Source of the DNA: Microcaldota archaeon
Lineage (GTDB): Archaea; Micrarchaeota; Micrarchaeia; Micrarchaeales; Micrarchaeaceae
NCBI GenBank assembly: GCA_021791535.1
Contig: JAJYWI010000021.1
Coordinates: 1-64,000 of the forward strand
Direction: 5' to 3'
DNA length: 64,000 nt
Shown here: positions 1-64,000 of the stretch, piece after piece
Layout of the letters: every line of letters starts with the position of its first letter
Numbering within the stretch: the stretch's first letter is position 1
Notes under the pieces: model-generated
Told to the model about the DNA's origin: nothing
Database searches by the model: none
Seen by the model: the letters and a program-made list of their open reading frames with translations, nothing else
Position numbers and translations under genes: made by a program

Positions 1-43
1 CGATGGCTCGCCCTGCGTGATAGCGGTCTTGGATAGGCAGCGA

Positions 44-83
44 GCCTGCCCGAGCGACGCCGAAGGCGTCTTTTGGGGCAGGC
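44..83. repeat. Nested inverted repeat / strong hairpin (GCCTGCCC...GGGCAGGC enclosing GACGCC-GAA-GGCGTC)
   Basis: Direct base pairing read from sequence: 44-51 pairs with 76-83, 56-61 with 65-70. Confidence 0.6.
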
Positions 84-178
84 GAGCGTGAAGCGTGAGT
101 GTGGGTTTGCTTCTTTCTGAAGGATTTGATAGGAAGAGATTTACACTTTGCTTGCTACATATCTTTTGAGGTACATAA

Positions 179-550
179 ATGAAAGCGCAATTAATATCGC
201 CAGCATTAATAGAAGGTTTTTTTGAAGGATTGATTGCACCTATTTTAGAGTATGCTGCAATTGCGTTTATCTTTGCCTTTGCTTTAGCATCACAATCAAT
301 AGGACTGCCGGCCACGGATATTATCGGAATTTTTGTTTCATTTATCCTTTTTGAGGTGGTAAGGAATCTTATCTTAGGGATTAGCGCACCCAAAACAGGT
401 GCAGCATACATCTTTGGTGCTGTTGTTGGTCTGTTTATTATGGGTAGTGTTGCATCTGCGCACGAAAGTGTTGTTGTCATAGGTATAATTGCAGTATTAC
501 TAGGCATAGGCATCAGGGTCTATTTTTGGTATATCAATCAGGAGCAATAG
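179..550 (+). CDS. Small multi-spanning membrane protein, unknown function
   Basis: Intact ORF, about 4 hydrophobic segments, AT-rich compared with neighbours. Confidence 0.6.
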   Translation: MKAQLISPALIEGFFEGLIAPILEYAAIAFIFAFALASQSIGLPATDIIGIFVSFILFEVVRNLILGISAPKTGAAYIFGAVVGLFIMGSVASAHESVVVIGIIAVLLGIGIRVYFWYINQEQ

Positions 551-716
551 TAGAAAGCCCAAAAACATAGCTACAAAACCAGAAAGCCTAAGCTGGGGTA
601 TATCTGTCGTCTCTAAAACCACGCCTGTTAAAAGCGATAAATATGCCAATTGTTTGGTAAAACCTAATCTTACAAGTTTGGTGCGGAAACCGGCGGCCCC
701 AAGCCAAAAGGACAGG

Positions 717-1592
717 TCAGCTTACCACTGCTATCCCGAGATGTGCGTACACGATGTAAAGTATCCCGCTCGCCAGCGCTATCACTCCGAGCGCGCCGAT
801 CAGGTATATTATCTTCTTCTTGCTTGCTACCTTTATGAGGAAGTCTATCAGCAGCAGGCTGATTATCGTAGCCGTCACTATCGCTATCCCAAGGCCTGCG
901 TAGCCTATTCCTGAAAGCGCGGCAACCACGTTCGTGTGGCTTGCGAAGAAGGTCAGGCCGAACGCGCCGAGCGATGCGAATATCCCTATCACGAACGAGA
1001 GCCTGAAAACCTCATCAGGCTCTATGTTCATTAGGAACATCACGCTTGTCGTCACCCCGGATCTGCTCACTCCTGGCAATGCCGCAATGCCCTGCACCAG
1101 CCCTATGATTATGTAGTCCTTGAAATTCAGGCTCTCGAATTTCCTAGTATTGGCAGCATGGCCGTGCTGCCTCTTCTTCCTAGAATACCAGATGAAGAAC
1201 GCATCGCCGATGAGCACTAGCCCTATGACGATCATCGGTATGCCGAGCGATATCCCTGTTATCGAGTCTGCGATCAGGTAAAGCGGCGTGCCGATCAACC
1301 CTGTCATTACGGTAGCAGTAAGCACGTAGTAGAAGAGCCTCTTCTCCATAGTTGTGCCGCGCAGTGCTATGACCCTTATCAATGAGTATATGTCTCTCCT
1401 GAAGTAGATCACAGCAGCTAATATCGTACCAACCTCCATGAAGAGGCCGAAGGTGTATGCCTGCTCGAAGTTCAGGTGGAGCAGGCTTTGTGAGACAAGG
1501 AGCACCTGCGTCTTGCTGCTTATCGGAAGCCATTCCGATACGCCCTGGACTATGCCTATTATGATGGAATACAATGCATGTATGAAGTTCAC
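717..1592 (-). CDS. uppP: Undecaprenyl-diphosphatase (UppP/BacA family)
   Basis: MNFIHALYSIIIGIVQGVSEWLPISSKTQ N-terminus and PGVSRSGVT motif. Confidence 0.9.
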   Translation of the reverse strand: MNFIHALYSIIIGIVQGVSEWLPISSKTQVLLVSQSLLHLNFEQAYTFGLFMEVGTILAAVIYFRRDIYSLIRVIALRGTTMEKRLFYYVLTATVMTGLIGTPLYLIADSITGISLGIPMIVIGLVLIGDAFFIWYSRKKRQHGHAANTRKFESLNFKDYIIIGLVQGIAALPGVSRSGVTTSVMFLMNIEPDEVFRLSFVIGIFASLGAFGLTFFASHTNVVAALSGIGYAGLGIAIVTATIISLLLIDFLIKVASKKKIIYLIGALGVIALASGILYIVYAHLGIAVVS

Positions 1593-1630
1593 AAAAATGT
1601 TTCATCCGCAACGATTAATAAAGAATACAT

Positions 1631-2473
1631 TCAGCCGCCAAGCAGGGACCTTGCCACAAGCTTAAGGCTCCCGAGCTCCCTGAGCCTCCTGTACGAATAC
1701 GCTGCCCACTCCTTGCCGTAAGGCACGTATATGGAGACTTTTTCTCCATCGCCAGCAAGCCTTTCCGCATAGTCCATGCGCATGCCCTCAAGCATCGCGT
1801 ACGTGACGTCCCTCCTGTAACGGCCGTTCAGCCTCCTTGCAGCCTCCACGACCCTGGCATCATGGCTGGCAATCGTGAATCTATCGCCTCTCTCGAACAG
1901 GATGCGCATTAGCTTTACGTAATTCCTGTCTGTGCCTGAGCTGCTGTAGAACTCCCTGCCCTTCGGTCTGTAAGCGCCCTTGACAAGCCTAACTATGGCT
2001 TTATGGCTTAGCAGCTCCTCCAGGTCCCCCTCGCTCCTTTTCAGGTACGACTGTATGCATATGCCTACATTGCGCTTCTTTACAGCAATCATGTACGCTC
2101 GCATCGTGCTATCTACAAACTCACTCTCCTCCATGTCGAGCCACACGAAGACCTTGTGTTTCAGCGCAAGGCGGGTTATCACGGTGTAGTTCCTCACAAA
2201 TTCCCCCTCATCAATCGCCAGCCCTATCTCTGTAGGCTTCAGCGCAATGTCGGCCTTTACAAAGCTCTTTTCTATGCTCGATATGAGCTTTGAGTATTCT
2301 TTTACTGTGGACATCACCTTTTTCTCGTCAGTGTGCCGCTCCCCAAGGTAGTTTATTATCGCAGCGATTCCGTCGTCGTTGAGACGCTTCGCAACGCGTA
2401 TCGCATCGCTAATCCTCTCGCCAGCGATCCACCTGCCTGCAAGCAGGTGTTCAGCTTCGCTATTTAGGCCCAT
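1631..2473 (-). CDS. Proline dehydrogenase-like protein
   Basis: PRODH-like sequence (LVKGAYRPKG, IASHD..); start placed at internal ATG 2473 just after the HAD gene. Confidence 0.75.
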   Translation of the reverse strand: MGLNSEAEHLLAGRWIAGERISDAIRVAKRLNDDGIAAIINYLGERHTDEKKVMSTVKEYSKLISSIEKSFVKADIALKPTEIGLAIDEGEFVRNYTVITRLALKHKVFVWLDMEESEFVDSTMRAYMIAVKKRNVGICIQSYLKRSEGDLEELLSHKAIVRLVKGAYRPKGREFYSSSGTDRNYVKLMRILFERGDRFTIASHDARVVEAARRLNGRYRRDVTYAMLEGMRMDYAERLAGDGEKVSIYVPYGKEWAAYSYRRLRELGSLKLVARSLLGG

Positions 2474-2475
2474 GC

Positions 2476-3084
2476 TCAATACCCGATTCCCAGCATCTTC
2501 AGGTCCCTGACGAGGTTGCGGTAACCCGTAAACCTTATTCCTTTTATCCCGACCCTCTCTGCCCCTACAATATTCTCGGGCTGGTTGTCTATGAATACAG
2601 TTTCGCTTGGCTTCGCGCCAAGCCTCCTCAATGCAAGCCGGTATATCCTTGCATCTGGCTTCCTCAGGCCAATCGAGCACGATGTCACGACCTTTTTCAC
2701 TGTTCCCGACCCGACTAGCGAGTCTATTGCAAGTTTCCCAAACGCCTTGTACCGCGTGCGACTTATATTCGATATTATGCCGAGATTGTATCGATGGCCT
2801 AGCTTTGTCATAAGCTTGAGTACATCCTTGTTTACCTTGGCAAGTCTTACGGCGGCCTCGACAAAATATAGCCGCGGTTCCGGGACCATAATGCCTTTGG
2901 AGAATTCTCTCTCTGCAGCTTGAAGCGACATACGGCCGTACTCCATATCAACCACCAATGGCAGTACGATGGCGGAGAGGTAGCCGCTGCTTAGGCCTAA
3001 CCTTTTCGAAAGGTACGATATGTACGCGTCTTCCGAGAAGTCGATTATCACGCCTCCTACGTCGAATATTATAGTCTTGAACAT
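2476..3084 (-). CDS. HAD-superfamily hydrolase
   Basis: FDVGGVIIDF, GIISNIS, RKPDARIY, FIDNQPENI motifs. Confidence 0.85.
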   Translation of the reverse strand: MFKTIIFDVGGVIIDFSEDAYISYLSKRLGLSSGYLSAIVLPLVVDMEYGRMSLQAAEREFSKGIMVPEPRLYFVEAAVRLAKVNKDVLKLMTKLGHRYNLGIISNISRTRYKAFGKLAIDSLVGSGTVKKVVTSCSIGLRKPDARIYRLALRRLGAKPSETVFIDNQPENIVGAERVGIKGIRFTGYRNLVRDLKMLGIGY

Positions 3085-3265
3085 AAGTGTTTATCTCATA
3101 AAAGGTATTTATTTGTGTAGAATCCCTCAATTGTCCAACAAATAACAGGAGATAAACGTGGTTACCACCGTGTTCACCTAAAGTTAATCCATTGCCGCAA
3201 GTCGGTTCAGTGCCAGCTAGGAAGAGCTGCGCCATGGAAACATCGGTTTAATCCCAAGGGTTACC

Positions 3266-3808
3266 GTGCGCAGTCCGGGAAATCCAGACAGGTTCCTTCT
3301 CGAGGCGCACGTGTACATCGTATATCGCCTCGGAATGGCAGCTACCGAGATAAGAGTCAGCGCAGAGCGCAGCGGCAAGTTTTTACTATCGGATGAGAAG
3401 GAGCTTTCACAGCTGATCAGCGAGATAACAGCCCAACGTCTCTCTTCCTCCGGCAATGATACAAATGGCACATTACAGATCCCGATGCTGCCAAAAGGCA
3501 CAGGCCAGATAAATCCATCAAAAGAGATATTAATTTCTCCAATCGGCGACGCGATTAGGGTTGTGCTGCGCGATGCGGCAGTCAGGCAACCCCGCGCAGC
3601 ACTAACTGATTACGTTATCCACTCTTACGCCAGCATTGTCGGCATTCAGGTCGATGACCCTAAGCCCGTTCACCGAATTCAGGTAATCTGTCAGCCTTTG
3701 CCTGTCTGCTTTTTTGGTGGTCAGCGCAACAATCGAGTCTTTTCCTCCAGAACCGGGCAGCTTTGCCACGAATGCACCGTTCTCCTTGCTTCTATCTATC
3801 AGTTGTGA
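3266..3808 (+). CDS. Hypothetical protein (GTG start); 3' part antisense to the PMK gene
   Basis: ORF with protein-like composition in the first ~110 codons; true C-terminus uncertain. Confidence 0.3.
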   Translation: MRSPGNPDRFLLEAHVYIVYRLGMAATEIRVSAERSGKFLLSDEKELSQLISEITAQRLSSSGNDTNGTLQIPMLPKGTGQINPSKEILISPIGDAIRVVLRDAAVRQPRAALTDYVIHSYASIVGIQVDDPKPVHRIQVICQPLPVCFFGGQRNNRVFSSRTGQLCHECTVLLASIYQL

Positions 3809-4771
3809 ACAGTCGTCGGGCTCGATGTCCACATTGGCCAGTCTGCCCAGCTCCTTTGTCAGATGCCTGCCCTTCTCGAAATGCTCCATGAAAGATTCCA
3901 ACATCACCCTATCGCCCTTTTCCATATTCTTCAGCGCATCCAACGCATCCAAGTTGGCCGCATTAAGACGTTTCATTATCTCGCCGTACCTGTCAGGGTC
4001 CCTCTTTTTGAACTCGAACACTTTAGAGACAAGCGATATCGTGCTTGCGGATTCGTTTACGAAGTTCGCGAAAACCATGCCTAGCCTGCCCGGAAGGCCG
4101 AAACTCTCCACGCTGTAATCCCAGTTACCTTTCACAGCCTTTGCGATGTCATCCCCGTTGTAGTCCTCAGGAAGGGAACCGACCAACGACTGAGAGTACC
4201 TTGTGTAAATTATGCTGCCATATGTGGCAGCCGCTACGTCGAAGCCGCTGCCTATCTTCCCTGTCGCAATGCTGTGTGAAAGCTGGGCCAGCTTGTGGAT
4301 AAGCTCCTTGTCCATCTTCAGTGCCTCGCTTCCATGCTTCGAGGCCGCGAGCGCCGCTGTTATCCCAGCGACTGTCACCCCAGCGCTGCTCCCAAGACCA
4401 CTCTTCGCTATCTTGCTGCCTCCGGAGGCGAATCCAGCATCGTTGTACGCCTCAAGGTAGAAACCAGGTATGTCAGCGCCTATGCTTATGAGATACTTTA
4501 TCGGGACCTCCACAGCCGCTTTGAGCACAGCCATCCCCTTCGGCAGCGCAAAGTCAAAGTTCCCAGTCTTCGGGTCAATCGATCCTTCGCCTGATACGTT
4601 GAACTGGGGTGCTGATACCCTAACCTTTCTGTTCTCCAGATACCTGAGCCTGACGTGGACTCTCGCATCGACAGTGACCACATAGCCAGGGTTCGGCCTC
4701 TCAAGGACCGAGTAGCTACCTATCAGAAGAATCTTGCCCGGGGCGCTGGTCTGTATGTCGAAACCTGCCAT
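3602..4771 (-). CDS. Phosphomevalonate kinase (eukaryote-type, GHMP family)
   Basis: APGKILLIGSYSVLE, KSGLGSSAGVTVA, GSGFDVAAATYGS, LPGSGGKDS motifs. Confidence 0.85.
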   Translation of the reverse strand: MAGFDIQTSAPGKILLIGSYSVLERPNPGYVVTVDARVHVRLRYLENRKVRVSAPQFNVSGEGSIDPKTGNFDFALPKGMAVLKAAVEVPIKYLISIGADIPGFYLEAYNDAGFASGGSKIAKSGLGSSAGVTVAGITAALAASKHGSEALKMDKELIHKLAQLSHSIATGKIGSGFDVAAATYGSIIYTRYSQSLVGSLPEDYNGDDIAKAVKGNWDYSVESFGLPGRLGMVFANFVNESASTISLVSKVFEFKKRDPDRYGEIMKRLNAANLDALDALKNMEKGDRVMLESFMEHFEKGRHLTKELGRLANVDIEPDDCSQLIDRSKENGAFVAKLPGSGGKDSIVALTTKKADRQRLTDYLNSVNGLRVIDLNADNAGVRVDNVIS

Positions 4772-4775
4772 AGAA

Positions 4776-5825
4776 TCACGCGACAGGCTTCAAGCCGGTG
4801 CCGTCTATCAGCGATTCGCCATCGCCTAGCCTTCTGGGCCCGTTTCCCATCTTCAGCTTCAGTATATTCTTAACTGAGCCAAGCCCTTCAAGCATATCGG
4901 TTATCTTCCCAACGTCCTTCTCGAGCGCTATTATGTTCGCATTCGAACCAGCGTCGAAAGTGTACGCCCCGACTATCCTGCCTTCCGACTGGTTGAGCTC
5001 CTGCACCTTGTATATTATCTCCTTGGAACTGTCGTCGAGGTACATTATCGGGGGCCAGGTGTCGAGCATCGTGGCGTGCATGTTCATACTGTCTCTCATT
5101 ATGAGCTCGCCAAGCGCCTGGAAATCCCTCTTCCTCATGGCATCGATAGCTCGCTCCACCGCGCCTTCAACGTAGTCGAGCCTGCTCCTGTAGAGTATCC
5201 CTGTCTGCACCGTTTGTTTCATTCCGGCCCTCGATGAGACCTTCTTCCTTGATTCTGTGAGGATCGCCATCACGTCCACGAGCTCCGGCCACTCGCCTGG
5301 CTTTATTATCTGCTCCGCGTAGGAGTCGCTTCCATCGGGCTTGTCCCCTTTTCTCCATTCCACAATGCCGCCCATCATGCTCCTGCAGGCGCTGCCACTC
5401 CCCCTGCGCGCGACCATGGATAATTCCCTGGGCTGCAGCTCTAGGCCAAGCGCGCCGGCAGCAGCGTACGTCAACGTTGCAAGTCCTGAAGCGCTCGATG
5501 CGAGGCCACTGCCTGTAGGGAACTGGTTGTTCGACACCACGAGCGCCTTCCTCTTGTCGCCCGCCATGCCTCTGAGTATATCGAGCACCACCATGCGCTC
5601 TCCCACCTCTGTACCATTTATGTCCTGCACGGTTCCGTTTATGTACACAGTGTCGGCCTGCAGCTTTTCCGAGAACAGTACGCTGGTCCTGGTGTTCAGC
5701 TGCTCGTCAAGGGTCATGCTTACCGATGAATTCATCGGCAGTATCAGCCTATCGTCGCGCTTCCCCCAGTACTTTATGAGCGCTATGTTTGGTGTTCCGA
5801 CCGCCGTTGCAATTCTCTCCACCAC
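4776..5825 (-). CDS. mvaD: Diphosphomevalonate decarboxylase
   Basis: GTPNIALIKYWGKRD, NNQFPTGSGLASSASGLA, GSACRSMMGG, FDAGSNANII. Confidence 0.93.
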   Translation of the reverse strand: MVERIATAVGTPNIALIKYWGKRDDRLILPMNSSVSMTLDEQLNTRTSVLFSEKLQADTVYINGTVQDINGTEVGERMVVLDILRGMAGDKRKALVVSNNQFPTGSGLASSASGLATLTYAAAGALGLELQPRELSMVARRGSGSACRSMMGGIVEWRKGDKPDGSDSYAEQIIKPGEWPELVDVMAILTESRKKVSSRAGMKQTVQTGILYRSRLDYVEGAVERAIDAMRKRDFQALGELIMRDSMNMHATMLDTWPPIMYLDDSSKEIIYKVQELNQSEGRIVGAYTFDAGSNANIIALEKDVGKITDMLEGLGSVKNILKLKMGNGPRRLGDGESLIDGTGLKPVA

Positions 5826-5835
5826 AAAATCATCT

Positions 5836-6882
5836 TCAGCTCATGTCCTTTTTCTTAATTTTCTTAATATAGCTTTTCGCACCCCTGTCAGCGATGTGCG
5901 CAACGTATGAGTTGAATCCGATTCCATTCATTGTAGCAACAATCGTATTTGGGGTGTTCCCTATCGCAATAGCTATGCCCCCGCCGCCCCCTCCGCTCAG
6001 CTTCACGCCGAAGGCCCCGGTTTTTTTCCCGATTTCGACCGCCTTATCAAGCGCAGGACTAGAAACGTCCAACTGCCTTAAGCACTCCTGGTCCTCATAC
6101 ATGAAGGCCCCGAGGGATCTAAAATCGCCGTCTTTGAGGGCTCTCAGCCCCATAACGGAGCACCTGTTTATCTCTTCAAGTATGCGCTCCGTCAATTCCC
6201 TCTTGTTCTTGTAGTGCTCTGACACCCTGCCTACAGTAACCGCGGTGCTGAGTTTTGGCCCGGTGTCTATCAGAACCAACTCGGGGAGCGCGTTAACATG
6301 CTCCCTCCTTGCACCAATTGACTTTTCGAAGCTTACTACGCCGCCGTGGAAACTTGTGCTGACGTCTATGGCTCCGGCGCCCTGGTTCTTATGCGCGACC
6401 CGCTCCCCGTCACGCGCTATGTCTATAATTATTTCGTCCTCCATCCGCTTTCCCCCAGAGCTTATCAATGCTGTAGCAAATGCTGTGGAGCACGCTGCGC
6501 TGCTTGCCAGCCCTGATCCTATAGGTATCTCTGATGTTATTTTTATATTCTTTCCAAGCACTCCCACGCCTTCCTTGTGCAGCCTCGCAGCCACAACAGC
6601 GAAAGGCAGCACTCTTCCATACCTCTTTCCTTCCGCTTCCACGAACGCGTTGATCTCTGCCGATTTGTAGCCTGAGTACAAGCGCTCCAGCTCCTGCCTG
6701 TTTATGGAACGCCCTTCTTTTATGTCAGGCAGCAATATTGTAATGCTGCCGCTCTTAGAATCTGCCACGTTGGCTCTAGCATATAGTGACACCGCAACTG
6801 CTACCGATAATTTCCCGTATACTACCGCGTGCTCCCCGAGAAGCTTTATCACACCGGGCGCTTTGATATCCATTGCCCACAC
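5836..6882 (-). CDS. mvk: Mevalonate kinase
   Basis: APGVIKLLGEHAVVYG, EIPIGSGLASSAA, KLSGGGGGG GHMP motifs; in-frame ATG also at 6873. Confidence 0.92.
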   Translation of the reverse strand: MWAMDIKAPGVIKLLGEHAVVYGKLSVAVAVSLYARANVADSKSGSITILLPDIKEGRSINRQELERLYSGYKSAEINAFVEAEGKRYGRVLPFAVVAARLHKEGVGVLGKNIKITSEIPIGSGLASSAACSTAFATALISSGGKRMEDEIIIDIARDGERVAHKNQGAGAIDVSTSFHGGVVSFEKSIGARREHVNALPELVLIDTGPKLSTAVTVGRVSEHYKNKRELTERILEEINRCSVMGLRALKDGDFRSLGAFMYEDQECLRQLDVSSPALDKAVEIGKKTGAFGVKLSGGGGGGIAIAIGNTPNTIVATMNGIGFNSYVAHIADRGAKSYIKKIKKKDMS

Positions 6883-6934
6883 TATATTATCATACTAACA
6901 GTCTTTTGCATAGTTCTTCATGAACTCCTCTTCA

Positions 6935-7720
6935 CTAATCGCCAGCCCTGATGAGTATGCCGCTCTGCGATGCGAATTCCGGGTTATTCGCATAGAAGAC
7001 AACTTGGTAAATGCGTTCGAAGCCAAGTCCTGCTAGAAACGCCCGCATCTGCGCCATGGTCTCCCCAGATTCGATCACATCGTCCACAAGCAGGACGGTC
7101 CTTCTGTTGTTCTTCCTCAGGAAGGCGGCGGTTTCTGGGGTAACGTAGACCTTCTGCGCCACGGACTCCCCGTTTTTCCAGAACAGCTCGTGCCTTGGAT
7201 ATCCTGCCATTGCTATGTCAGGGCTGAAGCCGTGCTCCATCAATGCGCTGATTATGCCAGATGCGAAGAACATGCCGCATGACATTACCGGCATAATGAT
7301 TGTATCCCTTGGCAATGAAAGGATGTCACCTGGCAGGTCTCCCCGCAGCAGCCTTTCCAGCGTAACTCTTCTTGGATTTGGCTTGTAATCGAAGTAGCCA
7401 GCCTCCAACGCCGCGTCCAGGTCTGCAGTCTCGGCTTTGAGGTACGACACTGCCCCGCCGGTCCTCGCAGCGTCATACCTTTTAGCATAGCCGATAACGC
7501 TCTCCCTGTCGCGATTGGCAAACGCGGCGATCTGTCTGCGCATCTCAGACTCGAGATCCGCCATGAATCCGGCTCGTTCCTCACCTGACCTCCTTTCGTT
7601 GAATGCTTCTAGGAACAGGTTACGTATCTCGGCGTCTCCTTTCAGTCCTGACCTTAAAAGCCTGCCGCTACTGTTTTCCGGATGGCTTTCAACCCTCACT
7701 CCAGCCTCCATAATTACCAA
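6935..7720 (-). CDS. Phosphoribosyltransferase-like protein
   Basis: VLLVDDVIESGETM resembles the PRPP-binding loop of PRTases. Confidence 0.65.
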   Translation of the reverse strand: MVIMEAGVRVESHPENSSGRLLRSGLKGDAEIRNLFLEAFNERRSGEERAGFMADLESEMRRQIAAFANRDRESVIGYAKRYDAARTGGAVSYLKAETADLDAALEAGYFDYKPNPRRVTLERLLRGDLPGDILSLPRDTIIMPVMSCGMFFASGIISALMEHGFSPDIAMAGYPRHELFWKNGESVAQKVYVTPETAAFLRKNNRRTVLLVDDVIESGETMAQMRAFLAGLGFERIYQVVFYANNPEFASQSGILIRAGD

Positions 7721-7808
7721 ACAATCGATATGTTCCCATATATTTATATGTTGCTATGCGTGTTTGTCGTCGTATTGCCCTATCGGCACGTATAAGTACT
7801 TCCAGCGG

Positions 7809-10007
7809 CTATTTCTGGCGTATACGCACCTCGTTTCCGGCTACTATGTTCTCAACATCCAGTACCTTGCCCCTGTGGTCGAGCAGCTCTACCATGTACC
7901 TCCTGCCTTCGATTAGCTTGCACTGCACCGTGCAGGGCATCTCGTCTATCCGGCGCTCGCACACCTCTTCGCCGAGGTAGCTTATGCGCAGCGCCACCGC
8001 GTCGCCTCTTGGCCCATCAAACGTGATGGAGCAGCCCATGACCCTAGGAGCAGAAAGCCCCCTCCGCCTGGCGTATTCTGTTATCGGGTTAGGCGACGAA
8101 CGCGGCATGTCTGGATAATCCATGGTCCTAACGAATACGGTGTCACGCGCCCTTTTCTCGCTGCCCTCCCTGCTGATGTAGCTTAACGCACCTACCCTGG
8201 AATCGAGATGCTTCAGCTTCGCTGCAACATCGTCGTCCTTCACCGACGAGAAGACAAGGTCGCCGGCTGCGATCTCGGCCACGTCTGCCGCCTGCTTCAG
8301 GTACATCTTGAGCTGGCAGAGCCTCCTTATCCCGGTCTCTATGTCAGATACGCTGTGCGCGAGCAGAATAAGCCCTACGCCCTTCTTCCTGAAATCCTGT
8401 ATCCTATAACGCATGTCTTCCACTACCGGAGATTTCTGGTCCTTGAGCACCATCTGCGCTTCCTCAAGGCAAATCACAAGCCTCAGCTTGTCGTCGCCAT
8501 TGGAATCGAACGCCGATGCGATGGAATACACCTGGTTGAGCAGCAGCGCGTAGAAATGAGACTTCGTCTCCACCCCTGCGCCAGATATGTCGAAAACCAC
8601 GCCATTGCCAAGGAGCTCCTCTATGCAGATGCCCCTCTGTTCCGAATACTCTGGCATCTGCAGCACAGCGACAAGGTTCTCCATTGCGGACTTTATGTTC
8701 TCCCCGTGCTTTGTGTACTTTATGCCCGCGTTCGTTCGTTTGGCGTGCATCCTTATTATCGATTCCATAACCTCAGAATGCACAGCAAGAGGATCAGGTT
8801 CCCGCCCACCATGGTATATCCTCCGGAAGGCATTGAGCAGGCACTTCTCCATCGGGCTCCTGTATGGGCCTGCGGCGGACGCCGAAGCTAGTATCATGGC
8901 GAGCGACTCATAGAACCTGCGGATGTCAGCGCCTTCGGGGCACCTGAAGAAATTTATCGGGATGCCGTCATCGCATATCCTTACAAGGTTCATACCGTGC
9001 GCCAGCGCAAACGATCCCCACTCGTCTGTAGGGGATATTATGACGACCTTCGTGCCGCTGGAGCCCTTCACAACAGAGTCAAGCACGGCCATCGCCTCCC
9101 TGGTCTTGCCTGAGCCCGGCAGCCCGCTTATGATGAAGCCGAGGTTTAGCAACTGGCTATCAACTTTCACCATGTTGCCTGTCACGTGCACCGAGTCTTT
9201 CATGAAGCTTCCAAGCACGATGTTCCCGTATGACCTGGCATATCTCGCTGGGAGAATGTAACTTGTACCTGCGGATCCGTATACGTTTATCAGCATGCGC
9301 GCGAATCCGCTGCCGAAAGAGAGGCCCCTCAATCCCTCTGCATGCTGTATCAGGTAATCTATGCTCCCCTTGAAAGTATGCGACTCTAGATGCACCATGC
9401 GTTGCAGCAGGTATTTCATTATTTCATCGCTTGACGCAGCGAATACGATCTTGTATGCAGTCCCGTTCGCCATGACGGACCTGTTCAGCGACTCAAGCAT
9501 CTCGCCGAGCATAGCTGCATCGTCCGACTCTGTGAAATCTTTGTGCTGTACTGACATGCCGGTCCGCACGCCAGGCCCTGAGCCTGACACCGAATGGCTC
9601 CTGGCCACGCTTATGCCACTAAGCCTCCTCTCGATGTACTCCCTGGAGATCGCTGTCTCGTTTTCCCCTTGCTGCACGAAAACGATGCAAAGCGATCCCT
9701 TCATTCCCATATCGAAAACGTCTGATAGGAAGGACTCCGGTATGCTCTCAATGCCCCTATAGAGCGAGGCCACGCAGAAGGCGCCTTGCGATATAGGCCG
9801 CCCGGCATTAATGAAGCTAAGCCCAGGCACAGCCGCGCTTATCAGGTCAGGCAGCTTCGCCGCATGTTGACCAAGCGCAAGCAGGCACGACCTGCTCTCA
9901 AGCTCGTATACTATCATGAAGCTCTCCCTGCCTATAGTCTCTAGGAAGACTCCCCTGTCGAAGGGCTTGTCAGGCACAGATGCAACTTCGAAGTACTCAA
10001 CGTTCAT
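7809..10007 (-). CDS. HerA/VirB4-like P-loop ATPase (DUF87-type)
   Basis: Walker A GLPGSGKT, Walker B LVICLEEAQ, RKKGVGLILLAHS sensor region. Confidence 0.8.
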   Translation of the reverse strand: MNVEYFEVASVPDKPFDRGVFLETIGRESFMIVYELESRSCLLALGQHAAKLPDLISAAVPGLSFINAGRPISQGAFCVASLYRGIESIPESFLSDVFDMGMKGSLCIVFVQQGENETAISREYIERRLSGISVARSHSVSGSGPGVRTGMSVQHKDFTESDDAAMLGEMLESLNRSVMANGTAYKIVFAASSDEIMKYLLQRMVHLESHTFKGSIDYLIQHAEGLRGLSFGSGFARMLINVYGSAGTSYILPARYARSYGNIVLGSFMKDSVHVTGNMVKVDSQLLNLGFIISGLPGSGKTREAMAVLDSVVKGSSGTKVVIISPTDEWGSFALAHGMNLVRICDDGIPINFFRCPEGADIRRFYESLAMILASASAAGPYRSPMEKCLLNAFRRIYHGGREPDPLAVHSEVMESIIRMHAKRTNAGIKYTKHGENIKSAMENLVAVLQMPEYSEQRGICIEELLGNGVVFDISGAGVETKSHFYALLLNQVYSIASAFDSNGDDKLRLVICLEEAQMVLKDQKSPVVEDMRYRIQDFRKKGVGLILLAHSVSDIETGIRRLCQLKMYLKQAADVAEIAAGDLVFSSVKDDDVAAKLKHLDSRVGALSYISREGSEKRARDTVFVRTMDYPDMPRSSPNPITEYARRRGLSAPRVMGCSITFDGPRGDAVALRISYLGEEVCERRIDEMPCTVQCKLIEGRRYMVELLDHRGKVLDVENIVAGNEVRIRQK

Positions 10008-10378
10008 AGGACCAGCGCGAGCACAAGCACAGAAACAAATGCAGTGGCAGACACGGCAAGTTTGAGCCTGCCTGCCATCGCAAATCCACTGCCTTTTACA
10101 GATGCCACAGAGCAGTAAAGCAGCGCCGCGGCAGCGACAACTGCAGCAAGCGGCACCGTAGCCCCGTAATAGCCGATTATGCGCAGCAGCCCGTCAGCAG
10201 CGAAGAAGGCAGATGCGGCGAGCGCCACAACGTAGAAAATGAGATCCATGTGCCTCCGCACAGAGTAGAATTCCCTTGCAGAAAGCATAAAAACACCAAG
10301 GCCCGCGAGCACGCGGGCCCGAATTTTGGCGCCGCATGCAGCCCACACCCGCAGCGGCGATCTAATAAGGTATATCAA
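10004..10378 (-). CDS. Small membrane protein overlapping the ATPase start
   Basis: 3-4 hydrophobic segments; 4-nt overlap with downstream ATPase gene. Confidence 0.55.
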   Translation of the reverse strand: MIYLIRSPLRVWAACGAKIRARVLAGLGVFMLSAREFYSVRRHMDLIFYVVALAASAFFAADGLLRIIGYYGATVPLAAVVAAAALLYCSVASVKGSGFAMAGRLKLAVSATAFVSVLVLALVL

Positions 10379-10506
10379 AATATAAAAACCTTTCTTTTAA
10401 TGCATGAACATATAGTAAAGTATATAAAGATGAATCTCAATATATCAGCAAGGAAATAGCGCACGGTCGGCGCAATACAAGCAGATCAACGAATTTTGGT
10501 GCCTGC

Positions 10507-10794
10507 ATGAAGCAAATAAACGCAGAGGAGCGCAAGCTCTACACGGCAATAGCAGAATACCTGGAATCGGTAGACAGCATGTACGGCGTACAGCTCGTTG
10601 GCGAAGAAGAGGCGTTGGACAGGAAGAGGGAGATCCTGCGCAATGCGAATACGGCAGCAAAGCTGTTGAAGGAAATGGCAGACAGGGCGGAACTATACCG
10701 AAGGATGAGGGGAATAGGGTGTGGCAGATCCAGATTTGTCTGCGATGTAGGCAGCAGCCGCTTCGAATACCGCGAGGAGCCGTACCAGAAGTAA
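10507..10794 (+). CDS. Hypothetical protein, 95 aa
   Basis: ORF with archaeal promoter-like AT tract upstream and T-rich tract downstream. Confidence 0.55.
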   Translation: MKQINAEERKLYTAIAEYLESVDSMYGVQLVGEEEALDRKREILRNANTAAKLLKEMADRAELYRRMRGIGCGRSRFVCDVGSSRFEYREEPYQK

Positions 10795-10798
10795 GTGC

Positions 10799-10832
10799 AG
10801 TTTTTTCTTTTTTCTTTTTCTTTCCTTTTATT
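10799..10832 (+). terminator. Poly-T/pyrimidine tract, archaeal-type terminator
   Basis: gttttttcttttttctttttctttccttttatt immediately after stop codon. Confidence 0.6.
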
Positions 10833-11042
10833 CAACATTTAATCATCAAGGAAGCTTTCAATGCTCACCAGCGCGGAGCCGGAATTGCCAGGCTTCCCAA
10901 GAAATCGCACAGCAATAAGATCCTAGTGATAAAACCGGAAAGGCGGCCGTGCGAGAAGGCGCTTGAGCAGGCGATAGATGACGGTTGGAAGGCGAATGCC
11001 GATGTCCTTCGCATGCTATTTAATATCTAGCGCGTAAATATT

Positions 11043-11507
11043 ATGGGTTCGATGCGACGCAGGAAGCTAACCCAGGCAGAGAAGCTGGTCATCGTCGATA
11101 AGGGCACAGAGGTGCCATTCACTGGCGAATACGACCAGTTCTTCGAGAGGGGGATGTATGTCTGCAGGAGGTGCGGAGCGCACCTGTACAAATCGGAGCG
11201 CAAGTTCGATGCGCATTGCGGCTGGCCGTCATTCGACCAGGAGATAAGGGGCGCAGTGAAGAAGGCTCTGGATCCGGATGGTGCGAGGACAGAGATAACG
11301 TGCTCAAGGTGCGGTGCCCACCTCGGCCATGTTTTCATTGGAGAGAGACTGACGAAGAAAAACGTCAGGCACTGCGTCAATTCCCTCTCGATGAGGTTCA
11401 TACCGAACAGCAAGCGGGTCAGCACAAAAGTAAGGCGGGACAAGCACACAGAGGTCATCCACGATGGTGTCATAGTGGACGCCGACAACGCGGAGGAAAA
11501 ATACTAG
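11043..11507 (+). CDS. msrB: Peptide-methionine (R)-S-oxide reductase
   Basis: CxxC zinc sites (CRRCGAHL, CSRCGAHLGHVF), GWPSF, RHCVNSLSMRF. Confidence 0.92.
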   Translation: MGSMRRRKLTQAEKLVIVDKGTEVPFTGEYDQFFERGMYVCRRCGAHLYKSERKFDAHCGWPSFDQEIRGAVKKALDPDGARTEITCSRCGAHLGHVFIGERLTKKNVRHCVNSLSMRFIPNSKRVSTKVRRDKHTEVIHDGVIVDADNAEEKY

Positions 11508-11508
11508 T

Positions 11509-12042
11509 TTGGATGATAGGGTGGTCGAGACAAAGAGGATAGCTCTTGGCGGCGGTTGCTTTTGGTGTAGCGAGGCGATATTTAAAATGTTAGACGGCGT
11601 TAAGACAACGCCCGGCTATGCGGGAGGTACTACGCAGAATCCGACTTATGAGCAAGTGTGCAGTGGCACTACGGGGCATGCCGAAGTTATAATGCTAGAA
11701 TACGATCCCACCATTGCGCCATTAGAGAAGATACTCGACATATTCTTCAAGATGCACGACCCCACGCAGGTCAATAGGCAGGGCAACGACATCGGCGCAC
11801 AGTACAGGTCGATAATACTTTATACAACTGAGGCGCAAAAGAAAGTGATTGAGGGATTCATAAGCGATCTGCAGAAAAAGGCACCGGCGCGCATAATGAC
11901 CGAAGTAAGGAAGCTGGGCGCGTTCTACCAGGCAGAGGAGTACCACAAAGACTACTTCAAGAGGAATCCCGCAAACCCGTACTGCATCTTCGTTATAAGG
12001 CCAAAGGTGAGCAAGATAAAGAAGGAGTTCCCTGAGCTTTAG
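11509..12042 (+). CDS. msrA: Peptide-methionine (S)-S-oxide reductase (TTG start)
   Basis: GGGCFWCSEAIF, GYAGGTTQNPTYEQVCSGTTGHAEV. Confidence 0.93.
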   Translation: MDDRVVETKRIALGGGCFWCSEAIFKMLDGVKTTPGYAGGTTQNPTYEQVCSGTTGHAEVIMLEYDPTIAPLEKILDIFFKMHDPTQVNRQGNDIGAQYRSIILYTTEAQKKVIEGFISDLQKKAPARIMTEVRKLGAFYQAEEYHKDYFKRNPANPYCIFVIRPKVSKIKKEFPEL

Positions 12043-12057
12043 CCGCTTTGTCTGAAG

Positions 12058-12357
12058 TCAAGCGTTGCCGCGCCTTAGCAGATAATATGTGGTCCCGAAT
12101 CCATTTGATGCGGAGGCCACATTGCCTGCATCGACCAGGTCAGCGAGGGCTTCGTTCACAGCCGCAAAATTCCTTTCCGCATGGATTCTGTACTTGAAAT
12201 CAGACACGTAATCCATCCCATATCTCTCCGCCAGCCTGCCGAGCAACCCTAGCGCCGTTATCCCAGATGGTTCCTCACGCAGGATATCAACAATCCTCTT
12301 CTCGAGCAGCATGCGCACTCCGGTTTTCTCCATCGCCCCACCACAGCGGCTACGCAT
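12058..12357 (-). CDS. Small winged-helix-like hypothetical protein
   Basis: ORF; helix-rich, HTH-like arrangement. Confidence 0.45.
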   Translation of the reverse strand: MRSRCGGAMEKTGVRMLLEKRIVDILREEPSGITALGLLGRLAERYGMDYVSDFKYRIHAERNFAAVNEALADLVDAGNVASASNGFGTTYYLLRRGNA

Positions 12358-12384
12358 AGCAAATATTTAAACCTGCCTCCAGCC

Positions 12385-12516
12385 CTACTTCCACTCAAGG
12401 AGCGCCATGCCTATGGTTATGAGCACAAGCCCCGGCGCGTAGATCTGCCAGGAGCCAGGGTCCACGGCGAGGAAATAGAAGAGCACAGGAAGCAGCTGCA
12501 AACGACGACGGTTCAT
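12385..12516 (-). CDS. Small membrane protein (43 aa)
   Basis: MNRRRLQLLPVLFYFLAVDPGSWQIYAPGLVLITIGMALLEWK; two hydrophobic segments; longer ORF versions run into the tRNA. Confidence 0.4.
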   Translation of the reverse strand: MNRRRLQLLPVLFYFLAVDPGSWQIYAPGLVLITIGMALLEWK

Positions 12517-12529
12517 CGAAGAGGGAATT

Positions 12530-12650
12530 CGCCAGGGTAGGGATTTGAACCCTAAAGCCCTTGCGGGCACCGGTTTTCTTTCGCATCACAGTTCAGCTCT
12601 TGACATCTAGGATTCAAGACCGGCGCGATACCAGATTCTGCCACCCTGGC
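12530..12650 (-). tRNA. tRNA-Ser(UGA) with ~37-nt intron at 37/38 (intron ~12576-12612)
   Basis: GCCAGGG/CCCTGGC acceptor, CCGGT-CTTGAA...ACCGG anticodon arm, GCCC-GCAA-GGGC variable arm, TAGGG-TTCAAAT-CCCTA T-arm, G73. Confidence 0.92.
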
Positions 12651-12661
12651 ATGCTATTCCT

Positions 12662-14407
12662 TTGCAAGGAACGTTTTTAACTGCAATGTTTTTCGAGATG
12701 ATGGATGATGATATGATTGTACTAAAAAAGATAATTGGACTATTCAAAAAGAGAAAAAGGCATTCGATAACGATAGGCAAAGCAAGGTCGGTGCTGGTTT
12801 CAGGGAATCTTGTATCGTACGGGCACGCAAGGAACGGGCCAAGGCTCCTCCTTCACCACGGCAGCAGGTGGAAGAGGGCCAGGAAAACGATATCGATTGA
12901 CCCGAGGAAGGAGCCGAACCCGCACATAATAATAGTCGGGATGAGCGGCTACGGCAAAAGCACCCTGTTCAAGTCCATGCTTCTCGACATAAAGAGCATG
13001 GGCATAGCAGCCATAGTGTTCGATGCGCACAACGAGCACGAGAGGCTCGTTAAGGCGCTAAACGGGAAGGTGCACGACGCTAGCCGCTCAGGCATAAACG
13101 TACTTGAGCTGAATGGCCTGTCTGTGCAGGAGCGCATAGCGGAGCTCGTATCAATGTTCAAAAGCGTATATGGGTTAGGCCACATACAGGCAACGAAGCT
13201 GAGCCAGTGCCTGTACTACACGTACAGGAAGAAAGGGACAGGCAATGCCGCCCCTGATATCGGCGACCTGATTGGCGAGCTCAGCATATTCATAAGGAAC
13301 GCAAAGGGAGCTGCAGAGCTCAATACACTGATGCACCTGCGTGAGAAGATATCCCTGCTGAGGAGCGCAGCGTTCATGCGCAACCCAGTCTCTATAGAAG
13401 GACTCAGCACAGGCATAAGCTCGTTTTCGCTGGCCGGGCTGAAGAGCAGCGAGGCTCGCATCATATACATACACGAGCTGCTGAAGAGGATATACCTCAG
13501 CATGAAGGGCAACGAGCGGGAGCTAGGGCTAAGGATATTCATGATGATAGACGAGGCGCAGTTCCTGTTGGGAGCGCAGAGGGAATTCAGCACCATAAGG
13601 AGCATAGTCGAAGAGGGCAGGAAGTACGGCGCAGGTGTCATAATAGCGACGCACGTGACAGCAAACCTTGACAAGCAGATACTAGCGAACGCATCAACGC
13701 TGATATCGTTCTATCCCAGAGATCCGTCAGAGATATCCTACGTATCAAGCGCCATGTCAGGCAGCAATCCGACCGAGAGGGACCTTGTAAGGGGCAAGCT
13801 CAGGTCCCTGAGGCAGAATGAGGCGATGGTGGTGAGCGGGCTTATGAAAGCACCAGTTGTGGTCGAGACGCCAGCAGCTCGGCGCATCAGCGAAACCATA
13901 GAGCGCATGGGAGCCGCGAAAAGCGATGCCGACAATGACTGGTTGTCCAAACTTGCCACTCCGACAGATTACGACACCGCAGAGCGCGATATAGGGCATG
14001 AAGCCATGAGCGCGCTAGTGGAAAAAGGGGCTGTGGAAACGATGGAGCACAACGGCAAGACGTATGTGATGAAAAAGAACCCTTCAAAGAGCATAGAGCA
14101 CGAGCTCCATGTGAGGGAGATATCCAAGCGCCTGTCAGAACTCGGCATAAGGCACTATGTGATGAACAACTCCATGGGCCCAGACGTAGTCGCATATATA
14201 AACGGGAAGAAGACTGCGGTAGAGTACGAGACAGGGAGGAAAAGCACGCAGAGCACGGCCAGGATGCTCGCGTCGAGGGCAAAGGAGTACGGCAGCGTGA
14301 TTGTTTTCGTGAACGCCCGCGCCGCAAAGTTCTACAAGGACACGTTCGGCAGCGACGCCGTCGCGGTCTTCAGCGCGGATGAGATCGCGAATGCTTTTGT
14401 AGTCTGA
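12662..14407 (+). CDS. HerA/VirD4-like ATPase fused to a C-terminal probable PD-(D/E)XK nuclease domain
   Basis: Walker A GMSGYGKS, Walker B IFMMIDEAQ, C-terminal GPDVVAYINGKKTAVEYETGRKS. Confidence 0.75.
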   Translation: MQGTFLTAMFFEMMDDDMIVLKKIIGLFKKRKRHSITIGKARSVLVSGNLVSYGHARNGPRLLLHHGSRWKRARKTISIDPRKEPNPHIIIVGMSGYGKSTLFKSMLLDIKSMGIAAIVFDAHNEHERLVKALNGKVHDASRSGINVLELNGLSVQERIAELVSMFKSVYGLGHIQATKLSQCLYYTYRKKGTGNAAPDIGDLIGELSIFIRNAKGAAELNTLMHLREKISLLRSAAFMRNPVSIEGLSTGISSFSLAGLKSSEARIIYIHELLKRIYLSMKGNERELGLRIFMMIDEAQFLLGAQREFSTIRSIVEEGRKYGAGVIIATHVTANLDKQILANASTLISFYPRDPSEISYVSSAMSGSNPTERDLVRGKLRSLRQNEAMVVSGLMKAPVVVETPAARRISETIERMGAAKSDADNDWLSKLATPTDYDTAERDIGHEAMSALVEKGAVETMEHNGKTYVMKKNPSKSIEHELHVREISKRLSELGIRHYVMNNSMGPDVVAYINGKKTAVEYETGRKSTQSTARMLASRAKEYGSVIVFVNARAAKFYKDTFGSDAVAVFSADEIANAFVV

Positions 14408-14437
14408 CGGGAAGCAGGGTATCGACTCAGACGGTAT

Positions 14438-14472
14438 GGAGACGCAACCCGCGATATGGCTGGGTTGCCTCC
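14438..14472. repeat. Inverted repeat/hairpin after the ATPase-nuclease gene
   Basis: GGAG-ac-GCAACCC ... GGGTTGC-CTCC pairing. Confidence 0.5.
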
Positions 14473-14510
14473 AGCCCCAACGGTTTGCGGCGCTTGCGAT
14501 AAGAATTTAA

Positions 14511-15245
14511 ATGCTCCTTTTGAAGCACTTATGTGATTGCGTGACATTCTCGCAAGACTTTAAGAACGGATTCGGATCGCTGATTCATCCTGGGGATGAT
14601 ACGAAAAAGGGCATGAGCATAGGCCATGCGCTCAAGCTCTATTATACTATAGCGATAATCCCATTCATACTTTTCCTGGTCATAGGATCGGCCTACTACG
14701 GCACGATAGGCGCCGCATCATACGCCTGCCACGTCTCGGCAGTCAACCCGACAACGAGCATAAGCTGCGGGCCGCACAACTACTTCTCGATATTCGACGG
14801 ATTCATAGCTAGCGCCGCACCTAGCGTAGGGGTGGTAGGCGCAGTCTTCCTCGCAGATATAGTCTTCCTGCTTATAGTCCCAGTAATAGGCATATTCATA
14901 GATTCGCTTATCTATCACCTGATAGGCAGGTCTTTCCTCAAGGAGTTCAAGAGGCCTTGGGATAGGACATTCACAGGAGTGATGTACGGCGCGCTTCCGG
15001 CTCTGGCGCTATACTGGCTCCTCTTCATACCGATATTCGGGTACGTGATACTAGCGATAGTCACTGTATGGGGCTTCATAAACGGGATAATAGCGATTTC
15101 GAACCAGCAGCGCATAGACAGGCTGCACGCATTCGGCGTCTACCTCGTCACGCTGTTCATAATACTCCTTATAGCGCTCATCTTCAGCAGCGCAGCCCTG
15201 ACAAGCATCCTATCGGCGCCTATATACGGGCCAGTCATCCCATAG
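14511..15245 (+). CDS. Yip1-like multi-spanning membrane protein
   Basis: Hydrophobic segments with the YIP1-domain-like pattern; start uncertain (GTG at ~14532 possible). Confidence 0.55.
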   Translation: MLLLKHLCDCVTFSQDFKNGFGSLIHPGDDTKKGMSIGHALKLYYTIAIIPFILFLVIGSAYYGTIGAASYACHVSAVNPTTSISCGPHNYFSIFDGFIASAAPSVGVVGAVFLADIVFLLIVPVIGIFIDSLIYHLIGRSFLKEFKRPWDRTFTGVMYGALPALALYWLLFIPIFGYVILAIVTVWGFINGIIAISNQQRIDRLHAFGVYLVTLFIILLIALIFSSAALTSILSAPIYGPVIP

Positions 15246-15292
15246 CTATAAATGCCTGATATGAGAGAGTTAAGGGCTATGCAAGTGAGCGC

Positions 15293-15865
15293 ATGTCATC
15301 CACTATTGCGGCGCCGCAAACCCACCCACGTGATGAAGCCGTCAGGCGCGGCGCCACTGTGAGAAAGCCCCAGATTGAGATAACCAATGCCACGCAGGAC
15401 CTTGTTCTTGAGGCGCGACGCGTCGTGCTCTCATACAGGAACCCGCAGGGCCATCAGGCGTGCACATATGCAGCTATCGAAAAGGTGCGCGGCCTTGCCA
15501 AGGAGCTCTTCTCGAGGGATTTCAGGAGCGACAGGGATCATGGCATGCTTCCGGTCTTCTACCATAACGCCCCTAACTTCGTACTGCTGCACGGAAGCGC
15601 AAGGGCGACCAGGAATAAGTCCCCAGAAAAGATTGAGGCGATATACAACATAATCCTTGATAAAAGAAATACCTCGATATACGATGCATTAAAAACAGCT
15701 GGGCTGCTTCTTTCGGCCGCTAGTCATGATGGCAGACTGCCGCGCAGCCCTGAATCCGACATGCTGATAAGCGCGCTGGACGCCGCGGCCAAAGACCTGG
15801 CCGAGACCGTCATGAAGGCCCAGGAGGCCATGAAGCAGCGCTACGTAATCCCGCCCAGGATGTAG
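15293..15865 (+). CDS. Hypothetical protein, 190 aa
   Basis: ORF with consistent codon usage. Confidence 0.6.
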   Translation: MSSTIAAPQTHPRDEAVRRGATVRKPQIEITNATQDLVLEARRVVLSYRNPQGHQACTYAAIEKVRGLAKELFSRDFRSDRDHGMLPVFYHNAPNFVLLHGSARATRNKSPEKIEAIYNIILDKRNTSIYDALKTAGLLLSAASHDGRLPRSPESDMLISALDAAAKDLAETVMKAQEAMKQRYVIPPRM

Positions 15866-15915
15866 CAAGCGTATCTGAAAGCTTTTAAAGCACCCAATCA
15901 AAAGGGTTAACCGGC

Positions 15916-16557
15916 ATGAACAGAGCAGACGCTGTAACTGTATTCAGGACGTTACTTGTTTTCCTGATAGTATATCTAGTACTCATAAGGTTCGCTATAG
16001 CGGCAACGCTGATACTGATAGCGTTGATGTTCCTGCTAGATGCGATAGACGGCTTCGCCGCAATAAGCGAGAAGAGCCACGGAAGGGTTAGCCTGCCTGA
16101 TTATATCAGGTCTGCGCTAGGCAACCCTTCTGCGAAGCTCAAGGTGGCAAAGTTCAAGGCGCTGCCAGGCTCCCCATACGGCCCAAGGCTGGATGTGGCC
16201 GGCGACCGTGTGATCGAGTACGTCTTCTGGATACTTTTCACATACCTCGGCATAATACCGCTTGCTATACTGCTAGCTGTGGTAGTAAGGCATTCCTTCG
16301 TCGATGCGCTGATGGGATCGAAGGGCACCTCGTCGAAGATGAGGAGCGGCTTCGCCAGGGCTGTTTATTCCTCTAATCTTAGCCGCGGAGGCATAAACGT
16401 CGTGAAGGGCGTGGCGTTCGGCTACCTGTCGCTCATCTATGTCACAGGGCTAGTTTTCGGCTGGTACCTGGTGCTCGGCTACGCGATAGTCGCGGTAATG
16501 TTCGTTTACATAATGCTTAGGGGGGCGGCCGAGATATATGAGAGCGTAAGGCGCTGA
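15916..16557 (+). CDS. CDP-alcohol phosphatidyltransferase family, atypical
   Basis: LLDAIDGFAA then GPRLDVAGD (Dx2DG...Gx3Dx3D) separated by an insertion. Confidence 0.6.
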   Translation: MNRADAVTVFRTLLVFLIVYLVLIRFAIAATLILIALMFLLDAIDGFAAISEKSHGRVSLPDYIRSALGNPSAKLKVAKFKALPGSPYGPRLDVAGDRVIEYVFWILFTYLGIIPLAILLAVVVRHSFVDALMGSKGTSSKMRSGFARAVYSSNLSRGGINVVKGVAFGYLSLIYVTGLVFGWYLVLGYAIVAVMFVYIMLRGAAEIYESVRR

Positions 16558-16911
16558 TCACTCGATGCACGGCACGCTCACGCTCCTGTCCGCCCTTTCG
16601 GCTATTGCGCCGTCCTCGCCGTACACATAAGCGGTAATTGAAACATTGTAATCGTCAGGGAAGTTGTTCGGCATCGTGAAGAGGCGTATGCGCTTGCTTA
16701 TAGCCCCGTTAGGCTTCACTATGCCTACCTTCGTCCTGCCTGTGTTGAGCTCCTTGTCGTGCGCAAGCGAGAGCGGCGGCTTCACCGAAACGTCGCACTC
16801 GCACCAATAGTATGCAGAACCGTCAGAGCTTTTCAGCGAAAGCACAAGGTAAGGCTCGTTCTTCGAGTATGCTTTGAGCGTCTGCGGCTCGAAGCTGGCC
16901 TGTATATCCAC
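16558..16911 (-). CDS. Hypothetical beta-rich protein, 117 aa
   Basis: ORF; adjacent convergent to previous gene. Confidence 0.55.
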   Translation of the reverse strand: MDIQASFEPQTLKAYSKNEPYLVLSLKSSDGSAYYWCECDVSVKPPLSLAHDKELNTGRTKVGIVKPNGAISKRIRLFTMPNNFPDDYNVSITAYVYGEDGAIAERADRSVSVPCIE

Positions 16912-17039
16912 TGCTGCCAGGGAATCACCCTTTATTATTCCACAATCAATTTAAAAGCATCACGTTGCGAAACGATACGATAGGTTTTTAGAAATGCAGA
17001 CCAATATAGATGTGAGGCAGGTTCTTTCTCGGTGCGCTA

Positions 17040-17501
17040 ATGGAGATAAACGAATCTAAGTTCATAGAGCGAGAGATAACGTTGCGCAATATGATGCTGA
17101 CCAAGGAGGTGGTAGAGACGAGGCGGTCCCTCGTCAGGTGGCTTGCGCTAGCCCTCGGCATAATAAACCCCGGAGAGTCCAGGCAGAGCGCAGTGGCTGT
17201 CCTCGACTCCCTGCTCTATTTCCAGTTCACCGAGCGCAACGGCCCGTCAGTATCTGAGCTGATGGACTATATAGCTAAAAACTGGGAGCCGATGAACGAG
17301 AAGACGCTCAGGTATCACCTACTGCAGCTTAAGAGGGCAAACGTCGTTAACAACCTCAAAGGCGTATATTTCCTATCAAACATGGACCCTGACCAGAAGT
17401 ACAACGAAGAGGCGTGGGTCGGCCGTTACTTTGATTCCGAAGTGCAGCCGATACGCGAAAAGATAGCAGCTGCTATAAAGGAGCTGAAAGGCAGGCAGTA
17501 A
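17040..17501 (+). CDS. Winged-helix-like DNA-binding protein
   Basis: SELMDYIAKNWEPMNEKTLRYHLLQLKRANVVNNLKGVYFL resembles wHTH. Confidence 0.55.
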   Translation: MEINESKFIEREITLRNMMLTKEVVETRRSLVRWLALALGIINPGESRQSAVAVLDSLLYFQFTERNGPSVSELMDYIAKNWEPMNEKTLRYHLLQLKRANVVNNLKGVYFLSNMDPDQKYNEEAWVGRYFDSEVQPIREKIAAAIKELKGRQ

Positions 17502-17502
17502 G

Positions 17503-19185
17503 ATGGACTTCAAGACATTATTGGTGTATGCGATAATAGTAGCAGTTGTAGCGGTAGCAGTCGCATACGTGCTTTCAACCCAAATAAGCAGCGTATACAG
17601 CATATCTGTTACGCTACTTGCTAATGTGCCGGCTACCCCCTATCCGTACGAGTCCGCATACCTAACCGTCTACATAAACAACACCGGCTCTAGCACCGCG
17701 ACTGGCATGCCGCTGCTTGTCTACCTTGACGGCACACCGGTAAGGTCATACAAGGTCACCCTGCCTCCGAGGAGCGGAGGCGCTGTGTCGTTGAACTACA
17801 CATTTCCGTCGAATGGCCTGTACGAGTTCCAGGCTATAGCTGATCCGGGCCATCTCCTTAAGATAAGCAACAGGTCTGCAGCGCAGGGCAGCGTCTCTAT
17901 AGATGTCAACGCGCCTCAAGCGCCTAGCGTTTACTCTTCCGTGCCAAACAACGATATAACGTATACGCAGTCGTTCAGCCTGCTCCAGAACGGTTCGGCA
18001 TTCGCGTCAACCGTAGCGCTCGGATACAACATAAGCGTGCTGCGCGACATCTTCGGCCCGGCGCGCACTATTATGCTTAGAACGCTCTACGACCTGTCCG
18101 ATACGATAAATCTCGTCGATGGCGCCACCGCCTACTATCCGGGTAACCAGATAGCCTATACGGCATGGGTTCAGGGGACGACAACGCCTGCGCTGGTCGG
18201 CGCAATAGTAAACAGTTTCTCTGTCCCGGAATCGCCGACCAACGCTAACGGCACAAAGGCCGGATTCGCAAGGGTAAGCAATACCACCAGCATTTGTTTC
18301 TACTACTCGAACGGCTGGACAAAAATAGTCTCGTATTACAATGCAAGCACTAGCAGCACAACATGCGCCGGCATAATAAGCACGACGCACAGCGGCACCG
18401 CGAACGCTCTCGTGATCGGCAGAGGCAACCAGACCGCTATGCTCAGTGATATCGCGCCGAAGTTCGTGTACCTGAACTCCACATACCTGGGATCGGCGCT
18501 CACCTACGGCAACGGGACGTACGGCGCTGCCAGCATATTCGCGAACCAGTACGGAACCTTCATAAGCTACCTCAAGAAGAACGCCGAACCTGTGAACATT
18601 AGCGCGAACTATACCTGCAACGGGATAATCTACCCCGCGAACAACATATACGTGTGCTCTAGCGGCGTGAGTACGATACACAACAGCAGCGAGGCCGATG
18701 TCCTGATAAACGAGACAGAGGTGACGCAGAACTACACCGCAAGCCTGTACTCTTTCGTGAACAGGAGCACCATACTGTTAGCCAACAACGCCGGGATAGA
18801 CCTCCTACTCTCCCTAAACCTATCGAACAGGAGCGCAGGGTGGGTGAGCACACTGGTAAATGTCTGCGGCATATTCAATGTCTCGCTGCCGTGCAGGGTG
18901 GTGAGCTTCTCGCATACTAACTATACGGCCGTGATAGGGCTTACCAACAACATGACCACCGCGGTAAAGATCACAAAGGCTGCGTGCTTCGCCCCAGGCC
19001 TCAAGAAAAGCCAGAACGTCAGTGTATCGATAGCCCCAGGCCAGACGGCCGACCTTATGATGTCGTGCATAAATGTGCCGATACCGCTGCAAACCGTGAG
19101 CACCACGTACGACATCGCTCTGAACTACACGCAGCTTGGCGTGGCGAAGAACGCAACAGGCAGGATTACCGTTGCAAACAGCTGA
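17503..19185 (+). CDS. Membrane-anchored surface protein with CARDB-like N-terminal domain
   Basis: N-terminal TM helix, Ig-like region, many N-x-S/T sites. Confidence 0.6.
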   Translation: MDFKTLLVYAIIVAVVAVAVAYVLSTQISSVYSISVTLLANVPATPYPYESAYLTVYINNTGSSTATGMPLLVYLDGTPVRSYKVTLPPRSGGAVSLNYTFPSNGLYEFQAIADPGHLLKISNRSAAQGSVSIDVNAPQAPSVYSSVPNNDITYTQSFSLLQNGSAFASTVALGYNISVLRDIFGPARTIMLRTLYDLSDTINLVDGATAYYPGNQIAYTAWVQGTTTPALVGAIVNSFSVPESPTNANGTKAGFARVSNTTSICFYYSNGWTKIVSYYNASTSSTTCAGIISTTHSGTANALVIGRGNQTAMLSDIAPKFVYLNSTYLGSALTYGNGTYGAASIFANQYGTFISYLKKNAEPVNISANYTCNGIIYPANNIYVCSSGVSTIHNSSEADVLINETEVTQNYTASLYSFVNRSTILLANNAGIDLLLSLNLSNRSAGWVSTLVNVCGIFNVSLPCRVVSFSHTNYTAVIGLTNNMTTAVKITKAACFAPGLKKSQNVSVSIAPGQTADLMMSCINVPIPLQTVSTTYDIALNYTQLGVAKNATGRITVANS

Positions 19186-19452
19186 TCACACTACACCAAG
19201 GAAGTCCTTCGCGCCTTTGCCAGACGGGAAAGCCCTTCCGTTCTGCGCCTCTACTGGCAGACCGACGCTATCAGCTATCCTCTGCAGCTCGCTCAGGTCA
19301 ATCATCCTATCGGAGAAGAGCTCGGGGTAGTCAGAACCGCCTAGCGTCACCCTCTTTATCCTGAATACAACGAACTGCAGCATACCGGCTCTTTTTACGC
19401 GTACACGCAGCTCACCTGCTTTAAGCACAGCTATCGCGCTTTCAGATATCAA
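19186..19452 (-). CDS. Hypothetical protein, 88 aa
   Basis: ORF abutting previous gene. Confidence 0.5.
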   Translation of the reverse strand: MISESAIAVLKAGELRVRVKRAGMLQFVVFRIKRVTLGGSDYPELFSDRMIDLSELQRIADSVGLPVEAQNGRAFPSGKGAKDFLGVV

Positions 19453-19515
19453 ACGATCTTATCAGGTAGCGCACCAAACGAATATAAGCGTTCTAGTAGA
19501 AGGACGTTAGGTCAG

Positions 19516-20559
19516 ATGGTCGCGATAAGCTCAGGCGCTGTGCAAAGCTACCTCGCCGCGATAGAGGGCATACTTTCTGGGCATGTGCCGCAGCCGTATA
19601 TCTGGCCTCTATCTCTCATAATAGCCATGGTCGTCTTCGCCATAGCCCTTATACTGACCGCATCTATATTCGGGTATCTAATAGGCTGGATAGAGCGTAA
19701 GTACATAGCCAGGATGCAGTCCAGGCACGGCCCGACATATGTCGGCAAATACGGGGTGCTGCAGAACCTCGCCGACCTGATAAAGCTGATAAGCAAGGAG
19801 AACATAGTGCCGCATGACGCAGACCGCCCTCTGTTCCTCATTTCAATACCTATGATGGTCGCGGCGTTCGTGATGACGATGTTCTTCATACCTCTGACAA
19901 GCTCGTTTGTAGGCATAGACACCAGCATAGCCCTGATAGTTGTGTTCATGATAATATCTTTCATACCGCTCGCAATATTCACTGCGGGGTGGTCCAGCGC
20001 GAACAAGTTTGCCTCTATAGGTGCCGAACGCTCTGTAGCGATGCTGATAAGCTACGAGATACCCCTGCTGTTGGTGATAGTGGCTGTCGCAATGATGGCC
20101 AACAGCTACAGCTTCTACGGCATAATATCAGCGCAGCAGAGCCACTGGTTCGCCCTGCTGATGCCGATAGGGCTTGTGATATTCTTCGTGGTGATGCTCG
20201 CAGAGCTGGAGAGGCCGCCATTTGACCTGAGGGAGGCAGACAGCGAGCTTATCGCCGGGTGGCTTACTGACGTGAGCGCTCCGTACTACGCGCTCGTGCT
20301 CTTCATGGACTATGCGAGGGTGTTCGTAGGCTCCCTGCTCATAACAGTGCTTTTCTTCGGCGGGTTCCTTGGGCCGAGCGTGATCCCGCCATTTGCATGG
20401 ACGATGATAAAGGTGACGCTCATAGCCTTGTTCATAATAGTCATAAGAGCGACTACGGTCAGGATGCGCATAGACCGGGTGCTTCGCCTTGGCTGGCTCT
20501 ACATGACGCCGCTTGCAGTGGTTAATTTATTACTTACATTCATATTGTTCATTCACTAG
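19516..20559 (+). CDS. nuoH: NADH-quinone oxidoreductase subunit H
   Basis: RHGPTYVGKYGVLQNLADLIKL, ELERPPFDLREADSELIAGW. Confidence 0.95.
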   Translation: MVAISSGAVQSYLAAIEGILSGHVPQPYIWPLSLIIAMVVFAIALILTASIFGYLIGWIERKYIARMQSRHGPTYVGKYGVLQNLADLIKLISKENIVPHDADRPLFLISIPMMVAAFVMTMFFIPLTSSFVGIDTSIALIVVFMIISFIPLAIFTAGWSSANKFASIGAERSVAMLISYEIPLLLVIVAVAMMANSYSFYGIISAQQSHWFALLMPIGLVIFFVVMLAELERPPFDLREADSELIAGWLTDVSAPYYALVLFMDYARVFVGSLLITVLFFGGFLGPSVIPPFAWTMIKVTLIALFIIVIRATTVRMRIDRVLRLGWLYMTPLAVVNLLLTFILFIH

Positions 20560-20566
20560 TGATCCG

Positions 20567-20929
20567 ATGATAGTAAAGCCTCTGGCAAGCGTCGCGAAGG
20601 AGGCGCTGAAGGAACCGGCCACATTGGAATACCCGGAGCAGAGGGAAGCCGTAACGGACAACTACAGGGGCGTGCACAAGCTCGACATGAAGACCTGCAT
20701 AAGCTGCTCCGCATGCGCTAGGATATGCCCAAACCAGACGATAAACATGGTGGAGGTCGACACCGACCACGGGAGGAAGGTGATGCCTGAGATAAACCTT
20801 GAGAGGTGCCTGTTCTGCGCTCTGTGCGAGGAGGTGTGCCCTACCGAGTGCCTGGTGCTGACGAAGGATTACGATGTCGAAAGATTTGACAGGAGAGAGT
20901 TCATAAAGAGGCCTCAGGACCTTAAGTAG
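20567..20929 (+). CDS. nuoI: NADH-quinone oxidoreductase subunit I (2x4Fe-4S)
   Basis: CISCSACARICPN and CLFCALCEEVCPTE. Confidence 0.93.
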   Translation: MIVKPLASVAKEALKEPATLEYPEQREAVTDNYRGVHKLDMKTCISCSACARICPNQTINMVEVDTDHGRKVMPEINLERCLFCALCEEVCPTECLVLTKDYDVERFDRREFIKRPQDLK

Positions 20930-20944
20930 GCACCTCGTGATGCG

Positions 20945-21433
20945 ATGGTAGTCATCATAGCAGTATTGGCCGCACTGATAATTATAGGGTCGCTGCTCAT
21001 ATTCGTGCTTAAGGACGTCCTGCACGTGGCTGTGTCTCTCTCCGCAGTTTTCTTCATAAACTCTCTCATATTCCTGTTCCTGAACCAGCCGCTCCTAGCC
21101 GCGATACAGCTTCTGATAATGATCGGCGGCGTATCGGTATACCTTTTCGTAGGAGTTGCAGCGGCGAGCTATTCGCATTTCAGGTACACGAACTATGCTG
21201 CCCTGGCAGTAGCTGCGATAGCCATATTCGCCACGATGGCATATGGGCTCTACGCTTCAGGTACGGCTGCGGCGTTGCACAGCCTTGTCCAGTCGAACCA
21301 GTTCTACACCGCACAGATAGTCTCATCCCTCACGTCAGAATACACTATAATGGCGCTCTACGCAATAACGACAATGCTCTTCCTTATCGCATTGGCGGCG
21401 ATACCCCTGCTAAAGGAATTGACGGTGAAATGA
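20945..21433 (+). CDS. nuoJ: NADH-quinone oxidoreductase subunit J
   Basis: Position in operon; LIMIGGVSVYLFVGVA. Confidence 0.85.
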   Translation: MVVIIAVLAALIIIGSLLIFVLKDVLHVAVSLSAVFFINSLIFLFLNQPLLAAIQLLIMIGGVSVYLFVGVAAASYSHFRYTNYAALAVAAIAIFATMAYGLYASGTAAALHSLVQSNQFYTAQIVSSLTSEYTIMALYAITTMLFLIALAAIPLLKELTVK

Positions 21434-21729
21434 TGCTAGAGTACCTGCTCCTATTGGCTTTCGCGCTCTTCTCGATAGGCATAGCCGGCGTGCTGGCATC
21501 GAGGCACTTCGTGGTGATAGTGCTTGCTGTCGAGATAATAATAGTCTCGAGCTCGTTAGCTGCGATGTCGCTGTATAGCTACACCTCAACCGGCGCCATA
21601 CTTCCGCTGCTTTTCGTGATATGGGCGATAGCCGCTGTAGATGTGATAGCGTTAGTGGTGTTTTATAGGTACCTGGCAAAGTTCAAGGTGAGCATGGACG
21701 TTACTAAACTTAACAGGTTGAGGGATTGA
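21430..21729 (+). CDS. nuoK: NADH-quinone oxidoreductase subunit K
   Basis: Small 3-TM, GIAGVLASRHFVVIVLAVEII; overlaps neighbours by 4 nt. Confidence 0.88.
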   Translation: MMLEYLLLLAFALFSIGIAGVLASRHFVVIVLAVEIIIVSSSLAAMSLYSYTSTGAILPLLFVIWAIAAVDVIALVVFYRYLAKFKVSMDVTKLNRLRD

Positions 21730-23510
21730 CGATGTATCCATTAACGGTGCTGCTCCCGCTGTTCGTAGGCGGGATAGCCGCACTTGCCATGGGTGTATCG
21801 CCGAAGTCCGAGCGCTACGCCAAATACGTCGCTTTGGCAGGAGCCCTCGGATCTGCGCTGCTTACCGTGCTGCTGCTCGTGCACGCAGCGCCGTTGCCTA
21901 GCCAGATAGCCTGGTTTTCAGCAGGCGGCTACTCTTTCCACCTAGAGCTCTCCTTCACTAGCGCCAACCAGCTGCTCCTCCTGCTGATCGCTGTCATATC
22001 CCCGCTTATATTCCTCTACTCTGTAGGCTACATGGATGTGCCGAGCGAGCAGAGCAGGTATTACTTCTTGATGAGCCTCTTCGCCGTCTCGATGACGCTG
22101 CTAGCGATGAGCGGCGGCTTCCTCACCTTCTTCATAGCGTGGGAGGGTTTGGGCATAACCAGTTATCTGCTCATAGGCTTTTGGTATCACAAGGAGGCGC
22201 CGCCACTAGCTGCGCGCAAGGCGATAACCACGATACTAGTAGGCGACATATGCCTGCTCGCAGGGATGCTGATGATATGGAGCATCTTCCATACATTCAG
22301 CTTCGCAGCAATAATATCAGGAGCGCATGCGCTAGCTACGATACCCACGATAATCATAGCAGCCGGCGTGCTCTTGCTGGTTGGCGCCTTCACCAAGTCG
22401 GCGCAGTTCCCGTTCCATGAGTGGCTTTCTGACGCCATGGAGGGCCCGACGCCTGTTTCCGCGTTCCTGCATTCCTCTACAATGGTGAAGGCTGGCGTCT
22501 TCCTCGCCATACTGCTAATCCCTCTTTTCATAGAGCTGAAGCTGCTCTGGCTGATGCTGGTTATCGGGGCGATAACAGTGCTGGTAGGCGCAGTCACAGC
22601 GTTGGCATCGGATCACATAAAGAAGATACTGGCGTACTCGACGATGGAGGACCTCGGCCTCATGTTCGTAGCGCTAGGGCTCAACGCAATTCCTGCCGCG
22701 CTGCTCTTCTTCGCCGTGCAGGCGATCTATAAAGCATTGCTGCTCATGAGCTCAGGCACTATAATGAAGGCTAACGGCGACGACGTCAACATATACAGGG
22801 TGTCGTCATTTGGAAGGAACAGGCTGCTTTTTATCTCTGCGCTGATCGGCGCTCTGTCGCTTGCTGGGCTATTCCCGTTCAGTGGGTTCTTCGGCAAGGT
22901 GGCGATAGACAGCGCCGCGGTGTCGAACGTGACAGTCTATGTAGTGCTCACCGTCGCGGACTTCCTTACAGCTTTGTACATATTCAGGTGGCTCTTCGTC
23001 CCAATGGGCAACCAGAGGAGAGCTCCAAGGTCCTTGATAATCGCGAAGTTCGCAACCATGAAGAGGAGCATGCAGGCGCCGCAGGCGATACTTGCGGCAG
23101 GGGTGCTTGCCTTCACCGCATATCTTTTCATAAATGGCAACTTTGCGGTGAACCTCGCTGCCGCATCGATAGAGACCGCAGTGGTCGTGTTCGGCATGCT
23201 CGCCGCGTACATAATGTTCAAGAAGACGACAAGCATGCTATCAGAGAGGAGCAGGGCACGGTTGCTCATGCACACCTCCTATCCCGTCAATGCCGCATAC
23301 AATCTCCTGGCCGCGTCCGTCATCGGAATAGCGCGCGGCGCCGAGGCGTTCGAGCGATACCTCAACAGGGTCCTATATGCCGGCGCCAGAGGCGTCGTAG
23401 GGCTGGGGTCATCCACCAAAGTAGCCGAAAACGGCAACGTTAACACATATGTGGCCGCGTTGGCTGTCGGTCTTGTCATCGTACTGCTATTGTTAATACT
23501 GGTTCCATGA
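21726..23510 (+). CDS. nuoL: NADH-quinone oxidoreductase subunit L
   Basis: FIAWEGLGITSYLLIGFWYHKE, FHEWLSDAMEGPTPVSAFLHSSTMVKAGVF. Confidence 0.95.
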   Translation: MTMYPLTVLLPLFVGGIAALAMGVSPKSERYAKYVALAGALGSALLTVLLLVHAAPLPSQIAWFSAGGYSFHLELSFTSANQLLLLLIAVISPLIFLYSVGYMDVPSEQSRYYFLMSLFAVSMTLLAMSGGFLTFFIAWEGLGITSYLLIGFWYHKEAPPLAARKAITTILVGDICLLAGMLMIWSIFHTFSFAAIISGAHALATIPTIIIAAGVLLLVGAFTKSAQFPFHEWLSDAMEGPTPVSAFLHSSTMVKAGVFLAILLIPLFIELKLLWLMLVIGAITVLVGAVTALASDHIKKILAYSTMEDLGLMFVALGLNAIPAALLFFAVQAIYKALLLMSSGTIMKANGDDVNIYRVSSFGRNRLLFISALIGALSLAGLFPFSGFFGKVAIDSAAVSNVTVYVVLTVADFLTALYIFRWLFVPMGNQRRAPRSLIIAKFATMKRSMQAPQAILAAGVLAFTAYLFINGNFAVNLAAASIETAVVVFGMLAAYIMFKKTTSMLSERSRARLLMHTSYPVNAAYNLLAASVIGIARGAEAFERYLNRVLYAGARGVVGLGSSTKVAENGNVNTYVAALAVGLVIVLLLLILVP

Positions 23511-24919
23511 TCCCGCTGCTTTTGCTGATGCTGGCCATCCCGGCTTTCTTTCTAGCCCTGCTCATAGTATACAAGAGGCGCAGCGCCTGGATCGCCACGA
23601 TTTCAGCCGCATCCGGGCTTGTGCTAGCAATAGCCGTGATAGCGACCGCCGCGTTCTCTGGCAATCCGAGCATCACTGAAAACTACGGCTATATACCGTC
23701 GCTTTCGATTGGGCTGAACTTAAGGACCAGTCCAGCATCGCTTGTGCTGCTCCTGATGACGTCAATAGTGATCCTGGTGACGGCATCAAGCGGCAACATA
23801 GCCAAGGACAGGGAAAGGACAGCCAGCATACTCCTTGTGCTCTTCCAGATAGGCGCGTTCGGGCTATTCCTTTCAGGCAACTTCTTCATATTCTTCATCT
23901 TCTGGGACATAGGGGTTATAGCGCCGTTCTTCATGATCAATGTTCTCGGATCCGCAAACAGGCGTGCCGCCTCCTACAAGTTCATAATCTACGAGCTATT
24001 CGCTAGCGCGCTGCTGCTTTTCGGCATACTGCTCATATACTTCTATGCGCCTGGCCATTCCCTCAGCATATCCGCGCTCCCATCGGCCTATTCCTCAATG
24101 CCGGTAGGCATACAGGAGACGATATTCCTGCTACTTTTCGTTGCATTCCTGATCAACGTGCCGCTGTTTCCGCTGCACTCTTGGCTGCCCGATGCACACA
24201 CCGAGGCGTCAACGCAGGGATCCATGGTGCTCTCAGGGGTGCTCACGAAATTCGGTGGTTTCGGCATGCTGATAATATTCACGTCGATGCCGATAGCGCA
24301 CGCCTACTCCATCTACATCGCAGCGCTCGCCGCATTTTCGGCATTCTATGCAGCATTCTTGATGATGCGTCAGCAGGATATCAAACGCATCGTTGCGCAT
24401 ACCACGATAGTCGAGATGTCGATAATAGTGTTCGCCATCGCTACGCTTACAAACATAGGGGCTACCGGAGCCATATATGGCATGTTGGCGCACGGCATCG
24501 CTGTGGCGATGATGTTCCTTGCAGCAGGAGCGATAGAGCACATGTTCCACAGCAGGAACATAGGTTTCCTGAAAGGGATATCGCACAACGCAAAGCTCAC
24601 ATCGTGGATATTTCTCGCTGGCATATTCGCGATGACCGGCGTGCCGCTGACAGCCGGTTTCATAGCCGACATACTAATCTTCCTTGGGGCGATCAGCGCG
24701 TTCGGGGCATACGGGATAATACCCCTGTTTTCGCTGATATTCATGGGAGCTTTCATGTACTTCGTGATAAACAAATCGTTCTTTGCGAACAAAGGGAGGA
24801 TAGAGGCAGAGGACACCGTCGACTCCAGACCTGCCGTTGGATACGCCGTGCTGCTCGCCGCGCTTTTCCTCTTCGGCATACTCCCATTCATACTTCTAGG
24901 GATAGTGAATCTAAAATAG
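23507..24919 (+). CDS. nuoM: NADH-quinone oxidoreductase subunit M
   Basis: FPLHSWLPDAHTEASTQGSMVLSGVLTKFGGFG. Confidence 0.95.
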   Translation: MIPLLLLMLAIPAFFLALLIVYKRRSAWIATISAASGLVLAIAVIATAAFSGNPSITENYGYIPSLSIGLNLRTSPASLVLLLMTSIVILVTASSGNIAKDRERTASILLVLFQIGAFGLFLSGNFFIFFIFWDIGVIAPFFMINVLGSANRRAASYKFIIYELFASALLLFGILLIYFYAPGHSLSISALPSAYSSMPVGIQETIFLLLFVAFLINVPLFPLHSWLPDAHTEASTQGSMVLSGVLTKFGGFGMLIIFTSMPIAHAYSIYIAALAAFSAFYAAFLMMRQQDIKRIVAHTTIVEMSIIVFAIATLTNIGATGAIYGMLAHGIAVAMMFLAAGAIEHMFHSRNIGFLKGISHNAKLTSWIFLAGIFAMTGVPLTAGFIADILIFLGAISAFGAYGIIPLFSLIFMGAFMYFVINKSFFANKGRIEAEDTVDSRPAVGYAVLLAALFLFGILPFILLGIVNLK

Positions 24920-24926
24920 TGCTAAC

Positions 24927-26339
24927 ATGCTGCCATATGCATCTGGTCAGGAACCTGCCATATACCTGATAGCTGTTCCGCTCCTGCTTCTAGTCGTATC
25001 TGCGATAGCGCAGGTCTACTCCAGGAGCAGGAAACTTTCATTCGTCAGCATCATAGTGTTGCTCCTGATCTCAGGGTCGGCATCGCTCTACCTTTCAGGC
25101 ACCGGCGCTAGCTTCCGGTTCCTGAGCGTATTGCAGGCAAACGGCTTCGGCTCCCTGCTCTTCGGCGCGATCTCGATTGCGATAGTGCTCATCGAGGTGC
25201 TCTCATACGGCAACACCGGCAAGCTGCAGCGCTTCAACATGCTGCTCTCGTTCGTCGTGCTCGGCGCCTTCCTTGTTGCGTTCGCGTATTCCATCATAGC
25301 TATCCTTGTTGGAGTCGAGATGGTCATACTCGCCTCCGCCTTCATGATACTGCAAAGCGGCAAGAACTACGTAGAACCGGCCGTAAAGCTCTTTGTGCTT
25401 GGCGCGGTAGCCACGGCCGTATTCACGCTGGCTATGGCGCTGCTCTTCCCGTACGATGTCAACCTTTCGCTTGTCGGTGCGCTCGCCGCGCCTATAGGCA
25501 AGTTCATAATCGGCATGTCCCTCGTGCTCTTCATAGGCGCGCTTTCCATAGAGAGCGCCGCGTTCCCGTTCAACTTCTGGGTGCCTGATGTCTACGAAGG
25601 GGCTCCAGGAAACATAACCGCGCTGCTCGCAGGCGTCAACAAGAAAGTTGCGCTTATAGCGCTGATAGAGATAACCATGCTGGTGTTCGCGGCATACAGC
25701 GCATCTGGCGGCATGCCCCTCCTTTCTGACACGCTGGTCATATTATCCATACTCACTATGTTCTTCGGGAACCTTGCTGCGCTTGTCCAGAGGAACATAA
25801 AAAGGCTTTTCGCCTATTCGTCGATATCGCAGATAGGCTACATACTAATAGGCATAGCCGTAGCGACGCACCTTGGCGTAGAGTCAAGCATCTTCTACAT
25901 AATAGCGCACATGTTCATGATAATAGGTGCATTCGCCATAGTCTTCTGGCTTGAGTCCAGGAACATACGGACGATGGACGAATACTCCGGGCTTTACGGC
26001 AGGAACGCATTTGCTGCGATAGGGCTCACCATACTCATGCTCTCTATGGCCGGGATACCGCCTCTGGTGGGTTTCGTAGGAAAATTCATCCTCTTCTCTA
26101 GCGCAGTATACGGCAACCTGGCGTTTTTGGCATTCGTAGGGGTAATCAACAGCTTCATCTCGATCTATTATTACGCCAAGGTGATGAACCAGATGTTCCT
26201 CAGGAAGGGGGAGCGGCACATCTCAATGGATAGGAACATAGCCGTTGTGGTAGCCGCATGCCTGGTGTTCGTCATCGCAGTTGGGATATTCCCGCAGCTC
26301 CTTCTTGGGGCTGCATCTGCAGCCGCAGCAGCTCTTTGA
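24927..26339 (+). CDS. nuoN: NADH-quinone oxidoreductase subunit N
   Basis: FPFNFWVPDVYEGAPGNITALLAGVNKKVA, LFAYSSISQIGYILIG. Confidence 0.94.
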   Translation: MLPYASGQEPAIYLIAVPLLLLVVSAIAQVYSRSRKLSFVSIIVLLLISGSASLYLSGTGASFRFLSVLQANGFGSLLFGAISIAIVLIEVLSYGNTGKLQRFNMLLSFVVLGAFLVAFAYSIIAILVGVEMVILASAFMILQSGKNYVEPAVKLFVLGAVATAVFTLAMALLFPYDVNLSLVGALAAPIGKFIIGMSLVLFIGALSIESAAFPFNFWVPDVYEGAPGNITALLAGVNKKVALIALIEITMLVFAAYSASGGMPLLSDTLVILSILTMFFGNLAALVQRNIKRLFAYSSISQIGYILIGIAVATHLGVESSIFYIIAHMFMIIGAFAIVFWLESRNIRTMDEYSGLYGRNAFAAIGLTILMLSMAGIPPLVGFVGKFILFSSAVYGNLAFLAFVGVINSFISIYYYAKVMNQMFLRKGERHISMDRNIAVVVAACLVFVIAVGIFPQLLLGAASAAAAAL

Positions 26340-26898
26340 TTATCAATTCTGCATTGGAGAGCAGCCTCTCCCTGGTCGGCTTCACGGTCGGGTCTACGGA
26401 AAGCCGCAGCGTAGCCCCATCCTCTATGCCTAGCTCATCGCACGACCTTCGCGGTATCAGTATAGCATCCGGGTCATCGATTGTGTCGAGTATCATCTTA
26501 TTCGCGATATACCTGTGCTCCTCCCTAATCAACTTCATTATCTCCGCAGCGTTTCTGGGCAGCAGCGTTCCTCGCACCCTTTTACCGTCGTTTCCCCACG
26601 CGCTTACCGGCACGTCAATGAAACTAGGATCACCTGTGTAGCAGGTAGTTATCGGTACAGTTGTCTCACCGCCCCTATACGGCACTATGAAACCCCCGGC
26701 AGAGGAAGGGAGAGGTATAAAGTTCACGAGCCCGTAGCTTGACACTCTGACCAACTCCAGGCTCGGATCAAGATCGGTATTAATGCTGTGCGCTGTCTTT
26801 ATCGGGTTCACAAACGCAGGTCGCACTTTAATCTGAAGTCTATCAATGCAGTCCCTTTTTATTGTTTTTGTGCATGTTGCACAGCAGACGTACCGCAT
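26272..26898 (-). CDS. Hypothetical protein with AbrB/SpoVT-like C-terminal segment
   Basis: ILIPRRSCDELGIEDGATLRLSVDP; convergent overlap with nuoN. Confidence 0.5.
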   Translation of the reverse strand: MRYVCCATCTKTIKRDCIDRLQIKVRPAFVNPIKTAHSINTDLDPSLELVRVSSYGLVNFIPLPSSAGGFIVPYRGGETTVPITTCYTGDPSFIDVPVSAWGNDGKRVRGTLLPRNAAEIMKLIREEHRYIANKMILDTIDDPDAILIPRRSCDELGIEDGATLRLSVDPTVKPTRERLLSNAELIIKELLRLQMQPQEGAAGISQLR

Positions 26899-26940
26899 GC
26901 CTCTGCTATATGGGCTGCAGGCCGCCCCGGATGCATCCCT

Positions 26941-27471
26941 TCACGCGTACTTATCAAGCGTTTCTCTCGGCGAACGCGGTTTAATTGCTTCGTCATACCG
27001 AAGGCTGCGCACTATGAGATCACTTTCACTGGCTCCTGCTCTTATAATGTGCCTCACAAGGAAGTACGGCGCATCACCGCGCTCAGCAGGTCCATTATCG
27101 CGCCACCTGTGCTTTTCGACAAATGTGTCAACGGCAGGGCAGCTAAGCCCCTTTATATCTGCCTCTACACGCCGCAGTTTGATCAAGCTCGGTGGATCAG
27201 CAGCCGATATCTGCACCGTGCTTGGGAGTCTAATCCTTTCGACCCCCTGGACGAGATTCTTGAACCTGAGGCTTATGAACGGATAACCTACTGTACCGCC
27301 GCGTATGTGCGAGGTTATGGTGCGCCGAGGTTCGCCAGCCGGGCCATCATAAAAGCCCTCCACTTTGATGGTTGCAAAAGCCATCGTTAATTCACTACGC
27401 GCTACGAAATCATCTATCGGTATTGGATTGCTCGGCCCATAAGCTGGTCTAATTCTATTCATATCCCGCAC
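26941..27471 (-). CDS. Hypothetical protein, probable divergent paralog of the 26272-26898 product
   Basis: Shared RPA..NPI and RGG..P segments in the same order. Confidence 0.5.
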   Translation of the reverse strand: MRDMNRIRPAYGPSNPIPIDDFVARSELTMAFATIKVEGFYDGPAGEPRRTITSHIRGGTVGYPFISLRFKNLVQGVERIRLPSTVQISAADPPSLIKLRRVEADIKGLSCPAVDTFVEKHRWRDNGPAERGDAPYFLVRHIIRAGASESDLIVRSLRYDEAIKPRSPRETLDKYA

Positions 27472-27512
27472 ATATCTGGTTTAGTTTTCCAGATATATAT
27501 ACATTTCAGCCC

Positions 27513-27887
27513 GTGCCCACGCAGGAATTTATACATTTGGGTGGAAATCATTGGAGTGGGTCTTTGGTTACTATAGCTGAATTCTCCAATCTAGACTTGA
27601 GGATCGGCAAGGTCCTCGATGTTACGGAGCTAGACACAAGAAAGCCAATGTATGGGCTGAAGGTCGACCTGGGGGAGCTCGGCATCAAGAGCATCGCCGC
27701 CGGAATAAGGGACAGGTACGCGAAAGAGGAGCTGCTCGGCAGGATGGTCGTGGTCGTAGCCAACCTGGAGCCGAAGAAGATAGGCGACTTCGTATCAGAG
27801 GGCATGATACTTGCTGCCGAGGACGGAGCCGACCTGACGCTCCTCATGCCAGACAAGGATATAAAACAAGGAAGCAAGGTGAGGTAA
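27513..27887 (+). CDS. tRNA-binding (EMAPII/CsaA/MetRS-beta-like) OB-fold protein
   Basis: LDLRIGKVLDVTEL, GLKVDLGELGIKSIAAGI, VVVVANLEPKKIGDFVSEGMILAAED; start likely TTG 27564 given the TATA position. Confidence 0.88.
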   Translation: MPTQEFIHLGGNHWSGSLVTIAEFSNLDLRIGKVLDVTELDTRKPMYGLKVDLGELGIKSIAAGIRDRYAKEELLGRMVVVVANLEPKKIGDFVSEGMILAAEDGADLTLLMPDKDIKQGSKVR

Positions 27888-28526
27888 ATGCCGAGCACGA
27901 CGACGTATAACAAGAGGCTTTTGGATGGCAACGAACGGTTCAGGAAAAACGATACAGCATATGCCGGCTTGGCCGAAGCGCAGCACCCGAAAGTTGTGAT
28001 GCTAGCCTGCTCTGACTCCAGGGTCGACCCGGTAAAGATAACGGATAGCGCCCTCGGCGAGCTCTTCGTCGTAAGGTCGATAGGAGGCGCAGTAGACCAA
28101 AGCATAATAGCATCTATAGAGTACCCTATAGAGCACCTAGGGGTCGGTGAGCTTGCTGTGATAGGCCACACCGGATGCGGCGCGGTCACCGCGGCACAGA
28201 AGATGCTTGCTGCTGGCATGGTAGGTGGCGCCGAACAGGAAGACGGATCCGCTTTCCATAGAACCATTGCAGGCATACGCAGGGGCATATCGAAGAACAG
28301 CACGCAGAACATAGTGGACCTGGAGCACGCCGTGATAGACAACGCGATTGCACAGGCACAGAAGGTAACGGAGTCGAGCGCGATAGTAAAGGAAGCGCTA
28401 GCCAAAGGCAGACTTCTGATAAGCATCTGGCTATACGACATACGCGACGGCAGGCTGAGCATGGTCAAGGCAGGTAGCTACAACGAACGGTCCGGCGCGC
28501 TCTCTTTCGATGATTCCGCAGGATGA
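27888..28526 (+). CDS. Beta-class carbonic anhydrase
   Basis: LACSDSRVDP, GHTGCGAV zinc-ligand motifs. Confidence 0.9.
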   Translation: MPSTTTYNKRLLDGNERFRKNDTAYAGLAEAQHPKVVMLACSDSRVDPVKITDSALGELFVVRSIGGAVDQSIIASIEYPIEHLGVGELAVIGHTGCGAVTAAQKMLAAGMVGGAEQEDGSAFHRTIAGIRRGISKNSTQNIVDLEHAVIDNAIAQAQKVTESSAIVKEALAKGRLLISIWLYDIRDGRLSMVKAGSYNERSGALSFDDSAG

Positions 28527-29992
28527 GTTTCGTACTTTTTGAAGAGGTAATCGCCCTTTGTCACTTTGCCGCTGAATTCCCTGAAGGCGCAATCCGCAAG
28601 TTTTCCAGGCCCGACCCCAAGCTGCAGGTTTATCTTTTTAGAGCTGCCTGGCATGAATGGACTTATCAAAATAGATATTATGCGGACCGCCTCGAGAAGG
28701 TTGTAAAGCACATTGCCCAGCTCCGCCCCCTTCAACTTCCAAGGCGCCTTGTCATTGACATACTTGTTCGCCGCCCTTATATAAGCGAATATCTCATCGA
28801 GAGCGCCGTGGGTGTCTAGCCTGTCCATCAGTTCTGATATGCTGCCTATGTCGAGCCCAGAGTCAAGTTCAGGCGTCCCCTCTATCTTGCCGTCGAAGCC
28901 AGCGGCTATCGTGACTGTCCTGTTGAGAAGGTTGCCGAGTTCTGAGACAAGCTCATTGTTCAGCCGTACCTGAAGGGTCTTCTCAGAGAAGTCTCCGTCT
29001 TCGCCGAGCGGCATCTCCTTCAAAAGCGCATACCGCAGCGCGTCAAGGGAGTATTTTTCTGCAATCGCAATAGGGTCCACTGTGTTCCCGAAGCTTTTCC
29101 TCATCTGCTTGCCATCGTGGGTCCACCATCCGTGTGCGAAAACCTTCCTTGGCGCCTCTATGCCTGCAGAGAAAAGAAGCGCTGGCCATATGACCGAATG
29201 GAACCAGTTTATCTCCTTCCCTATAAGATGCACATCGGCAGGCCAGAACGTCCTGAATTTCTCCCCATCTGGCCACTCGAGCGCTGTCACGTAGTTCCAA
29301 AGCGCGTCGACCCACACATACAGCGTGTGGCTCTTGTCAAGAGGGAAAGGTATGCCCCATTTTATCGTTGTGCGGGTTATGCTTACATCCTTTAGGCCTT
29401 CCTTCACCCTGTTTATTATCTCCTTGGATCTGAATCTGGGCGATAGGAAATCTGGGTTGTCATCGTAGAACTTCAATAGCCTATCCTGGTACTTGCTCAG
29501 CCTGAAGAAATAACTTTCCTCTTTTAGCAGCTTAACCTCCCGCCCACACTCTGGGCACTTGCCGTCCTTGAGCTGCAGCTCTGTCCAGAAGGTCTCGTCA
29601 GGTATGCAGTACCAACCCTCATAGAAGCCCTTGTAGATATCCCCGTTGGCATATATCCGCTCTATGAGCTTCGATACTGTATTCTCGTGCAGCTGGTCGC
29701 TGGTCCTGATGAAATAATCGTACGAAATATCCAGCGCCTTCCACATCCGCTTGTACTGCTCAACTATGCCGTCTACAAACTCCTTCGGGCTCTGCCCGGC
29801 GTTCTTGGCGGCGAGCTCTGCCTTCTCGCCATGCTCGTCAGTGCCAGTGAGGAAGAAGGTATCATCGCCTTTGAGCCTATGCCATCTCGCCAGCACATCC
29901 GCCGCTATAGTTGTGTAAGCATGGCCTATATGCGGCTTGTCATTGACGTAGTATATCGGTGTCGTTATGTAGAATTTCGGCAGCTTCCTCAC
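28478..29992 (-). CDS. metG: Methionyl-tRNA synthetase (catalytic, no C-terminal tRNA-binding domain)
   Basis: YYVNDKPHIGHAYTT, MRKSFGNT (KMSKS-like: KQMRKSFGN), CPECG zinc site; start taken as GTG 29992. Confidence 0.93.
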   Translation of the reverse strand: MRKLPKFYITTPIYYVNDKPHIGHAYTTIAADVLARWHRLKGDDTFFLTGTDEHGEKAELAAKNAGQSPKEFVDGIVEQYKRMWKALDISYDYFIRTSDQLHENTVSKLIERIYANGDIYKGFYEGWYCIPDETFWTELQLKDGKCPECGREVKLLKEESYFFRLSKYQDRLLKFYDDNPDFLSPRFRSKEIINRVKEGLKDVSITRTTIKWGIPFPLDKSHTLYVWVDALWNYVTALEWPDGEKFRTFWPADVHLIGKEINWFHSVIWPALLFSAGIEAPRKVFAHGWWTHDGKQMRKSFGNTVDPIAIAEKYSLDALRYALLKEMPLGEDGDFSEKTLQVRLNNELVSELGNLLNRTVTIAAGFDGKIEGTPELDSGLDIGSISELMDRLDTHGALDEIFAYIRAANKYVNDKAPWKLKGAELGNVLYNLLEAVRIISILISPFMPGSSKKINLQLGVGPGKLADCAFREFSGKVTKGDYLFKKYETHPAESSKESAPDRSL

Positions 29993-30128
29993 CTTACGAT
30001 GTGGTGTTCCACTAAAAGGTTTTTGCTGCAGGTAATATAAATATCTCTGCCGCGATATTTCCTCCTGCTGGGGAAACAAATATTAATTTGCCATGCCAAA
30101 TGGTATTGGCGCGTTCTAGAGGGGTAAT

Positions 30129-32192
30129 ATGGTAGATGCAGCGCTCGAGGGCATAAAGTCAAGGTTCGATGATTTCTTCGAAAGGCACTACCGTGAGCAG
30201 ATAAACGACCTCTCGCTCTCGTTTCCTGACAAAAGGAGCCTAGCAGTAGATTTCAAGGACATCATAAAGTTCGATCCTGAGCTCGCCGAGGCATTGATAG
30301 AGCAGCCCGATTCCGTACTTGAGGCGGCAGTGGAGTCACTTGAGGGGAAGATGGGCGACGTGCAGCTTGATGGCAACAACGTCCATGTGAGGGTATTCGG
30401 CCAGAACGTGAACGCGCCTATGGTGCAGGACGTCGGTTCTGCATACATAAGCAAGCTGGTGATGCTAGACGGGCTTATCGTGAAAAGGTCAGAGATAAAC
30501 CCCAAGGTACAGGTCGGCTCCTACAAATGCACCTTCTGCGGCGCAACATACAAGATAAGGGCTGGCAGAGACGAGGTGCCTGACATATGCTTGTCGTGCA
30601 AGAGGAGGTCGCTCAAGCAGGTCGCCGAGGAATCACAGTTCATAAACCTTCAGAAGATAGCGATACAGGACCCGCTTGAAAAGCTGCGTGGCAGCGCCCC
30701 GACATGGCAACTTGAGGTTTGGATAGAGGACGACCTTGTCAACACTGTGATTCCGGGAGACAGGATAGAAATAACCGGGATACTGCGCATAAGGCCGCGC
30801 AGGAACCAGAGGGGCAAGCTCGAGAAGGACGTCTACACTATGTTCGTCGATACCGTGTCAATCGTCCCGAAGCAGAAGGAGTTCGCTGAACTCCAGATAA
30901 CCGCAGACGAGGAGCGGCTAATCAAGGAGATGGGCAAGGACCCTCATATATTCGAGAAGATATACAAATCAATAGCCCCGGCGATATACGGCTACAACGA
31001 GATAAAGCAGGGCGTCGCGCTGCAGCTATTCGGGGGAACTATGGGGAAGACGCTTGTTGACGGCGGGTTGATAAGGAGCGACATGCACATTCTGCTCATA
31101 GGCGACCCAGGCAGCGCGAAGACCAGGATCCTCTCCTCTGTGGCTAGGCTCGTGCCGAAGGGCATATACGTGAGCGGCAAGTCGGTAACAGGCGGCGGGA
31201 TGACCGCGGTTGCAGAGCGTGACGACTTCTCTGAAGGGGGTTGGACGCTGAAGGGAGGCGCGCTCGTTCTCGGATCAGGCGGAACCGTATGCATAGACGA
31301 GTTCGACAAAATCACCGATGACGACAAAGCAGCGCTGCACGAAGCCCTCGAATCCCAGACGATAAGTGTGGCTAAGGCCGGCATAATAGCCACGTTCAAT
31401 GCCAGGACGGCTGTGCTTGCCGCAGCGAACCCGAAGTACGGAAGGTTTGACCCTAACTCGTATCCTGCAGACCAGTTCAACATACCGCCAACGCTGCTTT
31501 CAAGGTTCGACCTTATATTCCCAATAAAGGACATAATGGACGAGGAGCTTGACAAGAGCATAGCGAGGCACATATTGCTGCAGCACGAGGCTGCAGGCGC
31601 CAGGATGTCAGAGATCCAGGAATACGAGCAGGTCGAGAAGCCGCCTATAGAGAGTGAGATACTAAGGAAATATATCGCTTATGCGAGGAAGAGCATAAAT
31701 CCCAGGATAAGCCAGGAGGCTGCAGCCCGTATACAGGATTACTACATAGAGCTGAGGAAGCTGGGTGCAAAGCAGGGCGTTACTCCGATAACGCCGAGGC
31801 AGATTGAAGGGCTCATAAGGATGGCCGAGGCGAGCGCGAAGGCCCGCCTCTCCGGAGTCGTAGAGGTGCCAGACGCGGAGAACGCAATCGCGCTGAACGA
31901 GTTCATGCTGAAGACGCTGGCTATAGACAGGGGAGGCAGGCGTGACATCGACGCTCTTGTCACCGGCATGCCGAGAGAGAAGGTCGTGAAGATAAACGCT
32001 GTGCTCGGGATAATAAAAAGGCTCGAGGCCGAAGAATCTGCAGCCAAACTGCCGCGCATAATGGAGGAGGCTGAAAAGGTCGGCCTCACTGCCGCAGAGG
32101 TCAACAAGTACATAGTTGAACTGGAGAGGAACGGCGACATATTCAGACCCAGAGCCGGGGTAGTAAAGACGGTAAGCCATGAGAACGAATGA
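30129..32192 (+). CDS. mcm: Replicative helicase MCM
   Basis: GDPGSAKTRIL Walker A, GTVCIDEFDKI, SRFDLIF. Confidence 0.96.
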   Translation: MVDAALEGIKSRFDDFFERHYREQINDLSLSFPDKRSLAVDFKDIIKFDPELAEALIEQPDSVLEAAVESLEGKMGDVQLDGNNVHVRVFGQNVNAPMVQDVGSAYISKLVMLDGLIVKRSEINPKVQVGSYKCTFCGATYKIRAGRDEVPDICLSCKRRSLKQVAEESQFINLQKIAIQDPLEKLRGSAPTWQLEVWIEDDLVNTVIPGDRIEITGILRIRPRRNQRGKLEKDVYTMFVDTVSIVPKQKEFAELQITADEERLIKEMGKDPHIFEKIYKSIAPAIYGYNEIKQGVALQLFGGTMGKTLVDGGLIRSDMHILLIGDPGSAKTRILSSVARLVPKGIYVSGKSVTGGGMTAVAERDDFSEGGWTLKGGALVLGSGGTVCIDEFDKITDDDKAALHEALESQTISVAKAGIIATFNARTAVLAAANPKYGRFDPNSYPADQFNIPPTLLSRFDLIFPIKDIMDEELDKSIARHILLQHEAAGARMSEIQEYEQVEKPPIESEILRKYIAYARKSINPRISQEAAARIQDYYIELRKLGAKQGVTPITPRQIEGLIRMAEASAKARLSGVVEVPDAENAIALNEFMLKTLAIDRGGRRDIDALVTGMPREKVVKINAVLGIIKRLEAEESAAKLPRIMEEAEKVGLTAAEVNKYIVELERNGDIFRPRAGVVKTVSHENE

Positions 32193-32201
32193 GGGACCCG
32201 T

Positions 32202-33173
32202 TTGCCTTTGCGAGTTATCGAGACCAGGCAGGTACTGCAGATACTAGTAATCTTCATGATAGTGCAGTTCTTCGGGCTCTTTTTAGCTAGCGAGATATAC
32301 AGCGGCGCAACGTACCAGCAGGTGACAACTGCGCAGGTCGTGACATCCGCGGCGAGCGCGCTTTTCTTCATCGTCTACATCATAGTGCTGGCACTGGTGC
32401 TGCTCCTTATAATGAAGCTGTACAAAGGGGACAAGCTATTCATAATATTTGAAGGGGCGGTAGTATTCTTAACGTCCTTCTTCGTATTCATGCTGGTTTC
32501 GGGACTGGTCACCACCAATGTTCTTTTTAGCATAGCCGGCAACGCGATAACTACAAACTTCATCATAGGCATAGCGGCGGCGCTAGCATTAATCGCGCTG
32601 AAGAACAGGTTCCCAAAACTCAGGAACACGGCAACGATAATAGCCAGCGTTGGCGTAGGGCTAGTGATAGGAGTGAGCTTCAGTTTTATAGTCGCTCTGA
32701 TATTCATGGCGATACTCGCGGTCTATGACTTCATAGCCGTGTTCGTCACGAAGCACATGATAACGATGGCCAGGGCAATGTCCTCAAGGAACCTCGCGTT
32801 CCTGGTAGGGGTCAACGAGATGGAGGCGATACCAAAGAGCAGCTTCAGCAGTGGCGAAATTGCGGAGTTCAAGAAGGAGATAAAGGGGGTAAAGATGCCA
32901 GCAGCTCTAACGCGCATGTATAAACAGGGGATGTTGCCTGTGGCCGCGCACATGGAGCTCGGCGCAGGCGATTTGGCAGTCCCGCTGATGGTGGCGGTCG
33001 CAGCATACAAGGTGTCATTCAGCTTCACCCTAAGCCTCTTCATAGTGATAGGCTCTATTTTAGGTCTCATCCTAACTACTTTTATATTAAGGAGATACAA
33101 GAGGCCGCTGCCTGCGATACCCCCCCTACTTCTGGGAGTCCTGGCAGGCATACTAATGTACCTGCTGCTTTAG
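32202..33173 (+). CDS. Presenilin/signal peptide peptidase family intramembrane aspartyl protease
   Basis: LAVYDFIAVF and LGAGDLAVPL (YD...GxGD) plus multiple TMs. Confidence 0.85.
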   Translation: MPLRVIETRQVLQILVIFMIVQFFGLFLASEIYSGATYQQVTTAQVVTSAASALFFIVYIIVLALVLLLIMKLYKGDKLFIIFEGAVVFLTSFFVFMLVSGLVTTNVLFSIAGNAITTNFIIGIAAALALIALKNRFPKLRNTATIIASVGVGLVIGVSFSFIVALIFMAILAVYDFIAVFVTKHMITMARAMSSRNLAFLVGVNEMEAIPKSSFSSGEIAEFKKEIKGVKMPAALTRMYKQGMLPVAAHMELGAGDLAVPLMVAVAAYKVSFSFTLSLFIVIGSILGLILTTFILRRYKRPLPAIPPLLLGVLAGILMYLLL

Positions 33174-33232
33174 AGGCCAGGCCTAAACCGAAAAGATACG
33201 TAGCCTTTTTATAGGTTAATCCTGATACCTGT

Positions 33233-35071
33233 ATGAGTCCTATGTCAAAAGCCATTTTGCGCTATCTAGCACTAATGCTTTTCTCTGCTATTATCGCTTT
33301 CCAATTAGCGGCCGCGCAGGGCCCAGGAATGCCGTTCGTAGGCACAGCGTCAATAATGGCCCCGGCTGTTACTGCCAACAATACCGGTGCGTTAACGAAC
33401 ATATCGGTAATGGTAAGAAGCGGAACCGGTAAGGTGACCATAATCGGGCCGCGCAGCGTAGCCGGAGACACAAACGCATCTGCGATCAACGCATCGTTCA
33501 CCGCAGCCCAGTACCTCAATGTTTCACAGGACGCTTACAACTTCACATACACTATAGCGGATTATAACGAGAGCGTATCCGGCCCGAGCGCAGGCACTGC
33601 TATGACCCTGCTTGCGATATCTGCAATATCGGGTAGACCGCTTTTGCATAATTTTACAGTTACAGGAACTATATACAACGGCAGCGTAGGTCCTATCGGA
33701 GGAGTATACGACAAGGCTAGCGCGGCTGCAGCCCACCACATGAAATTCATGATAGTCCCGATGGCGGCTCCAGGCAGCGAGGAGGATATGCTCTATTATT
33801 TGATACAGGGCAGGTTCCACATGCCAGTGATACAGGTCGCTAACATAAGCGCAGCTGCAGGCTATGCATTCGGAGAGGTTCCTATATCCGGTGAGAACAC
33901 CACGTTCAATCCGTACACCGACTACCATACCGGGCTCATACCAATGGCCAACATATCATGCAGCAACGGCTGCGACGCCGCCCCATTCTCAGGCCTGACC
34001 AACTTCACCCTGAACATAACAGCGTCCGAGATAGCGAACGTGTCTGGATACCCGAACGCAACTGCGCAGTTCCGCGCAACGCTTAATCAGAGCAGGGCTA
34101 TAGCGTCACTGGGTTATCTCTACACAGCTGCAGACACAAGCTTCCTCAACTACATAGATGCTTACTACTTCGCGCACAGCGGCGCAACCATAGACAGCGC
34201 GAGGAGCATCCTGCAGAACATAAGCGGCTACTGCACTTCCATCAGCGCTCCTCCGCTTACCGAACAGAACTATGAATGGGTCATCGCAGGCGAGCTCAGG
34301 CAGACGTGGGGATCTTACACGGCAGCAAGCACGCTTTCGCTCTTTTCAAACACCAGCCAGTTCACTACTGACACTGTGCTGGAATCGCTCTACAGCGGCG
34401 CACAGGCCAGCGGCTGGTGCTCAGCCGCCAACTACATGTTTGGCAGCGCGAGCGCCATAGGCGGCACGCCTGTCCATGTACAGCAGAGCCTCTCCTCCAC
34501 TGCAGCTTCTAGGATAAGCCGCGCCTCATCGTACGGCAACAACCTCTATCTTGTCACTGCAGAAGAGGCATACTCGAGCAAGAACTACCCCCTGGCCATA
34601 ATGGATTCTGACTATGCGTATGCATCAGGGCTTGCAGGAACTACGAGCCAGAACATGACCGACGCACAGTTAATTAGCGCTGCAAGCGCGATAGCGCACA
34701 ACTCTACTTATGGCGCATGGGCCGCGCAGTTCGCCAACGAGGCTATGTTCTACGTGCGCGAGTCGGGGATAACAAACAGCGTAAACGGCTCCCGCTCCTA
34801 TGCTCTGCAGGCTTACAGCGCAGCGCTCCTCGCGCAGCAGATGAGCAATGGCACCAAGCTCATATACCAGAGCCTCTCGCCAGGGGCTGCCACCACTACA
34901 GTCGCGCCTACGCAGGCGACTCAGACGCTGCAGTTCTACAACGTGCAGTTGCTGGTGCTCTATGGGATATTTGCAGTGCTTGTGGCGATATTTATAGTCG
35001 ATTTCATCATATTGGTCCTTGTGTCAAAGATGCTGCGTCGCAGCAGGGGAAGGAGACCTAGAAGGAGATGA
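33233..35071 (+). CDS. Secreted/membrane-anchored S16 (Lon-like) protease
   Basis: GPSAGTAMTLLAISAISGRPL, TGTIYNGSVGPIGGVYDKASAAAAHHM; N-terminal signal and C-terminal TM. Confidence 0.8.
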   Translation: MSPMSKAILRYLALMLFSAIIAFQLAAAQGPGMPFVGTASIMAPAVTANNTGALTNISVMVRSGTGKVTIIGPRSVAGDTNASAINASFTAAQYLNVSQDAYNFTYTIADYNESVSGPSAGTAMTLLAISAISGRPLLHNFTVTGTIYNGSVGPIGGVYDKASAAAAHHMKFMIVPMAAPGSEEDMLYYLIQGRFHMPVIQVANISAAAGYAFGEVPISGENTTFNPYTDYHTGLIPMANISCSNGCDAAPFSGLTNFTLNITASEIANVSGYPNATAQFRATLNQSRAIASLGYLYTAADTSFLNYIDAYYFAHSGATIDSARSILQNISGYCTSISAPPLTEQNYEWVIAGELRQTWGSYTAASTLSLFSNTSQFTTDTVLESLYSGAQASGWCSAANYMFGSASAIGGTPVHVQQSLSSTAASRISRASSYGNNLYLVTAEEAYSSKNYPLAIMDSDYAYASGLAGTTSQNMTDAQLISAASAIAHNSTYGAWAAQFANEAMFYVRESGITNSVNGSRSYALQAYSAALLAQQMSNGTKLIYQSLSPGAATTTVAPTQATQTLQFYNVQLLVLYGIFAVLVAIFIVDFIILVLVSKMLRRSRGRRPRRR

Positions 35072-35075
35072 TAGT

Positions 35076-35240
35076 ATGGTGATGCCAGGCAAAACATGCG
35101 TTTCGTGCGGAAGGCTTACGAACGAGTATACCGAGTTCAAATGCCCCAAGTGCGGAAATAGCGTCATTATAAGGTGCCACCACTGCAGAGAGATATCAAA
35201 TATTTACAAGTGCACTGAGTGCGGGTTCGAGGGGCCATAA
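35076..35240 (+). CDS. Small zinc-ribbon RNA-binding-like protein (COG2888 type)
   Basis: Four CxxC-type knuckles in 54 aa. Confidence 0.8.
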   Translation: MVMPGKTCVSCGRLTNEYTEFKCPKCGNSVIIRCHHCREISNIYKCTECGFEGP

Positions 35241-35488
35241 TGTCTCGAGTATCTGTGATATTCAAGGTTTACCCGAAGGAGGGAGCGATAGACGAGACTG
35301 CGAATAGGATAAAGGAGCAGTTGAAGCCTGTCGCAATACAATCCGAGGAGGTTGCGTTCGGCATCAAGGTGATAAAGGCACGCTTCGTATTCGACAACGA
35401 AAAGACCAATTCTTCCAGCATAGAGAACCAGATAAGGAAGATTGACGGGGTTAGCGAGATAGAGGTAGAGGAGGAGAGCCTCATCTGA
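35240..35488 (+). CDS. ef1b: Elongation factor 1-beta
   Basis: VSVIFKVYPKEGAIDETANRI, VAFGIKVIKARFVF. Confidence 0.9.
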   Translation: MSRVSVIFKVYPKEGAIDETANRIKEQLKPVAIQSEEVAFGIKVIKARFVFDNEKTNSSSIENQIRKIDGVSEIEVEEESLI

Positions 35489-35536
35489 CCGCTTCGATAG
35501 CATTTTATAGCTGAAATACGATGCTGGCTTGGTCTT

Positions 35537-37846
35537 ATGATAAAGGAGATAGAGCTCCGCAACTGGAGGACCCACGGGCATACGAAGATGTCATTCCAGA
35601 AAGGCGTCAATGTCCTTGTAGGCATAATGGGGTCTGGCAAAAGCTCTGTCATGGAGGCGATATCGTTCGCGCTTTTCGGCACATTCCCTATGGTAAAGCA
35701 GAGGAGGGCCAAACTGGAGGGGATGATAAAGAACAGGCCTGTGCAGGAGAGCGAGGCTGAGGTACGGCTGACTTTCGAGGTCGGCAAGGACGAGTATACA
35801 GTCACAAGGAGGATAACCGGCGCAGGGTCCACCACAGCCAGGCTGGATAAGAACGGTGCGCACCTCCAGTCACAGCCGGTCAGGGTGAATGAGGAGATAG
35901 CTAGCGTGCTGAAGGTGGATTACGACACTTTTGCACGTGCGATATACGCTGAGCAGAATGGGCTGGAGTACTTCCTAGACATAGCCAAAGGCGACAGGAA
36001 GAAGCAGATAGACGGCATGCTCGGCCTCGACCAGTTCGCCACCGCCGAGGAGAACTGCACAACGCTGATAAACAACATAAAGGCCGCAACAAGCGGCGAG
36101 GAAAGCATCCTGGCAGGGATGGACGTCGCATCGTTGACGAAGCAGCTCGAGAGGGCAGCCTCAGAGAAGGAAGCGGCTCTTAAGGAGATTAGCGATTTGA
36201 AGAGGAGCGAAGCATCGATCAAGGCAGACCTTGAGAGGATCAACGAGTTGATGGCGAAGCAGCGCCAGATGTACAAGAGGAAGGAGGAGCTGCTGAAGAA
36301 GGCAGCCGAGCTCTCGGGCAGGGTGCAGCTCCTGAAAGAGGAACTGGAAAAGATAAACGCAAAGACGAAAAGCCTGATGGAAAGCGCAGTCTATAATGCG
36401 ATGGTGCAACAGCTGGCCAAGGAGAAGGAATCAAAAGAGGAGATAGAGAGCGCGGAAAAGATGGTCAGGTCTATAATGAAGGAGGTGGCAGGCCTGCAGG
36501 CGTCAATAAAGAATGATGAGAGGAGGCTGGCTGAAAAGATTAAGGTTGAGGCGCAGGCGAAGCTCGGGAGCGTACCTTCCCTTGAAAAGGAGCTCGCCTT
36601 AGAGACGGAATCTCTCAACGCGTTGATTAACAGCGCAGCACTCGGCAGGAGCAGGTTCTCAGACATCGACGCTTCGCTCAAGGAACTGCGGAAACACCTC
36701 GCCAAATGCCCAATATGCGAGCGGGAGTTGGGCGCTGAGCTGAGCGAGCGGCTGATAGCGGCAAAGCAGGCGGAGGCGGACGCGCTGCAAAAAGGGATAG
36801 TGCAGAGCGATACGCTGATAGAGCAGAAAAGGGCCGCTGTAAAAAGGATTGGCGAAGAGATTGCTGTACTTTCGCGCGCGAACAGCAGGCTTGAGGAATA
36901 CGCCGGCGTCGAGGAGGCGCTGCTGAGGAACAGGGAGCACTTCGCCAGGCTTTCCAAGGACCTGGAGGAATCTGCAAGGATGCTTGAGGACAGGAAGCTT
37001 GAGCTAGAAAAGCTGAAAGAAAAGACACAGGATACACGTGCAATGCTTGAGCTGTACAAGAAAAAGGCCGAGTATGAGACCGAGATGGTCAACTGCTCGA
37101 AGCTGGCTGAGAACAACAGGCGCGAATCTGAATCTATCACCGTAAGCCAGAGCGACCTTGATTCGATGCAAAGCAGCCTTACGGAGAGGAGCGCTGCGCT
37201 TGCAAAGGCCACCGCTACAATCACAGGGGCGGAGAAACAGGTAGCCGGGCTTGATGCAAACATCGCAAGCCTGGTGAAGCAGATAGACAGCATAAAGGAG
37301 CTGCAGCAGAGGATAGAGAGGCGCAGGTCCGTGCTGAAGAACCTCAATATCTTCAAGACATCGCTCGTCGACACCGAGGCATTCCTGCGCGGCAGGCTCA
37401 CGCAGTCTATAAACAGCCTGATGCAGGGCATCTGGCCAGATCTTTACCCGTATGCGGACTACCAGAGGCTGAGGCTGAGCGCGAAGCCTGACGACTACCT
37501 GCTTGAGGTGGATGTGCAGAGCAATGGCGCGAGCGACTGGGTACAGGTGGATGCGGTCGCCAGCGGCGGCGAGCGCAGCATCGCCTGCTTAGCGATGCGC
37601 ATAGCCCTCTCAATGGTGGTCGTACCGAACCTCAGGTGGCTGATACTCGACGAACCCACTCACAACATAGACGCTAGCGGCATATCGAAGCTGATAAGCG
37701 TACTCGGAGACACGCTGCCAAATGTCGTGGAGCAGGTGTTCATAATAACGCATGATGATAATCTGAAGCAGATAACGTCAGCGAAGGTGTACCAGCTCGA
37801 GCGCGACAAGGGCTCCGCCGGGTCGACGACGGTCTCAGAACTGTAG
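35537..37846 (+). CDS. rad50: DNA double-strand break repair ATPase Rad50
   Basis: Walker A GIMGSGKSS, zinc hook CPICERELG, SGGERSIACLAMRIALS signature, LILDEPT. Confidence 0.93.
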   Translation: MIKEIELRNWRTHGHTKMSFQKGVNVLVGIMGSGKSSVMEAISFALFGTFPMVKQRRAKLEGMIKNRPVQESEAEVRLTFEVGKDEYTVTRRITGAGSTTARLDKNGAHLQSQPVRVNEEIASVLKVDYDTFARAIYAEQNGLEYFLDIAKGDRKKQIDGMLGLDQFATAEENCTTLINNIKAATSGEESILAGMDVASLTKQLERAASEKEAALKEISDLKRSEASIKADLERINELMAKQRQMYKRKEELLKKAAELSGRVQLLKEELEKINAKTKSLMESAVYNAMVQQLAKEKESKEEIESAEKMVRSIMKEVAGLQASIKNDERRLAEKIKVEAQAKLGSVPSLEKELALETESLNALINSAALGRSRFSDIDASLKELRKHLAKCPICERELGAELSERLIAAKQAEADALQKGIVQSDTLIEQKRAAVKRIGEEIAVLSRANSRLEEYAGVEEALLRNREHFARLSKDLEESARMLEDRKLELEKLKEKTQDTRAMLELYKKKAEYETEMVNCSKLAENNRRESESITVSQSDLDSMQSSLTERSAALAKATATITGAEKQVAGLDANIASLVKQIDSIKELQQRIERRRSVLKNLNIFKTSLVDTEAFLRGRLTQSINSLMQGIWPDLYPYADYQRLRLSAKPDDYLLEVDVQSNGASDWVQVDAVASGGERSIACLAMRIALSMVVVPNLRWLILDEPTHNIDASGISKLISVLGDTLPNVVEQVFIITHDDNLKQITSAKVYQLERDKGSAGSTTVSEL

Positions 37847-38881
37847 GCTGCCAAGGCCGAAGTCCTCCCTCCCCTCGTCCTTGTTGCTGCCCATTATCGA
37901 TGAGCTCTTCACTCCTGTGAATATCGCTATGACTTCAATCTTTCCGCTATAAGATGGGTCTATCCTCGCCCCCCAGACGACGCTCGCGTTTGGCGATGTC
38001 ACTGCAGTCAGCCTCCTTGCGACCTCGTTCGCCTCTCCAAGCGTCATGTCCTCCCCCCCTGTTATGTGTATAAGCACGCTTGTGGCTCCCTCGTAGTCGA
38101 CATCGAGCAGCTTGTTCTTCAATGTATCGTTGACAACGTCATCCACCTTGTTGCTCCCCTTGCCCTCCCCTACGCTTATCATCGCAAGGCCGCCGCTGCT
38201 CATAACGTTCTTCACGTCAGCGTAATCTAGGTTTATCAGGCTAGGCAGGTTTATCGTCTCCGTTATTCCCCTGACAGCCCTGGACGCCACCTCATCTGCA
38301 ATCTTGAATGCCTGCTCCATTGCTACATTCGGGTAAAGGTCGACCAACCTCTGGTTGTCTATGACTATCAGCGTGTCTATGTTGCGCCTGAGCTCCTCTA
38401 TCCCTCTCCTTGCCACATCTATCCTTACGCGCTCCAGAGAGAACGGGAACGTAACAATGCCTATTACGACTGCACCGGCCCTCTTCGCTATCTCTGCTAC
38501 CACCGGCGCGGCGCCTGTGCCGGTCCCGCCGCCCATGCCTGCTGTGATGAACACCAGGTTGTAATCGGTTAGCGCACTCTCAAGCTCGGTCCTGGAATAC
38601 TGCGCCGCCTTGTTTGCTACCTCCGGGAAGCCACCTGCACCGAGCCCCCTCGTAAGCGCCCCGCCTACGAGTATGCGTCTTATGTTTGCATCTAGGGTAT
38701 TCAGGTGCTTGCCATCTGTGTTGATAGCTATAAGGCTGGCGCCCCTCACGCCCATCTTGCTTATCCTCTGTATCGTGTTGCTGCCGCCGCCTCCTATGCC
38801 GCAGACGGCTATCCTCGCACGGAAGAGCTCCTCATCGCTCACGCCTGCCGACTGGCTCAATGCCGCATCAACAAGCTCCAT
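37835..38881 (-). CDS. ftsZ: Cell division protein FtsZ
   Basis: ITAGMGGGTGTGAAPV tubulin signature; ATG at 38881. Confidence 0.96.
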   Translation of the reverse strand: MELVDAALSQSAGVSDEELFRARIAVCGIGGGGSNTIQRISKMGVRGASLIAINTDGKHLNTLDANIRRILVGGALTRGLGAGGFPEVANKAAQYSRTELESALTDYNLVFITAGMGGGTGTGAAPVVAEIAKRAGAVVIGIVTFPFSLERVRIDVARRGIEELRRNIDTLIVIDNQRLVDLYPNVAMEQAFKIADEVASRAVRGITETINLPSLINLDYADVKNVMSSGGLAMISVGEGKGSNKVDDVVNDTLKNKLLDVDYEGATSVLIHITGGEDMTLGEANEVARRLTAVTSPNASVVWGARIDPSYSGKIEVIAIFTGVKSSSIMGSNKDEGREDFGLGSLQF

Positions 38882-39020
38882 TCCAACACATTGAGCACTC
38901 TCAGGTAAGTTATAAATAGATTTTGAGGGACGGAAGGCGCATGGACGCATGCCGACCAGTAGCATTTTTATAGGTTGCCGCGGCATTACTAGTGCTTCTT
39001 GTTCTGAAGAAGGTTTTTGT

Positions 39021-39554
39021 ATGGCCAGATTAAGGCCTGCACGCACATGCAGGATCCCGAACTCGCAGGCATGGGCGAGATACTCGCTCAGGAAGCCGAG
39101 GAAGAACTACGTAAGGGCACTTCCGCACTCGAGCCTGAACGTGTTCAAGACAGGCGTAGATAGCGGAGCGTATGACACAGCTGTAACACTCGACTGCGAG
39201 AGGCTTGTGCAGCTCAGGTCAAATGCGCTCGAGGCAGCAAGGATAGCAGCCGGCAAGTATCTGGAAGCTAACATACCTGGTGAATACTGGTTCACGCTCA
39301 GCGTCTACCCGCACAACGTGATAAGGGAGAAGCGCATGGCTACCGGTGCAGGCGCAGACAGGATATCCCAGGGAATGACACTTGCATTCGGCAAGCCGGT
39401 ATCTGTAGCTGCAAGGGTCAGGCCAGGACAACCGGTTTTCCTTATAAAGATAAATGGCGCGAATCTCGACGTGGCAAAGAAGGCGCTCAAGAGGGCCATG
39501 TCGAAGCTATCCGGCAGCTACAGGATAAGCTCAGTGCCTATACTTGCGTCGTAG
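39021..39554 (+). CDS. rpl10e: 50S ribosomal protein L10e (uL16)
   Basis: MARLRPARTCRIPNSQAWARYS...; start corrected from ORF track. Confidence 0.93.
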   Translation: MARLRPARTCRIPNSQAWARYSLRKPRKNYVRALPHSSLNVFKTGVDSGAYDTAVTLDCERLVQLRSNALEAARIAAGKYLEANIPGEYWFTLSVYPHNVIREKRMATGAGADRISQGMTLAFGKPVSVAARVRPGQPVFLIKINGANLDVAKKALKRAMSKLSGSYRISSVPILAS

Positions 39555-39562
39555 TTGTTTAG

Positions 39563-40492
39563 ATGCGATTACTTCTGCAGTTCCCAGAGGGGCTGAAGCA
39601 GCAGGCCTTGGCATACGCCAAGAGCCTAGAGAAGGACGGCAACGAGGTATCCGTGTCTGCTTCGCCAACATTCGGCGCATGCGACTTAGCCATAGACGAG
39701 GCACGCAGCATAAATGCCGACAAACTGATCCACTTCGGGCACGCAGAGTTCCACAGGGTCGATTTCAATGTGGAGTACGTAGAGTACAATGTGGATGCGC
39801 CGCTAGGCATACTTGCGGAATCGCTCGATGCTATACTGGATTATGGTACAATAGGGCTTGTTACTACGATCCAGCACATCCACCAGATAGATGCCATAAC
39901 CGAGTTCTATGAGAGGAATGGAAAGAAGGTCGTGATAGGCAAGCCATACGGTTTCGCTAAGAAGCCAGGGCAGATACTCGGTTGCGACGTAGGCAGCGCT
40001 GCGAGCATAGACCGCGATGTAGACGCATTCGTCTATTTCGGCGGGGGCATGTTCCATCCGCTAGGCGCGCTGCTAAGCACTACAAAACCCTTCATAGTCG
40101 TTGAGCCGTTCGCAAACAAGGTAGAGGTCATAGACCGGTACAGGAAATTGTATGCCGGAAGGAGCAGAGGGAAGGTCATGAAGGCTGTCGATGCAAAGAG
40201 CTTCGGGATACTCCTTACCACAAAAAATGGGCAGCACAACGAGGCGCTCGCTCGCATACTGAAGGCGAGGATAGAGCAGGATGGGCTTACCGCCTGCGTG
40301 CTTACGTCAAATACCTTCGACTTCGTATCTTTGGAGAACATGAGGGAATTCGATGCCTTCGTCAACACAGCATGCCCCAGGATAGCGATAGACGACACCG
40401 ATAGGATAAGCAAACCGCTGCTGAGTGCGAACGAGCTTATGGAGGTGCTCAGGATGAAGAAGGAGCTCGCAGAGATTAGGGCGAAGAGATGA
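39563..40492 (+). CDS. dph2: Diphthamide biosynthesis protein Dph2
   Basis: QFPEGLKQQAL, SPTFGACDLAIDEA, GHAEFHRVD, NTACPRIAIDD. Confidence 0.88.
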   Translation: MRLLLQFPEGLKQQALAYAKSLEKDGNEVSVSASPTFGACDLAIDEARSINADKLIHFGHAEFHRVDFNVEYVEYNVDAPLGILAESLDAILDYGTIGLVTTIQHIHQIDAITEFYERNGKKVVIGKPYGFAKKPGQILGCDVGSAASIDRDVDAFVYFGGGMFHPLGALLSTTKPFIVVEPFANKVEVIDRYRKLYAGRSRGKVMKAVDAKSFGILLTTKNGQHNEALARILKARIEQDGLTACVLTSNTFDFVSLENMREFDAFVNTACPRIAIDDTDRISKPLLSANELMEVLRMKKELAEIRAKR

Positions 40493-40540
40493 ATCGCGCG
40501 GACGCCAAGCTTTGTCTAAGGAAAGAAAAGGGGGAGCTTC

Positions 40541-41095
40541 CTACGTGGCCTTTAGCGTAGCCGTTGCAATCTGAACGAATTGCGCCCCGCTTATATCGGT
40601 TGTTGTATACTCCGCCCAGAGCGCGCCGCTGTATGATGTGCCAATCGTGCTTGAGAACGACGCTCCGCATGATGCCGTCCCTCCACTCAGTGTAACAGGC
40701 GCGGTAAGTGATATAGTCAACGTCCCTCCGCTTGTTATAGTGTTTGAGTATCCGTAATAGACGCACGACGTCAGGCTGTTTGAGACGGTGCTAGGCGTTC
40801 CGCCGCCCGACACTAAGAATATATTAGCCGACTGCCATGTAGCGCCTGTCGCCTGGCCTATTACCGCGCTAAACGTTCCTGCGTGCAGAAGAGGGCTCGA
40901 GCAGAAGTACCCGGATGCCGGTATGCATATGGTCCCTACGAACGAACTGCCGCTGAACACTCCTAGCGAGAAAAGCGCCCCGAGTACTATGGCTATGATC
41001 AATATGGCCCAACCGTATGTCATTAGGTACTCCATGGCCGACTGTGCGCGTTCGCTTCTGCTATTGAAGTGCATGCTCATACGCATCCAGTGCAT
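40541..41095 (-). CDS. Archaeal class III signal-peptide pilin-like protein (copy A)
   Basis: AQSAMEYLMTYGWAILIIAIVLGALFSLGVF. Confidence 0.75.
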   Translation of the reverse strand: MHWMRMSMHFNSRSERAQSAMEYLMTYGWAILIIAIVLGALFSLGVFSGSSFVGTICIPASGYFCSSPLLHAGTFSAVIGQATGATWQSANIFLVSGGGTPSTVSNSLTSCVYYGYSNTITSGGTLTISLTAPVTLSGGTASCGASFSSTIGTSYSGALWAEYTTTDISGAQFVQIATATLKAT

Positions 41096-41116
41096 TTGTG
41101 CCCCTCTTCCAGAAGG

Positions 41117-41635
41117 TTACACCGCCTTCAGCGTCACAGTTGCGATTTGCGATACGAGTTCTGGCCCGCCTGACGTAGTTGTATACCATGCCCATATTGC
41201 ACCGCTTGTAGATGCACCTATCGTGCTTGGCAACGCGACGGGAGTATCTGCGCTGGTTATGCTGTTCACTACGCTAAACGAAGCAGTGGCGCCGCTTGTA
41301 AGACCGCCGCTAACGGTTAGTATAGCGCCTGTGGCCGCTGGCACTGTATTAGACGGCGTGCCTCCTCCGGTAACAAATGCAAATGTAGCTGAGGTCCATG
41401 TGATTCCTGTGCTCTGACCAAGCGTTGCCGTGAAAGTCCCCGCATGCAACAGCGGCGAAGTGCACTCGTATCCTGATGCTGCGATGCATGTTGTCCCTAC
41501 GAACGAACTGCCGCTGAATACTCCCAACGAGAAGAGTGCACCGAGCACTATTGCAATTATGAGTATGGCCCAGCCATACGTCATAAGGTATTCCATGGCG
41601 CTTTGCGCCTTTAGATTGCGTCCTTTAAGTGGCAT
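41117..41635 (-). CDS. Archaeal class III signal-peptide pilin-like protein (copy B)
   Basis: Same N-terminus and SPLLHAGTF motif as copy A. Confidence 0.75.
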   Translation of the reverse strand: MPLKGRNLKAQSAMEYLMTYGWAILIIAIVLGALFSLGVFSGSSFVGTTCIAASGYECTSPLLHAGTFTATLGQSTGITWTSATFAFVTGGGTPSNTVPAATGAILTVSGGLTSGATASFSVVNSITSADTPVALPSTIGASTSGAIWAWYTTTSGGPELVSQIATVTLKAV

Positions 41636-41835
41636 CCTTACACCTAACCCTATTAAACAATAAACACGCTTAAATACCTTTCGTGAGTCTGCGATGCAGT
41701 TGCGAGAGAATTGGTTAGAAAGAGTTAAAAAGATTTTTTGAGGATTACGCTGCGATAGGATGGCTCGCTCCTCGCGGCAGTGTACAAAAGCTGAGCATAA
41801 TAAATAGTTGCTGCTGATTATAGTATGGTGAAAGC

Positions 41836-43107
41836 ATGGCAGAGGAACTAGACCCGTTCAAGATAGCGCAGGAGCAGCTGGACGAAGCCGCATCAATAAT
41901 GAAGCTTGACAAGGAAGCGCACGCAATACTCAGGGAGCCGAAGCGCGTGCTTGTGATGAGCATACCTGTAAGGATGGGCAACGGCCATACGCAGGTTTTC
42001 ACCGGTTTCCGTGTAAGATACAACGACGCAAGGGGCCCGGCAAAAGGGGGCATACGTTTCCATCCGCAGGAGAGCCTCAGCACGGTTAAGGCCCTTGCGG
42101 CGTGGATGACCTGGAAGTGCTCCTTGGCAGACATACCTTTCGGCGGTGGCAAGGGCGGAGTGATCTGCGACACAAAGAAGATGAGCGACAAGGAGGTAGA
42201 GGCGCTATCAAGGGCTTATGTGCGCGCCCTCGGTACAGACATGGGGCCTGAAGTCGATGTGCCCGCCCCGGATGTCTACACAAACCCGCAGATAATGGCA
42301 TGGATGCTTGATGAATACATGAACATAGCAAGAAAAAGCGAGTTCGGGGCCATAACAGGCAAGCCTGTAGAGGTATGGGGCAGTGCCGGGCGCATGGATT
42401 CCACTGCCAGGGGAGGCATGTACGTGATGCGTGAAGCAGCTAAGATGCTGAAGATAAATCCAAGAAGGGCAACCATAGCTGTGCAAGGGTTCGGCAACGC
42501 AGGCAGATACGCATACACCCTTTCAAGGGAGATTATGGGCTCCAAGGTGGTTGCAATAAGCGACTCCGAAGGTGGGGTCTACGACCCTGACGGGCTAGAC
42601 CTGGCGAAGCTTGATGAGGCGAAGAAGAGGACAGGCACAGTGCAGGGCTACAAGAGCAAGAAAGCCAAGAAGATATCCAACGAGGAGCTGCTTGAGCTAA
42701 AGGTAGACATACTCATACCCGCAGCGATTGAGAATCAGGTGAGGGCCGACAACGCGGACAGGATAAACTGCAAGCTTCTTCTAGAGCTTGCAAACGGGCC
42801 TGTTACACCCGAAGCTACGAAGATACTTTTCGAGAAGAAGATACTAGACCTGCCAGACTTCCTTGTAAATTCCGGCGGCGTGATAGGTTCGTATTATGAA
42901 TGGGTGCAGAACATAACCGGAGACTACTGGGACACCGATCTCTTCTATGCAAAGCTTGACAAGAAGATAACCAAGTCATTCAACGCAACAATCGCGATGC
43001 AGAAGGAGTATGCAGCGAAGGGCGAGAAGATAAACCCACGCATGGCTGCATACATAATAGCAGTTGAACGCGTTGCAAAGGCGATGAAGGCGCGCGGTTG
43101 GTACTAA
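41836..43107 (+). CDS. gdhA: Glutamate dehydrogenase
   Basis: GPAKGGIRFHP, PFGGGKGGV, QGFGNAGRYA. Confidence 0.95.
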   Translation: MAEELDPFKIAQEQLDEAASIMKLDKEAHAILREPKRVLVMSIPVRMGNGHTQVFTGFRVRYNDARGPAKGGIRFHPQESLSTVKALAAWMTWKCSLADIPFGGGKGGVICDTKKMSDKEVEALSRAYVRALGTDMGPEVDVPAPDVYTNPQIMAWMLDEYMNIARKSEFGAITGKPVEVWGSAGRMDSTARGGMYVMREAAKMLKINPRRATIAVQGFGNAGRYAYTLSREIMGSKVVAISDSEGGVYDPDGLDLAKLDEAKKRTGTVQGYKSKKAKKISNEELLELKVDILIPAAIENQVRADNADRINCKLLLELANGPVTPEATKILFEKKILDLPDFLVNSGGVIGSYYEWVQNITGDYWDTDLFYAKLDKKITKSFNATIAMQKEYAAKGEKINPRMAAYIIAVERVAKAMKARGWY

Positions 43108-43115
43108 ACCGATAT

Positions 43116-43526
43116 TCAGACATTCCAGCTGAGTAGCTTGCGCGAAATGCAGAGCGGTATTACTTTCTCCTCAATTATGTCAGGAAGCTTGATTCCCTCT
43201 CCCTTGTAGTTTTCCTTTATAAACCTGAACTCTTCATATTCTGGATCGGAAAGTTTCGGATTTCCTTTCAACTCAACAAGGTAGGTGGAAAGGCGTACAG
43301 TTGCGTCATCAAAAATCGCACCAGATTCAAAGTCGCCCATCTTTTCAAGTATCACAGAGCCGCAGTCCAGCTCCTCCTTTATTTCGCGGGTCAGTGCTTC
43401 CTCTTCCGTTTCGCCTTGCTCCACCTTGCCCCCAAGGCTTGTCCATATATCCTTGCCAACTTTCCTCACCATTAGGAACGCGTTATTCTGTATGACGACC
43501 GCAGCGACTTTGTGTATTATCTTCAT
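43116..43526 (-). CDS. NUDIX hydrolase
   Basis: GKVEQGETEEEALTREIKEELD Nudix box. Confidence 0.9.
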   Translation of the reverse strand: MKIIHKVAAVVIQNNAFLMVRKVGKDIWTSLGGKVEQGETEEEALTREIKEELDCGSVILEKMGDFESGAIFDDATVRLSTYLVELKGNPKLSDPEYEEFRFIKENYKGEGIKLPDIIEEKVIPLCISRKLLSWNV

Positions 43527-43560
43527 GTACTTATCTTCTTAGCTCGCTTATTTAATGGTT

Positions 43561-44343
43561 TCAAAACAGGTTTTTCTGAGTTCCTTTCATATGGTCGAAT
43601 ATTGGGGTCACTATGTAACCTTCCTTCATACTGCCCAGTATCGCGCACTTGTCGGGATGTTTCCAATAATAGTAGGCAATGTATGCGCAGAACACTGCAT
43701 CGAGCATGTCTTCGTGTTTCTTCAGCTCCGATTGCCTCATTGCATTCATTTTATCCCCCAACATGACATTGCTACCTATTTTGAGGCTTGGGTTTGCAGA
43801 GGATAATCCCTTAATCAGCCTCTCGTATCTCTTGAACTCGCTAATGCGGAACGCTTCTTCCCTGTTAGGCTTCGCCTTGTACTTGATTATGCTGTTTAGA
43901 CCGAATAGCACGACCGTGGAGGGGTGCGGATAAACCTCGAATAACTTCCTTGTGCGTTCCATGCCCTTGACATTTGGATTGTGCTTGAACCCTAGTTCCT
44001 GCAAAGCCTTTACTAGTTCTTCGCCGCGTATCTTGCCGTTTGACCATGCACCAAGCCTTGTCCTGTTTGCAGGGTGGGCACCGGCATCGTATTTCCTGAA
44101 AAGATCACCAACAATCTTCTCTGCGATTCTACGGCCTTCAACATTAGGCACAACGAGCGGCGCGTCTATTGCGATTAGTGCATCCTTCTTACCAACTTTG
44201 CCAGACACATAATCGGTTATTTCACTATCTGATACTACTATATCGGCATTCAGCAGCCTTCCCCTTTTCTCATCGCCTTCAATTATTGCTATCCCGGTGT
44301 TGTTCTTCTCAGACCACGCAAGGTCGATTCCAACGAACAACAT
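43561..44343 (-). CDS. DUF429 family protein (RNase H-like fold)
   Basis: MLFVGIDLAWSEKNNTGIAI, VYPHPSTVVLFG; start at internal ATG. Confidence 0.8.
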   Translation of the reverse strand: MLFVGIDLAWSEKNNTGIAIIEGDEKRGRLLNADIVVSDSEITDYVSGKVGKKDALIAIDAPLVVPNVEGRRIAEKIVGDLFRKYDAGAHPANRTRLGAWSNGKIRGEELVKALQELGFKHNPNVKGMERTRKLFEVYPHPSTVVLFGLNSIIKYKAKPNREEAFRISEFKRYERLIKGLSSANPSLKIGSNVMLGDKMNAMRQSELKKHEDMLDAVFCAYIAYYYWKHPDKCAILGSMKEGYIVTPIFDHMKGTQKNLF

Positions 44344-44381
44344 GCAATCACCACGTAATGGCACTGGATGTTCCGGTTATT

Positions 44382-45089
44382 TTACCTTCCTTTCCTAAGC
44401 AAACCGTATCCACAGACGAGTGCGGCGATTATCCCGCCTGCAACATCACCTATCACGTAAACATACCAGTTCGTGAAGTTCCCCGACGCTATAGCGGGGC
44501 CCATGAAAACCGCCGGGTTTGCAGCTGCGCCTGTGAACGGGCCAGCGAAGAGCGCGAGTACTACGAGAGTGAGTCCTACGCCTAGGCCGCCGATTCTTGA
44601 TGCTATCTTCTCGTTTGCCGCAGTCATGAAAACAGAGAATACAAGGAAGAAGGTTATCAGCGCCTCTATCATAACGCCTTGCATAACCGTTATGCCAGAC
44701 GCAAGGGCAGGTACCCCCCAACCAGCAGCCGCGCCAAGATGTGTCGGTAGGACAGCCATAAGTACAAGGATTGCTATTGTCGCTCCAACTACCTGGGCAA
44801 GTATGTACGCAATTGTATCGCGCAATCCGATTCTGCGCGCAACGAACATGCCAACCGTAACTGCCGGGTTTATGTGCCCTCCCGATATGTAAAGCGCGGC
44901 CGTCACGGCGATGCCAAGCGCTATGCCGTATGCCAACGCAACAATCAGTATCGACACCCCACCGGCGTGCATCGCAGTCGTCGAGATGATCGCTCCGACT
45001 CCTATCGAAAGCAGCAAGAACGTCCCAAGCGCCTCAGCGAGGAGCTTCTGCCATAGTTTTATTGCCACGCAATCAAACTGTTTTAACAA
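44382..45089 (-). CDS. Aquaporin / MIP channel
   Basis: Two NPA motifs (GHINPAVT, AANPAVF). Confidence 0.93.
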   Translation of the reverse strand: MLKQFDCVAIKLWQKLLAEALGTFLLLSIGVGAIISTTAMHAGGVSILIVALAYGIALGIAVTAALYISGGHINPAVTVGMFVARRIGLRDTIAYILAQVVGATIAILVLMAVLPTHLGAAAGWGVPALASGITVMQGVMIEALITFFLVFSVFMTAANEKIASRIGGLGVGLTLVVLALFAGPFTGAAANPAVFMGPAIASGNFTNWYVYVIGDVAGGIIAALVCGYGLLRKGR

Positions 45090-45401
45090 TCATCTTTTAT
45101 ATTTCTTGCTATGGCATATCAGGTCCTTGACGTCCATCCCATAACGGCCTGATCTTTTGAATATCTCTATAATGTTTGCGTTCCCAAGCTCAATGCCGTT
45201 TATTCCAAGGGATCTTATCACAGTGCTTATCTTCTTTGCGGAATCGGCCTCTATTTCAATGTAGGGCTTGACAAGCGGCCACCTTGCCATGTCTATCTCC
45301 CCACCTTTGTATCTAGCTTTGTATTTCTTTAGGGCTGCACGAAGCGCATTCTCGTCAAAATCTATTATCTTGGTCTCTATTTCCTTCGTAAAACTACAAT
45401 C
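45090..45401 (-). pseudogene. CYTH/class IV adenylate cyclase-like fragment with internal deletion
   Basis: KEIETKIIDFDE (ExExK) N-terminus joined directly to C-terminal IDMARWPLVKPYIEIEADS; no ATG start; ORF runs back into the tRNA. Confidence 0.55.
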
Positions 45402-45486
45402 GCCGGGGGCGAGATTCGAACTCGCGGAAGCCATTTCTGACTAAACAGCTTAGCAGGCTGCCGCCCTACCACTAGGCGACCCCGGC
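45401..45486 (-). tRNA. tRNA-Ser(GCU)
   Basis: GCCGGGG/CCCCGGC acceptor, GCAGC-CTGCTAA-GCTGT, variable arm AGTCA-GAAA-TGGCT, T-arm GCGAG-TTCGAAT-CTCGC. Confidence 0.94.
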
Positions 45487-45624
45487 CCGTTATCATTAGC
45501 CACACAACCCTTTTATTGCTTCGGAGGATACCCCCCAACCGCTTGCATTGGTTACGTCTTTAGAGGAATGCAGTGCTTGCTTATGCATCAATATGTCCGC
45601 TGATCGCAATGTGCTTTTTCGACT

Positions 45625-45885
45625 AGTGGCAGAAGCCGCCTTGCGCTCTGCACCCATGAAGGATGGTCTGCGCTTTGGCTCGGCCCTGTATCCTAAGAGC
45701 ATAGCTTTGCCATGCTTAGGGTTGCTCCTTCCGGCCTGGCCCGGTTCACATAGTGAGCTACCACATAGGGCAGGACGTCTACGCTTCCGCGCAGGTCCGG
45801 CACAGATGCATGGCACTCGGACGGCATTGGCCCGCCAAAAGGGATTTGCGGATTGGAGACCCTTAGCCTCCAGCCTATCTGCCAC
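45625..45885 (-). ncRNA. ffs: Signal recognition particle 7S RNA
   Basis: Minus strand GGGCCAGGCCGGAAGGAGCAACCC matches the SRP domain IV core; termini pair GTGGCAG/CTGCCAC; ends approximate. Confidence 0.87.
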
Positions 45886-45900
45886 AGATATAGCCAGTCC

Positions 45901-45914
45901 CGAATTTAAATATG
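45901..45914 (-). promoter_or_regulatory. TATA box of SRP RNA
   Basis: CATATTTAAATTCG on minus strand, about 20-25 nt upstream of the inferred RNA 5' end. Confidence 0.6.
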
Positions 45915-45957
45915 TTCACCTTCTAATCTGTTTATATATCTAGGCAGCATAAGCATA

Positions 45958-46389
45958 ATGAAAGGATTTAGCATGAGCGACGAAGAGTATATGAAGCTAC
46001 TTGACCGCGCCTTCAGCAAGGCGCACATCGTTTCCAGCGAAAGCTCTGACTTCGTGATACCGAAGGTCGATTCGATAGTGCAGGGGAACAAGACAATCGT
46101 CAGGAACATAGGCATCATAGCAGACAAGGCGAGAAGAGACCCCAAGGAGATAGCGAGGTACATAAGCAGGGAGCTTGCCGTCCCCGTGGGGATCGACGAG
46201 CAGCGCATGGTGATAAGCGGAAGGTTCCAGGCCGCGGATATGGACAAGCGCATACAGCGCTATTTCGAGATTTACGTCATATGCAGGGAATGCCACAAGC
46301 CAGACACAAGGCTCGAAGGCGCAGGCCGCGGCATGTTCTATCTAGTTTGCGAGGCGTGCGGCTCGCGCTATGGCGTGAAGCACTACTAG
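45958..46389 (+). CDS. eif2b: Translation initiation factor aIF2 beta
   Basis: FVIPKVDSIVQGNKTIVRNI, CRECHKPDT, CEACGSRYGV zinc ribbon. Confidence 0.93.
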   Translation: MKGFSMSDEEYMKLLDRAFSKAHIVSSESSDFVIPKVDSIVQGNKTIVRNIGIIADKARRDPKEIARYISRELAVPVGIDEQRMVISGRFQAADMDKRIQRYFEIYVICRECHKPDTRLEGAGRGMFYLVCEACGSRYGVKHY

Positions 46390-46396
46390 TGGTACT

Positions 46397-46705
46397 ATGA
46401 GAAAAAGTGGAGTCGACGAGAGGAGGGGTGCGCCGATCGAGTACAGGCTGAAGCTTCCGGAACAGGGCGAGGTCATCGGCACTGTGGCGAAGACAGCCGG
46501 CGCAACGAAATTCTTCGTAGACTGCAGTGATGGGAAGCAGCGGCTCTGCTCCATACCTGGAAGGTTCAGGCGGCGCTTCTGGGTGAAGGAGAACGACGTT
46601 GTGATAGTCAAGCCATGGGTTGTGCAGAGCGATATCAGGGGCGACATAGTCTGGAGGTATAGCGTGATGGACATAAACAAGCTCAGGGAGAAGCAGCTTG
46701 TATGA
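46397..46705 (+). CDS. eif1a: Translation initiation factor aIF1A
   Basis: OB fold: GEVIGTVAKTAGATKFFVDCSDGKQRLCSIPGRFRRRFWVKENDVVIVKPW. Confidence 0.93.
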   Translation: MRKSGVDERRGAPIEYRLKLPEQGEVIGTVAKTAGATKFFVDCSDGKQRLCSIPGRFRRRFWVKENDVVIVKPWVVQSDIRGDIVWRYSVMDINKLREKQLV

Positions 46706-46798
46706 ACTCCTTCCAAAGTGTAGCTTTATCTCTCTACAACTACAGAGTCTTTTTAAACCTGAAACGAGTATTCAAATCACTCGTTGTAAGGTGCCATC

Positions 46799-48013
46799 AT
46801 GCAAACGCTTAACGACCTACTCGGCGAATCAAAAATATTTTTGAGTAGGGAGGCTCTCTCACCGCATTACACTCCGAAGAAGTTGGTGTTCAGGGAGAAG
46901 GAGATAAACAGCATAGAGCGTGCAGTCGCTCCTTCGCTCAAAGGCGACAGGGGGCGAAACCTCTTCATATACGGCAAGACAGGCACTGGGAAAACCTCGT
47001 GCGTCAACTACGTGATAGAGGAGATAAAGCAGATACCGAACACGAAGGCGAAGATATCGTACATAAACTGCAGGATATACAACTCGAGGTTCAAGGTACT
47101 GGCAAAGGTGACAAGCGACCACCTGCCCACATACGCGAAGCGGGGTTACGGCGCTGTCGACCTCTACGAAAGGCTTAGGAACTGGGTGGAGGAGGACAGC
47201 AAGATATTCGTCGCCGTGCTGGACGAGATCGACATGGTAAAGGACCTGGACGACCTGATATACACGCTCACGAGGATAAACAGCGACATAAAGGCCGGCG
47301 GGGTGTCCATGATAGGAATATCAAACCGGGTATCCTTCAAGGAGGACCTAGATCCGAGGAGCCTTTCGGCACTTTACGAGACGGAGCTCGTCTTCCCACC
47401 GTATTATGCCACAGAGCTCTATGCGATAATAAAAGAAAGGGCGGAAATCGGCTTCAGGAAGGGCGTTGCGAGCGACGAGGTGCTGCACTACATAGCTGCA
47501 CAGGCGGCTAAGGAGGGCGGCGACGCGCGGTTCTCGCTAAAGGTGCTTGCCAGGGCAGGAGAGCTCAGCGAAGAGCGGAAGATCCCAACCATAACAATGA
47601 CGGAGGCGCAGGACGGCGTCAGGATGGCCGAGAACGAATCCGTTTACGAGCTGATAGGGACGCTTCCAGAGCACCAGAAGCTTGTGCTATACTCTGTTGC
47701 GCTGCTCACCCGGAGCGGCGGCACGTACAAGAAGCTCACCGATGGCGTCGACACCTACCTGTTCAGCGGAGAGGTCTACAACCGCTACAGGTCAATATGC
47801 GATAACATGAAGAAGGAGCCGAAGAGTGAACGGTGGTACAGGAAATACCTGTCTGAGCTTGAGATGCAGGGCCTGATAGCAGCTTTCGAATCAGGCAAGG
47901 GAATACGCGGGCACACCAAGCTTGTCAAGCTTTTGGTGCCTACGAAGAAGACGTGCGATGTGCTTGAGAAAGACCTTTTCGGAGTGCCTGAGCATAACGG
48001 GGGGGCTGCGTAG
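46799..48013 (+). CDS. cdc6: Cdc6/Orc1 replication initiator
   Basis: GKTGTGKTSCVNYV, VLDEIDMV, ORC winged-helix C-terminus. Confidence 0.95.
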   Translation: MQTLNDLLGESKIFLSREALSPHYTPKKLVFREKEINSIERAVAPSLKGDRGRNLFIYGKTGTGKTSCVNYVIEEIKQIPNTKAKISYINCRIYNSRFKVLAKVTSDHLPTYAKRGYGAVDLYERLRNWVEEDSKIFVAVLDEIDMVKDLDDLIYTLTRINSDIKAGGVSMIGISNRVSFKEDLDPRSLSALYETELVFPPYYATELYAIIKERAEIGFRKGVASDEVLHYIAAQAAKEGGDARFSLKVLARAGELSEERKIPTITMTEAQDGVRMAENESVYELIGTLPEHQKLVLYSVALLTRSGGTYKKLTDGVDTYLFSGEVYNRYRSICDNMKKEPKSERWYRKYLSELEMQGLIAAFESGKGIRGHTKLVKLLVPTKKTCDVLEKDLFGVPEHNGGAA

Positions 48014-48021
48014 GTGCTTCT

Positions 48022-48537
48022 TTGTACTACGATATTGTTTTCAGCTCATGCAACATCGACGGCAGCCTTGTATCAAGGCTTGGATTCTCAAAGATCGGCG
48101 TGATACCAGATAGTATAGCATTCTTGGATCTCGAAAAGCAGGGTGTTGGTAAGGAAAGGAAGGTGATTGCCAGCGGCCCTGCCGGAAAGCTCATATCGGC
48201 TGCGAACATGGGCGTCGCTGCTGTATACCTGAAAGGCATGGAAGCGGACAAGAAGCTGATGGCCTCGTTGGCGGACAATGGCGTGGCCCTATGCATATCG
48301 CTATCAGACATAACGGAGAACGACGGGCTCAGGCGTTCCCATACGATATTCAAGGCCGGCCGCCTGCTCTCAAGTGCGAGGAAAAACGGCGTCGACATCG
48401 CTTTCGTGACCCTAGCAAGGTCGAGGAGCAGCATGTGCTCCTACATGCAGATTGTCGAGCTCGCGAAGCTCATAGGTGCCGAAGAGAGCTACGCCAGGAA
48501 GAGCATAAGCGAGGTTAACGGCAGGCTGGTGGTCTGA
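48022..48537 (+). CDS. rnp3: RNase P protein component 3 (Rpp30)
   Basis: TIM-barrel Rpp30-like sequence; upstream of Pop5 and psmA as in archaeal superoperon. Confidence 0.75.
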   Translation: MYYDIVFSSCNIDGSLVSRLGFSKIGVIPDSIAFLDLEKQGVGKERKVIASGPAGKLISAANMGVAAVYLKGMEADKKLMASLADNGVALCISLSDITENDGLRRSHTIFKAGRLLSSARKNGVDIAFVTLARSRSSMCSYMQIVELAKLIGAEESYARKSISEVNGRLVV

Positions 48538-48851
48538 TGATGCGGGAAAAACATAGATATATAGCTGTGGAGTCTGGCCATGCGGTTACGGAACCCGAGA
48601 GGGATGACTTCGCGACAGGGCTCCGTATTGCGCTAATGCGCTGCATAGGCGAATCAAACTTCCACATGGTGAACCCAAGAGTAGTCGAATTCCTCAATGA
48701 CAACACCTTCATACTAAGGACCAGCCTAGCAGGCTGCGGCCATGTCATAGCTGCGCTTGCGCTCATCAAGAGGATAGGCGGCCGGGACGCGTACTTCTAC
48801 ACCTTGGGTGCTTCGGGAACCATCAAGGCGCTCAAAAAGAAACGGATGTGA
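48537..48851 (+). CDS. rnp2: RNase P protein component 2 (Pop5)
   Basis: KHRYIAVESGH, LIKRIGGRDAYFYTLGASGTIKAL; 1-nt overlap with rnp3. Confidence 0.78.
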   Translation: MMREKHRYIAVESGHAVTEPERDDFATGLRIALMRCIGESNFHMVNPRVVEFLNDNTFILRTSLAGCGHVIAALALIKRIGGRDAYFYTLGASGTIKALKKKRM

Positions 48852-49012
48852 CATCCTCCGGCGGCCGAAGCCGCGGGCTTGCATGGCGGTTTCTTCGGTC
48901 GCGATATCCCACCCAATATGTTTCCACACCAGCTGCATGTAGCTGTTGTTTTCCTCTGGCCAACGCCTAAAACTCTGCAGCCTGCGCTTTCATCCAACCT
49001 TTAAAAAGGTGG
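48848..49012 (-). mobile_element. IS200/IS605-like right end with decayed TnpB C-terminus (remnant or non-autonomous)
   Basis: Minus strand AAGCCCGCGGCTTCGGCCGCCGGAGGATGTCAC with GCGGC-CGAA-GCCGC hairpin; CSWCG zinc-knuckle-like peptide; short ORF only. Confidence 0.42.
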
Positions 49013-49110
49013 GTTTTAGGCTCGTTGCATTTATAAGCTTATATGCCCAATTACAATACGCTATTTTGTTTGACTGCTTTACCTGATTTACTTTAGTTTA
49101 TGGTGTGAAG

Positions 49111-49809
49111 ATGTATCCGCAACAGACAGCATACGACAGGGGAGTGATGTTCGCTCCAGACGGCAGGCTTTTCCAGGTAGAATACGCAAGAGAGGCGGTC
49201 AAGAAGGGCGCAACGTCGGTAGGAATGGTAACGAAGGACAGCATAGTGTTCGTAGCTCATAAGAACATAACCGCGCCGCTTACCGTGCCCGCAAGCGTAC
49301 AGAAGATATTCCGCATCGATTCGTACATAGGCGTAACATACAGCGGTATAGTCGCCGATGGTCTGCACCTCATCAACATAATGAGAAGCAAGACGCAGAC
49401 GCACAGGATGGTCTATAACGAGACAGAGTCGGTAGAGAGCATATCCAGGGACGTGTCAGAGGAGCTTCTTCTCGCCACGCAGTACGGCGGGATAAGGCCA
49501 TATGCGATATCCGTGCTGATAGGCGGCATCGACAAGGAGCCGAGGCTCTACGAGATAGACCCCGGGGCGACTGTTGCAGGCTACAAGGCAGATGCGATAG
49601 GGACAGGGAAGATCATAGCAGACGAGATGCTTACAAAAGAATACAGCGACGACATAAGCACAGAGGAGGCTTTGGCGCTGGGAGTGAAGATAATCAAGAA
49701 AGTAGCTGACAAGCAGCAGATAAACGAGAACAGCATCGACATAGCAACGATAACAAGGAAGGACGGCTTTGCGATGATGTCTCCTGACAAGGTATCTAAG
49801 TATCTCTGA
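49111..49809 (+). CDS. psmA: Proteasome subunit alpha
   Basis: YDRGVMFAPDGRLFQVEYAREAVKKG. Confidence 0.96.
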   Translation: MYPQQTAYDRGVMFAPDGRLFQVEYAREAVKKGATSVGMVTKDSIVFVAHKNITAPLTVPASVQKIFRIDSYIGVTYSGIVADGLHLINIMRSKTQTHRMVYNETESVESISRDVSEELLLATQYGGIRPYAISVLIGGIDKEPRLYEIDPGATVAGYKADAIGTGKIIADEMLTKEYSDDISTEEALALGVKIIKKVADKQQINENSIDIATITRKDGFAMMSPDKVSKYL

Positions 49810-49836
49810 TATTTCTCTTACTATTCTGATGGAATC

Positions 49837-50538
49837 GTGAAGAACATGGCTTCTTCTAAGACAGTCATAGCAAAGTACGAAAGGAATGGCTCCGAGTTCG
49901 AGATATTCGTAGATTCGGAGCTCGCGCACGACTACATAACCGGCAAGATAACCGACCCGCTCAGGGTCCTTGAGGCCGAGGAGATATTCAAGGACGCCAG
50001 AAAAGGCGAGAGGCAGAACAGCGAGAAGATAAAGAAGGTATTCGGCACGGACGACCTGGCGAAGGTGGTGGACACCATACTGAAGAAGGGCAACGTGCCT
50101 ATAACAACAGAGCAGAGGAACCGGCTCGTAGAGGACAAGAGGAAGCAGATAATCGCGTTGATAGCCAAGAACTCGATAGACCCGAGGACGAATGCACCGA
50201 ACCCACCGATGAGGATCGAGAACGCAATGAGAGAGGCGAAGGTGGCGATAGACCCATTCAAGAGCGCCAACGAGCAGATAGATGAGATAGTGAAAAGGCT
50301 GAGCGTGGTTATGCCGCTGAAGTTTACCACTGCCAAGATAAGCGTGACCATACCGGCCGAGTATGCCAATGGGTGCTTCGGTGTGCTCAAGCAGTACGGT
50401 CTCAAATCTGAGCAATGGCTGCAGGACGGCTCTCTGCAGGCGATCCTCGAGTTCCCTGCCGGGATGCAGAGCGAGTTCTTCGATAGGATAAACAAGGCAA
50501 CGCAGGGCAGGGCCGAGACAAAACTTTTGGAGAGTTGA
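49837..50538 (+). CDS. Ribosome maturation protein SBDS
   Basis: SBDS domain; between psmA and rrp4. Confidence 0.93.
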
Positions 50539-50542
50539 TACG

Positions 50543-51148
50543 ATGAAGGAGATAATATTGCCTGGCGACCTTGTCTCTGACAAGCCTATCAGGAACAGTT
50601 ACACGTACATCGAAGATGGGAAGACCTACTCGATGGTGCTTGGCACTATAGAGAGGGAGCCGCTGTCTATAGTTCCGCTAGAGAGCGTATGGAGTCCCCG
50701 TATAGAGGACACTGTCGTCGGCATAGTCACATCGGCAAGAAACAGCGTATACGAGGTGGATCTGAGGTTCCACGGGAGGAGCATAATAATAGGCGGCAAA
50801 TTCGAGAGGTTTTCGTTCAACGTCGGCGATGTCGTTGAGGCGACAGTTAAGGATATAGAGGAGAAGCGCACCATAATACTGAGTTATCCGAGGCTGCTTT
50901 CCGGTGGCACGCTCATTAGCGTCAAGACGGCGAAGATACCGAGGATAATAGGCCGGGACAATACGATGATAAAGCAGATAGCTGATAAATCGAAAAGCAG
51001 CATCATAGTTGGCAAGAACGGCCTGATATGGCTCAAGGGCGGCGACATAGCGCTTGCCACGAAGGCGATACTGACCGTGCAGGAGGAGGCGCACGTGTCA
51101 GGCCTTACAGAACGAATAAAGAAACTTATGGAAAATGGAGAACGGTGA
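50543..51148 (+). CDS. rrp4: Exosome subunit Rrp4
   Basis: S1 + KH domains, operon context. Confidence 0.92.
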   Translation: MKEIILPGDLVSDKPIRNSYTYIEDGKTYSMVLGTIEREPLSIVPLESVWSPRIEDTVVGIVTSARNSVYEVDLRFHGRSIIIGGKFERFSFNVGDVVEATVKDIEEKRTIILSYPRLLSGGTLISVKTAKIPRIIGRDNTMIKQIADKSKSSIIVGKNGLIWLKGGDIALATKAILTVQEEAHVSGLTERIKKLMENGER

Positions 51149-51899
51149 ATATATGGCATCAAAAGCTAACAGACCGGATTTGGTTGTCGATGGGAAGCGG
51201 CTTGACGGCCGCGCAATGGACGAGCTGCGCCAATTGAAGATTGAGGCGAACGTGCTGAAGAACGCCGACGGATCGGCGTATCTGGAGTGGGGCAGGAACA
51301 AGGTGCTCGCGGCCGTATACGGACCCACCGAGACGCAGCCGAAGCACATGGCAGACCAGACGAAGGCGATAATAAAGTGCAGGTACCAGATGGCCCCGTT
51401 CTCGTCACTCGAGGACCATGGGAGGACCGGCCCAAACAGGCGCGCAATCGAGATATCGAAAGTGACGAAGGAGGCCTTCGAGAACGTCGTTATGCTGAAT
51501 GAGTTCCCAGGAAGTATGATAAACATATTCATCGAGATACTCCAGAGCGACGGCGGTACAAGAGCGGCAGGCATAACTGCAGCCGCCGTGGCGCTCGCCG
51601 GCGCGGGCATACACATGAAGGACCTGATATATGCCGTGTCTGTCGGAAAGATCGGGGAGCACCTGGTATTGGACCTCAACATGAAGGAGGACAACTATTC
51701 CGATTCTGACATGCCGATGGCGATATCCCCGAGGAACAACAACATACTGCTGCTGCAGATGGACGGTGAGTACACTGGGGAGGAGCTGCACAGGGCAATG
51801 GAGATGGCGATAGAGGCCGGCAAGACGATAGGCAAGATCCAGAGAGATGCGCTCCGCAGCGTCTACACCAATGTAGCGGAGAAATACGAGAGTGTTTGA
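51135..51899 (+). CDS. rrp41: Exosome subunit Rrp41
   Basis: RNase PH: LDGRAMDELR, MAPFSSLEDHGRTGPNRR. Confidence 0.94.
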   Translation: MENGEYMASKANRPDLVVDGKRLDGRAMDELRQLKIEANVLKNADGSAYLEWGRNKVLAAVYGPTETQPKHMADQTKAIIKCRYQMAPFSSLEDHGRTGPNRRAIEISKVTKEAFENVVMLNEFPGSMINIFIEILQSDGGTRAAGITAAAVALAGAGIHMKDLIYAVSVGKIGEHLVLDLNMKEDNYSDSDMPMAISPRNNNILLLQMDGEYTGEELHRAMEMAIEAGKTIGKIQRDALRSVYTNVAEKYESV

Positions 51900-52679
51900 A
51901 TGGAAGCTATAGGAGATATAAAGAGCGGGTACATAAGGGAGCTGCTATCCAAGGGCCTCAGGGAGGACTCGAGGAAGGTTTCCGATTTCAGGAGCATAAA
52001 GGTGGCCAAGAACGTCATAGAGAACGCTGAAGGATCAGCGCAGGTGGACCTTGGCAACACAAGGGTTCTTGCAGGCGTCAAGGTAATACTCGGAGAACCT
52101 ATGTCAGACACTCCGAATGAGGGCACGCTCGCGATGTCGGCCGAACTGCTTCCGCTCGCATCTGCAGAGTACGAGGCCGGTCCTCCTAGCCCAAACGCAA
52201 TAGAGCTGGCCAGGGTGGTGGACAGGGGCATACGCGCCGGCAAATGCGTCGACATGACCAGCCTTTTCATAGAGGAGGGCAAGTCGTGGAATGTCTACGT
52301 AGACATCTATGTATTGAATTACGACGGCAACCTTTTCGACGCAAGCTGCCTTGCGGCAATGAGCGCGCTTGCCTGCACCAAGATGCCAGAATACGAAAAC
52401 GGGGCAGAGGTTCGGGAGAAAAGGGTTAAAGAGCTTAAGATAGATAATATCGTGACATCGGCCACCTTCGCCAAGATAAACGGCGGAATACTGCTCGACC
52501 CAAACGGCAACGAGGAGAATGCGGCTGCGGCGAGGCTGACCGTAGCTACTGACGGCAAGTTCATACGCGCGATGCAGAAGGGCCTAAGCGGCAGCTTCTC
52601 AGCGAAAGAGGTAGAGGAGATGGCAGATATGGCGATGAAGAAGCACGATGAGCTCAAAAGACGCGTAATGGGTGCATGA
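51900..52679 (+). CDS. rrp42: Exosome subunit Rrp42
   Basis: RNase PH paralog: GLREDSRKVSDFRSI, GSAQVDLGNTRVLAGVK. Confidence 0.93.
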   Translation: MEAIGDIKSGYIRELLSKGLREDSRKVSDFRSIKVAKNVIENAEGSAQVDLGNTRVLAGVKVILGEPMSDTPNEGTLAMSAELLPLASAEYEAGPPSPNAIELARVVDRGIRAGKCVDMTSLFIEEGKSWNVYVDIYVLNYDGNLFDASCLAAMSALACTKMPEYENGAEVREKRVKELKIDNIVTSATFAKINGGILLDPNGNEENAAAARLTVATDGKFIRAMQKGLSGSFSAKEVEEMADMAMKKHDELKRRVMGA

Positions 52680-52683
52680 TCGC

Positions 52684-52926
52684 ATGGCAAATGCAAGCAT
52701 AAGATACGGGGCAAGGGTAAGGAAGAGATACGCAGCCGTAAAGCAGCAGAAGCGCGCGTTGTACAGGTGCGAGATGTGCGGCAGGGATGCAGTCAAAAGG
52801 ATAGGCACGAGCATATGGAGATGCAGGCACTGCGGAGCGACATACGCAGGCGGCGCCTACTCAATGACAACAGCAGCAGGAGAGGTCGCGAGAAGGCTTG
52901 TCTCGGATTACGCTAGGAGGAGATAA
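52684..52926 (+). CDS. rpl37ae: 50S ribosomal protein L37Ae
   Basis: CEMCGRDAVKRIGTSIWRCRHCGATYAGGAY. Confidence 0.93.
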   Translation: MANASIRYGARVRKRYAAVKQQKRALYRCEMCGRDAVKRIGTSIWRCRHCGATYAGGAYSMTTAAGEVARRLVSDYARRR

Positions 52927-53282
52927 TGGTAGAGATAGTATACGACCCTATACACACGCTGGTTGTGCACGATGTGGCGAAAGTACCGCTGGAGGATCTC
53001 ATAAGGGAAAGGATAACTCCCGGCGTGACGCTGCCGCTCTACTGGTGCGCAGGCGTGCTTTTCAGCTTCGCCTCTGCGCCGATTGCGGACGAGATAATGA
53101 AGGACTACTTCAAAGGGAAGATCCACTGGATGGAGGTGCACTATACGGAGATGAAGGAATACAAGTCGGTGCTGGAACTGGACGACGAGCACTACGGAGG
53201 CAAGGTGACCATCAGGGTGATAGACACCGCGGCATCACAGATACACAACGATTTTGTAGGATGGCTCAAGAAGAGGAGATGA
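52926..53282 (+). CDS. Conserved-position hypothetical protein in exosome operon
   Basis: Intact ORF overlapping the L37Ae stop, just upstream of rpo12. Confidence 0.65.
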   Translation: MVEIVYDPIHTLVVHDVAKVPLEDLIRERITPGVTLPLYWCAGVLFSFASAPIADEIMKDYFKGKIHWMEVHYTEMKEYKSVLELDDEHYGGKVTIRVIDTAASQIHNDFVGWLKKRR

Positions 53283-53286
53283 TATT

Positions 53287-53418
53287 ATGGCATACGTTTG
53301 CGTGCACTGCGGGAAGAAGATAAAGCAGCTTGATAATTTCATAAGGTGCCAGTACTGCGGCTCAAGGGTGATAGTGAAGAGCAGGCCGAACCTCTCAAGA
53401 GAGGTGAAGACCGACTAG
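53287..53418 (+). CDS. rpo12: RNA polymerase subunit Rpo12 (RpoP)
   Basis: MAYVCVHCGKKIKQLDNFIRCQYCGSRVIVKSRPNLSREVKTD; missing from ORF track. Confidence 0.93.
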   Translation: MAYVCVHCGKKIKQLDNFIRCQYCGSRVIVKSRPNLSREVKTD

Positions 53419-53658
53419 CTACTTGCTGCCCACTATTATGCTCTCTGATACGTTCTTTACCCGCTCGTACTTGACGCTGTTCTTCGCAAGCAGCATCGCA
53501 GTGTTGTCGCTCCTCGTGAGCTGCTCCGCCTTAATCAGAAGGAGGTTAGCCACCTTTCCACTTTCAAAATCCAGTATAGCATCCTCTACCAGGCCTATCT
53601 TCTTACCCTCGTTCGTTATTATCTCCTTGCCGTATAGTTCAGAAAGCAGAATAGCCAT
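53419..53658 (-). CDS. PRC-barrel domain protein
   Basis: LYGKEIITNEGKKIGLVEDAILDFESGKVANLLL. Confidence 0.85.
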   Translation of the reverse strand: MAILLSELYGKEIITNEGKKIGLVEDAILDFESGKVANLLLIKAEQLTRSDNTAMLLAKNSVKYERVKNVSESIIVGSK

Positions 53659-53662
53659 TCCA

Positions 53663-54196
53663 TCACTTGATATTCATAATCCTTTGAGATGCAAATATTC
53701 TTATTATGTATGCTCTCAGCTCCTCCATGAACGCCTTTTCGTCCTTGCCTAGCTCTGAGAGCTCAGAGGCATCGAACATGGACATGTTGCCATGGACAAG
53801 GTTCCCCAAGTACTCGTCAGTAAGGTGGTAGCCCTTTGTGCCGCATCTTCCGCATACGTATAGCGGCATGACCGGGGCTTTGGTAGGGGACCGCAGCGTC
53901 TCAATATACCTGGAGAGGGGCGCGTTCCCGCAGCCCGGGCATTCCTTCTGCAGCGTCACCTCCCTGTACTGCCGTATCTCCGCATCTGCACCCATGCTAA
54001 CAACGAAATTTTCTGCCGCTCTGCGCACGTCATTACTATCGATAAGCCGCTGGTCGGTCACGCTGCCTATCCTATCGAACCTGCTCTCTAGCGTATGGTC
54101 GCCGACAGGCTCGAAGAGCACCGTAGCCATTACTCCGCAATCATCGTAGTCTATGCGGACCTTCCCTGTGCTGCTAGTCGCCATCCCAACCTTCAC
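53663..54196 (-). CDS. Zinc-ribbon-containing hypothetical protein
   Basis: CPGCGNAPL...CGRCGTKGYHL. Confidence 0.6.
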   Translation of the reverse strand: MKVGMATSSTGKVRIDYDDCGVMATVLFEPVGDHTLESRFDRIGSVTDQRLIDSNDVRRAAENFVVSMGADAEIRQYREVTLQKECPGCGNAPLSRYIETLRSPTKAPVMPLYVCGRCGTKGYHLTDEYLGNLVHGNMSMFDASELSELGKDEKAFMEELRAYIIRIFASQRIMNIK

Positions 54197-54424
54197 TCAA
54201 TCGCCGAACCTCAGTCTGTACGAGTCTATATCCTCCTTAAGTATCGTCTTCCTGCCATTCTTCCTAGCCTGCGCCATTGCGTATTTGGCTATCCTCCTTG
54301 CCTTGCCCTCCAATATCGCTGAAAGCGATTCGGCGGCCTTATCCGTCAATCTCACAGGGCCCCTCCTGCTTACTATCCTCTTTATCGCAATTTTGGGTAT
54401 CCTTGTCAATGCACCATCCCGCAA
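54197..54424 (-). CDS. Histone-fold protein
   Basis: IPKIAIKRIVSRRGPVRLTDKAAESLSAILEGKARRIAKYAMAQARKNGRKTILKEDI. Confidence 0.85.
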   Translation of the reverse strand: MRDGALTRIPKIAIKRIVSRRGPVRLTDKAAESLSAILEGKARRIAKYAMAQARKNGRKTILKEDIDSYRLRFGD

Positions 54425-54582
54425 GATTCAGCACTCAAGATCATCTTCACAGCTATAGGCTCAGCGTAGTGCATTATCATCATTATGCTATTCTGGCTTG
54501 CAAGCAATAAAAAGGTTACCCTGGCGCAACACGCACCTTTTTAATCTTTAATGGTGGAAGTACTACCTGCTGTGGTGAATTA

Positions 54583-54903
54583 ATGAGTGTAACCGACGTG
54601 ACGGACTCGACATTCGAGGAGGAAGTGGTAAAATCGAAGCTGCCTGTTGTAATAGACATATGGGCTGAGTGGTGCGGGCCCTGCCGTCTATTCAGTCCTA
54701 TATTCGATGAACTCTCCTCAGATTACGATGGGAAGGTAAAATTCGTGAAGATTGATGCAGATTCGAACGAGGCAATAACCAAGAAGTACAACATAATGAG
54801 CATACCTACTACGCTTTTGATAGAGAAGGGCGAGCTTAAAGCGATGAATGTCGGGGCGATCCCTAAGGAGGCGCTGAAGAAGTGGATAGATAAGAACATA
54901 TGA
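54583..54903 (+). CDS. trxA: Thioredoxin
   Basis: DIWAEWCGPCRLFSPIF. Confidence 0.95.
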   Translation: MSVTDVTDSTFEEEVVKSKLPVVIDIWAEWCGPCRLFSPIFDELSSDYDGKVKFVKIDADSNEAITKKYNIMSIPTTLLIEKGELKAMNVGAIPKEALKKWIDKNI

Positions 54904-54959
54904 CTTCTAGAGCGCCTGCACAGAAGACTTTAATATCTATCAACATGTTCCTAATGAGT

Positions 54960-55020
54960 GAGAGTGATGGCTAGCCAACACGCAGCGCGCCAACTGAGCG
55001 ACTGATGCTAGCCATGGCCA
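54960..55020. ncRNA. Candidate small structured RNA upstream of hisS
   Basis: ATGGCTAGC...GCTAGCCAT 9-bp inverted repeat; TATA-like tract ~25 nt upstream on +; tRNA D-arm-like GCTCAGTTGG on -. Confidence 0.3.
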
Positions 55021-55089
55021 TATCCTCATGCAAATCGCTATTCCTTATGCCGGCTTATGGCATATCTATTAAAACCAGTATAGGTGAAT

Positions 55090-56388
55090 ATGAGTATCCT
55101 GATGGATACGGAGTTGGTGGCCATGCCTGACATACCATTCCCAAGGGGGATGCGAGACCTTATGCCCAACGAGGCGCTCTTCAGGAACGAGCTCCTGAAG
55201 AAGATAGAGAGCGTTTTCCAGAGGTACGGCTTCCTTACGATAGATACGCCCACGCTGGAGTCTGTGAAGGTTCTAAATGCGAAAGGCGGAATAGGCGAGG
55301 ATACGAAGCTCATCTTCGAGACAAAGAACGATGAGCTGGCCCTCAGGTATGACTTCACCGTATCGTTAGCGCGGTACGTGGCCATGCATCAGGGCCTGCC
55401 CCTGCCGCTCAAGAGATACGTGATAGGCAAGGCGTGGAGGCGGGAGGAGCCACAGAGGCTGCGCTACCGCGAATTCACACAGGCTGACGTCGACATAGTC
55501 GGCGGCGACACCGTGTATGCTGATGCCGAGGTGATATACACCGTAGCGAAGGCCCTCGACGAGGTCGGCGTGTCCTATTTCATAAAGATAAACAATCGCG
55601 CGATGATGGATTCGCTGCTCGCCTCATTCGGCATAAAAGGCGCACAGTTCATGGAGGTGCTCAGGGTTATCGACAAGCTTGACAAGCTTGGTAGGGACAA
55701 AGTGACTGAGCTGCTGGGCGCGCTCGGCCTGAACAGGGACCAGATAAGCAGGATAGATGACCTGATAAACATGCAGGGAACCAATAGCGAGAAACTCGAT
55801 TTTGCAGCTACAGTCTCGAAAGACAGCTCGGTTGAGGAGCTCAGGTCTACCATAGCACTCGCAGAGTCCTATGGAATAAAGGGCGCCATAAAGGTAGATT
55901 TCTCCGCAGTGCGAGGCTTCGACTACTATACCGGCATGGTGATGGAGATTGCGAGCACGGAAGGCGAGAAGAGCGCTCTGGGCGCAGGCGGAAGGTACGA
56001 CAAGCTCATTGGCCTCTACTCAGTGAAGAGCCTGCCTGCAACAGGCGCATCCATAGGGGTAGATCGGCTGCTCGACATGATGGGATTCTCAGAATCACCC
56101 AAGCAGACATACTCAAAGCTATTTGTGATAAACGTCAAGGAGTCAAACTACAAGTATGCGTTGAAGACCGCGAACTGGTTCCGCGACAAAGGCATAGCTA
56201 CAGATATAAACTTATCGACAAGAAACATATCCAACCAGTTGTCCTATGCGAATTCGCTAAAGTTCGGCTACGCCGCGATTGTCGGTGACGTCGAGGAGCA
56301 GGCTGGCAAGCTGAAGCTTAGGAACCTGGTAAGCGGCGATGAGTCTGTGATGACGCCGGAAGAGGCGCTCGCCGAGATAAACAAGTGA
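55090..56388 (+). CDS. hisS: Histidyl-tRNA synthetase
   Basis: PRGMRDLMP, RYDFTVSLARYV, GKAWRREEPQRLRYREFTQ, GGRYDKL. Confidence 0.95.
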   Translation: MSILMDTELVAMPDIPFPRGMRDLMPNEALFRNELLKKIESVFQRYGFLTIDTPTLESVKVLNAKGGIGEDTKLIFETKNDELALRYDFTVSLARYVAMHQGLPLPLKRYVIGKAWRREEPQRLRYREFTQADVDIVGGDTVYADAEVIYTVAKALDEVGVSYFIKINNRAMMDSLLASFGIKGAQFMEVLRVIDKLDKLGRDKVTELLGALGLNRDQISRIDDLINMQGTNSEKLDFAATVSKDSSVEELRSTIALAESYGIKGAIKVDFSAVRGFDYYTGMVMEIASTEGEKSALGAGGRYDKLIGLYSVKSLPATGASIGVDRLLDMMGFSESPKQTYSKLFVINVKESNYKYALKTANWFRDKGIATDINLSTRNISNQLSYANSLKFGYAAIVGDVEEQAGKLKLRNLVSGDESVMTPEEALAEINK

Positions 56389-56897
56389 TAAAGATGGCAA
56401 AATCCGAACTCGAAAGGGTGACCGAAGAGAAGGTAGCAAAGGGAGGCATACTGGTCAAGTTCTATTTCGACATGCAGAGCGAAGAGAAGGATAAGCTGCA
56501 GCCCCTGCTCGTCGACCTCATAAACGAGCGTTTGCTCAAGGAGCCTGGTGTCGTCTACTGCTACGGTGCCATAGAGGAGCCGATAAAGCACGATAAGTAC
56601 TATATAACGAGCGCAGCTGTGCACGTCCTGTTCGAGAGTTTCAGGAACCTCATTATAATAGCGTTCAAGTATGCGCCAATAGGCGTCGAGATCCTCAGGC
56701 CGCAGAAGGACCTGCACGTAAGCGTCTGGGACCTCCAATCTGTGTTGTTGGACGTGGCGCAGTTCTCAACCGAGTACTCCAGGTACATACTCGAAAAAGT
56801 GTTGAGGCCGGAAGACATGCAGGCCATACAGGAGAACTTGAAAAACAGGGAGGAGATAGGCAAGCGGCTCATCGAGAAGAAGGAAAAGAAGGAATAG
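56385..56897 (+). CDS. Conserved archaeal hypothetical protein
   Basis: ORF overlapping hisS stop by 4 nt. Confidence 0.65.
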   Translation: MIKMAKSELERVTEEKVAKGGILVKFYFDMQSEEKDKLQPLLVDLINERLLKEPGVVYCYGAIEEPIKHDKYYITSAAVHVLFESFRNLIIIAFKYAPIGVEILRPQKDLHVSVWDLQSVLLDVAQFSTEYSRYILEKVLRPEDMQAIQENLKNREEIGKRLIEKKEKKE

Positions 56898-56931
56898 GTA
56901 GCGCGTGCGCACTCCAAGCCGGCTGCGCAGC

Positions 56932-58005
56932 TCAAGTGGAGTTGTACATTGTCAGGTTGATCAGTATGCCGCGCTGCTGGTTCGGCGTATCTGAGAGGCG
57001 GAACCCGCCGGCAAGCATAAAGTACTGGGTGCCTACAGAGCTAGACACAAGCCTTATCCTGACTATCTTGCCTGCTACTGTTGTCAGCGGTATGGTGGCA
57101 TTCCTGAATATCGACGTTGTGACGTTCTTGCCCTTTATTGTCGAGTTGGGGAGGGAGAGGTTGAACGTATTGTAAGCGGCCACTATTGCCGGGCTTCCGT
57201 TGCGCAGAATCTCAACGTATATATTGCCGTGCTGGTTGCTCACTATCTTGAAGTTCAGGAACGGCTTATTGGCTATAAACTCCGAAGATGTAAGGTTGCC
57301 GGGAGCGGTCTGCGTGCCGCACCTGTATGTGCTGGCCACATACTGTCCGGGGGAGCTGTTCCACGGAGAGCTGAGATAGCACTTTACTATCGCGTTGTTC
57401 GCATATGTGATGTTGAATGGCTTTGTGCCGAATCCAGCTCCGGACGCGTTCCACCCAGTATACTGGCCATTAGAGAAGTTGCCGTTATACACGAAGTTAT
57501 ACGCCTGCTGCGGCGGGGATGTCGTAGAGTTGAATATAAGCATGGACTGGCCGCAGCTCCCGCCTCCAGCCCCTGTTGTGAACGTTATATTGTATACCTG
57601 CTTCGGACCGGTCAGTTCTGTCAGGAAGGTCGTGCAGTTGTAGCTTATCGTCTGGTTAACATACGTTCCGTTGTTCGCTCCGACCACAAGGAGATGCGCG
57701 GTGTCCGCATCGCCAGCCGCTGCCCATATGCCTATTGAATTAGTGGTGAGCAGGCAGTGCGCCTGCGTTGTGCTGTTTGTCTTGTTAACCGACAACGTGT
57801 ACGAATAGCAATCGTATAGGGTCCCCCTGTTTATGGTTGTTGTGGCCGGCACGCCACTTATCGTTGTTGCCGCGGTCACTGTCGTGGCGGCGGAAGTCGT
57901 TAGGCCGTGGTGCGTGAGGAGGAACCCGCTCTCTACATAAGCGAGTATTGCAGCCAATATTATAATCACGATTATGGTGACAGCGAAGCGCTTCATGCAT
58001 GACAC
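56932..58005 (-). CDS. Membrane-anchored surface/secreted protein
   Basis: N-terminal TM, T-rich linker, many N-glycosylation sequons. Confidence 0.6.
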   Translation of the reverse strand: MSCMKRFAVTIIVIIILAAILAYVESGFLLTHHGLTTSAATTVTAATTISGVPATTTINRGTLYDCYSYTLSVNKTNSTTQAHCLLTTNSIGIWAAAGDADTAHLLVVGANNGTYVNQTISYNCTTFLTELTGPKQVYNITFTTGAGGGSCGQSMLIFNSTTSPPQQAYNFVYNGNFSNGQYTGWNASGAGFGTKPFNITYANNAIVKCYLSSPWNSSPGQYVASTYRCGTQTAPGNLTSSEFIANKPFLNFKIVSNQHGNIYVEILRNGSPAIVAAYNTFNLSLPNSTIKGKNVTTSIFRNATIPLTTVAGKIVRIRLVSSSVGTQYFMLAGGFRLSDTPNQQRGILINLTMYNST

Positions 58006-58077
58006 CTGCTACATCAGGTATTTAACCTCGTCAGTTTAATATATGTTGTCCTTTTATATGGATAAGCGGTGTGATGT

Positions 58078-58191
58078 TTGGGAAGCATACCTAGGAAATG
58101 GAAGAAAAAGGGAAGAATGCGCTGGAAGTGGAAGAAGAAGCGCAGGAAGAGGTTGAAGAGGGCGCAGAAGAGGAGAGTCGGAGAGCTCTGA
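58078..58191 (+). CDS. rpl41e: Ribosomal protein L41e (non-ATG start)
   Basis: TTG GGA AGC ATA: (M)GSIPRKWKKKGRMRWKWKKKRRKRLKRAQKRRVGEL*; TATA-like cttttatatgg upstream. Confidence 0.85.
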   Translation: MGSIPRKWKKKGRMRWKWKKKRRKRLKRAQKRRVGEL

Positions 58192-59661
58192 TCACTTCGC
58201 TATTTTCTCAAGTATCGGGTATGTCTCATACAGCCTATCCTGCTCGAGCTGCTGGTAGAGCATGTATATTATGCCGACTGTGAGCAGTATGCCCATCCCT
58301 GTGCCTACAGCGCCCGTGAGCGTCGCAAGCGCAGCGAGAAGGCCTACGAATATGCTGCCAAGCACGGTTATGGTCGGTATGTACTTGTTAAGTATGCCCT
58401 CGACTATCCTCGGATCCCTTCTGAACCCAGGAATCTGCCAGCCCATGTCACCCAATTGCTCTGATATGCTCTTTGGGTTCTGCCCGGTCATCTCAACCCA
58501 GAACTTTCCGAAGACTATGCAGAGTATGACAAGCACAACCGTGTAGACTATCACATGCACCCACTCCGGCACAAGCACAAAGCCTCCCCATGGGAGGAAG
58601 AGCTGGGTCGTGTGCGTCGCCAGGTACGTGAAATAGGTGCTGTATCCGCCTATGCCTCCATAATTGGCTGAGTACGGGAGCGGGAATGTCGGTGATATCA
58701 GGTACGCGATGCCGCCATTAAGCTGGAGCGTCGTTCCCCCTCCGGTAGTGCCGACAGGCTGGTACAGCGCGAAGAACTTCGCAAGTCCTGCAAGCGATCC
58801 CTTCACATTTGCGAGGAACCGCAGCCAAACTGTTGCGCTAAGCTCCAGTGACGACGCCAGTATCACCGGAAGCACGCTGACATACAGGAACGGTATCGGA
58901 AGGCGGCCGCCAACGCCCCTCAGCTGCTCGAACGACAGCGGGAGCTCTATCTTCATTTCATAAGCGTATATGCTGACCAGGAAAACGAGTATCGCAAAGA
59001 ACAGCGGTCCGAACGCGAGCATCGCGTTAGGTATGGCTGACGCGCCTCCAGCCTGAACTGCCGCTATCGCCTCCGGTATCAATATCCCGAACGTACCAGC
59101 CACTATCGCGTATGATACCCCAGCGGCGATGAAGACGTTTATGCCTGATGTTATGCCGTACTTCGTCATCATCTCGTCAAGATAGATTATCATTATGGCA
59201 CCGATGGCGAGCTGCAGCACCACTAGCCCTACTACGGCGCTTGAGGCCACAGGCACATATCCTGTCACTACGAATATCGCAGACTCTACTACAGCGATGA
59301 CTATCGCAGCCAGCTTCTGCAGGGTCTGGAAGCGCGCCCTCTGCGCAGTATCGTTCATGTCCATTTTTATTATCCCTGAACCTGCGATCAGCTGCAGCAC
59401 TATGCTAGAGAGCACTATCGGGCCTATTCCTACCGTTATGACGCTGCCTATCCTCGCAGCGAATATTATGCTTACCAGCTGGAGCAGCGGCTGCGTTATC
59501 GCCTGTTGGTTGATGCCTATCGCATAGGTGTTGTAGAGCAGGAAGTAGATTCCGAGGATACCGGCCGTCCAGTACATTTTTTCTCTAAGCGATAGCGGAG
59601 TGGCTGGGCCACGTATCGTCGGTATGAACCTCGATATCCTGTCCATGAACTCCAGTGCCAT
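58192..59661 (-). CDS. secY: Protein translocase subunit SecY
   Basis: 10-TM SecY, QPLLQLVSIIFAARIGSVITVGIGPIVLSSIVLQLIAGSGII. Confidence 0.96.
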   Translation of the reverse strand: MALEFMDRISRFIPTIRGPATPLSLREKMYWTAGILGIYFLLYNTYAIGINQQAITQPLLQLVSIIFAARIGSVITVGIGPIVLSSIVLQLIAGSGIIKMDMNDTAQRARFQTLQKLAAIVIAVVESAIFVVTGYVPVASSAVVGLVVLQLAIGAIMIIYLDEMMTKYGITSGINVFIAAGVSYAIVAGTFGILIPEAIAAVQAGGASAIPNAMLAFGPLFFAILVFLVSIYAYEMKIELPLSFEQLRGVGGRLPIPFLYVSVLPVILASSLELSATVWLRFLANVKGSLAGLAKFFALYQPVGTTGGGTTLQLNGGIAYLISPTFPLPYSANYGGIGGYSTYFTYLATHTTQLFLPWGGFVLVPEWVHVIVYTVVLVILCIVFGKFWVEMTGQNPKSISEQLGDMGWQIPGFRRDPRIVEGILNKYIPTITVLGSIFVGLLAALATLTGAVGTGMGILLTVGIIYMLYQQLEQDRLYETYPILEKIAK

Positions 59662-59672
59662 CTACTCACCGT

Positions 59673-60713
59673 TCACTCCGCCGCTTTTCCGGTTATCCGC
59701 ATCAGATACGCGCCTCGTCTGGCCACTCTTGTCACCTTTGCGCCCTCAGCGATATGGTTCTTCAGCAGGCCGTTAATTAGCGCGATAGAGATATCGACGA
59801 ACTCGCTCCTAGAGTGCATCCTGTCGAACGAAACATCAATCCTTATGGGACTAAGGCTTTTAACGCTTGCCTTGCCGATGCCGAGCAGCCTTATCACCCG
59901 CTCGATCCTTGCCGCAGCAGTCCTTGCTGCTATTTTTGCCTTGCCTGTGAAGATTGCCGATGCCAGTTCGCTGCCTATGTACGACGCCACATGCCCAATC
60001 TCGTCCTGGTAAGGCCTCTCGAGCACGGCCGACATCGCAAGGCTGCGGTACTCCGGAGATGCGTGCATCTCGCTCTCCCTCTCCGCCTTTACCGTCTGCC
60101 TGGCCAGGTGTTCCACAAACCTGTGTATCGCAGCTTTGGCATCGCCGTGTACCTTTTCCATAAAGACGTCATACTTTGAAGAGAAGATGCACGAACCAGA
60201 GCCGTTGTTCGAGCACGCGCGCTCCACTACATCTACATACTGCTTCCTCGACGCCGTGGCGAAGCCGGATATGACGCCCGCCTCAAACGAGTGCATGTTG
60301 ATGCCAAGGAACTCCTTTGACCTGTCGTACATCCGCATGTCGAGCCTGTCTGGGAATACGTTGTACATCACGCCTGCGTATCCAGCGTGCTCGAAGAACT
60401 TCACGAGGTCGCTTATCGATTCCTCATACAAAAGGTACCCTTTCGAATCGCTCAGCATCGAATATAGGTGCCTGCCTATGCGCATACCAGATCTCCTGCT
60501 TAAGCCGGACAGGCTTGGCGTAAGGTTTGCGAGCAGCGATGTGAATAGGACAGCGCTCTCAGGCATCCTTTCAGATACCTCTCCGCCGAGTATCCGTCCT
60601 ATCAGAATGCTCTCGCTCCCCCTAATGTAATGATGCGGTGCTATTATTGTGACCTGTTTCTGGCGCTGCGCAGACTTGCGCGCGCTCCGCAACGTGCGTT
60701 TCCCCTGCGCCAT
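59673..60713 (-). CDS. V4R-domain-like protein
   Basis: MHSFEAGVISGFATASRKQYVDVVERACSNNGSGSCIFSS resembles V4R. Confidence 0.5.
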   Translation of the reverse strand: MAQGKRTLRSARKSAQRQKQVTIIAPHHYIRGSESILIGRILGGEVSERMPESAVLFTSLLANLTPSLSGLSRRSGMRIGRHLYSMLSDSKGYLLYEESISDLVKFFEHAGYAGVMYNVFPDRLDMRMYDRSKEFLGINMHSFEAGVISGFATASRKQYVDVVERACSNNGSGSCIFSSKYDVFMEKVHGDAKAAIHRFVEHLARQTVKAERESEMHASPEYRSLAMSAVLERPYQDEIGHVASYIGSELASAIFTGKAKIAARTAAARIERVIRLLGIGKASVKSLSPIRIDVSFDRMHSRSEFVDISIALINGLLKNHIAEGAKVTRVARRGAYLMRITGKAAE

Positions 60714-60771
60714 ACTCTGTCTTTTACAGCTTAGTTAATAAAAGCTTGTTTCTAGCGCCCCCTTTCATACA

Positions 60772-61248
60772 TCATGACAGTTTCCAAGAGTTGTAGGCTA
60801 TCAGGACGATATTGATTGCGATGAGCGCAGACACTATCTCTATCGAGTAGTTGACTATGAACGCGTTGGCTACCGATACCTCAGCTATGCTGAGACCGAA
60901 CGCCGTTATCCCATAAAGCAGCGGCGCTGAGCAGCCGCATCCGGATATGACCCCCGCGAAGACGGTAGCGAATGCGCCTGCCGTGCCTGCCTTCACCCCT
61001 AGGCGTCCTTTCGATGTATTCCTCAGAGTGAATACCCCTATAGTGAGCATCATTGACGCTGTTATGACAAGCGCGTATATCAACGGCTTTGGTACTGTTA
61101 TAAGCAGCACGCCGTAGTTCTGCAGGCGTATCAGGTAGGTGAAGATCAGGTAGTACACGGCCGCAACCGCTATGTTCAGCGCTATGTACTGTGGCCTGTA
61201 TACGCGCGCGAGCGCTCTGCCAATGCTTGATGGTCTCAATCTACACAC
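60772..61248 (-). CDS. 4-TM membrane protein with GCGC motif
   Basis: GVISGCGCSAPLLYG in a hydrophobic protein; overlaps upstream DUF929 gene by 8 nt. Confidence 0.65.
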   Translation of the reverse strand: MCRLRPSSIGRALARVYRPQYIALNIAVAAVYYLIFTYLIRLQNYGVLLITVPKPLIYALVITASMMLTIGVFTLRNTSKGRLGVKAGTAGAFATVFAGVISGCGCSAPLLYGITAFGLSIAEVSVANAFIVNYSIEIVSALIAINIVLIAYNSWKLS

Positions 61249-62347
61249 CCATACGGCTCTCTATCTTAGGTATGACAGGAAGCGAGCACACCGAGGCATT
61301 ATTGCCGATGCTGCTGCACATCAGGGCCACATAGACATCCGCACCAGCATATTCGGTCCAGGCGAACTGCGTAGCCGGATGCGCAAGTTGCGCGTATACC
61401 TGCGCGTGGGTCATGCCCGTGAGCGGCAGCGTTGAGCCTGTAGGCGGGCCGTTACCGAAGTCCACCGCATCCGCACCGCTTGCAACATATTCTCCCCATA
61501 TCGTGTATGGCGTGCCACCGAAAGTGTTTATCTGCAGTATGTAATTGAACGCGTCTATGTACGCTGGTATCCCTGTCTCATTCAGTATCTTCTGCACCTT
61601 TGAGAACGGGTTGAGCGTGAATCCTCCGGTTATTGGGTTGATGTCCTCCATAGGCAGGAAGTTGATGTAGCTGCTGTTGTAGAAACTGCCTGGGTTTACT
61701 GTAGATGCGTTGTACTCGACAGGCCTCCAGTACAATGTAGGTACGTCGCCGTCGCCCAGGCTGCTGTAGCCGGTATAAAGGCGGGAGAAGCTGCCGAACC
61801 TGCTCAGCGCAAGTGCCATGGCCCACCTGTTCTCGCCGCACCACACGCAAGTTATGCTCCCATAGTAGATGACCGAAGGCTTGCCGTTCACGATGAAGTT
61901 GTTGACCTTCAGCGGGGAAACCCCGACACTGTTGTTCAGCGTCCCGTTGAGAAGCATCTCTCCGGCAGTCTCGAAGTATGAGGCGGGAGCGTTGTTTATT
62001 ATTGAGAGGTCTGTGCTGTTCAGCGGAGCGTTAAGATTGGTAAGCCTGTCGCCGAACGTGCCATTCTGCGTTATGATCGGATAGCCTGGCAAGCTGGTCG
62101 GAGGCACAGGCAACTGGCTCTTTATGTCGTACGCCGGGTAGCTGGCATGCTGTCCCTGGGCTATGCTATTTGTCCGGTTCGCAAGCGTCGTGAGCTGCTG
62201 CGATAGCCTTACATTCTGGTTCGAGAGTGACGTTATGACTGTGCGTTGGTAGAGCGCTATGATCACTAGCACAGCTACCGCCGCCGCAAGTATTATGCAG
62301 CCTGCCCTTGGTCTTCTCCGCTTTGCTCTAGAACTCTTGGTGTTCAT
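61241..62347 (-). CDS. DUF929 family membrane-anchored thioredoxin-like protein
   Basis: N-terminal TM; PSVIYYGSITCVWCGENRWAMALALSRFG. Confidence 0.75.
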   Translation of the reverse strand: MNTKSSRAKRRRPRAGCIILAAAVAVLVIIALYQRTVITSLSNQNVRLSQQLTTLANRTNSIAQGQHASYPAYDIKSQLPVPPTSLPGYPIITQNGTFGDRLTNLNAPLNSTDLSIINNAPASYFETAGEMLLNGTLNNSVGVSPLKVNNFIVNGKPSVIYYGSITCVWCGENRWAMALALSRFGSFSRLYTGYSSLGDGDVPTLYWRPVEYNASTVNPGSFYNSSYINFLPMEDINPITGGFTLNPFSKVQKILNETGIPAYIDAFNYILQINTFGGTPYTIWGEYVASGADAVDFGNGPPTGSTLPLTGMTHAQVYAQLAHPATQFAWTEYAGADVYVALMCSSIGNNASVCSLPVIPKIESRMGV

Positions 62348-62407
62348 TCCGCATTCCGAAAAAAGGTTAACTTAATAATATTGTCCGGCTAAAGTATTTA
62401 TATACGT

Positions 62408-63232
62408 GTGTGCATGCAGACCAAGCAGCTTCTTCAGAAGCCGGAAACAATGCAGAAGAGCGTAGTGGAGATGGCCGATGCCCATTGCCACCTGAGCATA
62501 CTGAGCGATCCACAGATAATACGCGACGCCGTGCTTTACGGTGTATCCACAATAATAACCGATGGGGTAGACACGCCGTCGAACATAAAGACGCTCGAGG
62601 TCGCAGACAACAAGAATGTATTCGGCGCTGTGGGCGTAGACCCAGAGCACGCGTTGGCGATAGATGAAAGCTCTTTCGATAGGGAGATGGAGTTCAACAT
62701 CGGCCTTGCAAGGAGGAATGCGGATCGCATAGTGGCTATAGGCGAAATAGGCCTTGACTACTCAATAGGCGGAGGACCGCGCAACATTGTCAGGCAGAAG
62801 AAGGTATTTGGAAGATTTATAGACCTGGCAGAGGAGCTGAGGCTGCCTGTATCTGTGCATGCTAGGAATGCGATAGGCGATGTGCTCGATTTCCTTGTGG
62901 AACGGGAAGCAAAGAGGGTGCACCTGCACTTCTTCGAAGGAGGGGTTGAGGAGGCAAGAGTTGCACTGAAGCACGGCTATCTGATATCCGTGCCCCCGAT
63001 CGAGTCGTCTAAGAGGAAAAGGGTTATTGCGATGATGCCTATAGAGAGCCTGATGGCCGAGAGCGATTCGCCTGTGGTCGGGCAGAACCCTAAGTCTGTC
63101 GAGAAGCCCATCAGGTACATAGCCGGGATAAAGAGGATGCCGTTCGAGCAGGTTGCAGCTGCGCTTGTTGCAAACACGAAGCGGTTCTTTGACGTGAATA
63201 CGAAGGGCAGCGTGAAGATGATGCGTTATTAA
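62408..63232 (+). CDS. TatD-family metal-dependent hydrolase
   Basis: DAHCHLS, GEIGLDYS, HLHFFEGG, AESDSP. Confidence 0.88.
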   Translation: MCMQTKQLLQKPETMQKSVVEMADAHCHLSILSDPQIIRDAVLYGVSTIITDGVDTPSNIKTLEVADNKNVFGAVGVDPEHALAIDESSFDREMEFNIGLARRNADRIVAIGEIGLDYSIGGGPRNIVRQKKVFGRFIDLAEELRLPVSVHARNAIGDVLDFLVEREAKRVHLHFFEGGVEEARVALKHGYLISVPPIESSKRKRVIAMMPIESLMAESDSPVVGQNPKSVEKPIRYIAGIKRMPFEQVAAALVANTKRFFDVNTKGSVKMMRY

Positions 63233-63256
63233 CTTTTGCTTCTCATTATTCACGAT

Positions 63257-63370
63257 GGGCCCATAGCTCAGCTTGGATAGAGCGACAGCCTTCTAACAAA
63301 CTTCTTAGAAAGAAGTTCGATCAAGAAAGAGGAAAGCTGAAGGTCGCGGGTTCAAATCCCGCTGGGCCCG
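63257..63370 (+). tRNA. tRNA-Arg(UCU) with ~39-nt intron (~63296-63334)
   Basis: GGGCCCA/TGGGCCC acceptor, GCTC..GAGC D-arm, CAGC-CTTCTA...GCTG, T-arm GCGGG-TTCAAAT-CCCGC; A27-A43 mismatch. Confidence 0.9.
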
Positions 63371-63439
63371 AGGAAATTTACCGTCGTAAAAGTCGTTCTG
63401 TTTAGCGCATGCTTTAAATAACTAAAATGGTGAATAACT

Positions 63440-63748
63440 ATGATGAAAGTTAATTCAAATGCCTTAGAAAAGCTGCATCCGCAGCTAGATTACGTCTATT
63501 ATGGCGACTGTTTAGAATATATGCGCCGTATGCCTAATTCTTGTGTAGATTTGATTATTACAGATCCTCCTTTCAATATTGGTAAAAAGTATGATTCGTA
63601 TAAAGACAATCTCAGGTTCGAAGAATATCTAAATTGGTGTTATCAATGGCTCGATGAAGCGGTCAGAATATTGAAACCAGAAGGCAGCTTAAGTCAAAGG
63701 AAGGTATTTATATGTAGACAAGGTGAGCCTTGGTTAAGGGTGAAATGA
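63440..63748 (+). pseudogene. Truncated DNA methyltransferase (N6-adenine/N4-cytosine type), N-terminal part
   Basis: YYGDCLEYMRRMPNSCVDLIITDPPFNIGKKYDSYKDN... then loss of similarity after ILKPEGSL. Confidence 0.7.
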
Positions 63749-64000
63749 TGCGCGTAGATTTTAGGGTGGAACAAGCTCAAGGAGCTAAACTAATCGTACA
63801 AGGAGGAAGTAGTGTTGCTGGAGGTGAATTTTTAGGCGGGATTCTGCGAAGAGATGGTGAGGTTCTTGGAAGAATAGGCACAGTGTTTCGGCAGGGAGAA
63901 GATAGCAGAGTTACTGCGGCAGAGGTGTGGCCTGTAGATTTAGGCGAACGTCTAAAAAGCTTTATGAGACGTAGGAAGCCGGTCCCTTATGCTGGAGAGC
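63745..64000 (+). CDS. Hypothetical protein, open at window end
   Basis: MMRVDFRVEQAQGAKLIVQGGSSVAGGEFLGGILRRDGEVLGRIGTVFRQGEDSRVTAAEVW... no stop before 64000; absent from ORF track. Confidence 0.5.
   Translation, partial: MMRVDFRVEQAQGAKLIVQGGSSVAGGEFLGGILRRDGEVLGRIGTVFRQGEDSRVTAAEVWPVDLGERLKSFMRRRKPVPYAGE

Follow-up and report, generated by a model that had tools for sequence, protein, structure and literature searches.

A reading frame in the genome of a Microcaldota archaeon (741 kb in 25 contigs) joins a translocase-type ATPase to a nuclease-like domain and lies beside a tRNA gene, raising the question of what such a protein does for its host. A preliminary description, made from the letters of the analysed stretch of 64,000 nucleotides (hereafter the window), proposed a single-chain DNA-translocating nuclease that could serve defence, mobilisation or DNA-end processing. 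Pfam, Foldseek, the predicted fold and residue conservation agree that the protein is indeed one chain made of a DNA-translocase ATPase and a restriction-endonuclease-fold domain. Which of the three tasks it performs was addressed through its relatives, its structure prediction and its genomic setting.

Domain architecture of the fusion protein

The reading frame is present as described. Its product consists of a HerA/VirB4-type ATPase to which a winged helix and then a PD-(D/E)XK-fold domain are joined on the C-terminal side. The full-length protein was predicted by AlphaFold2 with a pLDDT of 78.8. The features of the coding region are:

12662..14407, forward strand: ATPase–nuclease fusion reading frame, 581 aa counted from TTG
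12938..12961, forward strand: Walker A, GMSGYGKS, residues 93–100; glycines, K and S kept in 36–38 of 38 aligned relatives
13550..13555, forward strand: acidic pair of Walker B, D297–E298 (in MMIDEAQ), kept in 38 of 38 aligned relatives
13613..13630, forward strand: EGRKYG motif, residues 318–323, kept in 37–38 of 38 at each position
13970..14074, forward strand: winged-helix domain, about residues 437–471, from AlphaFold2 models
14093..14395, forward strand: PD-(D/E)XK-fold domain, residues 478–578, with an alpha-beta-beta-beta-alpha-beta core, from the model and Foldseek
14099..14230, forward strand: putative catalytic residues H480 (14099), D508 (14183), E521 (14222) and E523 (14228), proposed from conservation

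Relatives for the alignments were gathered from 85 genomes of the archaeon's family and from public contigs, where the closest named ones belong to Candidatus Micrarchaeota. The Walker A and Walker B motifs first read from the DNA were located at the residues given above and, together with EGRKYG and several further ATPase columns, are invariant or nearly so among the aligned relatives. EGRKYG, which is typical of VirB4/HerA ATPases, is a candidate arginine finger.

Pfam detected the HerA central domain DUF87 at residues 72–189 (39.6 bits; cut-off 23.2), as well as TrwB_AAD_bind (36.1 bits; cut-off 20.5) and AAA_10 (29.7 bits; cut-off 27.5). The top NCBIfam matches were CedB, VirB4, CedD and HerA, all far under their curated cut-offs, with CedB scoring best (60.9 bits; cut-off 700). 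Compared with solved structures in the PDB using Foldseek, the ATPase was closest to DndH-C (TM-score 0.73 by target), and VirB4 of Thermoanaerobacter and HerA reached TM-scores of 0.70 and 0.50. The Walker A and B motifs, a RecA-like ASCE core and an RKY arginine-finger region place the ATPase in the HerA/VirB4 group of the FtsK-HerA superfamily. Of the initial label, a HerA/VirD4-type ATPase, the HerA part is therefore retained within a HerA/VirB4 group and the VirD4 part dropped, CedB, VirB4 and HerA being the best NCBIfam matches. A VirD4-type coupling protein was rejected because inspection revealed no clear N-terminal membrane segment and the NCBIfam TraD score was low (22.4 of 521 bits), though TrwB_AAD_bind does match. 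Canonical HerA was rejected on a score of 39.8 of 800 bits on the curated model, the absence of nurA and the distance of 21 kb to the Rad50-like gene of the window (35537–37846).

Modelled alone, the C-terminal part (residues 424–581) reached a pLDDT of 91.2 in AlphaFold2 and showed the core arrangement of the PD-(D/E)XK phosphodiesterase superfamily. Foldseek against the PDB returned HindIII as the best match, with VC1899 and FokI, at E ≤ 2.5e-4; AF2093 and Hjc resolvases came next (Hjc at E of about 3e-3 to 1e-2). These restriction-enzyme-fold matches bear out the nuclease-like domain suspected from the sequence. Pfam searched with the C-terminal domain alone returned nothing relevant and no nuclease family, and the full fusion protein had no match to PF09376, on which ground a NurA nuclease was rejected.

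Conservation of the site was assessed in 65 relatives, comprising 28 fusions of the archaeon's family, 25 fusions of a sister family and 12 distant proteins. H480, D508, E523, T524 and G525 are invariant in all 65 and E521 is kept in 64, so that the PD...ExE pattern noted at first sight is real and far beyond chance. The classical lysine position is occupied by E523 throughout, producing an E-x-E variant in which D508 and E521 are conserved; K527 is frequent in the two fusion families but not outside them.

The replacement of the canonical lysine by glutamate could indicate that the domain is catalytically dead, or a mere DNA-binding or assembly module. However, E-x-E sites are known from active enzymes such as BamHI, which makes nuclease activity of the C-terminal domain likely. 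The acidic residues and the histidine are, moreover, almost invariant across very divergent proteins, and one relative carries an HNH nuclease at the same place; loss of catalysis is thus improbable. In this relative (L039/L033), the ATPase runs in frame into the HNH nuclease, which replaces the PD-(D/E)XK domain (45.5 bits; cut-off 21.4). The gene lies at 2607–3812 of L039, and its N-terminal part is in another frame, with the break before Walker A, so that the gene may be in decay or the assembly faulty. A genuine swap would support selection for a nuclease at that position.

Two further proteins combine a winged helix with the ExETG domain and have no ATPase (L113, 2705–3562; L114, 6243–7541). 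The first has an N-terminal membrane-like segment, and the frame of the second opens with a transposase-like region.

Chromosomal conservation and a proposed role in DNA-end processing

The fusion gene is chromosomal. About 26 of the 32 high-quality genomes of the archaeon's family encode the C-terminal domain, and the same ATPase–nuclease fusion is present in the sister family. In the window, the neighbours on one side are methionine sulfoxide reductases, a GHMP kinase (mevalonate-kinase-like) and a phosphoribosyltransferase, and on the other a CDP-alcohol phosphatidyltransferase-like gene and a respiratory-complex-like operon. In other genera, the fusion gene adjoins ribosomal-protein-like and UbiA-like genes (named by inspection). 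The context is a housekeeping one, yet the putative catalytic residues are conserved. Some near-complete genomes of the family lack the fusion (G004, assembled as one contig, G009, G050 and G051), showing that the gene is not essential everywhere. Elsewhere in the window, at 45629–45882 on the reverse strand, an SRP RNA scored as a member of the bacterial large SRP family, likely just the best of several related models.

Within the sister family, a gene for endonuclease IV (nfo) lies upstream of the fusion on the same strand at 22 of 26 loci, and within 80 nt at 14. This AP_endonuc_2 gene scores as endonuclease IV on TIGR00587 (226–239 bits; cut-off 129.65). The window's genome has nfo on another contig than the fusion gene, confining the association to the sister family. 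At most sister-family loci, nfo and the fusion are preceded on the same strand by a further conserved gene (for example L118, 5258–5821; L116, 11946–12515), whose product of about 189 aa has no Pfam or NCBIfam match.

NurA had no match in 84 of 85 genomes of the archaeon's family and in 78 of 79 of the sister family; the same search detects NurA in control archaea. A DUF87 search of the window's genome returned just three proteins above the cut-off, namely the fusion and one ATPase from each of two clusters, located on contigs C25 and C1; no separate HerA was recognised. Processing of DNA ends or DNA damage is favoured by the link to nfo, by the missing NurA, by conservation on the chromosome and by surroundings that contain no secretion cluster. 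Rad50, encoded in the window, also counts for a repair task. End processing, one of the tasks guessed at the outset, is hence the best of the readings, and we regard it as an evenly balanced proposition that the fusion is a one-chain translocase–nuclease that processes chromosomal DNA ends, similar in its working to HerA–NurA and equipped with an unrelated nuclease.

Such a protein would be a HerA/VirB4-group DNA translocase with a built-in nuclease, either soluble or attached peripherally to the membrane. Its ATPase domains would assemble in sixes into a ring through which double-stranded DNA is pumped, the winged helix of the C-terminal part would hold the DNA in position, and the PD-(D/E)XK-fold domain, through its putative H-D-ExE metal site, would cut the DNA on its exit from the ring. 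The likely substrates would be chromosomal DNA ends or damaged DNA, with the protein supporting recombination or excision repair, a task that HerA plus NurA perform elsewhere in archaea.

The HerA–NurA system of archaea, Deinococcus and Thermus likewise combines a hexameric translocase ATPase of the HerA group with a nuclease, and DNA-end processing has been proposed for it. In contrast to that system, the fusion is one chain instead of two, its N-terminal region is much shorter than that of HerA, and its nuclease has a PD-(D/E)XK fold, whereas NurA has an RNase H-like fold. The literature describes HerA–NurA from thermophilic archaea and as essential in Sulfolobus islandicus (PMC4351679; PMC5715905). 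Against a repair function stand the restriction of the nfo link to the sister family, the absence of the gene from some genomes, the existence of VirB4 relatives and the glutamate in place of the catalytic lysine.

DNA transfer, defence and the adjacent tRNA gene

These VirB4 relatives and an association with the C1-type system, uncorrected for kinship (see below), keep DNA transfer as the main rival. The fusion would then be a T4SS/Ced-like component, derived from VirB4 by loss of the membrane-docking N-terminus, that readies or trims the DNA being imported or exported, which we consider rather unlikely. In other micrarchaeal families of the class, proteins of 1000–1100 aa can be matched to VirB4 models along most of the chain and end in the same H-D-ExETG domain, and one of their genes (L107) has two VirB2-like pilins nearby. 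A secretion relative therefore exists for the domain and perhaps also for the motor.

The window's genome itself holds two T4SS/Ced-like clusters. One (L062, G000:C25:33000-49000) encodes several multi-membrane-span proteins and a CedD/CedB-like ATPase; relatives of this C25-type ATPase occur in most of the 85 family genomes. The other (L063, G000:C1:22000-36000) encodes a T4SS pilin (PF18895, 26.9 bits; cut-off 26.6), a multi-span protein and a CedB-like ATPase. The multi-span proteins, which have no Pfam match above the cut-off, may be CedA/VirB6-like. In the window, a 732-aa VirB4-like ATPase (7809–10007, reverse strand) overlaps by 4 nt the frame at 10004–10378 (reverse strand), whose 124-aa product has hydrophobic segments, an arrangement resembling VirB3–VirB4. 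In many other genera, this 732-aa ATPase is encoded at most a few kb from the C1-type ATPase, that of the T4SS-pilin-type cluster; in the window's genus, it has been relocated beside the fusion. The fusion and the 732-aa ATPase co-occur among the 32 high-quality genomes (23/4/1/4; Fisher p = 0.009, uncorrected for kinship). That CedB is the best NCBIfam match points the same way, though the score is far below the cut-off.

Several observations weigh against a transfer function. The fusion gene was outside T4SS clusters in every locus examined, and genomes G014, G016 and G080 keep it without a clear full-length relative of the 732-aa ATPase or a close relative of the C1-type ATPase. Conversely, G004 lacks the fusion yet carries the widespread C25-type ATPase. 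The sister family ties the fusion to endonuclease IV, and the N-terminal domain of VirB4 is missing. In a tree of ATPase domains, built without canonical HerA, VirD4 or SPEARE reference sequences, the fusion forms its own clade (98/95) that is not nested in the VirB4–nuclease proteins, which group with the two T4SS/Ced-like ATPases (90/84). A placement of the fusion as sister to VirB4 with a nuclease is thus unsupported by the ATPase domain alone. The same tree does not appear to place the fusion with HerA, canonical HerA not being included, a further point against the repair reading.

A VirB4 of a T4SS was rejected as an identity for the protein, since only its ATPase and C-terminal parts align to the VirB4–nuclease proteins and no T4SS neighbours are present. 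T4SS VirB4 proteins, among them DPANN members that end in a nuclease-fold domain, share with the fusion the ATPase core, the winged helix and the H-D-ExETG C-terminus, but their N-terminal VirB3/VirB4 half of about 450 aa is missing from the fusion. CedB and CedD of Sulfolobales DNA import are also archaeal DNA-translocating ATPases of the HerA/VirB4 group; unlike the fusion, they have membrane anchors and VirB4-like N-terminal parts (PMC11868833), and no nuclease domain is described for them.

There is only a small probability that the fusion is an anti-phage or anti-plasmid effector comparable to HerA–nuclease or SIR2–HerA systems. PADLOC profiles match the ATPase (mad8, 70.6 bits; DndH, 56.9 bits; HerA, 46.8 bits), and the nearest solved folds include a defence HerA and DndH-C. 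However, the PADLOC matches cover the ATPase, which is common to all HerA-group proteins. The metabolic and housekeeping neighbours score only weakly in PADLOC, and scanning them with PADLOC and Pfam found no partner gene. Known anti-phage HerA systems were rejected because no partner effector gene (SIR2, DUF4297, Dnd and others) is adjacent. The stable chromosomal setting, the lack of any match to the C-terminal domain in a plasmid collection and the single weak match of the whole fusion protein in a phage search are unlike patchy defence islands. DndH/SspH and defence HerA proteins resemble the fusion in their ATPase fold but differ in overall domain make-up and in their Dnd/Ssp or other defence partners. 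The proposed defence function was consequently not upheld.

The tRNA gene beside the fusion and its upstream element are:

12530..12650, reverse strand: intron-containing tRNA, tRNA-Ser(UGA) by sequence (Rfam RF00005, 39 bits), divergent partner of the fusion gene
12673..12681, reverse strand: TATA-like box of the tRNA, reading GTTAAAAAC, within the TTG-started reading frame

Rfam found this tRNA, confirming the intron-containing tRNA-Ser of the preliminary description, and ARAGORN missed it. This tRNA lies divergently upstream of the fusion gene at 33 of 36 further loci of the family, within 160 nt at 29, and the outer neighbours differ. Across 30 loci, the AT content upstream of the tRNA peaks at −25 to −30 from its 5′ end, corresponding to the TATA-like box. 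The tRNA and the fusion gene share what reads as a common promoter region, which can explain their lasting linkage. Because the TATA-like box falls inside the frame counted from TTG, the TTG is probably the wrong start and the true one probably an ATG at 12686, 12698, 12701 or 12713; relatives also align better with starts at ATG 12686–12713 than at the TTG.

Integrases generally target the 3′ part of tRNA genes. Here, the immediately adjacent tRNA has the fusion gene next to its 5′ end, in divergent orientation, and the site is therefore not a classical attachment site. With the pair kept while its outer neighbours change, a linkage accounted for by the shared promoter region, with no integrase seen near the fusion gene and no tRNA adjacent to the fusion in the six sister-family loci examined, membership in an element integrated at the tRNA gene is highly improbable, and a reading of recent mobilisation was not upheld.

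At three loci (L023, L030 and L050), the tRNA-Ser(UGA) upstream of the fusion carries about 20 nt of extra sequence in the T-arm, possibly a second intron. Another intron-containing tRNA of the window (63257–63370, forward strand) was also seen by Rfam and missed by ARAGORN.

Implications for micrarchaeal DNA processing

The consulted portions of open-licence papers on HerA–NurA, Ced/Ted (PMC9905601; PMC11868833), TdtA, which has a NurA-like partner in Thermus transjugation (PMC5365140), and SPEARE contain no description of this fusion. SPEARE of nanohaloarchaea, a VirB4-like ATPase in DPANN, was reported in the original study to have a cytoplasmic restriction-endonuclease region, and SPEARE-like sequences were reported there in Micrarchaeota (PMC6642349). 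A 2023 reanalysis denied a nuclease domain in SPEARE (PMC10266531). Compared by description only, the fusion differs from SPEARE in lacking the giant extracellular adhesion part and a clear transmembrane anchor. For this dispute, a VirB4-like DPANN protein with a restriction-endonuclease domain, by predicted fold, is present in Micrarchaeota, and its H-D-ExE site is almost invariant.

Tentatively, a host-dependent DPANN order may have swapped HerA–NurA for a one-chain motor and nuclease of the VirB4 secretion lineage, recruited to repair. With NurA missing from almost all genomes of both micrarchaeal families and a widespread one-chain candidate at hand, the question of how these archaea process DNA ends becomes directly testable.
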